DNA of 64,000 nucleotides. Source: Alkalispirillum mobile (GTDB lineage Bacteria > Pseudomonadota > Gammaproteobacteria > Nitrococcales > Halorhodospiraceae). The notes under the pieces were generated by a model, which saw only the letters and a program-made list of their open reading frames with translations, made no database searches and had not been told where the DNA came from. Location of the stretch: the NCBI RefSeq assembly GCF_003664325.1, contig NZ_RCDA01000001.1, forward strand, positions 744,001 to 808,000, read 5' to 3'. Position numbers and translations under genes: made by a program. The number at the start of each line of letters is the position of its first letter. Position 1 is the first letter of the stretch. Positions 1 through 64,000 of the stretch are shown one piece after another.

Positions 1-1288
1 TCTGCTTCATCATCTTCTGCATCTGCTTGAATTGCTTGAGCAGACGGTTGACCTCCTGCACCTGGGTGCCGGAGCCCTGGGCGATGCGGCGCTTGCGCGA
101 GCCGTTGATGACCTCCGGGCGGCGACGCTCATCGGGGGTCATGGAGTTGATGATGGCGACCAGGCGGCGGACCTGCTTGTCGTCCATCTTGCCCTTGATC
201 TGCTCGGACATGTTGCCCATCCCGGGCATCTTGTCCATCAGCCCACCGATGCCGCCGAGCTTGTTGACCTGCTCCATCTGGGACTTGAAGTCCTCCAGGT
301 CGAATCCCTTGCCCTTCTTGAGCTTTTTGCTGAGCTTCTCCGCCTCGCTGCGATCAACCTTGCGCTCCACCTCCTCGACCAGCGAGAGCACGTCGCCCAT
401 GCCGAGGATCCGGGAGGCGACCCGCTCCGGGTGGAAGGGCTCCAGGGCGGAGGTCTTCTCACCCACGCCCAGGAACTTGATCGGCTTGCCGGTGATATGA
501 CGGATGGAAAGCGCCGCACCGCCGCGGGCATCACCATCGGTCTTGGTCAGCACCACGCCAGTGAGCGGCAGGGCGTCGTGGAAGGCCCGGGCCGTGTTCG
601 CCGCGTCCTGACCGGTCATGCTGTCCACCACGAACAGCGTTTCCACCGGGTCGAGCGCCTTGTGCAGCCGCTGGACCTCGTCCATCAGGTCCTGGTCGAT
701 GTGCAGGCGCCCGGCCGTGTCCACCAGCAGCACATCAAAGAATTGCTTGCGGGCGTGGTCCAGCGCGGCCTTGGCGATCTTCTCCGGGTCCTGCTTTGCC
801 TCGCTGGGGAACCACTCCACGCCCACCTCGCCGGCGAGGGTGCGCAGCTGCTCGATGGCGGCGGGCCGGTAGATGTCACAGCTTACGACCAGAACCTTTT
901 TCTTCTCGCGCTCCACCAGGTAGCGGGCCAGCTTGGCGGTGCTGGTGGTTTTACCCGAGCCCTGCAGGCCGGCCAACAGGACCACCGCCGGTGGCTTGGC
1001 GGCCAGGTCCAGGGCGTCATTCTCCTCGCCCATCACCTGGACCAGCTCGTCCTTGACGATCTTGATCAGCGCCTGGCCGGGGGTAAGGCTCTTCATTACC
1101 TCGGCGCCCATGGCCCGCTCGCGGACCTGGGCAATAAACTCGCGCACCACCGGCAGCGCGACGTCGGCCTCAAGCAGGGCCATGCGCACTTCGCGCAGCG
1201 TGTCCTTGATGTTGTCCTCGGTCAGCCGCCCCTTGCCGCGCAGGCGGTTCATGGCTTCTGACAGGCGTCCACTGAGGTTGTCGAACAT
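1..1288 (-). CDS. ffh: Signal recognition particle GTPase Ffh (SRP54), 3' end cut by window
   Basis: Protein part of the signal recognition particle. It binds signal sequences of inner-membrane proteins as they leave the ribosome and delivers them to FtsY in a GTP-dependent way. About 429 residues are visible. They comprise an N domain (about 1-90), a G domain with the P-loop GLQGSGKTT at 107-115 and later DTAGR and TKTDGDARGG motifs, and the start of the methionine-rich M domain, which runs off the window with QMQKMMKQ. Family members are about 450 residues, so only a short tail is missing. The ATG at 1288 gives the standard N terminus. The gene is divergent from the ypjD-like gene at 1468, the same pairing as ffh/ypjD in E. 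coli. A possible minus-strand -10 (TATACT, 1346-1351) lies upstream, but its -35 is poor. Confidence 0.97.
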   Translation of the reverse strand, partial: MFDNLSGRLSEAMNRLRGKGRLTEDNIKDTLREVRMALLEADVALPVVREFIAQVRERAMGAEVMKSLTPGQALIKIVKDELVQVMGEENDALDLAAKPPAVVLLAGLQGSGKTTSTAKLARYLVEREKKKVLVVSCDIYRPAAIEQLRTLAGEVGVEWFPSEAKQDPEKIAKAALDHARKQFFDVLLVDTAGRLHIDQDLMDEVQRLHKALDPVETLFVVDSMTGQDAANTARAFHDALPLTGVVLTKTDGDARGGAALSIRHITGKPIKFLGVGEKTSALEPFHPERVASRILGMGDVLSLVEEVERKVDRSEAEKLSKKLKKGKGFDLEDFKSQMEQVNKLGGIGGLMDKMPGMGNMSEQIKGKMDDKQVRRLVAIINSMTPDERRRPEVINGSRKRRIAQGSGTQVQEVNRLLKQFKQMQKMMKQ

Positions 1289-1467
1289 AGGTATCTCGTC
1301 CCGTTTACCGGGGGCAGGCACCGGGCCTACCCGGAGTTTGGCCACAGTATATCGTCACCAGCCGCCGCTGACTTCCCGTGTCTGGCCTTGTATGCGATGA
1401 TCAGCGCAGATTCACCGTCCAAATCCCCCTGCTTCCCGGGGGTTGCCCGGAGAGTTTTCACCTGACC

Positions 1468-2262
1468 ATGCTGTTTTTCATCGCCATCCTGGCAGCGGCG
1501 CTTTACCTCGTGGCCGGTGGTCTGCTGCTCCAGGGGTTGGTACGCGGCAAGACGGATGCCTTGCGCCGAAACCTGCCCCTGTGGCTTGCCGCTGGCGGTG
1601 CACTGCTCCATGCGATCGTCGCTTGGTCGGCGGTATGGACCGACGCCGGACTCAACCTGGGCTTTTTCAATGCCTGGGCGGTGGTCAGCCTATTCATGGT
1701 GGCGGGGATGCTGGTGGCCACCAGCCGCCTGCCCGTCTGCCACCTGGGGATCATCCTGCTGCCCATGGCCGCCCTGGGCGTTTTACTGGCCTGTACCGCG
1801 GACTGCGGCACGCCGGTGCCCCGCGAGCCTGGGGTGGACGCCCACATCATCAGCTCCATGTTGGCCTACAGCACCCTGGGCCTCGGGGCCATACAGGCGG
1901 TGATCCTCGCCGTGCTGGATTACCGCCTGCGCCACCGCCAGATGGGCGGTTTCGTGCGCCAACTCCCCGCCCTGCACACCATGGAAAAGCAGCTGTTCGG
2001 CATGCTCTGGCTGGGCTTTGTCCTGCTGACCGTCGGCCTGGTCACCGGCATGGTGTTCGTCCAGGACCTGTTCGGCCAGCACCTGGTGCACAAGACCACC
2101 CTGTCCGTTGTGGCCTGGGTAGTCTTCGGCACGCTGCTGGTGGGCCGCTGGCGGATGGGCTGGCGCGGCCAAACAGCAGTGCGCTGGACGCTGGGCGGGT
2201 TTGTCGCCCTGGCGCTGGCCTACTTCGGCAGCAAGTTCGTGCTGGAACTGCTGCTCGGCTGA
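1468..2262 (+). CDS. ypjD: Cytochrome c assembly (CcsA/YpjD-like) inner-membrane protein
   Basis: Polytopic membrane protein of 264 residues in the CcmC/CcsA/YpjD family, whose members take part in heme handling for cytochrome c. The exact role of YpjD itself is not settled. About eight hydrophobic segments are visible, beginning at residue 2 (LFFIAILAAALYLVAGG). A conserved-looking region with GVDAHIISSMLAYS and a late HKTTLSVVAW segment supply the His and Trp positions expected in this family. The frame stays open upstream to a GTG at 1378. I chose the ATG at 1468 because it places the first membrane segment at the N terminus and gives the usual family length; a GGAGAG lies 13 bases upstream. 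Divergent from ffh and convergent with the next gene (22-base gap). Confidence 0.85.
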   Translation: MLFFIAILAAALYLVAGGLLLQGLVRGKTDALRRNLPLWLAAGGALLHAIVAWSAVWTDAGLNLGFFNAWAVVSLFMVAGMLVATSRLPVCHLGIILLPMAALGVLLACTADCGTPVPREPGVDAHIISSMLAYSTLGLGAIQAVILAVLDYRLRHRQMGGFVRQLPALHTMEKQLFGMLWLGFVLLTVGLVTGMVFVQDLFGQHLVHKTTLSVVAWVVFGTLLVGRWRMGWRGQTAVRWTLGGFVALALAYFGSKFVLELLLG

Positions 2263-2284
2263 CCCTATCCCGATCCGCCGCCGC

Positions 2285-2869
2285 TCAGCCCTGAAACCAG
2301 GCCGGCTCGTTCCCAGGCTTCCATTTGATGTTACAGCCAAGGCTCGGCCGCTGTGCGTCCGCGGCTAGCGTCTCACCCCGCAGCAGCGCATCCGCCGCCG
2401 CCCGCAGGTCCCGTCCGTCCACCGGTTCATCGTTGCCCGGCGTGGCCGCGTCAAAACGCCCGCGGTAAACCAGCTTCAGGTCGGCATCGAACAGGAAAAA
2501 ATCCGGGGTGCAGGCCGCCCCGTAGGCCTTGGCCACCGCCTGGGTCTCGTCCAGCAAGTAGGGAAACTCGTACCCCGCCACCTGCTTCTCCTTCACCATG
2601 GCCTCGAGGTTATCCTGGGGATAGGCCTCCACATCATTGGCACTGATGGCCACCATGTTGATGCCGTGCGCCGCGTAATCCCGAGCGAACTCAGCCAGGG
2701 CACCGCGGATATGCTTGACGAACGGGCAGTGGTTACAGATGAAAGCCACCACCAGGCCACGCTCGCCGCGCACCGCCTCCAGGGCAATCTCGCCCCCTTC
2801 TGTAGAGGGCAACCGAAACTCCGGTGCCCGCGTGCCTAACGGCGTCATTGTCGATTCCGTCTTGACCAT
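2285..2869 (-). CDS. Peroxiredoxin-like / thioredoxin-fold protein
   Basis: A 194-residue thioredoxin-fold protein of the PRX-like (AhpC/TSA-related) group. The N terminus has the redoxin pattern GTRAPEFRLPSTEGG. The active-site region is FICNHCPFVKHIRGAL, with two cysteines in a C-N-H-C motif about 50 residues in. The C-terminal LGCNIKWKPGNEPAWF is characteristic of this uncharacterised subgroup. There is no signal peptide, so it is probably cytoplasmic. A thiol-disulfide or peroxide-reducing role is inferred from the fold only. The ATG at 2869 follows GGAGGGGAT, a good ribosome binding site. The gene stands alone, with the ypjD-like gene converging on it. Confidence 0.8.
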   Translation of the reverse strand: MVKTESTMTPLGTRAPEFRLPSTEGGEIALEAVRGERGLVVAFICNHCPFVKHIRGALAEFARDYAAHGINMVAISANDVEAYPQDNLEAMVKEKQVAGYEFPYLLDETQAVAKAYGAACTPDFFLFDADLKLVYRGRFDAATPGNDEPVDGRDLRAAADALLRGETLAADAQRPSLGCNIKWKPGNEPAWFQG

Positions 2870-2930
2870 GTCTATCCCCTCCTTCCGAGGTCAACCACAG
2901 GTATCCAGGCCCCGCCATGACCGGCCGGGT

Positions 2931-2943
2931 GTTGTCCCACAAC
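2931..2943. promoter_or_regulatory. Perfect short inverted repeat upstream of the peroxiredoxin-like gene
   Basis: GTTGT-CCC-ACAAC, 5-base arms around a 3-base centre, about 60 bases upstream of the 2869 start. It could be an operator, but arms this short also arise by chance. No confident -10/-35 was found beside it. Confidence 0.2.
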
Positions 2944-2966
2944 GTACCGCCCGCCACCGGAAATAG

Positions 2967-2997
2967 AAAAGGCCCGCCGGGTGCCGGCAGGCCTTTT
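2967..2997 (-). terminator. Intrinsic terminator downstream of dctP
   Basis: A nearly perfect stem (AAAAGGCC..CCGG / CCGG..GGCCTTTT, loop GTG) lies 52 bases past the dctP stop. On the minus strand it ends in CTTTTCTATTT, the U-rich tail needed for Rho-independent release. Confidence 0.75.
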
Positions 2998-3048
2998 CAA
3001 CCCGCTGGGTTCCGCCCCGCAGGGCGCGGAACCGTTGCGAGGAGGCGC

Positions 3049-4110
3049 TTAGTCCTCCTGCTGGGCCTCGACCTCCTCGAGCAGCCGCTCAAGGATGCGG
3101 CCACCGCGCTCGCCCGCCATGTCCACGTAGGTATCGCGGACCGGCATGCTGGCCTCGCGGAAGGCCTCGCGGGTGTCCTCATCGATGTCGATGATCTCCA
3201 CCTCGGGGCGCGCCTCGAGGATCTGGTCCATGCGGCGCTCGTTCAGCTCCACCTGCGCTTCATGGATGTATTCCACCAGTTCCTCGTTCGCCTCCCGGAT
3301 TGCCTCCCGCTCCTCGTCAGAGAGGCTGTCCCAGAAGTCCCGGTTGGCCATCCAGGCCGCGATGAACGGCTTGTGGCGGCCGAAGATCATGTAGTCCTGG
3401 ACTTCGTAGAAGCTCATCTCCTGGTGGGCGAAGACGGGCTGGATGTTGGCGTCGATCGCGCCGGTTTCCAGTGCGCCATAGATGTCGGAGTAGCCCACGG
3501 AGGTCGGGTCAGCGCCGTACGCGCTGTAGGTCTCGCGCAGCAGGCGGTTGTCCATCACGCGGATGCGCACGCCCTCGAAATCCTCGACGCTGCGGATTTC
3601 CTCGTTGCCGGCCCAGACCTGCCAGCCTTCCGGCACCAGCGAGAGCAGCTGCACGTCGCGGTCGCGATAGGCCTCCTGCAGGTCATCGCTCCACAGGAAA
3701 CCCTCGGCGTTAAGAATCTGCGTGTTGAGCCATTCGTCGTCAGTGAGCACGAAGCTCAAGCTGAAGACGTCGTTCTCGGGGACCACGCCGCCGAAGAAGC
3801 CGGAACCGAAGCCGAACTGCACGGCCCCGTCCTGCAACTGGCTGTAGATCTCGTCGAAGCTCGGGCTCAGTTCGCCATAGCTGTAAATGACGAACTCGAC
3901 GTTATCGAGCCGCTCTTCCACCAGCTCGGCGAAGCGCTCAGCGTAGCGGTGCTGAACACTGCCCTCGATCTCTTCCAGCGCCACGCGCCAGGTCTGCACC
4001 TCGGCAACGGCCTCGCCGTCGGCGTCCGTGTCCGGTGCATCCCCCCCGCAGGCCGAGAGACCCAGAGCTGTCACAGCAGCCGTGGAAATCAGCCAAGACG
4101 TTCTCTTCAT
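3049..4110 (-). CDS. dctP: TRAP transporter substrate-binding protein (DctP family), predicted lipoprotein
   Basis: Extracytoplasmic solute receptor of a TRAP transporter, 353 residues. It binds a carboxylate-type ligand in the periplasm and hands it to the DctQM membrane unit. The N terminus is a lipoprotein signal with lipobox LSAC, so the mature protein starts at about Cys21 and is membrane-anchored. Most TRAP receptors are soluble, so an anchored one is less usual. The family hallmark is visible mid-protein: GVRIRVMDNRLLRETYSAYG followed by GYSDIYGALETGAIDA. The Arg in RIRV corresponds to the conserved carboxylate-binding Arg. The mature protein is strikingly acidic, as expected in a halophile. 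It is transcribed away from dctQM. The ligand cannot be told from sequence alone. Confidence 0.93.
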   Translation of the reverse strand: MKRTSWLISTAAVTALGLSACGGDAPDTDADGEAVAEVQTWRVALEEIEGSVQHRYAERFAELVEERLDNVEFVIYSYGELSPSFDEIYSQLQDGAVQFGFGSGFFGGVVPENDVFSLSFVLTDDEWLNTQILNAEGFLWSDDLQEAYRDRDVQLLSLVPEGWQVWAGNEEIRSVEDFEGVRIRVMDNRLLRETYSAYGADPTSVGYSDIYGALETGAIDANIQPVFAHQEMSFYEVQDYMIFGRHKPFIAAWMANRDFWDSLSDEEREAIREANEELVEYIHEAQVELNERRMDQILEARPEVEIIDIDEDTREAFREASMPVRDTYVDMAGERGGRILERLLEEVEAQQED

Positions 4111-4315
4111 CAGAGTCTCCTTGTTGTCTTACGTTGACCGCCCACCGAGCCCGGTCTATGCCCCATGCAGGGCCATATTGCGCGGGCCCGGAAAACCAAG
4201 CGTGCATTCACAACACTAGCACACCGTCGGGCGAAACATGCCAGTCAGCCTTGAAAAGGGACATCGCGAAATCCCTCGCCGTGGATTAGGCTTTACCGGG
4301 AGTGCACTTTATAGT

Positions 4316-4331
4316 TTATGCTGATGCATAA
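4316..4331. promoter_or_regulatory. Inverted repeat in the dctP/dctQ divergent intergenic region
   Basis: TTATGC-TGAT-GCATAA, a perfect 6-base-arm inverted repeat about 38 bases before the dctQ start. It sits inside the AT-rich end of the 258-base region that must hold the promoters for dctP and dctQM. This is a candidate regulator site. I could not fix a clear -35/-10 pair on either strand. Confidence 0.35.
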
Positions 4332-4368
4332 GAACAACTTCACACTATAAGGGTGGCAGTCATAGCGC

Positions 4369-5196
4369 ATGAGCATTGAACCTGATGCCGCCAAAGGCCC
4401 GGAAGGCCGACTGGCAAAGGGGATGCGGCTGATTGATCAGGCCGTGGAGCATGTGGAGGGGTTGCTGGTGGGGGCCGGCGTCCTGCTGATGGCCGTGGTG
4501 GCCATCAGTAACGTGTATACCCGCAACTTTCACGGCTTCAGCATCCCGGGGACCGAGGACATCACGGTGATCCTGCTGGTCATCGTGACCTTCATGGGGA
4601 TTGGCTTCGCCGCCCGCCAGGGCCGGCATATCGCCATGACCGCCCTGTACGACCAGCTCTGGGGCATCTGGCGCAAGGGCATGCTTATCTTCCTGAGCCT
4701 CGGCACCTCCGTGCTGCTCTTCTACCTCGCGTATTTGGGTTTCGACTACGTCTCGAGCCTCCACCGCCGGGACCGCACCTTTTCAGGCATGGCCATTTAC
4801 GCCTGGCAGATGCACATCCTGCTGCCGCTGCTGCTGGCCCTCTGGGCGGGCTATTGGCTGACCTGGGCCCGCGGCCACCACGGCCCGGCCAGTTGGATCA
4901 GCGCACTGAAACGGGCTGATATCGGGGTCTGGATCTCGGCATTGGCCGCCGGCTTGGCACTGGGGTGGGTACTGGTGGTGGTCATCATGCAACTGCTGGC
5001 CGAGCCCGGTACCGGCCCGCTGAGTTGGCGGACACAGCTCAGGCAATGGATTCCCTACGCATTGGTACCGCTGGGGCTGGCCCTGGGGGGCCTGCAGTTC
5101 TTCCTGACGGCCCTGCGTAATCTGATGAGCCGAGGCATCTACCGCTCGTTCACGCAGAAAGAACAATACGGGGACGCCAACCCGGATGCGCCCTGA
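4369..5196 (+). CDS. dctQ: TRAP transporter small permease DctQ, enlarged form
   Basis: Small membrane subunit of the TRAP transporter, 275 residues against about 160-200 for typical DctQ. Six hydrophobic segments are visible, at about 32-53, 64-84, 103-127, 143-166, 185-211 and 228-253. The first two with the intervening NVYTR..GTEDI..GIGFAARQGRHIAM look like the DctQ core. The canonical last helix, usually PLG-type, is found in the sixth segment (VPLGLALGGLQFFLTALRN). Segments 3-4 and 5-6 have the same layout (helix, polar loop, helix ending in a W/L-rich then R-rich edge), suggesting duplication of the C-terminal hairpin. The ATG at 4369 has only a weak upstream AAGGGTGG. It lies 66 bases before dctM, almost certainly in one operon. 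Confidence 0.88.
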   Translation: MSIEPDAAKGPEGRLAKGMRLIDQAVEHVEGLLVGAGVLLMAVVAISNVYTRNFHGFSIPGTEDITVILLVIVTFMGIGFAARQGRHIAMTALYDQLWGIWRKGMLIFLSLGTSVLLFYLAYLGFDYVSSLHRRDRTFSGMAIYAWQMHILLPLLLALWAGYWLTWARGHHGPASWISALKRADIGVWISALAAGLALGWVLVVVIMQLLAEPGTGPLSWRTQLRQWIPYALVPLGLALGGLQFFLTALRNLMSRGIYRSFTQKEQYGDANPDAP

Positions 5197-5262
5197 TGCA
5201 TGCACTGGGCGCCGTCCGGAGTAGCGGCGTGACTCGCAGAATCTCCAAGGAGTGAATCGCTG

Positions 5263-6546
5263 ATGATCTGGATCATGGTCGGCATCATGGTGGGGCTGCT
5301 GCTCCTCGGCTTCCCATTGATGGTGCCGCTGCTCTCCGCGGCCATCTACGTGATGCTCTTCGAGCTGGACTTCATCAGCACCAACCGGATCGTCGCGCAG
5401 ATGGTCTCGGGGATCTCCTCGCCAGTGCTTGCCGCCGTGCCCCTGTTCATCCTGGCCGCGGACATCATGACCAAGGGCCGCACCGCCAATCGGCTGCTCG
5501 ACCTGGTGATGAGCTTCTTCGGCCACCTGCGCGGCGGGCTGCCGGTTACTGCGGCTGTCAGCTGCACTTTGTTCGGCGCGGTCTCGGGCTCCACCCAGGC
5601 CACGGTGGTGGCCATCGGTGGCCCACTGCGACCGAAGCTGATCAAGGCCGGCTACAAGGACAGCTTCACCACGGCGCTGATCATCAACGCCAGTGACATC
5701 GCACTGCTGATCCCGCCGAGCATCGGCATGATCGTCTACGGTGTGGTCTCCCGCACCTCGGTGCGGGAGCTGTTCATCGCCGGCATTCTGCCCGGCCTGC
5801 TCATCCTACTCTTCTTCTGCGTCTACACCTACATCTATTCCCGCATGAAGGCGATCCCCGTGGAGGACAAGACGCCGTGGGGCCTCCGGCTGAAGGCGTT
5901 GCGCGGCGCCCTGCTGCCCATGGGCTTCCCGGTGATCGTGGTCGGTGGCATCTACGCCGGCTTTTTCTCCCCCACCGAGGCAGCGGCAGTCTCCGTGGCC
6001 TACGCCTTCCTGCTGGAAGTGGTGATCTTCCGTTCCCTGCACATCAAGGAGATCTGGCCCATCGCCTTGTCCACGGGGCTGATCACCGCCGTGGTCTTCG
6101 TTCTCGTAGCCTCGGGCCAGGTCTTTTCCTACGTGATTTCCGCCGCCCGGATCCCGCGGGAGCTCATCGGACCATTGATCGAAACACTAGCGGGCAATCC
6201 GGAACTGGCGCTTATCGTCATCGCCCTGGCCTACTTCATTGGCTGCATGTTCGTGGACCCGATCGTGGTCATCCTCGTACTCACGCCGATCTTCACCCCG
6301 CTGGTGGACGCTACCGGGCTGGACCCGGTACACGTCGGCGTGATCGTGACCCTGCAGGCGGCCATCGGCTCCGCCACGCCGCCGTTCGGCTGCGACATCT
6401 TCACGGCCATCGCGATATTCCGGCGACCCTATTGGGACACGATTAAGGGGACACCGCCGTTCATCTTCATCCTGTTGATGAGCACGGCGGTGCTGATCGC
6501 CTTCCCGCAGATCTCCCTGTTCCTGCCGCAGCTGGCCTTCGGGTGA
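5263..6546 (+). CDS. dctM: TRAP transporter large permease DctM
   Basis: Large membrane subunit and ion-coupled translocation channel of the TRAP transporter, 427 residues, the normal family length. It contains about 12 hydrophobic segments. Family motifs include the N-terminal GLLLLGFPLMVPLL, the GAVSGSTQATVVAIGG loop, NASDIALLIPPSIGMIVYG, and the second-half FFSPTEAAAVSVAYAF and GSATPPFGCDIF. The ATG at 5263 follows AAGGAG, a clean ribosome binding site. With dctQ just upstream and dctP divergent, the three parts make one sodium- or proton-coupled uptake system. A strong GC hairpin follows the stop. Confidence 0.95.
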   Translation: MIWIMVGIMVGLLLLGFPLMVPLLSAAIYVMLFELDFISTNRIVAQMVSGISSPVLAAVPLFILAADIMTKGRTANRLLDLVMSFFGHLRGGLPVTAAVSCTLFGAVSGSTQATVVAIGGPLRPKLIKAGYKDSFTTALIINASDIALLIPPSIGMIVYGVVSRTSVRELFIAGILPGLLILLFFCVYTYIYSRMKAIPVEDKTPWGLRLKALRGALLPMGFPVIVVGGIYAGFFSPTEAAAVSVAYAFLLEVVIFRSLHIKEIWPIALSTGLITAVVFVLVASGQVFSYVISAARIPRELIGPLIETLAGNPELALIVIALAYFIGCMFVDPIVVILVLTPIFTPLVDATGLDPVHVGVIVTLQAAIGSATPPFGCDIFTAIAIFRRPYWDTIKGTPPFIFILLMSTAVLIAFPQISLFLPQLAFG

Positions 6547-6552
6547 GCCGGA

Positions 6553-6584
6553 GCCGGGTCGGGGGGGCGGCCCCCCGACCCGGC
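6553..6584 (+). terminator. Strong hairpin after dctM
   Basis: A perfect 14-base-pair GC stem (6553-6566 with 6571-6584) and a GCGG loop begin 7 bases after the dctM stop. The downstream sequence is not U-rich, so it may act as an mRNA 3'-end stabiliser or a weak terminator rather than a classical intrinsic terminator. Confidence 0.55.
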
Positions 6585-6655
6585 CCCTCAATCCTGCCGG
6601 GCAGCCGAGCAACGACCGAGCCCCACAGGTACTACCAAAACCTTTCTTCATACGT

Positions 6656-6693
6656 AAAAAACCCCGGGGGAGCACCTGCTCCACCCGGGGTTT
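6656..6693 (-). terminator. Intrinsic terminator downstream of pnp
   Basis: A 10-bp stem (AAACCCCGGG 6659-6668 with CCCGGGGTTT 6684-6693) is extended by a 6-bp inner stem (GGAGCA/TGCTCC). On the minus strand it is followed by a run of six T. It lies 33 bases past the pnp stop and ends the rimP-pnp transcript. Confidence 0.9.
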
Positions 6694-6726
6694 CCTTTAC
6701 GGACAGCGAGACGCTGCGTGGAGCGC

Positions 6727-8823
<2,097 letters not shown>

Positions 8824-8877
8824 GATAATATCCGGCTACTCTTGAGATGACTGACGAGGTGCCCTACCCCTGCAGGA

Positions 8878-8916
8878 CACCCGGTGCACGCACGGCGACC
8901 CGGCGTGCGGCGGGTG
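8878..8916 (-). other. Stem-loop in the rpsO-pnp spacer
   Basis: An outer stem CACCCG/CGGGTG (8878-8883 with 8911-8916) encloses an inner CGCACG/CGTGCG-type stem. It starts 4 bases after the rpsO stop. There is no U-tract, so it looks like an RNA-processing or stability element rather than a terminator. An RNase III role is inferred from the well-studied E. coli rpsO-pnp spacer. Confidence 0.5.
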
Positions 8917-8919
8917 CGC

Positions 8920-9189
8920 TTACTTACGCAGACCCAGGTTCTCGATCAGATCGAGGTAGCGCTGACGATCCTTGCGCTTGAGGTAGTCCAGCAGCTTGCG
9001 GCGCTGGCTTACGAGCTTGAGCAGCCCCTGACGGGAGTGGTGATCCTGCTTGTGCTCGGCGAAGTGACCGCTCAGGTGCTGGATGCGGGCGGTCAGCAGG
9101 GCCACCTGCACCTCGGGAGAACCGGTGTCGGAGGTGGAACGTGCGTGCTTCTTGACGATTTCGCCCTTGTGCTCAGCGGAAAGCGACAT
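8920..9189 (-). CDS. rpsO: 30S ribosomal protein S15
   Basis: Small-subunit protein that binds the 16S rRNA central domain early in assembly. 89 residues, the exact family length when started at the ATG at 9189, which has GGAGT 7 bases upstream. An in-frame ATG 24 bases further upstream would add an atypical extension and is rejected. Conserved segments [32 protein letters not shown] and LLDYLKRKD are all present. It sits between truB and pnp as in most gammaproteobacteria. Confidence 0.98.
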
Positions 9190-9251
9190 GTAACTGACTC
9201 CTGAAAAACTCAAACAGTTTATGGACCTGATGGTTAATCGGCGTATTTTAG

Positions 9252-9268
9252 CCCCCGGCCGCCGGGGG
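9252..9268. other. Small GC hairpin between truB and rpsO
   Basis: CCCCCGG-CCG-CCGGGGG, a 7-bp perfect stem in the 96-base truB-rpsO spacer. It has no U-tract on the minus strand. It may mark partial termination or processing between the two genes. Confidence 0.35.
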
Positions 9269-9285
9269 TAACAAGCAACATCCGG

Positions 9286-10209
9286 TTACCGGTTGCCGCC
9301 GCCCGTCGCCAACAGGCGCTTTGGCGCGACACGACCCTCGGCATCCGGGCAACCCATGCCCAGGAAACGACCCTCCCGGGTGTAGAGCCGCAACCAGGCG
9401 GCATCCGGTATGCGGGGCACCCAGACCGGCTGCCCCTGCATCAAAAAGAATGCGACATCGTCCGCCAATTCCAGCGCCGGCCACTGCACCAGGGCGCTGT
9501 CCATGGGCTCCAGGCAGCCGTCCAACGCTTCAAAACCCTGCTCGGCGAGGGCTTCCAGCGACTCCAGGGTATGCATGGCGGGGTCATCAAAAGGCCCGAG
9601 CCCGGTCCGGCGAAGGGCCGTCACGTGGGCACCGCAGCCCAGCGCCTGCCCGATATCCTCGACGAGCGTGCGCACGTAGGTACCTTTCGAGCAGCGCACG
9701 TCCAGTGACAGTTCATCACCGCTGAGCGCGGTCATCGTCAGGGCATGAATGCGAACCGGGCGCGGCTCCCGCACCACTTCCTTGCCCTCGCGAGCCAGCT
9801 TGTACAGCCGCTGGCCCTTGTGCTTGAGGGCGGAGTACATCGGGGGAATCTGCTCAATATCGCCGCGGAAACGCCCCAGAACGGCCTCCACCGCAGCGGC
9901 GTCCAGCGCCGGGACCTCGGCACGGGCCACCACTTCGCCCTCGGCATCACCGGTATCGGTGGTCACGCCAAGCCGACAGCGCACCAGGTAGTGCTTGTCG
10001 GCGTCCAGCAGAAAGCCGGAAACCTTGGTGGCTTCACCGAAGCACAGGGGCAGCAGCCCGGTCGCCAATGGGTCCAGGCTGCCGGTGTGCCCGGCCTTGC
10101 GCGCCTTGAACAGCCGCTTGGCGCGCTGCAGGGCCTGGTTGGATGACAGGCCCACGGGCTTGTCCAACAGCAGGATGCCGTTCACACGGCGGAGATGCTT
10201 GCGTGCCAT
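9286..10209 (-). CDS. truB: tRNA pseudouridine-55 synthase TruB
   Basis: Converts U55 in the T-loop of nearly all tRNAs to pseudouridine. 307 residues. The opening [19 protein letters not shown] and the catalytic [15 protein letters not shown] (nucleophile Asp46) are intact, followed by the tRNA-contact region [18 protein letters not shown] and [16 protein letters not shown]. The C-terminal 60 residues form a PUA-like domain ([25 protein letters not shown]). It lies 11 bases after rbfA, in the usual cluster position. Confidence 0.97.
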
Positions 10210-10220
10210 TCAGCGCCCCG

Positions 10221-10607
10221 TCAGCCCTTCGGCTTGTCGTCGTCTTGGTGGCGGTCTTCCTCCACGGCCTCGTCGATGAGCCGGCTGAGCCGGTCACCGC
10301 GGTCAAACGCCGTATCGTGGTGGAAGTGTAGCGCCGGTACCTGACGAAGCCGGAGGCGCTGTCCGAGCAGCTTGCGGAGGTAACCGGAGGCCTTGCTGAG
10401 CACGGCCACCGTCTCGGCGTTCTCCTCGGCACTGCCGCCCAGGGCGGTGACAAAGACCTTGGCGTGGGCGAGGTCACGGCTGACCTCCACCTCCGACACG
10501 GTCACCATCCCCAGCCGCGGGTCGCGGAGTTCGTCACGGATCAGCTCAGCCAGCTCGCGTTGGATCTGCTCGCCGACCCGGCGTGTTCTCGGGAAATCCC
10601 TGGGCAT
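10221..10607 (-). CDS. rbfA: Ribosome-binding factor A
   Basis: Cold-shock and 30S maturation factor that binds the 16S 5' end region. 128 residues from the ATG at 10607, which has TGAGGT just upstream. An in-frame upstream ATG would add 24 residues from within infB and is unlikely. The KH-like core is clear: RRVGEQIQRELAELIRDELRDPRLGMVTVSEVEVSRDLAHAK in consecutive short blocks, then LRKLLGQRLRLRQVPALHF. The C-terminal tail is charged (EEDRHQDDDKPKG). It begins 7 bases after the infB stop, so the two are coupled. Confidence 0.96.
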   Translation of the reverse strand: MPRDFPRTRRVGEQIQRELAELIRDELRDPRLGMVTVSEVEVSRDLAHAKVFVTALGGSAEENAETVAVLSKASGYLRKLLGQRLRLRQVPALHFHHDTAFDRGDRLSRLIDEAVEEDRHQDDDKPKG

Positions 10608-10614
10608 TTTTACC

Positions 10615-13272
10615 TCACAGCTGGCGCTGCACCTCGACGCGCTCGTAACACTCGATCTGGTCGCCGATGCGGACGTCATTGTAGTTCTTCACGCCGATAC
10701 CGCACTCGGTGCCCGACTTGACCTCGGTAACGTCATCCTTGTGGCGGCGCAGCGATTCCAGCTCGCCCTCGTAGATGACCACATTGTCACGCAGCACGCG
10801 AATGGGGTTACGCCGCCGCACCACACCCTCGGTGACCAGGGACCCGGCGATCGCGCCAAGCTTGGACGACCGGAAGACATCCTTGACCTCGGCCAGACCG
10901 ATGATGCGTTCTTCGAGCTCCGGCTCGAGCATGCCCGAGATGGCGTTCTTGACCTGCTCGATGGCGTCGTAGATGACGCTGTAGTAGTGCAGGTCCACCT
11001 CGTTTTCCTGGACGAGCCGGCGGGCGGCCGCGTCGGCGCGGACGTTGAAGCCGATCAGGATGGCGTTGGAAGCCAGCGCCAGGTTGACGTCGGACTCGTT
11101 GATCGCGCCCACGCCGGTGGAGACCACCTTCACCTGCACATCGTCGGTGGACAGGTTGGCCAGCGATTGCTGCAGCGCCTCGGCGCTGCCCTGCACGTCG
11201 GCCTTGACCACCAGGTTGACGGTGTTGACCTCGTCCTCTTTCATCTGGCTGAAGAGGTTTTCCATGCGGGCAGCCTGTTGCTGCGCCAGGCGCTTGTCAC
11301 GCTGGCGCCCCTTGCGCATCTCCGCCACCTCGCGGGCCTTCTTCTCGTCGGCAACCACGACCATGTCATCGCCCGCCGACGGCAGGCCGGACAGGCCCAG
11401 CACCACCACCGGGATGGAGGGGCCCGCGTCGTCCACGCGCATGCCCGTCTCGTCGATCAGGGCACGGACTCGGCCATATTCCGTGCCGCAGAGCAGGCTG
11501 TCGCCCTTCTTCAGGCGGCCACTCTGGACCAGCACTGTGGCCACCGGGCCGCGGCCCTTGTCCAGGCTGGACTCGAGCACGATGCCGGAGGCATTGCCGT
11601 CGGCCACCGCCTCCAGCTCCATGAGCTCGGACTGCAGCAGGATGGATTCGAGCAGATCGTCCAGCCCCTGGCCCTGCTTAGCGGAGACGTGCACGAACTG
11701 GACGTCACCGCCCCACTCCTCGGGGATGACTTCAAGCTGCGAGAGCTCCTGCTTGACCCGGTCCGGATCGGCGTCCGGCTTGTCGATCTTGTTCACGGCC
11801 ACCACCAGCGGTACTTCGGCGGCCTTGGCGTGGCGCACGGCTTCCTCGGTCTGGGGCATGACGCCGTCGTCAGCGGCCACCACCAGCACCACGATGTCGG
11901 TCAGCTGCGCACCACGGGCGCGCATGGCGGTGAAGGCCTCGTGACCGGGGGTATCCAGGAAGGTGACCATGCCCCGGTCGGTCTCCACGTGATAGGCACC
12001 GATGTGCTGGGTGATACCACCCGCCTCGGCGTCCGCCACCTTGGCCCGGCGGATGTTGTCCAGCAGCGAGGTCTTGCCGTGATCGACGTGGCCCATCACG
12101 GTTACCACCGGCGGGCGCGAGACCTTGTCGCCCTCCTGGGCCTCGGAGGTGTCCTGCAGTACCTCTTCCTCGAGCGCATCCTCGCGGACGATCACCGGCT
12201 TGTGCCCCATCTCCTCGACCAGCAGAACCGCGGTCTCCTGGTCCAGTGCCTGGTTGATGGTGGCCATCACGCCCTGCTTCATCATCTCCTTGATGAGCAC
12301 GGCGGCCTTGACGCTCATCTTCTGCGCCAGGTCACCGACGGTGATGCTCTCGGGGATTTCGACCTCGCGCACCACCGGCTGGGTCGGCTTGGCAAAGCCG
12401 TGCTGGAGCTGCTTCGCGGCCTCGCCGCCCACAGCGCTCCCGCGCCGGCCGACCTTCTTGCCGGCCCGACGGCCGGATTTGCCGGCACCGACAGACAGGC
12501 TGTCGCGCCCCTTCTTCTGCTTGCCCTTGCCGCCGGGGGCGGTGGCACCGGTCTTGCGGGCGGCGCGTTCCTCCGCCTCACGCTCCCGGCGGGCCTCCTG
12601 CTCCAGACGCCGACGCTCTTTCTCTTCCTCGCGCTTGCGCGCCTCTTCCTTTTCTTTGGCCAGGCGGGCCGCCTCCGGATCTGGCTGGGGCTCCGCGGCC
12701 TCCGGCTCAGGCTCGGCTTGCTCGGCGGTGGTCGCCTGCTCGGTCGCCTGCGCCTTCTGCGCGGCTGCAGCCTCTTCCTCGGCCTGCTTGCGGGCGGCTT
12801 CCTCTTCCTCGCGACGCCGTGCCTCGGCCTCCTCGGCCTCCCGCCGGGCGCGCTCCTCGGCACGCTTGCGGTCCTCGATCAGGGCCCGCTCCAGGCGCTC
12901 GACGTCGTGCTTGGACTCCTCGGCCTCGACAACGCTGCGTTTCACGTAGGTGCGCTTTTTGCGCACTTCCACGTTGACCGTCCGCGTCTGCCGCGGGCCG
13001 CGGGCGCTGCCACTACCAGAACTGCTGGCCGGCATTTTCAGGGTGCTGACCTTCTTGCGCCGCAGGGTGATCTTGCTGGGCGACTGGTCGTCGTCCTGCT
13101 CACCACCGTCACGGCCCTTGCGCAGGTGATCGAGCAGCGTGGCCTTGTCCTGGTCGGAAAGGGGATCCTCCGGCCCACGCCCACTGATGCCCGCCGCCTC
13201 CAGTTGGGACACCAGGCGCTCCACCGGGATGCCGACCGTTTCCGCGAACTCACTTACCTTGTTTTCAGCCAT
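10615..13272 (-). CDS. infB: Translation initiation factor IF-2
   Basis: GTPase that brings fMet-tRNA to the 30S P-site and promotes subunit joining. 885 residues from the ATG at 13272. The N-terminal IF2N module ([15 protein letters not shown]) is followed by a long, highly charged Glu/Arg/Ala-rich linker (about 120-250), then a second IF2N-like segment near 305-350. The G domain has GHVDHGKTS at 394-402, DTPGHEAF and NKIDKPDAD, and domains II-IV complete the C terminus. Usual neighbours: nusA 79 bases upstream, rbfA 7 bases downstream. An in-frame ATG further upstream lies in that spacer and lacks family similarity. Confidence 0.98.
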
Positions 13273-13351
13273 CTCTACTCTCTCTCCCGCATGCCCTGTT
13301 GCCGTAATCGGTGGCCCCGTGGCCACCCCGCACCTGCGGCGCAACCGGGTG

Positions 13352-14848
13352 CTATTCGTCGTCCTGCTGGTCCGCGAACCACGGCTCACGGGCCTTCATG
13401 ATGAGCTGGCCGGCCCGCTCTTCGTCCATGCCCTGGATCTCCATCAACTCATCGACGGACTGCTCGGCCAGGTCCTCCATGGTGCGCACACCGCGTGCGG
13501 CCAGGGACTGGGCCAGCCGCTCGTCCATGCCTTCCATGTTAAGCAGGTCTTCCGCCGGGCCCTCGCCGGCCTGCTCGCGCTCTTCGGCCTCGCTGGCCAG
13601 CACGTCCCGGGCCCGCGCCCGCAGCTCCTCGACGATATCCTCGTCGAACTCCTCGACCTCCAGCAGTTCATTGGTGGGCACATAGGCCACCTCTTCCAGG
13701 CTGGAGAACCCTTCCTGAACCAGGATGGCGGCGATCTCTTCGTCCACGTCCAGCTTGTCCTGAAACAGCTGCTGGTACTGGGCCGCCTCCTCCTGGTTCT
13801 TCGCTTCCGCCTCCTCGGCGGTCATCACGTTGAGCTCCCAACCGGTCAGCTCACTGGCCAGACGGACGTTCTGCCCGCCCCGGCCGATGGCCTGGGAGAG
13901 CTGCTCCTCGGCCACCGCAATATCCATGCTCTGGCTGTCCTCGTCCACGACGATGGACTCCACCTCGGCAGGCGCCAAGGCGTTGATCACGAACTGCGCA
14001 GGGTTGTCATCCCAGAGGATGATGTCGATGCGCTCGCCCGCCAGCTCGTTGGACACGGCCTGCACCCGGGAGCCGCGCATGCCCACGCAGGCACCCACCG
14101 GGTCGATGCGCGGGTCGAGGTTGCGCACGGCGATCTTGGCGCGCACACCCGGATCACGGGCTGCGCCCATGATCTCGATCAACTCCTGGCCCACCTCCGG
14201 CACCTCGAGCTTGAACAGCTCGATGAGAAAATCCGGCGCGGTCCGGGTCACGAACAGTTGCGGTCCGCGGGGCTCCGGGCGCACTTCCTTGAGGTAGCCG
14301 CGCAGGCGGTCCTCACGGCGCACCGCCTCCCGCGGGATCATGTCCTCGCGGGCGATCAGCGCCTCGGCGTTACCGCCCAGGTCCATGATGACGCTGCCGC
14401 GCTCCAGGCGCTTGACCGTTCCGGTCACCAGCTCGCCGATGCGATCCTCAAAGGCCTCCACGACCTTGGCACGCTCGGCCTCGCGGACCCGTTGCACGAT
14501 GACCTGCTTGGCGGTCTGGGCGGCGATCCGGCCGAACTCGACCGACTCCATGGGCTCTTCGATGCACTCGCCCACCTCGACCTCCGGCTGCTTCTCGCGA
14601 GCGGCCTCGAGGGTGATCTGGCGGGCCGGGGCCTCGACCTCGTCCTCGGTCTCCACCACCCACCAACGCCGGAAGGTGCTGTAATCGCCGGTGTTGCGGT
14701 TCACCTCGACCCGGGCATCGATGTCCTCCGGATGACGCTTGCGCGTGGCGGAGGCCAGCGCGGCCTCGATGGCCTCGAAGATGACCTCGCGGTCCACGCC
14801 CTTCTCGTTGGAGGTCGCCTCGACAACCAGCAGGATTTCTTTGCTCAT
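13352..14848 (-). CDS. nusA: Transcription termination/antitermination protein NusA
   Basis: RNA polymerase-bound factor controlling pausing, termination and antitermination. 498 residues, the full-length gammaproteobacterial form. It has an N-terminal RNAP-binding domain, an S1 domain ([20 protein letters not shown]), KH1 and KH2 ([20 protein letters not shown] and [19 protein letters not shown]), then two acidic helix-hairpin-helix repeats at the C terminus ending in DQQDDE. Those repeats are typical of Gammaproteobacteria. It follows rimP by 25 bases. In E. coli NusA represses its own operon by acting at terminators between metY and rimP; two terminators are present in that position here. 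Confidence 0.98.
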
Positions 14849-14873
14849 GCTCCCGTCTCCACCGTAAGGCCGA

Positions 14874-15332
14874 TCACGGTTCCAGGATCAGCCTTGCCTT
14901 TTCGATAAGGTCCAGGGGAATGATCACTTCACCCCCCGGCTCTTCGACAACCCGCACACCCTCGTCATGCAGCCCGGCCAGCACGCCCTTGAACCGGCGC
15001 CGCCCTTCCCAGGTGGTGCTGAGGCGGATCTTGATCCGCTCACCGGCAAAGCGATCGTAATCGGAGGCCTTGAAGATGGGCCGGTCCAGACCCGGCGAGG
15101 AGATTTCGAGGGTGAATTCCCCCGGGATCGGATCCTCTACGTCCAGCACCGCGCTGATCTGTCGACTGCAGGTCTCGCAGTCCTCCAGCGTGATCCCGTT
15201 GGGGCTGTCGATATAAATGCGTAATAGGCGCTTACCCGGCGGGCCACCGTATTCGATGCCCACCAGTTCGTAACCCATGCCCCCGAGCAGGGGGTCAATC
15301 AGCGCGTAAAGGGTGTCTTCGGTTGCCGCCAT
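14874..15332 (-). CDS. rimP: Ribosome maturation factor RimP
   Basis: 30S maturation factor needed for central and 3' domain assembly. 152 residues from the ATG at 15332, preceded by CAGGTG. The frame extends 10 codons upstream into a terminator U-tract, which rules out the longer start. Conserved blocks: [41 protein letters not shown]-type (here [13 protein letters not shown]) and the SH3-like C-terminal half. First protein gene of the nusA operon. Its ribosome binding site begins only about 10 bases after the U-run of the terminator at 15348-15370. Confidence 0.96.
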
Positions 15333-15347
15333 AGCACCTGTACAAAT

Positions 15348-15370
15348 AAAAAAAGGGCCCAAGGCCCCTT
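15348..15370 (-). terminator. Terminator/attenuator immediately before rimP
   Basis: On the minus strand an 8-bp stem (AAGGGGCC/GGCCCTTT with one G-U pair, 3-base loop) is followed by seven T then ATTT. The U-tract ends about 10 bases before the rimP start. As no clear promoter lies between this and the tRNA, transcription of rimP-nusA must read through it. Confidence 0.7.
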
Positions 15371-15423
15371 CCCTGTGCCGGCAGGAGGCCTGGGCAAACT
15401 GCCCTGGGCCTTCCCCCAGCTAC

Positions 15424-15449
15424 AAAAAAGGGCCGCAAGCGGCCCTTTT
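15424..15449 (-). terminator. metY: Intrinsic terminator after tRNA-fMet
   Basis: Perfect 10-bp stem (AAAAGGGCCG / CGGCCCTTTT, loop CAAG), beginning 10 bases past the tRNA 3' end and followed by T-rich sequence on the minus strand. First of two terminators between metY and rimP. Confidence 0.8.
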
Positions 15450-15459
15450 CGTAGAAAGA

Positions 15460-15536
15460 TGGTAGCGGGGGCAGGATTTGAACCTGCGACCTTCGGGTTA
15501 TGAGCCCGACGAGCTGCCAGACTGCTCCACCCCGCA
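15460..15536 (-). tRNA. metY: Initiator tRNA-fMet (anticodon CAU)
   Basis: A 77-nt cloverleaf with encoded CCA. Initiator hallmarks are present. There is no Watson-Crick pair at 1-72 (here U1 opposite U72, where E. coli has C1-A72). D-stem pair A11-U24 is present. Three consecutive G-C pairs (GGG/CCC) lie next to the anticodon loop CUCAUAA. T-loop is UUCAAAU. It heads the rimP-nusA-infB cluster just as metY does in E. coli. The 1-72 combination is unusual and is discussed as a finding. Confidence 0.96.
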
Positions 15537-15549
15537 ACTGATGCTGCGC

Positions 15550-15578
15550 ATTCTACATGCGCTGCCGGCTTACTGCAA
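15550..15578 (-). promoter_or_regulatory. Sigma-70-type promoter of the initiator tRNA
   Basis: TTGCAG, a 17-base spacer, then TAGAAT on the minus strand, 13 bases from the tRNA 5' end. The bases after the -10 are GCGC, the GC-rich discriminator typical of stable-RNA promoters under stringent control. Confidence 0.6.
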
Positions 15579-15691
15579 GGGCCTTGCCTTCGTTTGCCGG
15601 CCGCCCCGTGGGGCGCCCCTCGTTCAGGGGAGGCGGATAGTGACACAGGGAGACCGGGCTTTGCAAGCCCCGACCCGGGTACGACGCCACG

Positions 15692-17827
15692 CTAATGCTG
15701 GATCTCCCAGCAGACGTGAACCCCGGGGTTACGGGTGTAATCCGGCGGGATCGTATCCCGGGTGGTGTCGCGGCAGGAGAACTCGGCAACCACCCCTTCG
15801 TCCAGCTTGAACCCACGCCGGTTGCAGGAGAAGACCAATAACCCACCGGGCGCGAGCAATTGCATGGCCTGGCGCACGAGCCGGGGGTGATCCCGCTGCA
15901 CATCAAAGCTCTCGCGCATGCGCTTGGAGTTGGAAAAGGTCGGCGGGTCCATGAAGATCAGGTCGTACTGGCCCGGCCGTTGCCTGCTCTGCTCGGCCAG
16001 CCAGGCCAGGCAGTCCGCCCGCTCCAGGTGGTGTTGCGCCCCTGGCTCGACGCCGTTGAGCCGCAGGTTATCCCGCGCCCAGTCGAGGTAGGTCCGGGAC
16101 AGATCCACCGTGGTGGTGTGCTTTGCCCCACCCAGTGCGGCGTGCACCGTGGCCGCCCCGGTGTAGGCAAACAGGTTCAAAAACCGCCGGCCGGTGGCCA
16201 GTTCGCCGAGCCGCAGCCGCGTCATGCGGTGATCAAGAAACAGCCCGGTATCCAGGTAGTCGCGCAGGTTGATATAGAGCCGCGCTGCGCCCTCCCTCAC
16301 CACCAGCCGCTCACCGGTCTGATCCACCGGACGGTATTGGGCGGCGCCTTTCTGACGGCGCCGGACCTTCAGGTGCACCTGGTCCGGACCGATCTCCAGG
16401 TGTTCGGCGATCACCTCCAGCGCCTCGCGCAAACGCCGCCGGGCGCTGCGCGGATCCACGCTGCGCGGCGCCTGGTACTCCTGCACGTGCGCGTGCCGCC
16501 CCGACTCCGTCTCGTAGACATCCACCGCCAGGGCGTACTCCGGCAAATCACCGTCGTAAAGGCGCCAGGCGGACACCGACTCGCGCCGAAGCCAGCGCCT
16601 GAGGTGCCGGTGGTTCTTCTGCAACCGATTCGCCAGCGCGTTCGCGCCGGCGCTGCGCTGCTGGCCGCGCTGCTCGCGCAGCGAGAAGACCGCCAGGCGG
16701 CTTTCCAGGGCGCCGTTGTACAGGGCATGGCGGCTATCCAGTGACAGCCCCAGGTAATCAAGGAGCTCCGGGGCCGCGGTGAATACCGCCCCCCGCCAGC
16801 CCCCGAAATCCGAACGCAAGCGGGCGCCGAGCGCGGTATACAGACTGACCAGCGCCTGGCGCTGGCCAAGCCGCTCGCCGTAGGGTGGATTGACCACCAC
16901 CAGGCCCGGGGACTGGCCCACCGGCTCGGCCCGATCAATGTCGCGGCGCTCAAAATGCACGGCATCACGCAGCCCGGCGCGCTCCCGGGCCGCCAGGGCA
17001 ATGCGGATCGCTGACGGGTCCTGATCATAACCGACCAGGGCCAGGCGGCGCTGTGCGCCCGCCGCGGCGCGTTCACGCGCCTCCTCGAGCAGCCGCTTCC
17101 AGTGGACCGGCACGTGCCCGGCCCAGCGCTCGAAGCCCCAGCGCTCACGGGCCAGGCCCGGGGCCCGGTCCTGCGCTATCATAGCCCCTTCGATCACCAG
17201 GGTGCCGGAGCCGCACATCGGGTCCAGCAACCCACCGCCCTGCTCCGCCACTTCCGGCCAGCCGGCCAGCCAGAGGATGCCGGCCGCCAGGTTCTCCTTG
17301 AGCGGTGCCCTGCCTCCGCCCTGACGATAGCCGCGCCGATGGAGGCTCTCGCCGGACAGATCGATGGACAGGCGCAGCCGCCCGCCGGCCAGCACCGCGT
17401 TGATGCGCAGATCGGGAGCCGTGGTGTCGACGGCCGGTCGGGGCTGCCCCTGCGCCCGCATATAATCCACCACCCCGTCCTTGACGCGTTGGGCGCCGAA
17501 GCGGGTATGGCGGACGGCCTCGCTACTGCCGTGGAAGTCCACCGCCAGCGTGTCGCCGGGCAAGAGGTGCTCGTCCCAGGGCACGCCGCGGGCGGCCTCG
17601 TACAGGCTGTCGGCATCAGTGACCGGGAATGCGCCGAGACCAAGCAGGACACGGGTGGCCAGCCGCGACCAGAGACAGACCCGCAGGGCCTGGACCAGAT
17701 CGCCCTCCCAACTCACCCCGGCCCGCAGCGCCCGGGGCTTTTCAGCACCCAGCGTAACCAGTTCCTGCGCCAGCGCGGTTTCCAGCCCGCGGGGACAGGC
17801 CGCGAATAACGCATATTGCTCGCTCAC
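15692..17827 (-). CDS. rlmL: 23S rRNA methyltransferase RlmKL (m2G2445 / m7G2069)
   Basis: Bifunctional enzyme methylating G2445 (RlmL half) and G2069 (RlmK half) of 23S rRNA. 711 residues (E. coli 702). A THUMP domain lies at about 50-160. The first methyltransferase has LDPMCGSGT (201-209) and catalytic NPPYGERL (313-320). The second Rossmann methyltransferase near the C terminus has [19 protein letters not shown] and [13 protein letters not shown]. Both active sites look intact. The start is GTG at 17827, 7 bases after the upstream gene stop, so the pair is probably co-transcribed. Downstream are two small hairpins, then the metY promoter. Confidence 0.96.
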
Positions 17828-17834
17828 AGACCTA

Positions 17835-18389
17835 TCACCACATCAGGTCGTCAGGGATGGGGTGCTCGGCGTAGGCCTCGTCCTCGTCACCACCCGGCTC
17901 ATTGAGCAGCACCAGCAACTCCGGGCTCTGCGCCCCCACCTTCTCCCCGGTCTCCCGGGGGACCAGCACGTACTCCCGATGCAGGGCGACGACGGCCAAT
18001 TGCCCTTCGGCCAGGGCCTTGGCCTGCTTTTCCGTGACCAGGATCCGCTTGATCTTGCTCCCCACCTGGAAGTGGTACGCCACATCACCCAGGTTATCGT
18101 CCACCCGCGCCTTGCGGATCATCTGCTGCATACCCGCTTTGCCGGCCTTCTTGGCCTTGGCGGCCTCGCGCTTTCGGTTGAGTTCCCGGTCGCGGGCACG
18201 CTTCTGTGCCTGGGCATCGGCGGCCAGCTTGGCGGCCTGATCGGCGGTGGCATCCTTCTTCTGCTGCGGTTTACCGCCCTTGCGGCGGTTTTTCGAACGC
18301 CGGCGATCACGCAATTCCTTCTGCGCGTCTTTGGCCTGTTCCTTCGAGGCCAGACCGGCCTTCAGCAATTGTTCCTGCAAGGAGTCCAT
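17835..18389 (-). CDS. yaiL: YaiL-like DUF2058 protein
   Basis: A 184-residue cytoplasmic protein of the DUF2058/YaiL family, function not established. The N-terminal half is a very basic, Lys/Arg/Ala/Gln-rich helical segment ([20 protein letters not shown] and following) that could bind nucleic acid. The C-terminal half is a compact domain: [17 protein letters not shown], then [15 protein letters not shown], and an acidic tail ending HPIPDDLMW. It sits 7 bases upstream of rlmKL, suggesting a shared transcript and perhaps an RNA-related role, by context only. Confidence 0.82.
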
Positions 18390-18710
18390 AGTCGGTGATC
18401 GGCTGCGCCGTGGCTGCTGTGTGGAAGGGCTGTAAGGCTAGCAGTCGCCGGGCGGGCGGCCAAGCACCGCCCTTAATGCAATACCCCGGTGGAAAACCAA
18501 GGTTTCATACATTACAGTTAAGCATGTGTCTTATACGAGACGCTTGTTGTTTTGACGAGACACCGCGCAGCGCGTTTGGCTGCGGGGTTTGCTCGCCCGC
18601 GGCGCCACCCGTCTTTCGGCTCCGCGGGCATGGGGTAACGCCGACGGGTGGGCAACCCGCCGTCGGTTCGGGTAGCAGAAGCCAATCCATTGAAGAGGAG
18701 TACGCAACAC
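18390..18710. other. 321-base divergent intergenic region between yaiL and the porin gene
   Basis: Contains the upstream regions of both genes. The middle (about 18490-18560) is AT-richer than its surroundings. I found no convincing -35/-10 pair but did see a direct repeat (separate entry) and an inverted pair GTGTCT (18526-18531) / AGACAC (18558-18563). The last 100 bases are GC-rich leader before AGAGGAG and the porin start. Confidence 0.5.
18535..18561. repeat. Direct repeat ACGAGAC, 20-base period, upstream of porin
   Basis: ACGAGAC at 18535-18541 and again at 18555-18561, start-to-start exactly 20 bases, close to two helical turns, about 150 bases before the porin start. This is a possible regulator binding pair controlling the porin. 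Confidence 0.35.
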
Positions 18711-19931
18711 ATGATGCGTAAACTGACTTGCTACTGCAGTGTCGCTGCGCTGGTCGCAGGCGCGGGTTTCGCCGGCAACGCCATGGCGGACGAGCAGCGT
18801 ATCGCCGACCTGGAAGAGCGCCTGGAGGCGCTGGAGGCGGATCCGGCAACCGGTGATGGTATCCGGTTTGGCGGGGCGCTGCGTTTTAATGCGCGGTACG
18901 ATGACACCGATTCTGCCGGTGGTCAGGCGAGTCGTGACAGCGGTGGCGACATCGATTTTGACACCTTCCGCGTGAACGTCGACGGGCGTCAGGACAACAT
19001 CACCTTCGCCGCCGAATACCGTTGGTACGACGGTCGCGACTTCCTGCATACCGGCTGGGTCGGATACGATTTCACCGACACGACCACCGTGCGCCTCGGG
19101 CAACAGCGAGTAGCCTTCGGCCTGCAGCCTTACCAGTCCAACAACTTCTGGTTCAGCGGCAACTATTACGTCGGCTTCGAAGACAAGCACGCCATCGGTC
19201 TGGCGCTGGATCATCAGGCCGGCCCGCTGGCCATTGATGCTGGCATATTCACGAACCCGCCGGCTGGTCTGTCCGGAGACAGCTTCCACTATTCCACGGG
19301 CGTCGGCCCCGATTCTGATCGCGAAGACGAGACACTGGCTCACGAGGAACAAAACCAGTTCTACGCTCGCGCCGCCTATACCTTTGACCACAACGAGAGC
19401 GCGTCGACCGAGGTTGGCCTCTCGGGCATGTACGGGGAGTTGTACAACAATGACACCCGTGACGAAGGTGACAGCACGGCTTATGCCCTGCACGTAAACG
19501 GGCAATACGACCGCTGGAACATCATGGCCCAGTACTTGAGCTACGACCACGACCCGGATGTTTCCGACGGGTTTAGTGATGACGTGCTCAACATGAGCAT
19601 CGAGGGCTTCAACTACGCCGCGCCGGCGGAAGCAGACGTTATCACCTTCAACGTCGCCTATGACCTCCCGGTTGAGTTCGGCCCGGTCAGCAACCTGCGG
19701 TTCTACAACGACTACTCCACCATCCGCCAGAAGTCCACGGATGACCGTAGCTCCGCACTCAACGTGACCGGCATGGCGATCACTGCTGGCAACATCTACA
19801 CCTACGTGGATGTGATCCGCGGTAAGAACATGCCCTTCGTCGGGGCTCAAGGCTACGCCCTGCAGGGCGACAGCGACGTCCGGGACGATTGGGAAACCAT
19901 CTTCAACATCAACGTCGGCTACTACTTCTGA
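18711..19931 (+). CDS. Outer-membrane beta-barrel porin with N-terminal coiled coil
   Basis: A 406-residue outer-membrane channel. Signal peptide (MMRKLTCYCSVAALVAGAGF..AMA) with cleavage near residue 24, then a short coiled coil (QRIADLEERLEALEA). A barrel of alternating amphipathic strands follows, rich in Tyr/Phe/Asp/Asn (for example VNVDGRQDNITFAAEYRWY and VRLGQQRVAFG), ending in GYYF with the C-terminal aromatic typical of Bam-assembled proteins. The layout resembles coiled-coil porins such as DcaP or the phosphate-selective OprP/O group. Specificity cannot be assigned. The sequence is strongly acidic. The ATG at 18711 (a second ATG follows directly) has AGAGGAG 10 bases upstream. A terminator follows. 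Confidence 0.88.
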   Translation: MMRKLTCYCSVAALVAGAGFAGNAMADEQRIADLEERLEALEADPATGDGIRFGGALRFNARYDDTDSAGGQASRDSGGDIDFDTFRVNVDGRQDNITFAAEYRWYDGRDFLHTGWVGYDFTDTTTVRLGQQRVAFGLQPYQSNNFWFSGNYYVGFEDKHAIGLALDHQAGPLAIDAGIFTNPPAGLSGDSFHYSTGVGPDSDREDETLAHEEQNQFYARAAYTFDHNESASTEVGLSGMYGELYNNDTRDEGDSTAYALHVNGQYDRWNIMAQYLSYDHDPDVSDGFSDDVLNMSIEGFNYAAPAEADVITFNVAYDLPVEFGPVSNLRFYNDYSTIRQKSTDDRSSALNVTGMAITAGNIYTYVDVIRGKNMPFVGAQGYALQGDSDVRDDWETIFNINVGYYF

Positions 19932-19967
19932 TAGCCAAGGGGGCGACACTACTCGCCTCCCAGCGTG

Positions 19968-19997
19968 ACGCGGGGCCTCCGGGCTCCGCGTTTTTTT
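19968..19997 (+). terminator. Intrinsic terminator of the porin gene
   Basis: ACGCGGGGCC / GGCTCCGCGT stem (one G-T pair, 4-base loop) followed by seven T. The T-run overlaps the stop codon of the convergent truC gene. Confidence 0.88.
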
Positions 19998-20709
19998 ATT
20001 GAACGTCCATCGTCAGGCCCGCCCCACCCAGGACGCCTCGCCACTCCTCGTTCAGCCCCGCTGACAGTTCCAGGCGCTGCCCCGACCCGGGCAAGTTCAG
20101 TCGAAGCCCCATTGCCCTTAAAAGTAGTGAACCGGAACTGAACCGTTCCCGGAACAGCCGGTTGTGAGGCCCCTTGCCGTAGGTGGTATCCCCGATAATC
20201 GGGTGGCTGATGTGCTTCATGTGCCGCCGCAACTGGTGCTGCCGGCCGGTAACGGGCTTCAGTTCCACCAGCGCATAACGCGCCGTGGGGTGCGGGGCCA
20301 TCGGGATGGGTAGCTCTGTGGTGTCCAGCACCCGATATTCCGTGAGCGCGGCCTGCCGTTCGGAGCGCCCGGCTCGCCGCAGCGGGTGGTCAATAACGCC
20401 CGCCGCCTCCGGCCAGCCCCTGACTACAGCCAGATAGCGTTTTTCCACCTCGCGGTCCCGAAACTGCCGCCCAAGCGCTTGCGCGGTCTCCGGGTCCAAG
20501 GCAAACAGGACCAGGCCGGACGTCGGTGGGTCCAACCGATGCACGGGCCAGACCCACTGGCCGAGTTGATCACGCAGACGCTGTAGCAAGACATCTGCGT
20601 CAGGATGCTGGCGCGAGCGATGCACGGCCATACCGGCCGGCTTGTCCACCGCGACCAGATGCTCGTCCCGGTAGAGAATCCGCAACGGGGGGCTCACGCA
20701 CTCAGACAT
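19996..20709 (-). CDS. truC: tRNA pseudouridine-65 synthase TruC (RluA family)
   Basis: RluA-family pseudouridine synthase of 237 residues, most like TruC, which modifies U65 of some tRNAs. Matching blocks: ILYRDEHLVAVDKPAGMAVHRS, PTARYALVELKPVTGRQHQLRRH and HISHPIIGDTTYGKG. Catalytic Asp60 is in HRLDPPTSG. The family motif is normally HRLDRxTSG, so residue 61 is Pro in place of the strongly conserved Arg. It lies downstream of the DUF2818 gene on the same strand and converges on the porin. RluC/D-type extra domains are absent. Confidence 0.88.
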   Translation of the reverse strand: MSECVSPPLRILYRDEHLVAVDKPAGMAVHRSRQHPDADVLLQRLRDQLGQWVWPVHRLDPPTSGLVLFALDPETAQALGRQFRDREVEKRYLAVVRGWPEAAGVIDHPLRRAGRSERQAALTEYRVLDTTELPIPMAPHPTARYALVELKPVTGRQHQLRRHMKHISHPIIGDTTYGKGPHNRLFRERFSSGSLLLRAMGLRLNLPGSGQRLELSAGLNEEWRGVLGGAGLTMDVQ

Positions 20710-20784
20710 TGCAGGAAGAGGGTTTCAGGGAGGGGAAGAAGACTAGGAACAGCCCCCGCGCGACGGGCAGGGGCCATGGGTCAA

Positions 20785-21144
20785 TCAGGACCGGTCTTCG
20801 GCGGTTCGCAGCCGGTCGCTCCGCTTCTTCTGCCGGCGGAGGTGCTTCCGCAGGTCGTGCCGCCAGATAAAGCCGGGCAGCGCCGCGACTGCGAACAGGC
20901 ACAGCGTCGTAACGTAATACTCCCAGCCTTGGGGGTAGATCTCGCCGGTCGCGGCGTACTCAAGGCCGAACCCGACGCCGGTCATGACACCGTAGAACAA
21001 CCCCCATTCTGCAAAGCGAATCCATTCGCGCTTGCCCCGCGGCGGCTCGGGGGCCACCAGAAAGACCCGCTCGTTCAGCCAGGGCAGGTTTGCGAAAACG
21101 ACTGCAAGCAGGAAGATCAGGACTATCGCGCTATTTTCACCCAT
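20785..21144 (-). CDS. DUF2818 membrane protein linked to Complex I operon
   Basis: A 119-residue protein with three or four hydrophobic segments. The start MGENSAIVLIFLLAVVFANL and PWLNERVF match the DUF2818 family. The C terminus is strongly basic (RHDLRKHLRRQKKRSDRLR), presumably cytoplasmic. Its start overlaps the nuoN stop by 8 bases, so it is translated with nuoN. DUF2818 genes commonly follow nuoN in beta- and gammaproteobacteria, implying a Complex I-related role that has not been defined. Confidence 0.85.
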   Translation of the reverse strand: MGENSAIVLIFLLAVVFANLPWLNERVFLVAPEPPRGKREWIRFAEWGLFYGVMTGVGFGLEYAATGEIYPQGWEYYVTTLCLFAVAALPGFIWRHDLRKHLRRQKKRSDRLRTAEDRS

Positions 21145-22603
21145 AACTCACGCCAAAGGCGGCCATGCATGCCGAGATCAGGCTATCCGGAAAGATCCCA
21201 AGCAGCAGCACCGCAATACCATTTGCCACCAGCAGGCCCCGCATCGCCATGGACCCGCCCTGAGGCGCCTCCTCGGTCTCCGGCTTGTCGAAGTAGACGA
21301 ACTTCAACACACGCAGATAGTAGAAGGCACCGATAACGGCAAAGACTACCGCGAATACCGCCAGCCAGACCAGCCCGACATCCACTACCGACTTGAGCAC
21401 AAGCCACTTCGCGTAGAAGCCGACCGTGCCCGGAATGCCGGTCATGGAGAACATCAACAGCAACATGATCAGGGCCATAACCGGGCTGCGGTCGTTCAGC
21501 CCCTTGAAATCGCTGATATTCTCCGCTTCGAAGCCGCGGTGCGACAGGAGAATGATCAGGCCGAACGCCCCGGCGGACATCAGGCCGTAGGTGATGGCGT
21601 AGAACAGTGCCGCCGAATACCCTTCGGCCGTGCCGGCAATAAACCCGAGCAGGATGAAGCCCACGTGGGATGCGGTGGAATAGGCCAGCATCCGCTTGAT
21701 GTTCGTTTGCGCCAGCGCCGCCAGGTTACCGACCACCAGCGATGCGATAGCCAGCATGATGATCATTGGCTGCCATTGGTCGTGTACCGGGCCCAGCCCC
21801 TCACCCAGCAGGCGGATAAACAGCGCAACCGCCGCCACCTTAGGCGCCGTGCTGGCAAACAGGGCCACGGTCGCCGGGGCCCCCTGGTAGACGTCCGGCA
21901 TCCAGGTGTGGAACGGCACCGCACCGAACTTGAACGCCACACCCACGACCACCATGGTCATGCCGAGGATGAGCAGCCAGTCGTTGGCCCCCTGATCGCC
22001 GGCGTAGGCTGCGATCTCGGCCAGGTCCAGCGAGCCGGTGGCACCGTAAATGAGCGACATCCCGTAAAGCAGAATGCCCGAGGCGATCGCGCCCAGCACG
22101 AAGTACTTCATGCCCGCCTCGGTCGCCTGAAGATTGTCCCGGTTGAACGCCACCATGGCGTAGAGGGTCAAGGCCAGCAGTTCAAGGCCCAGATAGACCG
22201 TCAGCAGGTTGTGCGCCGAGGCGAGGATCATCATCCCGAGCAGAGAGAACAGCCCCAGGACGAAGTACTCGCCCTTGAGCAACCCTCGCTCTTCGAGATA
22301 ATCGCGGCAGTAGGCAAAGCTGAGGAAACCCAGCCCCGCGATGGCGGCCTTGAGGATGCCCGCCAGGCTATCCGAGACGTAGGTCCCGCTGAAAGTGACC
22401 GCAGGCTCTCCCCAGTGCGTCGTGATGGCCAGCACGCCGGCTACCACCAGCGTGAACTGGGTCAGCATGAAGGTCATCCCGCGCCGGTCGTCCTTGCTGT
22501 ACAGGTCGACGACCAGTACCACGCAGGCCATCAGCAGCATCCAGATCTCCGGCAGCGCCAGGGAAAAATCCGGCATCACGAAGTCCGGCGTATCGACGGT
22601 CAT
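21137..22603 (-). CDS. nuoN: NADH-quinone oxidoreductase subunit N
   Basis: Antiporter-like membrane subunit of Complex I, 488 residues, about 14 transmembrane helices, thought to carry one of the proton paths. Family landmarks: YLGLELLALTLYAMVAF (conserved Glu), KYFVLGAIASGILLYGMSLIYG, FKFGAVPFHTWMPDVYQGAP (conserved Lys) and KRMLAYSTASHVGFILLG. The ATG at 22603 follows GAGGATC. It overlaps DUF2818 by 8 bases; nuoM ends 80 bases upstream. Confidence 0.97.
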   Translation of the reverse strand: MTVDTPDFVMPDFSLALPEIWMLLMACVVLVVDLYSKDDRRGMTFMLTQFTLVVAGVLAITTHWGEPAVTFSGTYVSDSLAGILKAAIAGLGFLSFAYCRDYLEERGLLKGEYFVLGLFSLLGMMILASAHNLLTVYLGLELLALTLYAMVAFNRDNLQATEAGMKYFVLGAIASGILLYGMSLIYGATGSLDLAEIAAYAGDQGANDWLLILGMTMVVVGVAFKFGAVPFHTWMPDVYQGAPATVALFASTAPKVAAVALFIRLLGEGLGPVHDQWQPMIIMLAIASLVVGNLAALAQTNIKRMLAYSTASHVGFILLGFIAGTAEGYSAALFYAITYGLMSAGAFGLIILLSHRGFEAENISDFKGLNDRSPVMALIMLLLMFSMTGIPGTVGFYAKWLVLKSVVDVGLVWLAVFAVVFAVIGAFYYLRVLKFVYFDKPETEEAPQGGSMAMRGLLVANGIAVLLLGIFPDSLISACMAAFGVSYG

Positions 22604-22683
22604 AGCAGATCCTCAGCAACTGGCCACATCAACGCGGCCGCTCATTCCCGTGTCAGATTCGTAGTTTCTCGTCAGGTACCGGG

Positions 22684-24189
22684 TCAGACGCCCGTCACCT
22701 GCTGCAACAGATTCAGCAGGCTGGGCTCCATCACCTCGACCAGGGGCGCTGGCCAGAGCCCGATCCAGAGCACCATGACCGCGAGCAGCCCCAGCACCAA
22801 GACCTCGCGGCGGTTAACGTCCTCGAGCTTCGCCACGTTGTCGTTGGCCACCTCGCCGAACACGACCCGCTTGACCATCCAGAGCGAGTACGCCGCGCCC
22901 AAGATCAGCGTGGTGCCGGCCACGAAGGCGTACCAGAAGTTCGCCTGGAACGCGGCCAGGATGACCATGAATTCGCCCACAAACCCGGAGGTACCCGGCA
23001 GCCCGGCGTTGGCCATGGCAAACAGCACGAAGAAGGCACCGAACCAGGGCATGGTATTGATCACGCCGCCGTAATCGGCGATTTGCCGGGAGTGCATGCG
23101 GTCATAAAGCACGCCCACGCAAAGGAACATCGCCGCAGAGATGAACCCGTGGGAGATCATCTGCACCATGCCCCCCTGGAGCGCCAGAAGGCCGCCGTCC
23201 TCGCCCCCGCCGTTGGCGACGATCTGGAAGATGAGGAAGAACCCTAGCGTCACAAAACCCATGTGGGCGATGGATGAGTAGGCGATCAGCTTCTTCATGT
23301 CCTTCTGGACCATGGCGACCAGCCCGATGTAGGCCACCGCCACCAGGGACATGAGGATGATCAGCCAGTCGAGCGTCATGCTCGCTTCCGGCGTGATGGG
23401 CAGCGAGAAGCGCAGGAAGCCGTAGCCCCCGATCTTCAGCATGATGGCCGCCAGGATCACCGAGCCGCCGGTGGGCGCCTCCACGTGGGCGTCCGGCAGC
23501 CACGTGTGCACTGGCCACATGGGCACCTTCACGGCGAACGCACCCAGGAAGGCGAGGAAGATCAGCACCTGCGCGGTCAACCCCAGGTCAAGCCCGTGCA
23601 TGTCCAGGATGCCGAAGCTACCGGCCTGCAGGCGCAGGTAGATCACCGCCACCAACATCAGCACCGAGCCGAGGAAGGTGTAGAGGAAGAACTTGATGGT
23701 GGCGTAGATACGGTTTGCCCCACCCCAGATGCCGATGATCAGGAACATCGGCACCAGCATTGCCTCGAAGAAGACGTAGAACAGGATGGCATCAAGGGCG
23801 GAGAAAACGCCCACCATGATGCCCTCCATGATCAGGAACGCGGCCAGGTACTGAGAGGGCTTGTACTGGATGACCTCCCACCCGGCAATGACCACCAGCA
23901 CCGTGCAGAAGGTGGTCAGGATAATGAGCGGCATGGAGATGCCATCCACCCCCAGGTGGTAATACACGCCAAGGGCGGCCACCCACTCGCGGTGCTCCAC
24001 GAACTGCATCTCGTGGGTGCCGGCATCGAAGCCGAACCATAGGGGCAGGCTGGCCAAGAAGGTCACCAGCGCGACACCCAGAGCCGTCCAGCGGACCCGA
24101 TCGGGCGCACTGTCCCCCAGGACCATCACCGCTACCCCACCGAGAATGGGTAGCCAGATCAGCAGACTCAGCAACCAACCGTCAAACAT
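22684..24189 (-). CDS. nuoM: NADH-quinone oxidoreductase subunit M
   Basis: Antiporter-like proton-translocating subunit of Complex I, 501 residues, about 14 helices. Conserved membrane charges are in place: FFEAMLVPMFLIIGIWGG (Glu in helix 5), FAVKVPMWPVHTWLPDAHVEAPT (Lys in helix 7) and KKLIAYSSIAHMGFVTLG (Lys in helix 8). The later MISHGFISAAMFLCVGVLYDR segment is also typical. It follows nuoL by 63 bases. Confidence 0.97.
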   Translation of the reverse strand: MFDGWLLSLLIWLPILGGVAVMVLGDSAPDRVRWTALGVALVTFLASLPLWFGFDAGTHEMQFVEHREWVAALGVYYHLGVDGISMPLIILTTFCTVLVVIAGWEVIQYKPSQYLAAFLIMEGIMVGVFSALDAILFYVFFEAMLVPMFLIIGIWGGANRIYATIKFFLYTFLGSVLMLVAVIYLRLQAGSFGILDMHGLDLGLTAQVLIFLAFLGAFAVKVPMWPVHTWLPDAHVEAPTGGSVILAAIMLKIGGYGFLRFSLPITPEASMTLDWLIILMSLVAVAYIGLVAMVQKDMKKLIAYSSIAHMGFVTLGFFLIFQIVANGGGEDGGLLALQGGMVQMISHGFISAAMFLCVGVLYDRMHSRQIADYGGVINTMPWFGAFFVLFAMANAGLPGTSGFVGEFMVILAAFQANFWYAFVAGTTLILGAAYSLWMVKRVVFGEVANDNVAKLEDVNRREVLVLGLLAVMVLWIGLWPAPLVEVMEPSLLNLLQQVTGV

Positions 24190-24252
24190 CCGCTATTTCC
24201 TTAACCAAATCAAAGTCCGCGAGACGGATTCCTACCAGGCGCTCGCCCCAAC

Positions 24253-26220
24253 TCAGAACATCTGGCTCCCGAGGAACCAGCCGATGAGCACCAGCAGGCC
24301 GATAATCATGATGAACGCGTAGTGGTACAGGTACCCGCTCTGCAGGTGACGGACCCGGGCGCCGATTCGCCCAATCAGGTTCGCCGTACCGTTCACCAGC
24401 GCGCCGTCGATGAAGCTACGGTCGCCCCCTTGCCAGAGCGCGTTACCCAGGCCCCGACCACCGCCGGCAATGTACTTGATGTACAGGTCGTCGAAGCCGT
24501 ACTTGTTCTCAAGCACCCGGATCGGCACCCGGAACACCCGGTTTACCGCCGGCAACAGGTCCGGCCGCTTCATGTAGAAGAACCAGGCGGTGACCACACC
24601 CGCCGCGGCCAGGTAAACCGGCGGCGCCGCGAAGCCGTGCAGCAACAGCGCCATTGCCGAGCCGTAGCTGGCGCCGACGGCTGCCAGGACATCATTACCC
24701 TCCGCCACGTGGATGGCCGGGCCGAAGAAGTCCCCGAATAGCATCGGCGTAACCGTATAGGCACCGATCAATACCGAGGGCACGGCCAGCAGCAGCAGCG
24801 GTACGGTGACCACCCGCGGGCTTTCGTGCAGGTGGGATCGGGTGTGATCGTCCATCCGCTCCTCGCCGTGGAAGACCAGGAAGAAGAGCCGGAAGCTGTA
24901 CAGCGCCGTGACGAACACGCCAAGCATTACGCAGAGGTACGCGAAGGTCGCACCGGCCCGTTCGGACTCCCCGACGGCAAGTATGATCCCATCCTTGGAG
25001 AAGTAGCCCGAAAAGCCCGGGAAGCCGATCAGCGCCAGCGTGCCCAACAGCATCGTCCAGTAGGTGATGGGCATGTACTTTTTCAGGCCGCCCATCTGGC
25101 GCATGTCCTGCACGTGGTGCATCGCGATGATCACGGAGCCCGCGCCCAGGAAGAGCAACGCCTTGAAGAAGGCGTGGGTCATGAGGTGGAACACGCCCGC
25201 GGCGTACGCAGACACGCCGAGCGCGACCACCATGTAGCCCAGCTGCGAGAGCGTCGAGTAGGCCACCACCCGCTTGATGTCGTTCTGAACCAGGCCGACC
25301 AGCCCAAGGAACAGCGCTGTTACGGCGCCGATCACCAGCACGAAGGAGAGCGCCACTTCGGACAGCTCGAACAGGGGCGACATCCGGGCAACCAGGAAGA
25401 TACCGGCCGTCACCATGGTGGCCGCGTGGATCAGCGCAGAGATCGGGGTCGGACCCTCCATGGAATCGGGCAGCCAGACGTGCAGCGGGACCTGGGCCGA
25501 CTTACCCATGGCACCGATAAACAGCAGGATGCAGGCCACCGTCAGCACCGACCACTCCGCGGTGCCGAAGATCGACAGTGTCAGCCCGGCGTTCTCCTCG
25601 GCGGCCGCGAACGCCTCCTGGTAGTCCAGCGTCCCGAAGTAAAACACGATCAGCGCGATACCGAGCAGGAAGCCGAAGTCGCCGACGCGGTTGACCAGGA
25701 ACGCCTTCAGGTTGGCGAAGATCGCGGTATCGCGCTTGTACCAGAAGCCGATCAGCAGGTAGGAGACCAGGCCCACGGCCTCCCAGCCGAAGAACAATTG
25801 CAGGAAGTTGTTCGCCATCACCAGCATGAGCATGGCGAAAGTGAACAGCGAGATATAGGAGAAGAAGCGCTGGTAGCCGTCGTCGTCGTGCATATAGCCG
25901 ATGGTGTAGATGTGCACCATCAGCGAGACGAAGGTCACCACGGTCATCATTACCGCGGTCAGGCGGTCGACCAGGAACCCGACCTCCATCTGCAGGCCGC
26001 CAACCACGGCCCAGGTGTAGACAGTCTCGTTGTAGACCTGGGCGGCACCCCAGACCTGGTCATACAACACCACCGCGGACAGCACGAATGACGCGCCCAC
26101 GCCCAGGATGGTCACCCAGTGGGAGGCAGCGCGACCGATCTGGCGGCCGAAGAACCCGGCGATAATCGCTGCGAGCAGCGGAATGAGCGGAATGGCGAGA
26201 TATATCGTTTCCATGAACAT
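24253..26220 (-). CDS. nuoL: NADH-quinone oxidoreductase subunit L
   Basis: Largest antiporter-like subunit of Complex I, 655 residues. It has the 14-helix core plus the long lateral helix and final anchor at the C terminus that connects to NuoM/N. Visible motifs: FFGWEAVGLVSYLLIGFWY, AQVPLHVWLPDSMEGPTPISA and KRVVAYSTLSQLGYMVVALG. Its ATG at 26220 overlaps the nuoK stop codon (TGATG); a second ATG two codons later (26214) is an alternative start. Confidence 0.97.
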   Translation of the reverse strand: MFMETIYLAIPLIPLLAAIIAGFFGRQIGRAASHWVTILGVGASFVLSAVVLYDQVWGAAQVYNETVYTWAVVGGLQMEVGFLVDRLTAVMMTVVTFVSLMVHIYTIGYMHDDDGYQRFFSYISLFTFAMLMLVMANNFLQLFFGWEAVGLVSYLLIGFWYKRDTAIFANLKAFLVNRVGDFGFLLGIALIVFYFGTLDYQEAFAAAEENAGLTLSIFGTAEWSVLTVACILLFIGAMGKSAQVPLHVWLPDSMEGPTPISALIHAATMVTAGIFLVARMSPLFELSEVALSFVLVIGAVTALFLGLVGLVQNDIKRVVAYSTLSQLGYMVVALGVSAYAAGVFHLMTHAFFKALLFLGAGSVIIAMHHVQDMRQMGGLKKYMPITYWTMLLGTLALIGFPGFSGYFSKDGIILAVGESERAGATFAYLCVMLGVFVTALYSFRLFFLVFHGEERMDDHTRSHLHESPRVVTVPLLLLAVPSVLIGAYTVTPMLFGDFFGPAIHVAEGNDVLAAVGASYGSAMALLLHGFAAPPVYLAAAGVVTAWFFYMKRPDLLPAVNRVFRVPIRVLENKYGFDDLYIKYIAGGGRGLGNALWQGGDRSFIDGALVNGTANLIGRIGARVRHLQSGYLYHYAFIMIIGLLVLIGWFLGSQMF

Positions 26221-26525
26221 CAGCCCTTCATGCTGTCCAGATCGCCGACGTTGATGGAGCCCCGATTACGGAACAGCGCCACCACGATGGCCAGGCCAAT
26301 AGCGGCTTCCGCCGCCGCGACGGTGAGGATGAAGAACACGAAGATCTGCCCGGCAAAGTCCTGCAGATAAGCCGAAAAGGCGATGAAGTTCATGTTCACC
26401 GCGAGCAGGATCAGCTCGAGGCACATGAGCAGCACGATCAGGTTCTTCCGGTTAATGAAGATCCCAGCCACGCCCAGGGAGAACAGCAGTGCCCCCAGAA
26501 CCAGATAGTCGGCAAGTCCAATCAT
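26220..26525 (-). CDS. nuoK: NADH-quinone oxidoreductase subunit K
   Basis: Small three-helix membrane subunit of Complex I, 101 residues (standard length). It contains the two buried acidic residues of the family, in [19 protein letters not shown] and [17 protein letters not shown]. These glutamates line the central proton axis. It overlaps nuoL by one base and follows nuoJ by 43 bases. Confidence 0.97.
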
Positions 26526-26568
26526 GATTGTTCGCTTACTCCGACGCGTTGTTTCCCCTTGCGGGGGC

Positions 26569-27165
26569 TCATTCCCGCCCCTCGGACTTCATGCTGACCA
26601 GGCGGACCCGGTCCTCACGGCGTACGTGCACCTGCTTCCCTACGTCCTGATGCTTGGTGCCCTCCCGGCGGCGGAGGGTGAGCACGATTGCCGCGATGAT
26701 CGCCACCAACAGAATCACCGCGGCAATCTCGAAGGGATAGACATAGTGGGTGTAGAGCAACTGCCCGATGCCGCGGATGTTGTTCACGTCCGCGGGCACC
26801 TCTGGGACCACGCCCCCACCGATGCCGGTATGGCCGGAGAGCAGCACGATACCGAGTTGGAGCGCCATCAGGACCGCCACTAGCGCACCGGCCGGCAGGT
26901 AGCGGGTGAACCCTTCGCTGTGAATGCTGCGTCCGATATCGAGCATCATCACCACGAACAGGAACAACACCATCACCGCGCCGACGTAGACCACCACCAG
27001 AGCGATCCCGAGAAACTCGGCGCCCGCCATCACCCAGAGGATGGCGCTGTTGAAGAAGGCCAGCACCAGGAACAACGCGCAATGAACCGGGTTGCGTGCG
27101 GTGATGACCATGGTCGCGGCGAAAAGCAGTATCGCCGCGAAAATGTAAAAAATGACCTGCTCCAT
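26569..27165 (-). CDS. nuoJ: NADH-quinone oxidoreductase subunit J
   Basis: Five-helix membrane subunit of Complex I, 198 residues. Conserved region [19 protein letters not shown] and the helix-3 stretch [17 protein letters not shown], which contains the pi-bulge area important for coupling, are present. The C-terminal tail is cytoplasmic and basic. It lies 95 bases after nuoI, one of the longer spacers in the operon. Confidence 0.96.
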
Positions 27166-27260
27166 GGGTGTGTCCCCAATGCCTGTGCTTGGATGCCTGC
27201 TGCCGTGCGGGTCAGGGGCACGGCAGGCCGAATCGGATTATCGTTATCTTCCGCCGCCGA

Positions 27261-27752
27261 TTAGCGGTACGGAGCGTCAGCGGCACGGTCGGCCGCGATC
27301 TGCGCCTCGTACTTGTCGCCGTTGGCCAGCAGTCGCGCCTTGTCGAAGACCCGCTCTTCACGGTTCTCCATGTGGTACTCGTGCACGCTGGTCTCCACGA
27401 TGGAGTCCACCGGGCAGGACTCCTCGCAGAACCCGCAGTAGATGCACTTGAACATGTCGATCTCGTAGCGGGTCGTGCGCCGCGTGCCGTCGCTCTCCCG
27501 CGGCCCGGCGTCGATGGTGATGGCCAGGGCGGGGCAAACGGCTTCACACAATTTGCAGGCGATGCAGCGCTCCTCACCGTTCGGGTAGCGACGCAGGGCG
27601 TGCATCCCGCGGAAACGCGGGGACTTCGGCGTCTTCTCCTCCGGGTACTCCAGAGTGACACTCCGGCGCAGAAAATGCTTTCCGGTAAGCTGCAGCCCGC
27701 GCAGCAGCTCGACCAGAAGGAAACTCTTGACGTAATCCCTGACGGCAGACAT
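27261..27752 (-). CDS. nuoI: NADH-quinone oxidoreductase subunit I (two [4Fe-4S])
   Basis: Ferredoxin-like subunit relaying electrons in the Complex I peripheral arm. 163 residues from the ATG at 27752, which follows AGGAGACGCC. The open frame runs 32 codons further upstream into nuoH and is not used. Two CxxCxxCxxxCP motifs are intact: [12 protein letters not shown] and [12 protein letters not shown]. The short N-terminal amphipathic part anchors it to the membrane arm. It lies 11 bases after nuoH. Confidence 0.97.
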
Positions 27753-27763
27753 GGCGTCTCCTA

Positions 27764-28783
27764 TTAGAACCAGGGCCCGAAGCCGGTGACGATGAAGATG
27801 GTCAGCACGATCAGCCAAACCACGGTGACCGGGATCAGCACCTTCCACCCCAGCCGCATGATCTGGTCATAGCGGTACCGGGGGAAGGTCGCACGGAACC
27901 AGAGATAGCAGAAGATGAAGAAACAGGTTTTCAGCAGGAACCAGACAATGCCGGGCACCCAGTCGAACATCGGGCCCAGCAGCGGCCAGCCGTGGAACGG
28001 CGAATACCAGCCCCCGAGGAACATCACGGCCGCAATGGCCGAGATGAGGATCATGTTGGCGTATTCAGCCAGGAAGAAGACCGCGAAGGACGTCCCCGAG
28101 TACTCGACGTGGAAGCCGGCCACGATCTCGGATTCACCCTCGGCCACGTCGAAGGGTGCGCGGTTGGTCTCCGCGACACCGGAGATCCAGTAGACGAGGA
28201 ACAGGGGCAGCAGGGGCAGCCAGAACCAGCTGAAAATCCCCCCCTCTTGGGCGGTGATGATCTGGCCAAGGTTCATCGATCCGGCGGCCATCAGCACGCC
28301 CACCAGCGCAAACCCCATGGCGATCTCGTAAGAGACCACCTGCGCCGACGCCCGCAGCGTCCCCAACAGCGCGTATTTGGAGTTGGACGCCCAGCCCGCG
28401 ATGATGATGCCGTAAACACCGAGGGAGGTCATGGCAAGGACGTAGAGCAGGCCGGCGTTGATATCGGCGATCACCCACCCTTCGGCCACCGGGATGACGG
28501 CCCATGCCGCCAGCGCCGGCATGATGGCCAGCAGCGGCGCGACCACGAACAGCACCCGGTTGGCGTTCGACGGAATACTGATCTCCTTCATGATCAGCTT
28601 CAGTGCGTCCGCGAACGGCTGCAGCAGGCCCTGGTAACCAACGCGGTTGGGCCCGCGACGGTCCTGCATCGCGCCAATGACCCTGCGCTCGGCATAGGTC
28701 AGGTATGCCACTGCAAGAAACAGCGGCACCACCAGCGCCACGATCTTGAGCGTTATCCAGAATAGTTCTGTGAAAACCGCCAT
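27764..28783 (-). CDS. nuoH: NADH-quinone oxidoreductase subunit H
   Basis: Membrane subunit next to the quinone site, 339 residues, eight helices. Typical signatures: [21 protein letters not shown] near residue 30-50, then [24 protein letters not shown] and [24 protein letters not shown]. These contain the conserved Glu and Arg residues of the E-channel. It follows nuoG by 31 bases. Confidence 0.97.
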
Positions 28784-28814
28784 GCGATTACGCTTCCCGT
28801 AGCCCCTGGCCGGC

Positions 28815-31208
28815 TCAGTGGCCGGCCACCTCCAATTCGCCGTTCATCGGCCCCACTGCCACGCTCTCCCGGAGCGCGGCGGGCACCCAAACGGTCCCCT
28901 CTGCGATATCCGCGGACACCCGCACCGGCAGTTCCACCTGCTCGCTGCCAAGCCGGATCTGCCCCCCCTCGTCCACGCCCAGCCGCTCAGCGGTGGCAGG
29001 CGCGAGCCAGGCCTCGGCAGCGACCGCGTGGCTGGTCTGCTGCAGGGGTTGCGACCGGCGCACCAACGGATCGACGGCGTAAATGGGGGTCGCACCGGCG
29101 CGCTCCAGGCCTTCGCCCCCAGCCGGCGCCGACTTGGGCGCGACCCACGGATAGGCATTCGATGGCGCCACTTCCCCGACCGCACCCTGCAGCTCGTGCA
29201 GCACCTCGTCGGAGGACTCCTGGTCGAAGCCGTCCAGTTCGAGCACGTTGCCGAGCACACGCAGGACACGCCAGCCCGGACGGGCCTCGCCAACCGGCTT
29301 GCCCACGCCCGGGAAGCTCTGCCAGCGGCCCTCGAGGTTCACGAAAGTGCCGGAGGTCTCACCGAATGCCGCGATCGGAAGGATCACATCTGCCTCGCGT
29401 TCAAGCTCCGGCGTCAGCCAGCTGCTGAACGCGATCACCCGGTTTGCCGACGCCAGCGCGGCCCGCGCCTGCTGACCGTTCCAGCAATCGAGCTCCGGCT
29501 CAACGTTATAGAGCACGTACGCCTTGCGCGGCTCGGCCAGCATTGACCGGGCATCCAGTCCGGCCTTGTCGGCCGCGACACCACCCACCTCACGGTGCGG
29601 CACCGCCCCTGCCAGGTAGCCACCGACGGTGTTGGCCGCCTCCGGCAGCACACCGAGCACGGCACCGGTCTGTTCGGCAAGCTCCGCGCTCAAGGCGCGT
29701 AGCAATGCAGCCTGCGGGTGGGCGTTGGCCTGATTGCCGAGCAGGATGGTGGCGCGCTCCGCCTTGCTCAGTTGCTCCGCAATGGCCTGATGACGCGCAT
29801 CCGGCTTCCCGGGGTAGAGCGCATCAGCACCCTCCGGCAACGTGCCCCCGTTGGCCGTTACAACGGCCTGCAGCACGGCGGCGAGCTCGCCGACCTGGGC
29901 ACTGGGACCGGCGAGGATCTCCTCGGCCAGATCGTAGTTGAAGTCATACCGGCGGTTATTGATAGCGAACACCGTCGCACCCGCCTTGGTGGCCTTCCGC
30001 AACCGGTGGTTGAGGATCGGCTGCTCATGCCGCAGGTAGCTGCCCACGAGCAGCGCGGCATCGGCGTCTTCGAGCGCACTAATCGGCTGGCCGAGCCAGG
30101 GGAACGCAGGCGCCTGATCCTGATCCGAGACGTCGCCATCGCGCAGGCGGTGGTCGATGTTCCGGCTTCCCAGGCCCCGAACCAGTCGGCCGAGCAGGTA
30201 CATCTCCTCGGCGGTGGTAGTGGGGCCGACCAGCGCGCCAAGCTGAGCGGGACCGTGGGTCTCGACCGTCTCCCTGAGCAGGCCCGCTACCTGTTCCAGG
30301 GCAGTCTGCCAGTCGACCTCGCGCAGAGCGCCGTCCACACGCGCCAGCGGGCGGGTGATCCGGTCCTCGCTGTAAACGCCCTGGTGGCTGTACCGGTCCC
30401 GGTCCGCGATCCAGGTCTCGTTGACCAGTTCGTTCTCTCGCGGCACCACCCGCATGATCTCACCACGAAGATGGTGCAGGTGCAGGTTGGAACCGACGGC
30501 ATCGTGCGGCGCCACCGAGGGGTGGGCCAGCAATTCCCAGGCCCGGGCCCGGAAACGGAAGGGCTTGTTGGTCAGCGCGCCCACCGGGCAGAGGTCGATG
30601 ATGTTGCCGGAGAGCTCGGAGTGCACCCCGCCCTCCACGAAGGTGGAGATCTCGGTGTACTCGCCGCGGTTCATGCCCCCAAGCTCGCGCTTGCCGGCGA
30701 TGTGATCAAGAAAGCGCACACAGCGCGTGCAGTGAATGCAGCGGGTCATCTCGGTGGAGATGAGCGGGCCGAGGTCCTCGTCGTCCACGACGCGCTTGCG
30801 CTCGGTGAACCGGGAGACGCCCCGGCCGTAGCCCATGGCGACATCCTGCAACTCGCACTCACCACCCTGGTCGCAGATCGGGCAGTCGAGCGGGTGGTTG
30901 ATGAGCAGGAATTCCATCACCCCGCGCTGGGCGGCTACGGCCCGCGGCGAGTCGGTGAAGATTTTCATGCCGTCCGCCACCGGCGTGGCGCACGCGGGGA
31001 GCGGCTTGGGGGCCTTCTCCACCTCTACCAGGCACATCCGGCAGTTGGCCGCGATGGGCAGCTTCTTGTGGTAACAAAAGCGCGGGACATCCACGCCCCG
31101 GGCGTCGGTGGCCTCTATGATCATCGAGCCTTTCGGCGCCTGAATCTGCTCGCCGTTGACCTCGATGGTCACCATGTCCTGCGGCTTGTCTTCGACCTTG
31201 GCACTCAT
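28815..31208 (-). CDS. nuoG: NADH-quinone oxidoreductase subunit G
   Basis: Large iron-sulfur subunit of the NADH dehydrogenase module, 797 residues. The N-terminal [2Fe-2S] domain has [15 protein letters not shown] and the later C in ACATPV. It is followed by a His-Cys3 [4Fe-4S] site ([15 protein letters not shown] with the preceding HPLDC) and a further pair of cluster sites ([10 protein letters not shown]). The rest is a molybdopterin-oxidoreductase-like fold without Mo function. Cluster N7 ligands were not checked. The start is 2 bases after nuoF. Confidence 0.96.
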
Positions 31209-31210
31209 GC

Positions 31211-32488
31211 TCAGGCGGCCTCCACCATGGAACGCTTGTGTTCCACGTAGTATTCGAACTCGTGACGGAAGTGCTTGAGGAAGCTCTGCACCGGCCAGGC
31301 TGCCGCCTCACCGAAGGCGCAGATGGTGTGACCCGCTATCTGGCCGGCGGCCGCTTCCAGCAGTTCGATATCTTCGTGCCGGCCCTTGCCCTCGACGATG
31401 CGGCGCAGCACCCGCTGCATCCAGCCAGTGCCCTCCCGGCAGGGGGTGCACTGGCCACAGGACTCGGCGAAGTAGAACCGGGAGATCCTCAGAATGGCCT
31501 TGACCATATCGGTGGTCTCGTCCATGACGATGACGCCGCCGGAGCCAAGGGCAGACCCGATTTCCGCCAGCCCGTCGTAGTCCATGGTGGACTGCAGCAT
31601 CACCTCACCCGGCACCACCGGCATGGAGGAGCCGCCCGGGATGACGGCCTTGAGCTTGCGGCCACCGCGCACGCCGCCGGCCATTTCCAGCAGATCCTTG
31701 AAGGGAGTACCCAACGGGATCTCGAAGTTGCCCGGCTTTTCCACGTGCCCGGAGACGCAGAAGATCTTTTCGCCGCCGTTGTTCGGCTTGCCCAACTCCA
31801 GGAACCAGTCCGGGCCGTTGCGCATGATCGACGGCACGGAGGACAGGGTCTCGGTGTTGTTGATGGTGGTCGGCCGGCCGTAGACACCCACCTGGGCGGG
31901 GAATGGCGGCTTGTAGCGCGGCTGCCCCTTCTTCCCTTCCAGGGATTCCATCAGCGCCGATTCCTCGCCACAGATGTAGGCGCCAGCGCCAATGTGATTG
32001 TGCAGTTCAAAGTCGATACCCGAGCCCATGATGTTACGGCCGAGCAGCCCCGCCTCGCGGGCCTCCCGCACGGCCTGCTCGATGCGCTCGAACGGCTCAT
32101 GGTGGAACTCGCCGCGCAGGTAGTTGTAACCGACCGTGGCACCCATGGCGTACCCGGCAATGGCCATGCCCTCGACCAGCGCGTGGGGGTTGAAGCGCAG
32201 GATATCGCGATCCTTGCAGGTCCCCGGCTCGGATTCATCCGAGTTACAGACGATGTACTTCTGGCCCGGCGCATTGCGGGGCATGAAGCTCCATTTGACG
32301 CCGGCAGGGAAGCCCGCGCCACCACGACCGCGCAGGTTGGCCTTCTTGACCGTCTCGATGATCTCTTCCTGGGGGGTGTTCTCCTTGAGAATCTTCTCCC
32401 AGGCCTGGTAACCACCCATTGCCCGGTAGGTCTCCAGGCTCCAGGGGGTTTCCTTGTCCAGCGTGGTCAGACACACCTGATTGGCCAT
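31211..32488 (-). CDS. nuoF: NADH-quinone oxidoreductase subunit F (FMN, NADH site)
   Basis: NADH- and FMN-binding subunit, 425 residues. The glycine-rich NADH/FMN motif is [15 protein letters not shown], followed by [16 protein letters not shown]. The [4Fe-4S] N3 cluster site is [15 protein letters not shown] near residue 350, with a later Cys in HTICAFGE. All are intact. It is separated from nuoE by 3 bases and from nuoG by 2. Confidence 0.98.
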
Positions 32489-32491
32489 GCT

Positions 32492-32992
32492 TTACTCCAG
32501 CGCGTCGAGAATCTGATCGATCTTCTCGGGGGTCAGATCGGTGTAGTAATGGCCGTCAACCACCATCATCGGCGCCCCCGTGCAGGCGGCGAGACACTCC
32601 TCTTCGATCTTGAGGGTGATCCGATCATCGGCCGTGGTCTCACCGAGCTTGATACCCAGTTTCTTCTCGGTATAGGCGACGATATCCTCGGCGCCCTTCA
32701 GCCAGCAGCAGATGTTGGTGCAGATGTTCACCTTGTGGCGGCCCACCGGCTCCAGGTCGAACATGGAGTAGAAGGTAGCGACCTCGTAGACGGCCACCGG
32801 ATCCATCTCCAGGTATTCCGCGACGGCATCCATGTACTCACGCCGCAACCAACCACCGGTGTTGTCCTGGACCACGTGCAGCGCCGGGATTACCGCCGAC
32901 TGCTTCTGGTCGTCGGGATATTTGGTCAACCAGTGGTCAATCTCCGCCCGCATTTCGGGCGTCAGCAACTGTTCTGCAAGCCCGCTGCTCAA
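32492..32992 (-). CDS. nuoE: NADH-quinone oxidoreductase subunit E ([2Fe-2S])
   Basis: Thioredoxin-like [2Fe-2S] subunit paired with NuoF, 166 residues. The four cluster cysteines are in [11 protein letters not shown] (C-x4-C) and [11 protein letters not shown] (C-x3-C). The helical N domain includes [19 protein letters not shown]. The start codon is TTG at 32992, overlapping the nuoD stop as TTGA, with GGGGA 8 bases upstream. A TTG start with a 4-base overlap implies tightly coupled, possibly limited, translation. Confidence 0.95.
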
Positions 32993-34242
32993 CGGTCAAT
33001 CTCCCCAAAAACGATGTCCTGTGTACCGATGATGGCCACCACGTCGGCCAGCATGTGCCCGCGTGCCATCTCGTCCATGGCGGACAGATGGGCGAACCCG
33101 GGCGCCCGCAGCTTCACCCGGTAGGGCTTGTTGGCGCCATCAGAGATCATGTAGCAGCCGAACTCACCCTTCGGGGCCTCCACCGCAGCGTAGACCTCGC
33201 CGGGCGGGGTGGTGTAGCCCTCAGTAAAGAGCTTGAAGTGGTGGATGAGGGACTCCATGTCGTCCTTCATCTGCTCCCGGGTCGGCGGCGCGACCTTGTA
33301 GTCGTCGATCATCACCGGGCCGGGGTTCTGTCGCAGCCAATCCACACACTGCTTGATGATGTGGTTGGACTGGCGCATCTCTTCGATTCGCACCAGGTAG
33401 CGGTCGTAGCAGTCACCGTTGGTGCCCACCGGGATATCGAATTCCACCTGGTCGTAGACCTCGTAGGGCTGCTTTTTACGCAGATCCCACTCGATCCCGG
33501 AGCCACGCAGCATCGGGCCGCTGAAACCAAGTTGCAGCGCGCGCTCCGGCGACACCACGCCGACATCGACCAGGCGCTGGCGCCAGATCCGGTTCTCCGT
33601 GAGCAGAGTCTCGTACTCATCGACACACGCCGGGAAACGCTGGGTGAACTCCTCGATGAAGTCCAGCATCGAACCCTGCCGCGCCGCGTTCATGAGCTCG
33701 AGTTCTTTCTTGCTCCGGAACTTGTTGGGCTCGTATTTCGGCATGCTGTCCGGCAGGTCGCGGTAGACGCCCCCCGGACGGTAGTAGGCCGCGTGCATGC
33801 GGGCGCCGCTGACCGCTTCATAGCAGTCCATCAGGTCTTCGCGCTCGCGGAAGCAATAGAGGAAGGCGGTCATCGCGCCGACATCCAGCCCGTGCGCGCC
33901 CAGCCACATGAGGTGGTTCAGGATCCGTGTGATCTCGTCGAACATCACCCGGATGTACTGGGCGCGGATGGGCGCCTCGATGCCGAGCAGCTTCTCGATG
34001 GCCATGACGTAAGCGTGCTCGTTGCACATCATGGACACGTAGTCCAGCCGATCCATGTAGCCGATGGACTGGTTGTAGGGCTTGGACTCGGCCAGCTTCT
34101 CGGTGGCGCGGTGGAGCAGCCCAATGTGCGGGTCGGCACGGCGGACGGTCTCACCCTCCATCTCCAGCACCATCCGCAACACGCCGTGGGCGGCAGGGTG
34201 CTGGGGACCGAAGTTAACGGTGTAGCTCTTGAACTCAGGCAT
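32989..34242 (-). CDS. nuoD: NADH-quinone oxidoreductase subunit D (49 kDa)
   Basis: Subunit forming most of the quinone-binding cavity, 417 residues from the ATG at 34242. The standard N terminus is [20 protein letters not shown]; the frame extends 12 codons further upstream into nuoC. Conserved blocks include [25 protein letters not shown] (with the quinone-site His/Tyr region) and the C-terminal [18 protein letters not shown]. It overlaps nuoC by 8 bases and nuoE by 4. Confidence 0.98.
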
Positions 34243-34978
34243 CGCTGGCACCCTCCTCCCGGTGCTTGCGATCGGCATAGCGGTTGTCCTCGCGCACCAC
34301 CCGCGGCACGAGGACCCGCGGCTCGATACTCACCGGCTCGTAGACCACCCGGCGTTTCTGTTCGTCGTAGCGGACTTCAACGTTGCCAATGAGCGGGAAA
34401 TCTTTGCGGAAGGGGTGGCCGACAAAGCCGTAGTCGGTGAGGATGCGTCGCAGGTCGGGGTGGCCGTCGTAGATGATGCCGTAGAGGTCGAAGGCCTCGC
34501 GCTCGAACCAGTTCGCCCCGTTCCAGATGTCCACGACCGAGTCGAGCACTGGGAAGCGGTCGTCTTCGCAGAAACAGCGAACCCTCAAGCGGTGATTCAG
34601 CTCCACGGAGAGCAGCTGATAGACGGATGCAAACCGACGCCCGGTATTCTCGCTGATCTCCTGAACGCCGTAGATGCCGGTGATACCGAGGCGGGCGAAG
34701 TTATTGCCGGCAACACCGCGGCTAAAGCCGGTGCCCTCGGCCGTGTCCGTAAACCACTCGTCTTCGCCCCAGGCCGCGTAGTCGACACCTGCGATATCCA
34801 TCAGCATGTCGAAACGCAGCCCTTCGGCGTCCCGCAGCGTGGTCATCGCGTCGTGCAGGTCCGCCGGAGCGACCTCAATGGACAGCTCGTTGCGATCAGC
34901 ATCGAGCGCGGAATCTCGCAATCTTTCCCCGAGCCGCTCCTGTACCGCGGCCTGGAGTTTTTCCAGCTTCTTGGCCAT
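34235..34978 (-). CDS. nuoC: NADH-quinone oxidoreductase subunit C (30 kDa)
   Basis: Peripheral-arm subunit that binds NuoD and helps shape the quinone module. 247 residues from the ATG at 34978; upstream codons in this frame lie in nuoB and lack family similarity. The conserved C-terminal signature [31 protein letters not shown] (read here in pieces) and [12 protein letters not shown] are present. It is a separate gene, not fused to nuoD as in E. coli. An 8-base overlap with nuoD couples the two. Confidence 0.97.
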
Positions 34979-34988
34979 CCGACTCCCC

Positions 34989-35465
34989 TTAGCGGGCGAT
35001 GGTGTTCGTGGTGCGAATCTTCTTCTGCAGCGCAATGATGCCCCAGAGCAGGGCCTCGGCCGTGGGCGGGCAACCCGGGACATAGACGTCCACCGGGACC
35101 ACCCGGTCACAACCGCGCACTACAGAATAGGAGTAATGGTAGTAGCCGCCGCCGTTGGCGCAGGAACCCATGGAGATCACCCAACGGGGCTCCGGCATCT
35201 GGTCGTAAACCTTGCGCAGCGCTGGCGCCATCTTGTTGCAGAGGGTACCGGCCACCACCATGACATCGGACTGGCGCGGACTGGGCCGGAAGATTACGCC
35301 GAACCGGTCCATGTCGTAGCGGGCCGCGCCAGCGTGCATCATCTCCACCGCGCAGCACGCCAGACCGAAGGTCATCGGCCACAAGGAGCCGGTGCGGGCC
35401 CAGTTGATAACCTTGTCAGCCGAAGTGGTGACAAAGCCCTTCTCGAGCAGGCCTTCTACTCCCAT
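34989..35465 (-). CDS. nuoB: NADH-quinone oxidoreductase subunit B (cluster N2)
   Basis: Carries the terminal [4Fe-4S] cluster N2 that reduces quinone. 158 residues from the ATG at 35465 ([12 protein letters not shown]). N2 ligands are visible: adjacent cysteines in [11 protein letters not shown], Cys in [17 protein letters not shown] and Cys in [12 protein letters not shown]. It overlaps nuoA by 10 bases and precedes nuoC by 10 bases. Confidence 0.98.
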
Positions 35466-35812
35466 TCCAGCGCCCCCTTCTTCCACTCATAGAGGAAGCC
35501 GATCAGCAGCAGGCCGATGAACAGCGCCATCGACAGGATGCCGAACATGCCGATATCGTCCAGAACGATCGCCCACGGGAAAAGGAAGGCAATCTCCAGA
35601 TCGAAGATAATGAACAGGATGGCCACCAAGTAATAACGCACATCGAATTTCATGCGCGAATCTTCGAATGCCTCAAAACCGCATTCGTAGGGGGAGAGCT
35701 TCTCCGCATCCGGCTTAGAGGGCGCCAGGAGGAACCCTGCAACCAGAAAGACCATCCCGAATAAAAGCCCAAAGATGATGAAGACCAGAATGGGCAGATA
35801 GTTTTCCAGCAT
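35456..35812 (-). CDS. nuoA: NADH-quinone oxidoreductase subunit A
   Basis: First gene of the operon, a three-helix membrane subunit of 118 residues. Signatures: [41 protein letters not shown], seen here as consecutive short blocks, with the conserved Cys in the E-C-G-F loop and the Asp/Glu of D-L-E-I. A 137-base leader separates it from the upstream tRNA-Leu; I saw hairpins but no convincing separate promoter or terminator in that leader. Confidence 0.97.
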
Positions 35813-35949
35813 CTAGACTCGCCTCTCTGCTGGTTGCCCCGACCGGCCCCTTGCGAGGCCGGCCACCCTGGGGCTGCTCCCCGACCGGTATTGGTTGTTC
35901 GCCCGCAGCGGGCGGTGGCCGGGACTCTGTTCTTTTTATTGCTTGTATA

Positions 35950-36034
35950 TGGTGCCGATGGCCGGACTCGAACCGGCACGGCTTTCGCCACTGCCCCCTC
36001 AAGACAGCGTGTCTACCAGTTCCACCACATCGGC
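35950..36034 (-). tRNA. leuU: tRNA-Leu (anticodon GAG)
   Basis: 85-nt class II tRNA with acceptor stem GCCGATG/CATCGGC, discriminator A and encoded CCA. D-arm TGGTGGAACTGGTAGACACG is typical of tRNA-Leu. Anticodon stem CTGTC/GGCAG surrounds loop TTGAGGG, giving GAG. The long variable arm is TGGCGAAAGCCG-like. It sits after secG exactly as leuU does in E. coli, but is followed by nuoA instead of metY. No terminator was found between it and nuoA. Confidence 0.96.
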
Positions 36035-36096
36035 AAATTCTTTGGTGGTTCTTGGCCCATCAGGGGGCCAAGTGGTGCTCGTTGAAAGCGGGGTAA

Positions 36097-36125
36097 AGTC
36101 TACCAGTTCGGCCCCGCGATCTCAA
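36097..36125 (-). promoter_or_regulatory. Sigma-70-type promoter of tRNA-Leu (and possibly nuo)
   Basis: TTGAGA, a 17-base spacer, then TAGACT on the minus strand, located between the secG terminator and the tRNA, about 60 bases from the tRNA 5' end. Because no terminator follows the tRNA, this may also drive the nuo operon. Confidence 0.55.
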
Positions 36126-36127
36126 CG

Positions 36128-36160
36128 AAAAACGCCCGCCGGGATCACTCCTCGGCAGGC
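36128..36160 (-). terminator. Intrinsic terminator containing the secG stop codon
   Basis: Stem GCCTGCCG/CGGCGGGC (one U-G pair) followed by GTTTTTC on the minus strand. The secG stop codon (36145-36147) lies in the 11-base loop, so a ribosome finishing secG would sit on the hairpin. Confidence 0.7.
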
Positions 36161-36501
36161 GGCGGAGGCAGCTCGTCGTCGACCTCGGGGGCCTCCGGCT
36201 CATCCGCAGCCGGCGGCACTGTCTCCTCGACGTCCTGCTCACGCTCGAGCAGGCTGGCCGGGGCGTCGGTACCGCGGGCGGCAAGGATAGCCAGCGCCAG
36301 ACTAGTGCCGAAAAATGCAATGGCCAGCCCGGTGGTCACCCGGGACAGGAAGCTACCGGCGCCGCGGGAACCGAACACCGTGGAAGAGGCCCCGCTACCG
36401 AAAGCCGCGCCCATATCGGCACCCTTGCCTTGCTGAAGCAGGACCAGGACGACGAGCACGACAGCGATAATGACGTGTATAGCGAGCAGAATCTGAAACA
36501 T
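36145..36501 (-). CDS. secG: Protein translocase subunit SecG
   Basis: Small subunit of the SecYEG translocon, 118 residues, two transmembrane helices. The first is [21 protein letters not shown]; the family signature [20 protein letters not shown] links it to the second ([20 protein letters not shown]). The C-terminal 40 residues are an acidic, proline-rich tail ([18 protein letters not shown]) of a kind expected in a halophile. It is downstream of tpiA, as in Pseudomonas-like gene orders. Confidence 0.95.
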
Positions 36502-36549
36502 GGGGCCTCTTGTACGATTGGGTTACTAGCTAGGGGTGAACGGCAAACG

Positions 36550-37302
36550 CTAAGTGCGCGCTGCCGCAACAATATCCAGGAATGCCGCGGGATCGAGCGC
36601 TGCCCCGCCGATGAGCCCGCCGTCGACGTCCTCGCAGGCAAAAAGCTCGGCGGCGTTCGCGGGCTTCACGCTGCCGCCGTAAAGGAGCACGAGGTTCTGC
36701 GCCACGTCGTCGCCCAACGCGGCCGCAACACGCGCCCGGATGAACTGATGGACCGCTTGAGCCTGCTCCGGGGCCGCCGTCCGACCGGTGCCGATGGCCC
36801 AGACCGGTTCGTAGGCGATGACCAGCTTCTCCACCACGAAGGCGCCGAGCGCCAGGATGGCGTCCACCTGGGCACCGAGCACAGCCTCGGTGCGGTCGGC
36901 GTCCCGCTCTTCCAGCGTCTCGCCAACACATACTATTGGCGTCAGACCCGCACGCAGCGCTGCCTGAACCTTTTCCGCGATCAGTGCATCCGTCTCACCG
37001 TGCAGGGCGCGCCGCTCGGAATGCCCGACAACGACGTGGGAGCACCCCATCTCGGCGAGCATCGATCCGGCCACCTCACCGGTAAACGCACCACTATCCT
37101 GGGCGGAGACATCCTGACCGCCAACGCCCACCGGGGAGGTATCAGGCAGGGTCCGGCGCAGCGGGCCGACATAGGGGAACGGCGGACAGACGATTACGTC
37201 GACGTCCGGCGCGTCCAGGTCACTCAACGCCTCGCCCACCTGTGCGACGAGCGCGAGCGAGCCGTTCATTTTCCAGTTCCCAGCCACCATTGGCTTACGC
37301 AT
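36550..37302 (-). CDS. tpiA: Triosephosphate isomerase
   Basis: Interconverts dihydroxyacetone phosphate and glyceraldehyde 3-phosphate in glycolysis and gluconeogenesis. 250 residues, standard. Catalytic residues are present: Asn and Lys in AGNWKMNG (N9, K11), His in VVVGHSERR, Glu in AYEPVWAIGTG, and the phosphate-binding GGSVKPAN and GGAAL loops. It lies between glmM (65 bases) and secG (48 bases), the order common in Pseudomonas and relatives. Confidence 0.98.
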   Translation of the reverse strand: MRKPMVAGNWKMNGSLALVAQVGEALSDLDAPDVDVIVCPPFPYVGPLRRTLPDTSPVGVGGQDVSAQDSGAFTGEVAGSMLAEMGCSHVVVGHSERRALHGETDALIAEKVQAALRAGLTPIVCVGETLEERDADRTEAVLGAQVDAILALGAFVVEKLVIAYEPVWAIGTGRTAAPEQAQAVHQFIRARVAAALGDDVAQNLVLLYGGSVKPANAAELFACEDVDGGLIGGAALDPAAFLDIVAAART

Positions 37303-37367
37303 GGCCTACTCCTTGCCTTGGGTCTTAACCGCCCGGAAGAATACCGTCGGGCTGGAAAGGGGTCAAT

Positions 37368-38723
37368 TTAGCGGGCGGTGTTGATGCTGGCATGCACATC
37401 ACGGACCACATCGGCCAGGGCATTAGCGGCCTGGGTCACCTCCGCCTCGTCCGGGCCCTCCACCATCACGCGCAGCACCGGTTCGGTACCGGAGGGCCGC
37501 AGCAGGACGCGGCCCCGCCCGGCAAGCTGGGCCTCGGTGGCCGCCACCGCTTCAGACACCTGCTGATGGTCGTGCACCGGCACGCCCCGGGTGATGGGCA
37601 CGTTGACCATTACCTGCGGCAGGCGCTCCATCCCATCCGCCAGGTCGGCGAGACTGCGCTGCTGCGCCGCCATCGCCTCCAGCACCTGGAGGGCCGAAAC
37701 GATACCGTCCCCGGTAGTGGTCCGGTCCAGGCAGATGAGGTGGCCGGAGGACTCGCCGCCGAGCACCCCTCCCTCGCGGCGAAGGGCCTCCATGACATAG
37801 CGGTCCCCGACCTTGGCCCGCAGGAACGCCAGGCCCAGGCGGTCGATGCCCTGTTCAAGGCCCAGGTTGCTCATCACGGTCCCGACCACCGGCCCGGCGA
37901 GGCCGCCGTTGGCCACCCGCTGGCGGGCGATGATATAGAGCAGCCCGTCCCCGTCAATGACCTCGCCGCGGTGGTCCACCATGATCACCCGGTCGCCATC
38001 GCCGTCGAAGGCGATGCCGGCGTCGGCCTGATGCTCGCGTACCGCCGCCTGCAGGCGCTCCGGGTGCAAGGAACCGCACCCGGCATTGATATTCAGCCCG
38101 TCTGGCTCATCCGCCAGGGTGACCACTTCCGCGCCCAGCTCGTGGAACACCGCCGGCGCCACGTGATACGTCGCACCGTTGGCGCAATCCACCACCAGCC
38201 GAACGCCGCGCAGGCTGAGCTCATACGGGAAAGCGCGTTTGCAGAATTCGATGTAGCGGCCGGGGGCGTCACTAATCCGCGATGCCTTGCCAAGCTCGGC
38301 AGAGCGAACGGGCTTCAGAGCCTGGGCCAACTCCGCCTCGATGGCCAATTCCGTGGCATCGTCCAGTTTCTCGCCGTCGTCCGAGAAAAACTTGATGCCG
38401 TTGTCCTCGTGCGGGTTGTGGGACGCGCTGATCACCACCCCGGCCGCGGCCCGCAGCGTCCGCGTCAAGTAGGCAATCGCCGGGGTCGGCATCGGGCCCA
38501 GCAGCTTGACGTCCACCCCGGCCGCGGAGAAGCCGGACTCCAGGGCGGATTCCAGCATGTAGCCGGAGATGCGGGTATCCTTGCCCACCAGCACCGAGGA
38601 CTGTCCGCTGCGGGCCAGGACTCGCCCGGCGGCCCAGCCCAGCTTCAGCATGAAATCCGGAGTAATAGGCAGCTCACCGACGGTCCCACGGATGCCATCG
38701 GTGCCGAAATACTGTTTTTTCAT
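37368..38723 (-). CDS. glmM: Phosphoglucosamine mutase
   Basis: Converts glucosamine-6-phosphate to glucosamine-1-phosphate, feeding UDP-GlcNAc for peptidoglycan and LPS. 451 residues from the ATG at 38723 ([13 protein letters not shown]); the frame runs 26 codons upstream into folP. Active-site phosphoserine Ser101 is in [17 protein letters not shown]. Metal-binding DGDGDR, sugar-binding GGESSGH and phosphate-binding [12 protein letters not shown] are intact. It follows folP by 4 bases. Confidence 0.98.
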
Positions 38724-38727
38724 TGCT

Positions 38728-39621
38728 TCAGGGCCTCTCCCGTGCCTCCACCGTCCGTCCCGCGGCTGCATCCAACGCGGCGCCGGCCACCCGCAGGGCA
38801 TCCACCATCGGGGCCACGTCGTGTGCGCGAACGATACGCGCCCCCCGGGTGACCGCGACCACGGCGGCGGCCAGACCGCCCGCGAGCCGCTGGTCCAAGG
38901 GCCGCCCGGTTACCCCACCAAGCATCGACTTTCGCGACATGCCGACCAGCACTGGCATGCCCAGCCCGGTGATCTCGTCCAGCCGCCCCAACAGGCGGTA
39001 ATTATGGTCCAGGGTTTTTCCGAACCCAAAGCCCGGGTCCAAGATCAGTCGCTCACGCGGGATACCCGCCGCTTCACAGGCGCGGACCCGTTCCAGCAGA
39101 AACTCGCGCACCTCATCAACCACCTCGGCATAGCGCGGGTCGTGCTGCATGGTCCGCGGCTCCCCCTTCATATGCATCACGCACACCGGCAGCCCGGTGG
39201 CCGCCGCTGCCTGGACCGCGCCCTCGGCGCGCAACCCGTAGACATCGTTGAGCAGCCCGGCGCCGGCACTGGCCGCGGCGGACATGACAGCAGGCTTGCA
39301 GGTATCGACGGAGACGGGCACGTCCAGCCGGGTGCTGACGGCCTCAAGCACCGGCAAGACTCGATCAAGCTCCTCCTGGACAGACACCGGCTGCGAGCCG
39401 GGTCGGGTCGACTCACCGCCAATGTCGATGATGTCGGCCCCCTCCGCCACCAGGCGCTGGGCCTGGCGAATGGCTGTCTCAGGGGAAACAAACGCACCCC
39501 CGTCCGAAAAGGAGTCGGGGGTGACATTGAGCACCCCCATGACCAAGGGGCGCGACAGGGGTAGAACGTGCCGGCCCAGGCGCAGTTGCTGCGCCTGGGC
39601 CTGCTCGGGTGGAACCGCCAT
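38728..39621 (-). CDS. folP: Dihydropteroate synthase
   Basis: Joins p-aminobenzoate to the pterin pyrophosphate in folate synthesis and is the sulfonamide target. 297 residues. Motifs: [60 protein letters not shown], and the C-terminal IVRAHDV. Its ATG overlaps the ftsH stop by one base (TGATG), and glmM starts 4 bases after it, so ftsH-folP-glmM are coupled. Confidence 0.97.
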
Positions 39622-41561
39622 CAGTTCTCGGTGGTGGCGGGGCCGCCGATACGACCCTCGTCACGGTCGTCCTTGCCCGCCTTCTCACCGGCAGCACGAT
39701 CGTCACCGTCGCCACCGCCGGAGGGGCCGGACCAGCCCTTCGGCGGGCGCGGATCCCGGCCCGCCATGATGTCGTCGATCTGCGCCCGGTCGATGGTCTC
39801 GTACCGCATCAGCGCATCGGCCATCACGTGCAGCTGGTCCATGTGGTCCTTGATGATCACCTCAGCCGCCGAGTAGTTGGCGTCAATGATGGCGCGCACC
39901 TCCTCGTCGATGGCGTGCTGGGTCTCCTCGGAGACATCCTTGTGCTGGGTCACGGAATGGCCGAGGAATACCTCGCCCTCCTCGTCCCCGTAAGCCAACG
40001 GCCCGAGGCGGGCAGAAAGGCCCCACTTGGTCACCATGCTGCGGGCAATATCCGTGGCCCGCTGAATGTCGTTGGACGCACCGGTGGTGACGTAGTTATG
40101 CCCGAAGATGATCTCCTCGGCGATACGGCCACCAAACAGGCTGGCAATCATGCTGTTCAGCCGCTGTTTGGTGTAACTGTAACGGTCCTCTTCGGGGAGG
40201 AACATGGTCACGCCCAGGGCACGCCCGCGGGGGATGATCGTGACCTTGTGCACCGGATCGTGATCCGGGGTCACCAGCCCGACGATGGCGTGGCCGGCCT
40301 CGTGATAGGCGGTGAGCTTCTTTTCTTCCTCTTTCATCACCATGGACTTCCGTTCGGAGCCCATCATGATCTTGTCCTTCGCCTGCTCGAAGTCTTCCTG
40401 GTCTACCAACCGCTTGTTGGCACGGGCGGCGAACAGCGCGGCCTCATTGACCAGGTTGGCCAGATCAGCGCCGGAGAAGCCGGGGGTGCCGCGGGCCAGA
40501 ATCTCGGGCGTCACGTCATCGTCCAGGGGCACTTTCTTCATGTGCACCTTGAGGATGTGCTCCCGGCCGCGGACGTCGGGCAGCGGCACGACCACCTGAC
40601 GGTCGAACCGCCCGGGGCGCAGCAGTGCCGGGTCAAGGACGTCGGGGCGGTTGGTGGCGGCGATGACAATCACCCCCTCGTTGCCCTCAAAACCGTCCAT
40701 CTCCACAAGGAGCTGGTTCAGGGTCTGCTCACGCTCATCGTGACCACCACCCAGGCCGGCACCGCGCTGGCGACCCACCGCGTCGATCTCGTCGATGAAG
40801 ATGATGCAGGGGCTGTGCTTCTTGGCCTGACTGAACATGTCGCGGACGCGGGAGGCACCGACACCCACGAACATCTCGACGAAGTCGGAGCCGGAAATGC
40901 TGAAGAAGGGTACCTTGGCCTCGCCGGCGATGGCCTTAGCCAACAGGGTCTTACCGGTGCCGGGCGGGCCCACCATCAGCACACCGCGGGGGATCGTGCC
41001 GCCGAGGCGCTGGAACTTGGACGGATCACGCAGGAAGTCGACCAGCTCCGCCACGTCGTCCTTGGCCTCGTCGCAGCCGGCCACGTCGCTGAAGGTGACC
41101 TTGCTCTGCTCCTCGGTCATGAGCTTGGCCTTGCTCTTGCCGAAGGACATGGCACCACGGCCAGCCCCACCGCCCTGCATCTGGCGCATGAAGTAGATCC
41201 AGACGGCGATCAGGAGCAGGAACGGGAACCAGGAGATCAGAATCTGCACCAGCATGCTGCGGCCTTCCGGCTCGCGGGCATCGATGGTGACGTCGTGTTC
41301 CAGCAGGGTACCGATCAGCGCCCGGTTATCCGACTCGGGGTTGTAAGTGTGGGCCTGGCTCCCGTCGGCACGCTCCACGGTGATCTTGTCGCCCTGGATC
41401 ATGACCTCGCGCACCTGCCCGGCCTCCACGCTGCGGAGGAACTCGGAGTATTTCATCTGCTCCGGGCCTGCGGTGCCGCGTTCCTGGAAATTACTGAACA
41501 CGGACATCAGGACCACAGCGATGATGATCCAGAGGATCAGATTTTTGGCCATGTCATTCAC
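39621..41561 (-). CDS. ftsH: ATP-dependent zinc metalloprotease FtsH
   Basis: Membrane-anchored AAA+ protease that degrades misfolded membrane proteins and regulators such as LpxC. 646 residues. There are two N-terminal helices (about 7-22 and 105-124) around a periplasmic domain. The AAA domain has GPPGTGKT at 198-205 and [15 protein letters not shown], with the second region of homology. The zinc site is HEAGH at 420-424. The start is GTG at 41561 with AGGAGAGG 7 bases upstream; an ATG three codons in is less well placed. The C terminus ends in a Gly/Asp-rich tail. Confidence 0.98.
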
Positions 41562-41642
41562 GGGCCGACCTCTCCTTCACTTTCGTGGGACCGACCCGGC
41601 GGGCCGGCCTTCAGTGAGCTGAATGCAATCCATAGAACCCTA

Positions 41643-42272
41643 CTACAGACCGAATCCACGGGCCAGCAGGTAGGACTCCCGGCTGCGGGCACGCGAGGCG
41701 CGTGGCTTTCGGGTGAGCAATTTACTGAATTGAGTCTGCAGATCGCGCCGATAGTCATCCAGCCCCTCGCCATGGAACACCTTGGTGAGGAAATCACCAC
41801 CGGGCTTTAATACTTGACCCGCGAAATCAAGAGCAAGTTCCGCCAGGTACATGGCCGCCGGCTGATCCACCGCCTTCACGCCTGACAGGTTGGGCGCCAT
41901 GTCGGAGAGCACGACATCCACCGGCCGGCCGTCGAGCGCCTGCAAAAGCGCCTTCAGGGGGCCGTCCTCGGTGAAATCCCCCTCGATGAAGTGCACCCCC
42001 GGGAGCGCGTCCATGGGCAGGATATCGAGGGCGAAAACGGCGCCCCGCTCGCCCACCAGCTCGGCCGCCACCTGGCACCAGCCACCGGGGGCCGCCCCCA
42101 GGTCCACAACCGTCATCCCGGGACGGATCAACCGGTCCTTCTCCTGTATTTCCAGAAGCTTGAACGCTGCCCGTGACCGGTAGCCGGCCTTCTGGGCCTG
42201 CTGCACCCAATGATCACCGTGGTGCTCGCTCAACCAGCGGCGGCTGCTCGCCGTGCGTTTACGACGCCCCAT
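41643..42272 (-). CDS. rlmE: 23S rRNA 2'-O-ribose methyltransferase RlmE
   Basis: Methylates U2552 in the 23S A-loop late in 50S assembly (FtsJ/RrmJ). 209 residues, identical in length to E. coli, from the ATG at 42272. SAM motif [17 protein letters not shown]; the K-D-K-E catalytic set appears with Lys in SRAAFKLLE, Asp in [11 protein letters not shown], Lys in LTKVFHGEG and Glu in [11 protein letters not shown]. The frame extends 28 codons upstream, but those overlap the 92-residue membrane protein. It precedes ftsH as in E. coli. Confidence 0.97.
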
Positions 42273-42537
42273 CGTCGCGCTCCTGCTCATCCTGCTCATG
42301 GGCCCGGACCACCTGTCGGGTACGCCAGGCCAGCCAGCCCCCACCGCCGGCGCCAACGGTCAGCAAAATGGCCAGGTCCGCCAGCAGCCCCAGGTCGGTG
42401 GCCACCACCACCAGCGCCGCGCACAGCGCCAGCAGCGTGATAACGCCCAGCTCCAGCTTGACCCCGCTCAGCGGCCCGCTATCCGTGCGCAGGAGCAGCC
42501 GGCGTGGTAGTCTTTCGCGCCCATCGCTATCCGACAT
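42259..42537 (-). CDS. Small two-helix membrane protein, unrecognised
   Basis: A 92-residue protein. A basic N terminus ([11 protein letters not shown]) is followed by two hydrophobic segments ([20 protein letters not shown] and [20 protein letters not shown]), then a charged tail ([15 protein letters not shown]). I do not recognise the family. Third-position GC is high throughout, so it looks truly coding. Its stop overlaps the rlmE start by 14 bases, and its ATG is only 17 bases from the divergent yhbY start, with a shared AGGAGTTCCT element between them. Function unknown; by context it may be co-expressed with rlmE. Confidence 0.65.
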
Positions 42538-42554
42538 ATTTCAGGAGTTCCTCA

Positions 42555-42857
42555 ATGCGGCTCAACGAGTCCCAGCGTCGCCACCTGCGGCGCCTGGCCC
42601 ACGATCTGAAACCGGTGGTACGTACCGGCAACGCCGGGCTCACCGAGGCCGTGATGGCCGAAATCGAGCTGGCGCTGACCTCCCACGAGCTGATCAAGGT
42701 AAAGCTGGTGGGCCTGGAGCGTGAGGAGCGGCAACCGACGATCGAGCAGGTCTGCGACGAGACCGGCGCAGAACTGGTGCAGAAGGTCGGACAGGTCGCC
42801 GTGCTCTACCGCCCCAACCCCGAGCGCAAGCCCGGCAAGCGGATCAGTCTGCCCTGA
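42555..42857 (+). CDS. yhbY: YhbY/CRM-domain RNA-binding protein
   Basis: A 100-residue CRM-domain protein that associates with pre-50S particles. From the ATG at 42555 (AGGAG 7 bases upstream) it begins MRLNESQRRHLRRLAHDLKP. The RNA-binding loop is the G-N-A-G-L-T motif (VVRTGNAGLTEAVMAEI), with ELIKVKLVGLEREER in the core. It is divergent from rlmE as in E. coli and is the only plus-strand gene in the 36-48 kb block. Its last 14 bases overlap the convergent DUF4149 gene. Confidence 0.95.
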   Translation: MRLNESQRRHLRRLAHDLKPVVRTGNAGLTEAVMAEIELALTSHELIKVKLVGLEREERQPTIEQVCDETGAELVQKVGQVAVLYRPNPERKPGKRISLP

Positions 42858-43302
42858 CCGCCGGGCCCGACGACTCGTCGACGGGCCACGGTGCCGGCCC
42901 GGTGCCCGCGAGCACCAGCACGAAGGCAATCACGCTCTGCACCAGGTAGATGGAGGCGGCCGTACGGTGCAGCGAGGCGAACACATCAGTATCGGCGTCG
43001 CCGGCCGCCTTCACCTCCGCCATCTGCGCCGCGAGCACGAACTCGGCAAACGCAGTCAGTGCCAGCACCCCAAGAATCAACCAGAACCGCCAGTGGGTGG
43101 CCCAGGGCCGCACCCGCCGGATCAACTGCCCTAGCAACAGCGCAACAAGGCAGGCCATTCCAATGGTGTTGATCCGGCTTAGGATCTCGCCGGCCACCTC
43201 ACCCGCCGTGACCTCGTCAAGGGTCTCGAAAAGGCCGGGCACCACCACGTAACCCACCGTCCAAAGGCTACCGGCCCAGAGCACCAGCAGCAGCCATTCC
43301 AC
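42844..43302 (-). CDS. DUF4149 four-helix membrane protein
   Basis: A 152-residue integral membrane protein with about four hydrophobic helices: LLLVLWAGSLWTVGYVVVP, INTIGMACLVALLLGQLI, HWRFWLILGVLALTAFAEFVLA and TAASIYLVQSVIAFVLVLAG. This matches the DUF4149 (TMEM205-like) family; the same gene sits between greA and yhbY in Pseudomonas. The molecular role is unknown. It converges on yhbY and follows greA by 61 bases. Confidence 0.8.
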   Translation of the reverse strand: MEWLLLVLWAGSLWTVGYVVVPGLFETLDEVTAGEVAGEILSRINTIGMACLVALLLGQLIRRVRPWATHWRFWLILGVLALTAFAEFVLAAQMAEVKAAGDADTDVFASLHRTAASIYLVQSVIAFVLVLAGTGPAPWPVDESSGPAVRAD

Positions 43303-43363
43303 CGGCCGGAGCAGCGGCAGTAGGGGCCGGAAGACCCCGACACCGGTAGGCCGTCCCTTTCGA

Positions 43364-43836
43364 TCAGGAATAGCGCACCTCGACGATCTCGTATTCGCGG
43401 TCCCCGCCGGGCGCCTGCACCGTTGCCAGATCGCCCTCCTCCTTGCCGATCAGGGCACGGGCGATGGGGGAGTTGACAGAGATCAGCCCCTGCTTGATGT
43501 CCGCCTCGTCCTCGCCAACGATCTGGTAGGTCACCTCCTTGCCGGTGTCCTCGTCCATCAGATCGACGGTGGCGCCGAAGATCACCTTGCCCTCAGCGTT
43601 AACGGTGGCCGGATCAATGACCTGGGCATTGGAGAGCTTGCCCTCGATCTCCTTGATCCGCCCCTCGACAAAGCTCTGCTGCTCACGGGCCGCGTGATAC
43701 TCGGCGTTTTCCTTCAGGTCGCCATGCTCACGGGCCTCGGCGATGGCCTGGATGATGCGGGGGCGCTCCTCGCTCTTCAGGCGCTGCAACTCCTCGCGCA
43801 GCTTCTCCGCGCCCCGTGCGGTCAACGGAATCTTGC

Positions 43837-43840
<4 letters not shown>
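43364..43840 (-). CDS. greA: Transcription elongation factor GreA
   Basis: Rescues backtracked RNA polymerase by stimulating transcript cleavage. 158 residues, standard. The coiled-coil hairpin has the acidic tip region [24 protein letters not shown], containing the catalytic Asp/Glu pair. The C-terminal FKBP-like domain has [21 protein letters not shown]. The start overlaps the carB stop by 4 bases (ATGA), so it is translated with carB. Confidence 0.98.
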
Positions 43841-47058
<3,218 letters not shown>

Positions 47059-47110
47059 GCCGCGCAGTCTCAGCCTTGGGTGAGCGAATGGGGTTGGTTG
47101 ACCGGGTGCA

Positions 47111-48247
47111 TCAGCTGCGCCCGGCCGCCATCAATTCGATAAAGTGATCGAACAGGGGTTGAACGTCCCGCGGGCCGGGCCCCGCCTCCGGATGACCCTG
47201 GAAGCTGAAGGCCGGCCGGTCGGTACGGTGCACCCCCTGCAGGGAACCGTCGAACAGCGAGCGGTGGGTGGCGCGCAGGTTATCGGGCAGGCTGTCCTCG
47301 TCCACCGCGAAACCGTGGTTCTGGCTGGAGATCATCACCCGGCCGGTGTCCAGGTCCTGCACCGGGTGGTTGGCACCGTGGTGGCCGAACTTCATCTTCA
47401 CCGACTGCGCGCCGCTGGCCAGACCCAGCAGCTGGTGCCCCAGGCAAATACCGAAGGTGGGCATACCTGAATCCACCACCTGGCGGATGGCTTCGATCGC
47501 GTAGTCCAGCGGCTCCGGGTCGCCGGGCCCGTTGGACAGGAACACCCCGTCCGGGTTCATGCCCAGCACTTCGCTGGCCGACGTGCGCGGCGGCACTACC
47601 GTCACCCGGCAGCCGCGATCGGCCAGCATGCGCAGGATGTTGTGCTTGATGCCGTAGTCCCAGGCCACCACGTGGAAGCGGTCCGCCGGGCCGTCACCGG
47701 CATCCACCGTGCCGTGATCCAGCGTCCAGCTGGTCCGGCGCCACTCGTAGGGCGCATCGGTACCCGCGTCAGAGGCCAGGTCCATGCCCTTCAGCCCCGG
47801 GAACTCCCGGGCGGCGGCCAGCGCCTTGTCCTCGTCCACCTCGCCGGCCATCAGGCAGCCGTTCTTGCTGCCCTGCTCCCGCAGAATGCGGGTGAGCTTC
47901 CGGGTATCGATGCCGGCGATCCCGACCACCCCGTGCTCCGCCAGCCAGCCGGGAAGGTCGCTGTTGGCCCGCCAGTTGCTGATCCTCGGAGGGACGTCGC
48001 GGACCACCAAGCCCGACAGGCGCGCGCCGGCGCTTTCCGGGTCCACGTCGTTGGTGCCGGTGTTACCGATGTGGGGATAGGTCAGGGTGACGATCTGACG
48101 CGTGTAAGAAGGGTCGGTGGCGATCTCCTGATAGCCGGTCATGGCGGTATTGAACACCACCTCGCCGGTCACCAGGCCGTCCACCCCGATGGACCGGCCG
48201 CGAAAAACCGTGCCGTCCTCCAGAACGAGAATAGCGGGCTTGCTCAA
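47111..48247 (-). CDS. carA: Carbamoyl-phosphate synthase small (glutaminase) subunit
   Basis: Class I glutamine amidotransferase that supplies ammonia to CarB. 378 residues from a TTG start at 48247, giving [15 protein letters not shown], the normal N terminus. The TTG follows AGGAGG by 4 bases. Longer in-frame starts at 48304 (GTG) or 48364 (ATG) would run through a terminator hairpin and lack family similarity. The catalytic triad is visible: Cys268 in FGICLGHQ, with the later His-x-Glu in [10 protein letters not shown]. The leader carries a promoter and an intrinsic terminator (separate entries). Confidence 0.97.
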
Positions 48248-48269
48248 GAGACCTCCTGGTTGCGCGCGC

Positions 48270-48302
48270 AAAAACGGGAGGGAATCCTTGGATGCCCTCC
48301 CG
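48270..48302 (-). terminator. Intrinsic terminator in the carA leader (probable attenuator)
   Basis: On the minus strand CGGGAGGG pairs with CCCTCCCG (48295-48302 with 48275-48282). It is extended across one mismatch by ATCC/GGAT around a two-base tip, and followed by five T. It lies between the carA promoter and the carA ribosome binding site, 13 bases from the AGGAGG, so it terminates upstream of the gene. Confidence 0.8.
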
Positions 48303-48333
48303 CTCACGATGACTACAGTCCGATGTGGCGGGA

Positions 48334-48363
48334 ATTTTACCGCTACCTGACGCGGCATGTCCA
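48334..48363 (-). promoter_or_regulatory. Sigma-70-type promoter of carAB
   Basis: TGGACA (48358-48363), an 18-base spacer, TAAAAT (48334-48339) on the minus strand; each hexamer matches consensus at five of six positions. A start near 48326 would give a leader of about 80 nt containing the terminator hairpin. Confidence 0.65.
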
Positions 48364-48491
48364 ACCATTGCGCCCAGCCGCTGGCCGAGCCGGCCTCACC
48401 GCCGCATGGGCCCGGGGCTCATGTAAGATAGAGCGTTTGGCCCGGATAGGCCGGCCGCCCCGGCCACCCACCCGATCACCCAAGGGGAATC

Positions 48492-49421
48492 ATGACCGCT
48501 CTTTCCCTTAGCCGCATTAGCAAGACCTACGACGATGGCACCGTCGCGCTCAGCGATATCAACCTGAACGTCAGCAAGGGCGAATTCTTTGGCCTGCTCG
48601 GACCCAACGGTGCCGGCAAGTCCACGCTCATCGGCATTGTCAGCTCGCTGGTCCGAAAAAGCACCGGCCAGGTCCGTGTATTCGGCCACGACCTGGACCG
48701 CGATCCCTGGGGGGCGAAATGCAACCTGGGGCTCGTGCCGCAGGAGTTCAACTTCAACAACTTCGAGACCGTTGAGCAGATCCTGCTCAACCAGGCGGGC
48801 TATTACGGCGTGCCGCGGCGCCAGGCCCGCGGCCGCGCCGAGAAGTACCTCAAGGCGCTCGGCCTGTGGGACAAGCGGAACACGGTGTCGCGCAACCTCT
48901 CCGGCGGCATGAAGCGCCGCCTGATGATTGCCCGCGCCCTGGTCCACGAGCCGGGGCTGCTTATCCTGGACGAGCCCACCGCCGGGGTGGATATCGAACT
49001 GCGCCGCTCCATGTGGGACTTTTTGCGCTACATCAATGACGAGGGGGTCACGATCATCCTGACCACCCACTACCTGGAGGAGGCGGAGAGCCTCTGCCGG
49101 AACCTGGCGATCATCGATGGCGGGCGCATCATCGAAAACACGGATGTGCGCACCCTGCTACGTAGCCTCTCCACGCACACGTTCATTCTCGACCTGGTCG
49201 CGCCGCCGGACCACCTGCCGGAGGTGAGCGGCGGCTACCGGTTGAAAACGCTCGATGACCACACCCTCGAGGTAGAGGTGGACCGCCACAACAACCTGAC
49301 GGAATTGTTCGCCCAGCTCGATGAGGCGGGCATCCGCGTGGCCAGCATGAAGAACAAGGCCAACCGGCTGGAAGAGACCTTTGTCCGGCTGGTGCAGAAG
49401 GAGGAGCACCAAGGTGCATAG
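48492..49421 (+). CDS. yadG: ABC transporter ATP-binding protein (YadG-like)
   Basis: ATPase of an ABC-2 type exporter, 309 residues. Walker A GPNGAGKST, signature NLSGGMKRRLMIARAL, Walker B LLILDEPTAGVD and switch His in TTHYLEEAE are intact. The C-terminal extension after about residue 220 (LDLVAPPDHLPEVSGGY..) is the regulatory part seen in drug or polysaccharide exporters. The ATG at 48492 follows AAGGGG. It overlaps the permease start by 8 bases. Substrate unknown. It is divergent from carA. Confidence 0.93.
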   Translation: MTALSLSRISKTYDDGTVALSDINLNVSKGEFFGLLGPNGAGKSTLIGIVSSLVRKSTGQVRVFGHDLDRDPWGAKCNLGLVPQEFNFNNFETVEQILLNQAGYYGVPRRQARGRAEKYLKALGLWDKRNTVSRNLSGGMKRRLMIARALVHEPGLLILDEPTAGVDIELRRSMWDFLRYINDEGVTIILTTHYLEEAESLCRNLAIIDGGRIIENTDVRTLLRSLSTHTFILDLVAPPDHLPEVSGGYRLKTLDDHTLEVEVDRHNNLTELFAQLDEAGIRVASMKNKANRLEETFVRLVQKEEHQGA

Positions 49422-50196
49422 CTCGCAATTCTCGCGTTCACTGATCTCGCTGCAGACCCTCGCCTGGAAGGAAACGCACCGGTACCTGCGCATCTGGGTG
49501 CAAACCCTGGTGCCACCGGCGATCACGATGACGCTCTATTTCGTGATCTTCGGCAATCTGATTGGCCCGCGCATCGGTCCCATGGAGGGGTATTCCTACA
49601 TGGAGTACATCGCGCCGGGGATCATCATGATGGCCGTGATCACGAACAGTTACTCCAACGTGGTCTCCTCCTTCTTCGGGGCCAAGTTTCAGCACCACAT
49701 CGAGGAAGTGCTGGTCTCACCCACGCCGAATTACATCATTTTGCTCGGTTACGTGGCCGGCGGGGTGGGCCGCGGACTGCTCACGGGGCTCATCGTGACC
49801 ATCGTTGCCCTGTTTTTCACCCGCCTGCCGATCCACAACCTGTTCATTACCATATCGGTGGTCTTTCTGACGGCCGTGCTGTTCTCGCTCGGCGGGTTCA
49901 TCAACGCAGTATTTGCGCGCAAGTTCGACGATATTGCGCTGGTGCCGACCTTTATCCTGACCCCCCTGACCTACCTCGGTGGCGTGTTCTATTCCATCAC
50001 CCTGCTCCCCGATTTCTGGCAGGGAGTCTCCATGGCGAACCCCATACTGCATATGGTCAATGCCTTCCGCTACGGCATATTGGGGCAATCCGATATCCAC
50101 ATCATCACCGCCTACAGCCTGATCCTGGGGTTCATCGTGCTCCTCGGAAGTATTAGCCTGTGGTTATTGCACCGCGGCACCGGGCTGAGGAGCTGA
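49414..50196 (+). CDS. yadH: ABC-2 type transporter permease (YadH-like)
   Basis: Membrane partner of the preceding ATPase, 260 residues, six hydrophobic segments. The ABC-2 signature region is FGAKFQHHIEEVLVSPTPNY followed by GYVAGGVGRGLLTGLIV, with the later TPLTYLGGVFYSITLLP and MVNAFRYGILG. I chose the GTG at 49414, preceded by AAGGAGGAG at a good distance; an earlier in-frame ATG lies within yadG. With YadG it forms a half-size exporter of unknown substrate. Confidence 0.92.
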   Translation: MHSSQFSRSLISLQTLAWKETHRYLRIWVQTLVPPAITMTLYFVIFGNLIGPRIGPMEGYSYMEYIAPGIIMMAVITNSYSNVVSSFFGAKFQHHIEEVLVSPTPNYIILLGYVAGGVGRGLLTGLIVTIVALFFTRLPIHNLFITISVVFLTAVLFSLGGFINAVFARKFDDIALVPTFILTPLTYLGGVFYSITLLPDFWQGVSMANPILHMVNAFRYGILGQSDIHIITAYSLILGFIVLLGSISLWLLHRGTGLRS

Positions 50197-50200
50197 TGCC

Positions 50201-51544
50201 ATGGACCCCATGCGTTCACCCTTGCTGACCGACCTCTACCAGCTGACCATGCTGGAGAGCTACTACGAGCGCGGCATGGTGGCGCCGGCAACCTTTGAGC
50301 TCTACGCCCGGAAGCTGCCCCCGCATTGCGGCTACCTGGTAGCCGCCGGGCTGGCGCAGGCGCTGGAATGGCTGGAACACGCCCGGTTCGGGCCGGACGA
50401 GCTTGAATGGCTGGAACAGAGCGGGCTTTTCAAGCCCGCCTTTCTGGACCGATTGGCAGACTGGCGTTTTACCGGCGAGGTACACGCCCTGCCCGAGGGG
50501 ACCGCCGTGTTCCCGGATGAGCCGATCATCCAGGTCACCGCCCCGCTACCGGAGGCCCAGCTGGTGGAAAGCCGGCTGATGAATCTGCTCCAGTTCCAGA
50601 CCCTTGTTGCCACTCGGGCAGCGCGGGTCGTGGACGCCGCGCAAGGGCGCCGCGTGGTGGATTTCGGTATGCGCCGGGCCCACGGCGCCGAGGCCGCGAT
50701 GTTCGCCGCCCGGGCCAGCTACCTGGCCGGCTTCGACGCCACGGCCACAGTCCTCGCCGGGGCCGAATACGGCATCCCGGTGACCGGCACCATGGCGCAC
50801 TCTTACATTCTGGCGTTCGCCGAGGAGATGGAAGCCTTCAAGGCCTTCCTGGAGGCCCATCCCGACAAGGCCGTACTGCTGATCGACACCTACGACACCG
50901 AGGCCGGTGCAGACAAGGTGGTTGCCCTCGCCCAGCAGGGGCTCAAGGCATCGGCGGTCCGCCTCGACAGCGGGGACCTGGCCGACCACGCCCACCGCGT
51001 CCGCCGGATCCTCGACCAGGGCGGTTTACAGGAGACGTTGATCCTGGCCAGTGGTGATCTGGATGAGTACGCTGTGGCGGCGATGGTCGCCGCCGGCGTC
51101 CCCATCGACGGCTTCGGCCTGGGCACCCGGATCGACACCGCCGCCGAGCAGCCCTTCCTGGAATGCGCCTACAAGCTGATGGCCTACGAGGAACTGCCCC
51201 GACGCAAGCGCTCAGAGGGCAAGGGGCACTGGGCCGGCCGCAAGCAATTCTGGCGCAGCCACGACGCGCAAGGGCGGGTCAGCGGAGACCGGCTGGGCCT
51301 GGCAGACGAGCAGCCGGCACCCGACGGGCAGCCGATGCTGGAGCGAGTCATGCTCGACGGCCGGCCGCTGCAGGCGCCGGAACACCTGGATACCATTCGC
51401 GAGCGCACCCGGAAGAGCATCCAGGCCCTGCCAGCCCTGTGCCGGGACCTGCATGACCCCACGCCGGTGCCGGTAACACCGACCCGCGCACTGAAAGCCG
51501 CGGCCCGGGAGGCGGACCGAATCACCGGTTATTGCAGCGAATGA
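50201..51544 (+). CDS. pncB: Nicotinate phosphoribosyltransferase
   Basis: First step of the Preiss-Handler salvage: nicotinate plus PRPP to nicotinate mononucleotide, driven by ATP. 447 residues. Landmarks: LLTDLYQLTMLESY at the N terminus, FGMRRAHGAEAAMFAARA with the conserved His that is phosphorylated in the family, TGTMAHSYILAF, LIDTYDTEAGA and VRLDSGDLADHA for PRPP/nicotinate binding, and GFGLGTRIDTA. The ATG lies 5 bases after the permease stop with AGGAG upstream, so it may share the exporter transcript. A hairpin follows. Confidence 0.94.
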   Translation: MDPMRSPLLTDLYQLTMLESYYERGMVAPATFELYARKLPPHCGYLVAAGLAQALEWLEHARFGPDELEWLEQSGLFKPAFLDRLADWRFTGEVHALPEGTAVFPDEPIIQVTAPLPEAQLVESRLMNLLQFQTLVATRAARVVDAAQGRRVVDFGMRRAHGAEAAMFAARASYLAGFDATATVLAGAEYGIPVTGTMAHSYILAFAEEMEAFKAFLEAHPDKAVLLIDTYDTEAGADKVVALAQQGLKASAVRLDSGDLADHAHRVRRILDQGGLQETLILASGDLDEYAVAAMVAAGVPIDGFGLGTRIDTAAEQPFLECAYKLMAYEELPRRKRSEGKGHWAGRKQFWRSHDAQGRVSGDRLGLADEQPAPDGQPMLERVMLDGRPLQAPEHLDTIRERTRKSIQALPALCRDLHDPTPVPVTPTRALKAAAREADRITGYCSE

Positions 51545-51562
51545 GCCCGCCCCAAACCAATT

Positions 51563-51589
51563 GGGGGCCACCCATTACGGGCAGCCCCC
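51563..51589. terminator. Hairpin between pncB and the H-NS-like gene
   Basis: GGGGGC..CCC..GGG..GCCCCC interrupted stem with a 5-base loop, in the convergent 72-base space. Only a weak T-rich stretch follows (ATTA), so efficiency is uncertain. It may serve both converging genes. Confidence 0.45.
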
Positions 51590-51616
51590 ATTAGCGACGC
51601 GGTGAGCGAACCCCGC

Positions 51617-51934
51617 TCAGCTGACGCGCAATTCGTCGATATCGCGCCCCTGCTGCTCCCACTCGTTGATCCAGCGCGGGCGACGCCCCCGACCGGACCA
51701 GGTCTTGGAGGGGTCTTCCGGGTGCTGGTAAACGGCCTTGGCCTTGGCCTTCTGACCGCCACCCGTGGAGGCATTCCCCACCAGTTCGTTGAGGGAGAAA
51801 CCATACTTATCGGCCACCGCCTTCAATTCACGCTGCGCCTCTTTCGCCTGCTGCTTACGGCGTTGACGAACCTCGCGTTCGATGTCGGTTTTGAGTTTGT
51901 TCAGCTCGCTGATCGAGTAGCCGGAAAGGTCCAT
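51617..51934 (-). CDS. H-NS family nucleoid protein (BpH3-type)
   Basis: A 105-residue nucleoid-associated DNA-binding protein. The N-terminal half is a coiled-coil oligomerisation region (DLSGYSISELNKLKTDIERE, then a basic Arg/Gln/Lys stretch). The C-terminal DNA-binding loop TWSGRGRRPRWINEW has the G-R-G-x-x-P-R-W form of the Bordetella/Burkholderia BpH3 branch rather than the enteric TWTGQGR form. The ATG at 51934 follows AGGAG. A well-formed promoter lies 64 bases upstream. It probably binds AT-rich or acquired DNA; targets cannot be told here. Confidence 0.9.
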   Translation of the reverse strand: MDLSGYSISELNKLKTDIEREVRQRRKQQAKEAQRELKAVADKYGFSLNELVGNASTGGGQKAKAKAVYQHPEDPSKTWSGRGRRPRWINEWEQQGRDIDELRVS

Positions 51935-52295
51935 TGGATCTCCTCTTGGGAAAAGTTGTCTCGGTTCTAAAAACGGCACGATCCTTCGTTATCGCGCATT
52001 TTATGGCAGCCTTTTGGGTTTCGCAACAAATCCGGTTACGGCCCATTCCCGCTATTCCCCGTTTAATGCGACGTGGTGCAACAAATGGGGCGCTCTGTTG
52101 TCACAATCATTCATCGTCTATCAATCTGACTATGCCCTGCGCCAATTTGACGCGCAGCGGGGCTTTTCGTGCCACTTTTGGGCCGCGGTATTGGCGTATA
52201 AACCGGCGGACCATTCATTCCCGTGGACGTGGCAGCCCCGCATCTGCAAGAATTGCCCGCTCAGATTCCGAGCCACCGAGAAGAAGGCCCTGATC
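51935..52295. other. 361-base divergent intergenic region
   Basis: Separates the H-NS-like gene from the unrecognised 406-residue gene. It is visibly less GC-rich than the coding DNA around it. It holds the H-NS promoter. Plus-strand TTGTCA near 52099 and TTGACG near 52148 resemble -35 elements, but no good -10 follows either. The plus-strand frame is open through the region from about 52014 but its composition does not look coding. Confidence 0.5.
51998..52026 (-). promoter_or_regulatory. Sigma-70-type promoter of the H-NS-like gene
   Basis: TTGCGA (52021-52026), a 17-base spacer, TAAAAT (51998-52003) on the minus strand, giving a leader of about 55 nt before the ATG at 51934. Confidence 0.6.
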
Positions 52296-53516
52296 ATGTC
52301 CAGCCAGCTGTCCGCCATCGCCGCCGTTCTCACCGTGGAATTAGCCCCGGACGCCGTGGCCCAGGGGTATCGACCGCCGCAACCGCTGGAGCGCGACCGC
52401 GGCGAGGAGTTGGCGTGGGCATTGGCAGCGGATCTGCAGGGGGTATTGGGCGACCTGCAGGAATACGGCCTGGTCCTCCCGGCCGCCCTTTACGACCTCA
52501 CCGAGTTGCTGCGCCCGGGGCTGCCCATGGTGGAGATTCTGATGGAACTCTACCGCGGCGGCCTGCGCGGCGGCCCCTTCCAGCCACAACTGATGGCCAT
52601 CGGGGCCCACGAGGGTCATTGGCCGGTGGCAACCATCGCCCCCGAGCGCAGCCCCGGGGCTGGCCCCATGCTGGGCCTCCCGTTGGTCTTTGTCGGACCG
52701 GCTGAGTCCATGCCGGACCTGGAGCAGCGACTGGAAACCAACCTGTTGGAAAAAGGCCGCGCCGGCCTGCGCACCCGCGAGTTGATGGAGCAGGACTTCC
52801 AGGTGCCGGCCGTGAACCTGGCGTACGCCACCTTCAATGACCTCTGTGCCATGCTCCGGCTGCAACTCCAACAGCACGGCTTCGCCGAGCTCTGGGCGTT
52901 GCTGGAGGGTGCCCTGTTCCACAGCGACCGGCGCCAGGTAACCCGGCTGGACAGCGGCAATGCCTTTTGGCTGGACCAGGGCCGGGCCCTCACGCCCTTT
53001 CACACCCTGGCCACCTGGCAGACCGAGCACGGCAGCGGGATCGAAGGGTACGCGGAGTGGTTGCGGGTGCAGCGCCAGTACATGGCCGGTCTGGGCGCTC
53101 ACGGGCTGCAGGTCCTGCCCTGCCAGGCGGATCCGGCGCTGGCCGGGGCCTGCGCCAACAAGGGCGTGGCCCTGCTGGAGGAGCGGGCGATTCGCGGTGG
53201 GGAACGTCTGCGCGAGGAGCCCGTCAGCGGTGGCAACGGCGACGTGAAGGCCGCCAGCGTGCTGACCCTCACCGAGCAGCTGATCCCGGACCTGGGCCCG
53301 ATCGCCTACACGGCGGAGCTGCGCGACGCCTCCGGCCGCCTGCTACGCCAGGCCCACGACTACCCGTTGCACCCGGGCGCACTGCAGCAGATTCAGTCGG
53401 ACTGGGAGGCCCAGGCCAGCGCCCTGGGCGTCCCGTTCAAGCTGCTGCGGCCGGGTGAGGTACTCACCGAGGCCGACAACCCGGCGCAATTGCGCGGCCA
53501 GTGGCCTACGGATTGA
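52296..53516 (+). CDS. Unrecognised 406-residue soluble protein
   Basis: I do not recognise this protein. From the ATG at 52296 (GAAGG about 9 bases upstream) it is 406 residues with no signal peptide and no membrane helix. The N-terminal third is alpha-helical and Leu/Ala/Glu-rich (ELAWALAADLQGVLGDLQEY, then LPMVEILMELYRGGLRGG). The centre contains short hydrophobic strands such as GLPLVFVGPAESM and a helical block TFNDLCAMLRLQLQQHGF. The C-terminal half has a mixed pattern (LTEQLIPDLGPIAYTAELRD). No catalytic motif stands out. Coding is supported by high third-position GC and a stop overlapping convergent pdxH by 11 bases. The frame is open 94 codons further upstream, but that part looks non-coding. 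Confidence 0.75.
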   Translation: MSSQLSAIAAVLTVELAPDAVAQGYRPPQPLERDRGEELAWALAADLQGVLGDLQEYGLVLPAALYDLTELLRPGLPMVEILMELYRGGLRGGPFQPQLMAIGAHEGHWPVATIAPERSPGAGPMLGLPLVFVGPAESMPDLEQRLETNLLEKGRAGLRTRELMEQDFQVPAVNLAYATFNDLCAMLRLQLQQHGFAELWALLEGALFHSDRRQVTRLDSGNAFWLDQGRALTPFHTLATWQTEHGSGIEGYAEWLRVQRQYMAGLGAHGLQVLPCQADPALAGACANKGVALLEERAIRGGERLREEPVSGGNGDVKAASVLTLTEQLIPDLGPIAYTAELRDASGRLLRQAHDYPLHPGALQQIQSDWEAQASALGVPFKLLRPGEVLTEADNPAQLRGQWPTD

Positions 53517-54096
53517 GCAACCGGTAGGCCCAGCCCTCGGCGGTGTGTTCGTACACATCCCGCTCATGGAGTCGCCCGGGCCGGGCCCGCCAGAACTCGA
53601 TACGCACCGGTGCCAGCCGGTAACCGGACCAGTGCGGCGGGCGGGGCACCGGCTCGCCTTCCGGGAAGCGGGCCGCGTACTCCGCGACCCGCTGTTCGAG
53701 CACCTCCCGCGTCTCCAGGGCGGCCGATTGCTGCGAGGCCCAACCGCCGATCTGGCTCTCACGCGGCCGACTGGCCCAGTACGCATCCGCCTCCGATTCC
53801 GCCACCGGCGTTACCACGCCTTCGATGACCACCTGCTCGGCCAACGGCGCCCAGTGGAAACACAACGCCGCCCGAGGGTTTTCCGCCAACGCCCTGCCCT
53901 TGCGGCTGTGGCGGTTGGTATAAAAGGTAAAACCGAGCTCGTCGTACCCCTTCAACAGCACCGTCCGCACCTGCGGCCAGCCGGTAGCCCCGCAGGTAGC
54001 CAGGCTGACCGCGGTGTGATCGACCACATCCGCTGCCTCCGCCGCCCGCCCGTAGATCGCCCCAAAGCGGCTCAGCGCCTCTTTCAGTAGCTGCAT
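53506..54096 (-). CDS. pdxH: Pyridoxamine 5'-phosphate oxidase
   Basis: FMN enzyme making pyridoxal 5'-phosphate from pyridoxamine/pyridoxine phosphate. 196 residues, about 15-20 shorter at the N terminus than E. coli PdxH. Diagnostic sites are present: TVLLKGYDELGFTFYTNRHS (FMN binding), RPRESQIGGWASQQS and the C-terminal RPPHWSGYRL..EFWRARPGRLHER. The ATG at 54096 has AAGGAAGAGG upstream. It converges on the unrecognised gene with an 11-base overlap of stops. Confidence 0.93.
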   Translation of the reverse strand: MQLLKEALSRFGAIYGRAAEAADVVDHTAVSLATCGATGWPQVRTVLLKGYDELGFTFYTNRHSRKGRALAENPRAALCFHWAPLAEQVVIEGVVTPVAESEADAYWASRPRESQIGGWASQQSAALETREVLEQRVAEYAARFPEGEPVPRPPHWSGYRLAPVRIEFWRARPGRLHERDVYEHTAEGWAYRLLNP

Positions 54097-54159
54097 TCCT
54101 CTTCCTTTCCGCCCCCGGGGCGGTTACGGGCGGGGACTTGCCCCGCCGCTGAGTCAAAT

Positions 54160-55572
54160 TCAGGTGTGCTGCAGGCCCTCGTGGTGGCTCACGGATTCCG
54201 CCGGCGCGACGCGGACGGTCAGACCCTCCATGTCCACCACCACCAGTTGCTGCCCGGCCTGCACCGGCTCGTCGGAGATCGCATTCCAGAGCTCACCCTG
54301 GATCCGCACCCGGCCGTGGTCCTCGAAATCGGAGAACGCCTCGCAACGGGCCCCGATGATGTTGTCACGACCGCCCTTGCGCGGCCGTCGCCACGCCCTC
54401 AGGGCCATGGTGGCAATGCCCAGCACCACAATCAGGCTGGCGACACCGAAGCCGACGATTATACCGATGGAGACCTGGAAGCCCTCCACGTCGGTATCGA
54501 ACAGCATGATGGAGCCCAATATGAAGGCGATCACCCCCCCTATACCGAGTATGCCGAAACTGGGGGCAAAGGCCTCCGCCACCATAAAGCCGAGCCCGAG
54601 CAGAATGAGCGCCATCCCCGCGTAGCTGATCGGCAGGGCCTGGAAGGCGAACAGCGCCAGTAACAGGCAGATGGCACCCAGCACGCCCGGCACCAGGCTC
54701 CCCGGGTTCATCAATTCGAAGATAATGCCGTAAATGCCGATCAGCATCAGCATGTAGGCCACGTTCGGGTTGGTAAGCACGGACAGCAGCTGAGTGCGCC
54801 AGTCCGGCTCGATGACCTCCAGCGTGGCGCCGGCGGTATCCAGGGTCACGTCGCCGCGGCTGGTCTGCACCGTGCGCCCGTCCATCGCTTCGAGCAGCGA
54901 CTCCAGGTTAGACACCCGGTGTTCTATCACGCCCAGCTCCAGTGCTTCGCTGGAACTGGCACTGGCCGCCTCGCGCACCGCCTTCTCGGCCCAGTCCGCG
55001 TTGCGGTCACGCAGTTCGGCCAGCCCGCGGATGTACGAGACCGCATCTTCCAAGACCTTGCGCTCGGTGGCGGAGCCGGCGGGAGTCCGGTCCGGACGCT
55101 CCTCGCCCTCCTCTTCCTCACCATTGGCCGCCCCGTTGGCATCGTCCTCTTCTTCATCATCACCCATGCCGGGCAAACCGCCGCCCCCACCGATCTGCAC
55201 GGGGGTCGCCGCGCCCAGGTTGGTCGCGGGCGCCATGGCTGCCACGTGCGAGGCGTAGAGGATGTAGGTGCCGGCACTGGCCGCCCGAGCACCCTCCGGC
55301 CCCACCCAGGTGGCCACCGGCACCGGAGAGCCGAGGATGTTCTTGATGATCTCGCGCATGGCGCTGTCCAGCCCGCCCGGCGTATCCATGCGCAGGATGA
55401 CCACCTCGGCCTCCCTCTCCTCGGCCTGCTGGAGGCCGCGCTCAATGTAATGGCTGGTGGCCGGGCCAATGGGGCCGTCCACCTCCAGCACGAGGGCCAG
55501 ACGGTCCGCCCCGGCGCCCAGGGGCAATGCCGAAGCCAGATAGAGCAGAAAGACGGCGAGAATCTTTTTCAT
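54160..55572 (-). CDS. nfeD: NfeD-family membrane-bound serine protease
   Basis: Long-form NfeD (NfeD1b), 470 residues. Signal peptide MKKILAVFLLYLASALPLGAGA, then a periplasmic ClpP-like protease domain with MDTPGGLDSAMREIIKNI and the catalytic Ser in ARAASAGTYILYASH. A strongly acidic insertion of about 40 residues (DDEEEDDANG.., EEEEGEERPD..) follows. Four or five membrane helices (from YMLMLIGIYGIIFELM onward) and a C-terminal OB-fold end it. I chose the ATG at 55572; a TTG four codons upstream sits too close to its GAGGGG. Long-form nfeD usually sits next to a stomatin/SPFH gene; none is adjacent here. Confidence 0.88.
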   Translation of the reverse strand: MKKILAVFLLYLASALPLGAGADRLALVLEVDGPIGPATSHYIERGLQQAEEREAEVVILRMDTPGGLDSAMREIIKNILGSPVPVATWVGPEGARAASAGTYILYASHVAAMAPATNLGAATPVQIGGGGGLPGMGDDEEEDDANGAANGEEEEGEERPDRTPAGSATERKVLEDAVSYIRGLAELRDRNADWAEKAVREAASASSSEALELGVIEHRVSNLESLLEAMDGRTVQTSRGDVTLDTAGATLEVIEPDWRTQLLSVLTNPNVAYMLMLIGIYGIIFELMNPGSLVPGVLGAICLLLALFAFQALPISYAGMALILLGLGFMVAEAFAPSFGILGIGGVIAFILGSIMLFDTDVEGFQVSIGIIVGFGVASLIVVLGIATMALRAWRRPRKGGRDNIIGARCEAFSDFEDHGRVRIQGELWNAISDEPVQAGQQLVVVDMEGLTVRVAPAESVSHHEGLQHT

Positions 55573-55654
55573 GGCAGTAATCAAGACCCCTCAGGCTCAC
55601 TGGACGTGCCTCTGTACAAGGTGAGACATCACCCGGGCGGCCGGTGTTCGGTTA

Positions 55655-56356
55655 TCACCAACGGGCAAGCACCGTCGGCAGCCGGCTCAAGTCCGCCAAC
55701 TCCACGTAGGGCAGCGGCGCCAGGTCGTCCGGCCAGGGCTCACCACGGCGGTTCAGCCAGACCGCGCCCATGCCGTAACGCACCGCGCCCACCACGTCAC
55801 TATGGACCTCATCGCCCACGTGGACCATCTCTGCAGGCGTCACACCGGCCCGGTGACAGGCGGCCTCGAAGATGATCCGGCTAGGCTTGGCCGCGCCGAC
55901 CTCGATGGCGGAGACACTGAAATCGAAATAGGCCCCCAACTGCAGGCGGTGCACGTCGGCATTGCCGTTGCTCACCGCGCCGATCCGGTAATGGGGACGC
56001 AACCGCTCCAGCACGGGCACCACGTCGTCGTAGGGGTGCACCTCGTGACGCCCTTCCATGAACACCTCGAAGGCGGCCTCGACCATATCCTCGCCATAAC
56101 CGCAGGTCATGGCGATACGGCGCAGCGACGCACGGCGCATGGCGCTCACGTTGATGCGCAGCTCCGGGTGCGCCTCGGCGACCTCCATGCGCAGCTGGCG
56201 CATTGCCTCGGCATCGTAGCACTCGGCCACCCGGGGGTAGCGCGCTGCCAGAAAGCGCTGCATGCGCTCCTCTGCCCGCTGGATGACGTGCTCCAAGTCC
56301 CAGAGGGTGAAGTCCAGGTCGAAGGTGACCGCCCGGATCGCTCCCGGCTCAGGCAT
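55655..56356 (-). CDS. HAD-superfamily phosphatase (YigB/YjjG-like)
   Basis: A 233-residue HAD hydrolase with a helical C1 cap, likely a small-metabolite phosphatase. Motif I VTFDLDFTLWD carries the nucleophile and acid Asp; motif II is AVSNGN; the Lys is in GAAKPSRIIFE; motif IV is VHVGDEVHSDVVGA. Its relatives include YigB, a flavin-pathway phosphatase, and YjjG, a nucleotidase; I cannot choose between them. From the ATG at 56356 it overlaps the dnaQ stop by 8 bases; the frame runs 65 codons upstream inside dnaQ and is not used. Confidence 0.87.
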   Translation of the reverse strand: MPEPGAIRAVTFDLDFTLWDLEHVIQRAEERMQRFLAARYPRVAECYDAEAMRQLRMEVAEAHPELRINVSAMRRASLRRIAMTCGYGEDMVEAAFEVFMEGRHEVHPYDDVVPVLERLRPHYRIGAVSNGNADVHRLQLGAYFDFSVSAIEVGAAKPSRIIFEAACHRAGVTPAEMVHVGDEVHSDVVGAVRYGMGAVWLNRRGEPWPDDLAPLPYVELADLSRLPTVLARW

Positions 56357-57080
56357 CACCGGCGCCCCCCTGCTGGCGCCACCGGGCAGCGCCCGATGCC
56401 TTGTCGATCCGGTCCAGCAGCGCCTCGTGGGCCTGTAACTCCCGCTCGCCGGGCCGCACCACGGCCAGCACCGGGCGGTCCGCTGACAAACGGCGGATAC
56501 CACGTTCCGTCCCCTGGTCGTTGGCCTGCCCCTCATCGTCGTCCAGTGCAAACAGGGCCTTCTGCCCGCCGGTCATCGCCAGGTAGACGTCGGCGAGGAT
56601 CCGCGCATCCAGCAGCGCCCCGTGCAGCTCACGCTGGGTGTTGTCCACGTCATAGCGCTTGCACAGCGCATCCAGCGAGTTGCGCTGACCCGGGTGGCGT
56701 TCCCGTGCCACCAGCAGAGTGTCGAGCACCGACGCGAAATCGTCGACCCGACCCCAACCCTTGCCCAGGCGACTCAGCTCGTAGTCGAGAAACCCAACGT
56801 CAAACGCCGCGTTGTGGATGACCAGTTCGCTGCCCCGGATATACTCCACGAACCGCTCCGCCACCTCGTGAAAACGCGGCTTGTCGACCAGGAATTCGTT
56901 GGTGATGCCGTGCACCTGCACCGCCTCCTGGGGCACTTCACGGTCCGGGTTGAGATACTCGTGGAAGTTGTTGCCCGTGGGGCGACGGTCGATCAGTTCC
57001 ACGCACCCGATCTCGATGACCCGGTCGCCCTGGCTCCACTCCAGGCCGGTGGTCTCGGTGTCCAGGACAATCTGCCTCAT
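56349..57080 (-). CDS. dnaQ: DNA polymerase III epsilon subunit (3'-5' proofreading exonuclease)
   Basis: Proofreading subunit of the replicative polymerase, 243 residues. Exo [16 protein letters not shown] (Asp7, Glu9), Exo [18 protein letters not shown], Exo [18 protein letters not shown]. The C-terminal 60 residues, which bind the alpha subunit, are variable and rich in Asp/Arg. The ATG overlaps the rnhA stop (ATGA). It belongs to a conserved gloB / methyltransferase-rnhA-dnaQ neighbourhood known from E. coli. Confidence 0.97.
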
Positions 57081-57541
57081 GTGGCCCGCGCCTCCTGCAT
57101 CTCGTCGATTCCGCGGTTCGCCAACTGATCCGCCCGTTCATTCTCCTCGTGACCGCTGTGACCGCGCACCCAGTGCCAGTGCACCTCATGCTGCTGGTTC
57201 AGGGTATCCAGCCGACGCCACAGGTCCTCGTTGAGCACCGGCTTTTTCGCCGCCGTGCGCCAGCCCCGGCGTTTCCAGCCCGCCATCCACTCACTGATGC
57301 CCTTTCGCACGTACTGCGAGTCGGTGGTCAGATGCACCACGCAGGGGCGTTCCAGGGCCTCCAGGGCGCGGATGGCCGCGGTCAGCTCCATCCGGTTATT
57401 AGTGGTATGCGGCTCACCGCCGTGCAGTGTGCGCTCTTGCCCCCGGCAACGCAGCAGCACCCCCCACCCGCCGGGGCCCGGGTTGCCGCGGCACGCGCCG
57501 TCGGTCCAGGCGTGGACTTCAGGTTTTTCGGTTTTGGACAT
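57077..57541 (-). CDS. rnhA: Ribonuclease HI
   Basis: Cleaves RNA in RNA-DNA hybrids such as R-loops and primers. 154 residues (E. coli 155). The four acidic catalytic residues are in [42 protein letters not shown] and [15 protein letters not shown] basic handle region ([18 protein letters not shown]) is present. It overlaps dnaQ by 4 bases and the upstream methyltransferase gene by 23 bases. Confidence 0.98.
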
Positions 57542-58289
57542 GGGCTCTCGTTCTCGATGTAGGTTGGGCCAGCCGCCCGGGCGCAGTGTCTGCCGGCGAC
57601 TGCCAGAGTGATTTCATGCTGATCGGGGCCGGGCACCGCTTGCGCGCCCTCAATACATGGATGCCCGCCAGCACGGGGGCCAGGCGCTGCTCCCAGCGGC
57701 GGTTCGGCTGCGGACGCGGCGTGCCTTTGGGCCAGGGCAACTGCAGGCAATGGTAGGCTTGGTGGCGGCGTTCCAGCCCGTGGCGCTCCACCGCCAGCGC
57801 CATCCCCGCCGCCCCCGGCAACTGCCGCCAGCGGCTGACCGGCCCGCCGCGCAGGTGCCGCAACCCCCAGGTGCTCCAGGCGTTGAAGCCGATCACCAGC
57901 AGATCGCCTTCCGGCGCCAACACCTCCGCCGCCTCACGCAGCAGTGAGTCGGGGTCGGTACTGCAATCCAGGGCGTGAGCCAGGACCAGCAAATCCACGC
58001 TCCGCTTTCGCAGGGGCAGCAGTTCCAGCCCGGTAAGCGCATCACTGCCCGCGACCGCCTCCCAGTCCAGCGCCCAACAGCGGGCCGTGGGCGCCTGCCT
58101 CAGCACCTTGTCGCCCAACCAGCTGCCGCCGACCCGGACCACGAACGCGCACGGGTCGGTCATCAGCCGCTGGTGCAGGCAGTCACTGACCGCCTGCTGC
58201 TCTATTCGGGCCAGGTCACGCCCCGCCGGGGTCTGGAACCATTGCAGCAGCGAATCCAAGGCCTGCACCTCCCGACTGGACGGCATCAT
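57519..58289 (-). CDS. SAM-dependent methyltransferase (YafS-like position)
   Basis: A 256-residue class I methyltransferase-like protein. The fold is recognisable from [15 protein letters not shown] (motif I region, less glycine-rich than usual), [26 protein letters not shown] and [19 protein letters not shown] Trp/Arg-rich C terminus follows. It holds the same place as yafS in E. coli, between gloB (divergent, 151 bases) and rnhA (overlap 23 bases). The substrate is unknown. Weak motif I makes SAM binding an inference. Confidence 0.8.
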
Positions 58290-58440
58290 TCAAGGGACCG
58301 GCCACGCACGCCGCCCTGTCCAGACAGCATACCGGCTTGCCCTCCCCGCCTCATCCCCGGCAGCCCAAAGGTCGGTTGATGGTGCGGCACGGTGTCGCCA
58401 AGATTTTGAACGCCGGGGAAAAAGCGTTTACGATGCCGAG

Positions 58441-59211
58441 ATGATCGAAATCGTAGCCGTACCCGCGTTTAGCGACAATTACATCTGGCTGGCGGTGGAC
58501 AGAGACCGCCGGGTGGCCGCCGTGGTCGATCCGGGCGATGCCGAGCCGGTGGAGGCAGCACTGGAGGCTGCCGGGCTGGAGCTCACCGCCATTCTGATCA
58601 CCCACCACCACCACGACCACACCGGCGGGGTTCAGGCCCTGGCCGGCAGTCACGGGGTACCCGTTTACGGTCCCGCGGATGAATCTATCCCGGGGCGCAC
58701 CCACGCCCTGCGCGAGGGCGAGCGCTTCGACGTCCCCGGGGTGGGCATGGCCCTGCAGGTGCTGGAGGTCCCCGGCCACACCGCGGGGCATATCGCCCTG
58801 GTGGGTGACGGCCTGGTCTTCGCCGGCGACACCCTGTTTGCCGGTGGCTGCGGCCGCATCTTCGAAGGCACGCCGGAACAGATGTTCAGCAGTCTGAAAA
58901 AGCTTTCGGAACTCCCGGACGACACGCTGGTTTACGCCGGCCATGAGTACACCCTGGCGAACCTGCGCTTTGCCCTGAAGGCGGACCCAGACAACGCCGC
59001 CGTCGCCGAACGCCTGCGCAGGGTGGAAACCGCCCGCGAGCAGGATCGCCCGACGCTTCCCAGCCGGATGGCGGACGAGCGCGCTACCAACCCCTTCCTG
59101 CGCGCCCATGAACCCGCCCTGCGGGCGTCCGCCGAGCGCTGGGCTGACGCCGTGCTGGATGAGCCAGTGGCGGTGTTCGCGGCGCTGCGCCGCTGGAAGG
59201 ATCAAGGCTGA
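58441..59211 (+). CDS. gloB: Hydroxyacylglutathione hydrolase (glyoxalase II)
   Basis: Hydrolyses S-lactoylglutathione to lactate and glutathione in methylglyoxal detoxification. 256 residues from the ATG at 58441 (MIEIVAVPAFSDNYIWL). The binuclear metal motif THHHHDHTGG begins at residue 54; further ligands are in VPGHTAGHIALVG, FAGDTLFAGGCGRIFEG and YAGHEYTLANLRFA, the last with the substrate Tyr. The C-terminal helical domain is complete. The Shine-Dalgarno is weak; the frame extends 118 codons upstream over the divergent gene, but only this start matches the family. Confidence 0.97.
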   Translation: MIEIVAVPAFSDNYIWLAVDRDRRVAAVVDPGDAEPVEAALEAAGLELTAILITHHHHDHTGGVQALAGSHGVPVYGPADESIPGRTHALREGERFDVPGVGMALQVLEVPGHTAGHIALVGDGLVFAGDTLFAGGCGRIFEGTPEQMFSSLKKLSELPDDTLVYAGHEYTLANLRFALKADPDNAAVAERLRRVETAREQDRPTLPSRMADERATNPFLRAHEPALRASAERWADAVLDEPVAVFAALRRWKDQG

Positions 59212-59270
59212 CAGGGACGTCGCCAGCCAGACAGCCCATAACCCAAAACAATGTGGCGAGGACCCTGACC

Positions 59271-60875
59271 GTGCCCCGTACGCGCCTTATGACCCCCCTG
59301 TGCCTGACGCTGGTGCTGACCGCCAGCGGCTGCGCCAACCTGGACCGCGAAGCCCCTACCGGAGACAGTGCCAGTGCCCCCGAACTGAGCCCTGGCGAGG
59401 TCCAAGCCGTGGTGCCGGTCCCATCGAACGAGCTGGAGGACGCCCCGCCCGAGGCCGTCGCCGAGGACGACATCTGGGCCCGATTGCGCGCCGGCTTCCA
59501 GTTCCCGGAGCAAAGCCATGAACGGATCGACCAGGAGCGCGGGCGATTTACCGGCCAGCAGAACTACTTTGATGCGATAGGCCAACGGGCACGCCCCTAC
59601 CTCTATCACATCGTCTCGGAGTTGGAGGCACGGAACCTGCCCACCGACCTCTTATTGGTGGCCGTGGTGGAGAGCGCATTCCAGCCCTTCGCCTATTCCC
59701 ACGGGCAGGCGGCTGGTCTCTGGCAGTTCGTGCCCGCTACCGGCAAGCAATTCGGCCTGGAGCAGAACTGGTGGTACGACGGGCGCCGCGATGTGATCGC
59801 CAGCACCGATGCGGCCCTCACCTACCTGGAGTACCTGCACGACTTCTTCGACGGCGACTGGCTACTGGCCCTGGCCGCGTACAATGCCGGCGAGGGCCGG
59901 GTGCAGCGGGCAGTGCGCGCCAATGAACGGGCGGGCGAGCCCACCGATTTCTGGCACCTGAGCCTGCCCGCCGAGACCCGGGCCTACGTGCCGCGGGTCC
60001 TGGCCCTGCGCGATATCTTCGCCGAACCGGACCGCTTCGGGATCCGTTTGCCGTCCATCGAGAACGAGCGGTACCTGGCCATCGTGGAACTGGATAACCA
60101 GCTGGACCTGGCCCTGGCCGCGGACATGGCCGACGTGGATGTAGAAAAAATCTACCATTACAACCCCGGATTCAACCGCTGGGCCACACTTCCGGACGGG
60201 GCCCACCAGCTGGCGATTCCCAAGCGGAGCAAAGCCGATTTCAAGTCCGCACTGGCCGAGCTGGACCCTTCCGAGATGGTGCGCTGGCAGCGTCATGAGG
60301 TCCAAAGGGGTGACACGCTCAGCGGGATCGCGAGCCAGTACAGCACCTCCACCTCGGTGCTCCGGGAGACAAACGACCTCACTGGTGACAATATTCGCGC
60401 AGGACAGGCCCTGCTCGTGCCCACGGCCAGCGAGGACAGCGAAGCCTACGCCCTGAGTGCGGACAACCGACGGGCAGCCAACCAGTCGCGTGAGCGTAAC
60501 GGCCGGGAGAAGCAAGAGCACCAGGTCCAGTCGGGGGATACCTTCTGGGACCTGGCGCGTCGGCACGGGGTGGGCGTGCAGGAACTTGCCCGGTGGAATG
60601 ACATGGCGCCGGGCGACCCACTCCGCCCGGGAGACAGGCTTGTGATCTGGACTGAAGGCTCTGGCGGTGATCAGAATGGTGGCCCCGGCGAGCGCATGCA
60701 ACAGGTGTCTTACACCGTGCGCAGCGGCGACTCCGTCTACACCATTGCCCGCCAATTCAACGTTTCGACCCAGGACGTGAAGCGCTGGAACAACATCCAA
60801 CCGGGGCAATACCTGCAGCCGGGCGACAGTCTTACCCTGGAAGTAGACGTCACAAACCAGTCGGCCGGGATCTGA
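59271..60875 (+). CDS. mltD: Membrane-bound lytic murein transglycosylase D with three LysM repeats
   Basis: Cleaves peptidoglycan glycan strands to 1,6-anhydro products. 534 residues from the GTG at 59271 (GAGGA 8 bases upstream); GTG 59253 or ATG 59289 are alternatives. The lipoprotein signal ends in LTASGC. An acidic linker follows, then an SLT domain with catalytic Glu in VAVVESAFQPFAYS, AAGLWQFVPATGKQFGL and ALAAYNAGEGRVQRA. Three LysM repeats (HEVQRGDTLSGIA, HQVQSGDTFWDLA, YTVRSGDSVYTIA) bind glycan at the C terminus. It follows gloB by about 60 bases, as is common in Gammaproteobacteria. Confidence 0.95.
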   Translation: MPRTRLMTPLCLTLVLTASGCANLDREAPTGDSASAPELSPGEVQAVVPVPSNELEDAPPEAVAEDDIWARLRAGFQFPEQSHERIDQERGRFTGQQNYFDAIGQRARPYLYHIVSELEARNLPTDLLLVAVVESAFQPFAYSHGQAAGLWQFVPATGKQFGLEQNWWYDGRRDVIASTDAALTYLEYLHDFFDGDWLLALAAYNAGEGRVQRAVRANERAGEPTDFWHLSLPAETRAYVPRVLALRDIFAEPDRFGIRLPSIENERYLAIVELDNQLDLALAADMADVDVEKIYHYNPGFNRWATLPDGAHQLAIPKRSKADFKSALAELDPSEMVRWQRHEVQRGDTLSGIASQYSTSTSVLRETNDLTGDNIRAGQALLVPTASEDSEAYALSADNRRAANQSRERNGREKQEHQVQSGDTFWDLARRHGVGVQELARWNDMAPGDPLRPGDRLVIWTEGSGGDQNGGPGERMQQVSYTVRSGDSVYTIARQFNVSTQDVKRWNNIQPGQYLQPGDSLTLEVDVTNQSAGI

Positions 60876-60971
60876 ATACGGCCCGGGGTCAGCCGCGTCC
60901 AGCCCCGGCAAGGGGCGGGCGCGGGCCCGGCTCAGCCGCGAGCAGGCCCACGCATCAGCGTGCGCCTGTCA

Positions 60972-61250
60972 TCACTCCCGCGCCTGATGCGGGTTGTGCT
61001 GCTCCGGCAGCGTGATATTCAACTCCAGCACCTCGCAATCACCCTCGCGGTCCAGCTGGATGTTCACCGCATCCCGCTCCACCTGAACATACTTGCGGAT
61101 CACGTCCAGCAGTTCCTCCTTCATCATCGGCAGGTAATCCGGCCCTGTGGCCGTCTGCGAACGCTCCCGCGCCACGATGATCTGCAAGCGCTCCTTGGCG
61201 ACCGAGGCACTGCGTTTTTTCTGCGAACGGAAGTAGCTGAGGAATCCCAT
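60972..61250 (-). CDS. minE: Cell division topological specificity factor MinE
   Basis: Stimulates MinD ATPase and drives its pole-to-pole oscillation so the Z ring forms at midcell. 92 residues (E. coli 88). N-terminal membrane-targeting part [12 protein letters not shown], MinD-binding [13 protein letters not shown], and C-terminal dimer domain [15 protein letters not shown]. It begins 2 bases after the minD stop, so it is coupled. It converges on mltD with a GC-rich 96-base gap. Confidence 0.97.
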
Positions 61251-61252
61251 GC

Positions 61253-62062
61253 TTACCCCCCGAACAGGCGTCCGAAGAAGCCTTTCTTTTCCACCGTCAG
61301 GAACCGATGCGGGCGCTCCTCGCCCAGGAAGCGGGCCACCGCGTCCTGGTACGCCTGCCCGGCATCCGACTCGTCGTCCAGGATGACCGGCACGCCGGCA
61401 TTGGACGCGTTCAGCACGGCCTGCGACTCGGGGATGACCCCCAGCAGCTCCACCGCCAGGATCTCGCCCACGTCTTCCACGGAGAGCATGTCCCCACGCT
61501 CGACCCGCTCCGCCGAGTAGCGGGTAAGCAGCAGCCGACCGCTGATCGGCTCGCCCCCCTGCTCCGCCCGGCGGGTCTTGCTGGCCAGGATGCCGAGCAC
61601 CCGGTCAGAATCCCGCACGCTGGAGACCTCGGGGTTGGTGACCACGATGGCCTCGTCGGCAAAGTAGGCGGCCATCAGCGCGCCGCGCTCAATGCCGGCC
61701 GGCGAGTCGCAGATAATGTAGTCGAACTGCTGCGAGAGCTCATCCAGCACCTTTTCCACGCCATCGTGGGTCAGCGCGTCTTTGTCCCGGGTTTGTGAGG
61801 CGGGAAGGATGAAGAGGTCCTTCACGCGCTTGTCCTTGATGAGGGCCTGGTTCAGGTTGGCGTCGCCATTGATGACGTTGACGAAGTCATACACCACCCG
61901 GCGCTCGCAGCCCATGATCAGGTCCAGGTTGCGCAGGCCCACGTCGAAATCGATGACGGCGGTCCGGTGGCCAGCCTTGGCCAGGCCTGCCGCCATGGCG
62001 GCGCTGGTGGTGGTCTTGCCCACCCCGCCCTTGCCGGAGGTCACTACGACGATCTTTGCCAC
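61253..62062 (-). CDS. minD: Septum site-determining ATPase MinD
   Basis: Deviant Walker ATPase that binds membrane and recruits MinC and MinE. 269 residues. Deviant Walker [10 protein letters not shown] at 10-18, switch [16 protein letters not shown], switch [16 protein letters not shown], and C-terminal amphipathic membrane helix [12 protein letters not shown]. The start is GTG at 62062 with GAGGAGAT 6 bases upstream. It lies 33 bases after minC. Confidence 0.98.
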
Positions 62063-62095
62063 GGGGTTATCTCCTCGATCTGTTGGGTCCGCCTC

Positions 62096-62827
62096 TTACA
62101 GCGGGGCCACCTTCAGGCTGTCGCCTTCCAGGTAGATCTGTACGTTTTTGCCACGCTCGTCATCGCCGATATGCTCGCTGACGCGGTATTGGCCGGCGAT
62201 GGAGACCAGTTCCGGGTCCAACCGGGCGCAAAAGATGCGCGCCTCGGTATCCCCCTGCACGCCGGCCATGGCGCGTCCCTTGAGCGCGCCGTAGATGTGG
62301 ATGTGGCCGTCGGCCAGCACCTCGGCACCGGCACTGACCATGGAGGTCACGATCAGGTCGCCACCCCGGGCATAGACCTGCTGGCCGGAGCGCACCGGCT
62401 GCGTGATCAGCATCGATCGGGTCGGTTGCGGCTCCGGCGCGGGGGCGGGGGCCGGGGCCGCCTCAGGCATGGGCTCGGCCTTCCGCGGTGCCGGCTCCCG
62501 ACCACTGGCCTCGATCAGCGGCAGGCCCGCGGCCGAGGCGAAGGCACCGGCCTCGTCACCGGCCGGCTTGACCCCCAGCACCACCAGGCCGTGCGCCTGC
62601 AGCGCCTGGCACAGTGCCTCGCCGTCCAGCCCGGCCACCGCCTCACCCAGCGGCTCGGGGTCGAGCAACACCGGCAGCCCACGGAAAAACTCGGGGGCCT
62701 CTGCAACGCGGGCGGCGAGGCTGTCCAGCAGATCCGCCTGCTGCGCCGTCAACAGACGCAGCACCGTGACGGTCATCATCCGCCCTTTGAATTCCAGGGC
62801 GCTCACACGCGTGGCCTCCACGCTCAT
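62096..62827 (-). CDS. minC: Septum site-determining protein MinC
   Basis: Inhibitor of FtsZ assembly carried by MinD. 243 residues. The N-terminal FtsZ-binding domain starts near ALEFKGRMMTVTVLRLL. A Pro/Ala/Glu-rich linker (about 130-150) follows. The C-terminal beta-helix binds MinD: RSGQQVYARGGDLIVTSMVS, EVLADGHIHIYGALKGRAMAG and FCARLDPELVSIAG. Gene order minC-minD-minE is standard. A promoter is visible 110-140 bases upstream. Confidence 0.96.
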   Translation of the reverse strand: MSVEATRVSALEFKGRMMTVTVLRLLTAQQADLLDSLAARVAEAPEFFRGLPVLLDPEPLGEAVAGLDGEALCQALQAHGLVVLGVKPAGDEAGAFASAAGLPLIEASGREPAPRKAEPMPEAAPAPAPAPEPQPTRSMLITQPVRSGQQVYARGGDLIVTSMVSAGAEVLADGHIHIYGALKGRAMAGVQGDTEARIFCARLDPELVSIAGQYRVSEHIGDDERGKNVQIYLEGDSLKVAPL

Positions 62828-62938
62828 GCGATGCCCACCCTCGCGGGGGATAGGGTCTCACGTTTGGTGATCATGGCTTCCTGCAGGGTTCAGAAAACAA
62901 GGCGGCGCCCCCACCGTCCCGGCCGGAGCGCCGCGCCC

Positions 62939-62968
62939 TTTATAGCGCGCTGCAGCATGAGCAATCAA
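62939..62968 (-). promoter_or_regulatory. Sigma-70-type promoter of minCDE
   Basis: TTGATT (62963-62968), an 18-base spacer, TATAAA (62939-62944) on the minus strand. The leader of about 100 nt before minC contains a GCGGCGC/GCGCCGC inverted pair. Confidence 0.55.
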
Positions 62969-63022
62969 CCCGTAAAGCAAGCCAATTCGGCGGAATGCGC
63001 CCAACAGCCGCCCGCCATGCAA

Positions 63023-63982
63023 TCAGGGCGGCGAAATCAGTCTGCCAGCGGCGCGATCCGGAAAGACTGCACCTCGGCGGGTCGGTAATGGTTCGGCATC
63101 ACGCCACCGCGGACCGCGGGCCTCTGGGTGAATGATGACCACCGGCCGGACCGAGAGGCCGGAGAGCAGCCGGTAGAGCCGGATCCGCAGGCGAGTGATC
63201 TCCGGCATGCGATCAGCCGGTAGACGGATCTCCAGAAGGAGATAGGGCCCCATCTTGGTGGAGCGCGCCTGCTCGGCCGGCACATCCGCCTTCGCCAACG
63301 CCTCGGCCACCCGGGCCTGCAGCTCGGCCGGCGGCGCGGCCAGAACCAGCTCGCGCACCGCCTCGGACGTCATTTTCATCGGCACGACGATGAAGTAACC
63401 CGCCACCAACAGCACCATGGCCGGGTCCGCATAGGCCGCGTAATCGCCCCAGTGGGTGCGTTCCAGTGCGGCTGCCAGCCCAAAACCGAGCAACACGGCC
63501 AGACTCAGCACGGTGTCCATCAGCCACTGACGGCGCTCGGCCGTGACAAGACCACTGCCCACATGGCGTTGCGCCCAGCGCAGGTAGCCCCATACCAGGG
63601 CACAGGCCAGCACGCTGATACCCGCAAAGGCCATGGCCAGCCCCGGCTCCACCAGACGACCGCCGGTCAACAGCGCGTGCACCGCCGACGCCATGGAGAG
63701 CAGGCAGATCAGGGTGATGGTCAACCCCTTGACCGTGATCACCAGCGGTTCGATGGCTCCCCGCCCAAACGGGAAGCGCTGGTTGGCCGGTTTCCGGACC
63801 ACCCGGGCGGCGTAAACCGAGAGCAACGTCAACACCAGACTGACCAGCGAGTAGGCCCCGTCGAACAGGATGACCAGGGAGTTGATCCATAACCCCCAGC
63901 CGACGCCGCCGAGCGCAAACAGCCCGGCAATGGCCGCCGACAGTTTCAGCGCCGTGTTTTCCCTCGCCCAGAACGAAATCAT
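63023..63982 (-). CDS. Cation diffusion facilitator family transporter, C-terminal tail possibly frameshifted
   Basis: Divalent metal/proton antiporter of the CDF family, 319 residues. About six hydrophobic helices: helix 2 FDGAYSLVSLVLTLLSVYAA carries a conserved Asp, and helix 5 has MDTVLSLAVLLGFG with another. NQRFPFGRGAIEPL is the family loop after helix 2. The C-terminal cytoplasmic domain ends in VRPVVIIHPE. After that the last 35 codons lose the high third-position GC of the gene, while the +1 frame gains it (ending FRIAPLAD at 63037). This suggests a frameshift near 63100-63120. The ATG at 63982 follows GGGAGGTC. Metal specificity unknown. Confidence 0.88.
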   Translation of the reverse strand: MISFWARENTALKLSAAIAGLFALGGVGWGLWINSLVILFDGAYSLVSLVLTLLSVYAARVVRKPANQRFPFGRGAIEPLVITVKGLTITLICLLSMASAVHALLTGGRLVEPGLAMAFAGISVLACALVWGYLRWAQRHVGSGLVTAERRQWLMDTVLSLAVLLGFGLAAALERTHWGDYAAYADPAMVLLVAGYFIVVPMKMTSEAVRELVLAAPPAELQARVAEALAKADVPAEQARSTKMGPYLLLEIRLPADRMPEITRLRIRLYRLLSGLSVRPVVIIHPEARGPRWRDAEPLPTRRGAVFPDRAAGRLISPP

Positions 63983-64000
63983 GATGACCTCCCGTTAATT

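Follow-up and report, generated by a model that had tools for sequence, protein, structure and literature searches.

A 406-residue protein encoded back to back with hns in Alkalispirillum mobile belongs to an unnamed gammaproteobacterial family

The 406-residue protein studied here is encoded in a 64,000-nt stretch of Alkalispirillum mobile DNA (the window). It is a member of an unnamed gammaproteobacterial family and not an orphan, and its gene is near-core in its order. Its tentative description is that of an acidic cytosolic protein that possibly binds a ligand or a metal and is perhaps an enzyme, with a promoter in an AT-rich region shared with the only hns gene detected in the genome. The features of the locus, in window coordinates, are the following.

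48492–49421, + strand: ABC transporter ATPase, member of the recurring block (neighbourhood comparison and Pfam)
49381–50196, + strand: ABC-2 type permease, recurring, in 16 of 17 named loci of the order (neighbourhood comparison and Pfam)
50201–51544, + strand: pncB, nicotinate phosphoribosyltransferase, variable member of the block, in 9 of 17 named loci (Pfam and neighbour search)
51617–51934, - strand: H-NS family gene, hns (PF00816, Pfam E 7e-18; the sole match in the genome to that protein at E ≤ 0.001)
51935–52295, no strand: divergent intergenic region of 361 nt, 46.3% AT, with the presumed promoters of both genes (composition and gap scan)
52296–53516, + strand: focal gene, unnamed family, 406 aa, with an N-terminal core (~residues 1–299) and a C-terminal domain (~residues 300–406) (ORF, alignment of relatives and predicted structure)
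53506–54096, - strand: pdxH, pyridoxamine 5'-phosphate oxidase, convergent (ORF list and Pfam)
54160–55584, - strand: NfeD-type membrane protein, recurring, in 15 of 17 named loci (neighbourhood comparison and Pfam)

The initial annotation described the focal gene as clearly coding and its product as soluble, and both descriptions are borne out. The frame runs uninterrupted from the ATG at 52296 to the stop at 53516, with no internal stop codon, and its GC content per codon position (0.76/0.46/0.87) resembles that of the neighbour genes. The ATG at 52296 is the likely start, rather than the TTG at 52014 that opens a longer frame, because most relatives begin there; the start context MxxxLSATPAVLTVEL is common to most of the aligned relatives. 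Hydropathy reaches a maximum of 1.35 in a 19-residue window and the scan gives no sign of a membrane span. The protein is acidic (pI 4.9), as are its relatives, whose groups have median pI values of 4.74–5.18 when L081, a broken copy, is excluded. The gene converges with pdxH, with which it shares 11 nt at the ORF ends (53506–53516).

That no family could be assigned to the protein earlier is also confirmed. Neither Pfam nor NCBIfam returns a family for it at E ≤ 10, which holds also for the H-NS oligomerisation domain and for Hha, the similarities expected of H-NS antagonists of the Hha or truncated H-NS kind; the best PHROGs row (E 0.29) is at chance level. Further searches relied on three alignments: A1, made of the window protein and 17 of the 28 loci of its relatives (18 rows); A2, 17 chosen rows of wider range; and A3, the window core with 41 of the 80 named loci (42 rows). 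The best match among PDB sequences has an E of 0.051 (lipase A, residues 94–182), the A1 profile reaches 0.1 at best and the A3 profile has no row at E ≤ 10. Chance-level rows only were found when 18 members were compared with Pfam and PHROGs and 42 members with NCBIfam. No PADLOC model of anti-phage defence matches any of 18 members, window protein included, at E ≤ 1. Pfam finds no HTH domain in the window protein, and the single relative of 18 that touches one (HTH_58, E 0.19) does so at chance level. Four slices of the protein compared by hhalign reveal no internal duplication, the sole similarity being between two slices that share residues 190–212. A word search of titles and abstract openings gave nothing on the gene.

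Relatives are numerous. A single-sequence search found them in 28 of 40 related genomes and gave no match in the contigs of named genomes. The profile search of named genomes matched 216 stretches, of which 180 were listed and the best 80 kept as loci. Among the named carriers are Aquisalimonas, Arhodomonas, an uncultured Spiribacter, Candidatus Competibacter and Contendobacter, Plasticicumulans, Xanthomonas, Stenotrophomonas and Luteimonas. Among 15 pairs of relatives picked for closeness, a set that does not include the window copy, dN/dS is 0.055–0.183: the family is under purifying selection among relatives. These at least 180 related stretches, with the dN/dS values of the relatives, contradict the idea of a decaying gene devoid of homologues.

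Within the order, a profile search identifies the gene in 38 of 54 genomes and in 14 of 17 genera, with one copy per genome (in two pieces in G020). The 16 genomes that lack it make up exactly three genera: g2 (9/9), g3 (2/2) and g15 (5/5). Genus g10, whose genomes are small (1.2–2.2 Mb), has it in 14 of 14 assemblies, although one match is partial and lies where a contig ends; none of the other 11 genomes in the bacterial family of the window has it. Beyond the order its occurrence is patchy. With at most four candidates scored per listed genome, so that counts may be low, the gene was detected in at least 12 of 369 genomes in the class search (three from the order itself and one likely chance hit) and in at least 11 of 398 in the phylum search (two from the order, and nine that belong to two other families within the class). 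A match of 32 residues in G259 (E 5.7e-4) and a second weak match in G016 (E 2e-4) were discarded as chance. The breadth of this distribution and the recurring block described below do not fit the small accessory pocket in which the gene was first placed.

In a tree with 77 rows the relatives fall apart into their three taxonomic groups with the least possible number of changes (2). It was built without L081, L108 and L121; L115 is missing as well, presumably because its translation contains an unknown residue. The order's group has a support of 94/90, which is under the tool's starred level; inside that group the window copy sits on a long terminal branch, and its position is not starred. Two contigs, L099 (Synechococcaceae cyanobacterium) and L111 (Phycisphaerales bacterium), sit within the Competibacteraceae group and are probably misbinned. 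The relative from Alkalilimnicola ehrlichii strain AK92 (L081) is broken into two frames, which suggests an error of sequencing or assembly rather than decay because the adjoining pdxH is split too.

The gene order of the block is ABC ATPase, ABC-2 permease, sometimes pncB, hns, focal gene, pdxH and NfeD. Of the order's 17 named loci, 17 have hns within 4 kb of the focal gene, 16 the permease, 16 pdxH, 15 the NfeD gene and 9 pncB. In the neighbourhood comparison genes were called mechanically, and some were missed or mis-stranded (e.g., in L044, L045 and L127). Locus L073 has neither pdxH nor the NfeD gene within 4 kb, and an MFS transporter gene lies between the focal gene and pdxH in three loci. 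Parts of the block persist in the genera without the focal gene. Of four gene-less genomes read, two (G001, G002) keep the permease, pncB, hns or a fragment of it, pdxH and NfeD; pncB was not found in G006, and in G036 of g15 the search of 20 kb found only pdxH and NfeD. A full-length hns stands 308–325 nt from pdxH in g3 (2/2). In g2 (G001, G003, G005–G011; 9/9) only an N-terminal H-NS match (~residues 2–60) is found, 29–109 nt from pdxH (e.g., L175:3197–3349 and L177:5364–5531). A stop falls inside the match in two of these genomes and G007 is close to a contig end; the g2 matches may be remnants or truncated H-NS proteins of the antagonist kind. Since the sister genera retain block parts without the focal gene, its loss there is a simpler reading than its gain in the window.

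The claim that the gene diverges from an H-NS family gene across a 361-base AT-richer region is confirmed: the neighbour carries PF00816 and the AT content of the region is 46.3%, against 34.9% for the window. Only 14 of 3182 sliding windows of 361 nt are as AT-rich, and 10 of them overlap 51935–52295. This composition is not unique, because the gap 4111–4368, also divergent and second of the 10 mechanical gaps of at least 100 nt, nearly equals it (46.1% AT). Sliding composition and the gap list point to this gap and to ~35400–35900 as further AT-rich spots of the window. The pairing with hns recurs: wherever the upstream sequence suffices, in 25 of 25 loci with the window among them, the divergent neighbour is hns (two further loci end too close to the gene for this test and L023, the broken gene of G020, is left out). 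The space between the two genes is 110–596 nt and its AT content is above that of its own locus in 25/25. One sigma-70-like site was found in 51935–52295 and faces hns; none faces the focal gene. The stretch 51500–52500 has no Rfam match, and no common hairpin is obvious across the listing of the 25 intergenic regions. Note that a G+C-rich inverted repeat followed by TTTT is seen by eye on the + strand at 52130–52175, ~125 nt 5' of the focal ATG, where the scans are silent.

H-NS is discussed as repressing its own gene (negative autoregulation), which is also suggested for H-NS homologues (PMC7544231). Given this property and the shared AT-richer region, control of the focal gene by H-NS is plausible, also because hns is divergent in 25/25 loci. 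The promoter of the focal gene would lie in the AT-rich space that it shares with hns, where binding of H-NS would tune its expression in the order. The lack of a sigma-70-like site facing the focal gene and the equally AT-rich gap 4111–4368 argue against this half of the proposal, as does the lack of an H-NS match near the gene in the 62 loci of the two other lineages described below.

The proposed AlphaFold and Foldseek check gave a confident model of the core and no clear fold match in the PDB. The whole-protein model has a mean pLDDT of 88.5, and that of core 1–299 a pLDDT of 94.1 and a pTM of 0.88. The core features two alpha/beta lobes, ~1–181 and 190–299 (bounds taken from fold-aligned ranges), while the C-terminal part, seen in the whole model, is strand-rich with one long helix. 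In Foldseek searches of the PDB the lowest E is 0.023 with the whole model and 0.087 with the core, so that no row reaches E ≤ 0.001, and the same holds for the library of viral structure models, queried with the core; the C-terminal domain was fold-searched as part of the whole model. Fold scores stay at best Z values of 5.6 and 5.2; according to the tool's note, values below 8 do not indicate kinship and may mean a shared arrangement alone. The absence of a match is no proof of a new fold.

The highest of these scores aligns residues 305–396 with the double PH middle domain of the FACT subunit Spt16 (5umu_A; Z 5.6, rmsd 2.9, 71 residues), at 3% identity and under the evidence level. Residues 3–185 align weakly with ferredoxin-like folds (SEA, RAMP/Cas6, ACT), the best being 8gkl_E (Z 5.2, rmsd 3.8, 101 residues), probably the MUC16 SEA domain of an antibody entry. 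The SEA domain 7sa9_B (Z 4.8) and the Cas6/RAMP rows (Z 4.0–4.6) are also weak. With Z below 8 and sequence similarity not found, the likeness to ferredoxin-like folds is at most a common arrangement. RAMP/Cas6 ferredoxin-like RNA endonucleases have a glycine-rich loop and a CRISPR neighbourhood; CRISPR families are absent among 30 scanned neighbour proteins. Residues 195–289 align with the ADF/gelsolin fold (3ffk_A; Z 5.0, rmsd 3.1, 77 residues), again under the evidence level, and gelsolin-fold proteins are eukaryotic actin binders. Fold rows of HIV reverse transcriptase are not matches (TM near 0.13).

Two further groups of relatives lie outside the order. The Candidatus Competibacteraceae and Plasticicumulans proteins (33 loci) are full length (376–460 aa) and, over the best segment, 34–41% identical to the first row of A2. 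Their divergent neighbour differs from the hns of the order: it is an acyl-CoA dehydrogenase gene in 27/33 loci (27/30 of those with over 900 nt upstream), accompanied by MaoC where the contig reaches. The Xanthomonadaceae-type proteins (Xanthomonas, Stenotrophomonas, Luteimonas and others; 29 loci) have the N-terminal core in common with the focal protein, with 32–35% identity in the best segment to the same row, but 28 of the 29 have 259–295 aa and no C-terminal domain; the exception, L122, has 368 aa. They neighbour a thiolase gene (divergent in 28/29), often with SodC and hemX-hemY, and not hns as in the order. No H-NS match is found within 4 kb in the 62 loci of these two groups (tblastn, E ≤ 1e-8; three loci have less than 900 nt upstream), and none of 14 genes tested is a neighbour common to all three lineages.

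The protein was also first described as motif-poor, which does not agree with the charged residues conserved across the alignments. E15, D46, D67, E70, E147, D182, E204 and R260 are invariant in 42/42 rows of A3. D67 and E204 vary in A1 (18 rows). In A2 (17 rows) E15, D67 and R260 are invariant and the other five are kept in at least 90%, leaving E15 and R260 as the sole charged residues of the eight that are invariant in all three alignments. Together with the pI of 4.9, these residues suggest a binding or catalytic pocket, as far as can be judged from sequence. E15 and R260, always kept, and the other six, nearly always kept, would line a pocket for a ligand or a metal, and the protein would then be an enzyme or a small-molecule binding protein. 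The variation of D67 and E204 in A1 and the incomplete conservation of five of the eight residues in A2 count against a pocket, and no known enzyme motif or operon partner pointing to catalysis was found.

Several other roles have to be weighed against a ligand- or metal-binding protein. It is possible, and is put forward just as tentatively, that the protein is a non-catalytic scaffold or adaptor whose conserved residues stabilise the two-lobe fold and which acts through protein binding. The lack of an enzyme family and of a clear fold relative whose active site is known agrees with a scaffold, as do the lack of a neighbour common to the three lineages and the replacement of six of the eight charged residues in some relatives; however, the invariance of E15 and R260 and the near-invariance of the other six, at 26–50% identity to the window protein, exceed what most scaffolds need. 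A partner or modulator of H-NS, such as an acidic antagonist that tunes DNA-bound H-NS or sets it free and is encoded beside hns for balanced expression, appears unlikely. It would account for the divergent hns, the only one detected in the genome, for the acidic pI, for the g2 genomes in which the gene is missing and only the N-terminal H-NS match adjoins pdxH, and for FACT/Spt16 middle domains being the best C-terminal structural rows. The Z of these rows is, however, no evidence of kinship, the focal protein has no H-NS domain, the gene has no H-NS match nearby in the other two lineages, and g3 retains a full-length hns at the site without the focal gene. Less likely still is that these acidic proteins with their two lobes form a companion class of a new kind, modulating H-NS on DNA and encoded back to back with the main hns across most of the order, with the hns of this site shrunk to its N-terminal part in one genus that lost the companion.

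A similarly improbable role is that of a transcription regulator of the divergent neighbour, namely hns in the order and acyl-CoA dehydrogenase or thiolase elsewhere. The recurring association of each lineage with its own divergent partner (hns in 17/17 named loci of the order, and the two enzymes in the proportions given above) is what such a regulator would lead one to expect, but these partners are unrelated between lineages, no Pfam DNA-binding domain was found, and the pI is acidic in all three groups. The acyl-CoA dehydrogenase with MaoC, or the thiolase, as divergent neighbours in two lineages would also be in line with a function in fatty-acid beta-oxidation. This function is very unlikely: a related thiolase (E ≤ 1e-60) is absent from g10, where the gene is kept (14/14 genomes), and present in g15, where the gene is lacking (5/5), and the link fails in the order. 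In the companion search for acyl-CoA dehydrogenase the limit of E ≤ 1e-100 was too strict to discriminate. That the gene was recently acquired or is a decaying accessory gene is the least credible of these explanations, despite its absence from the 11 other genomes in the window's bacterial family, the broken copy in the draft of strain AK92 and the long end branch and unstarred position of the window row. Conserved neighbours, a tree that follows the taxonomic groups, the low dN/dS among relatives and the native codon composition all oppose it; searches for relatives on plasmids, phages or viral contigs found none, and the split pdxH of the AK92-type genome fits a sequencing error.

A family present in 14 of the 17 genera of an order has no model in the searched libraries, and a clear fold match is lacking too. 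Because the gene is paired with hns again and again, the question of co-regulation, or of joint work with the nucleoid protein, is directly testable. If there is no link to hns, the focal protein would be one of many conserved proteins without an assigned function, and worth a family entry and a structure.
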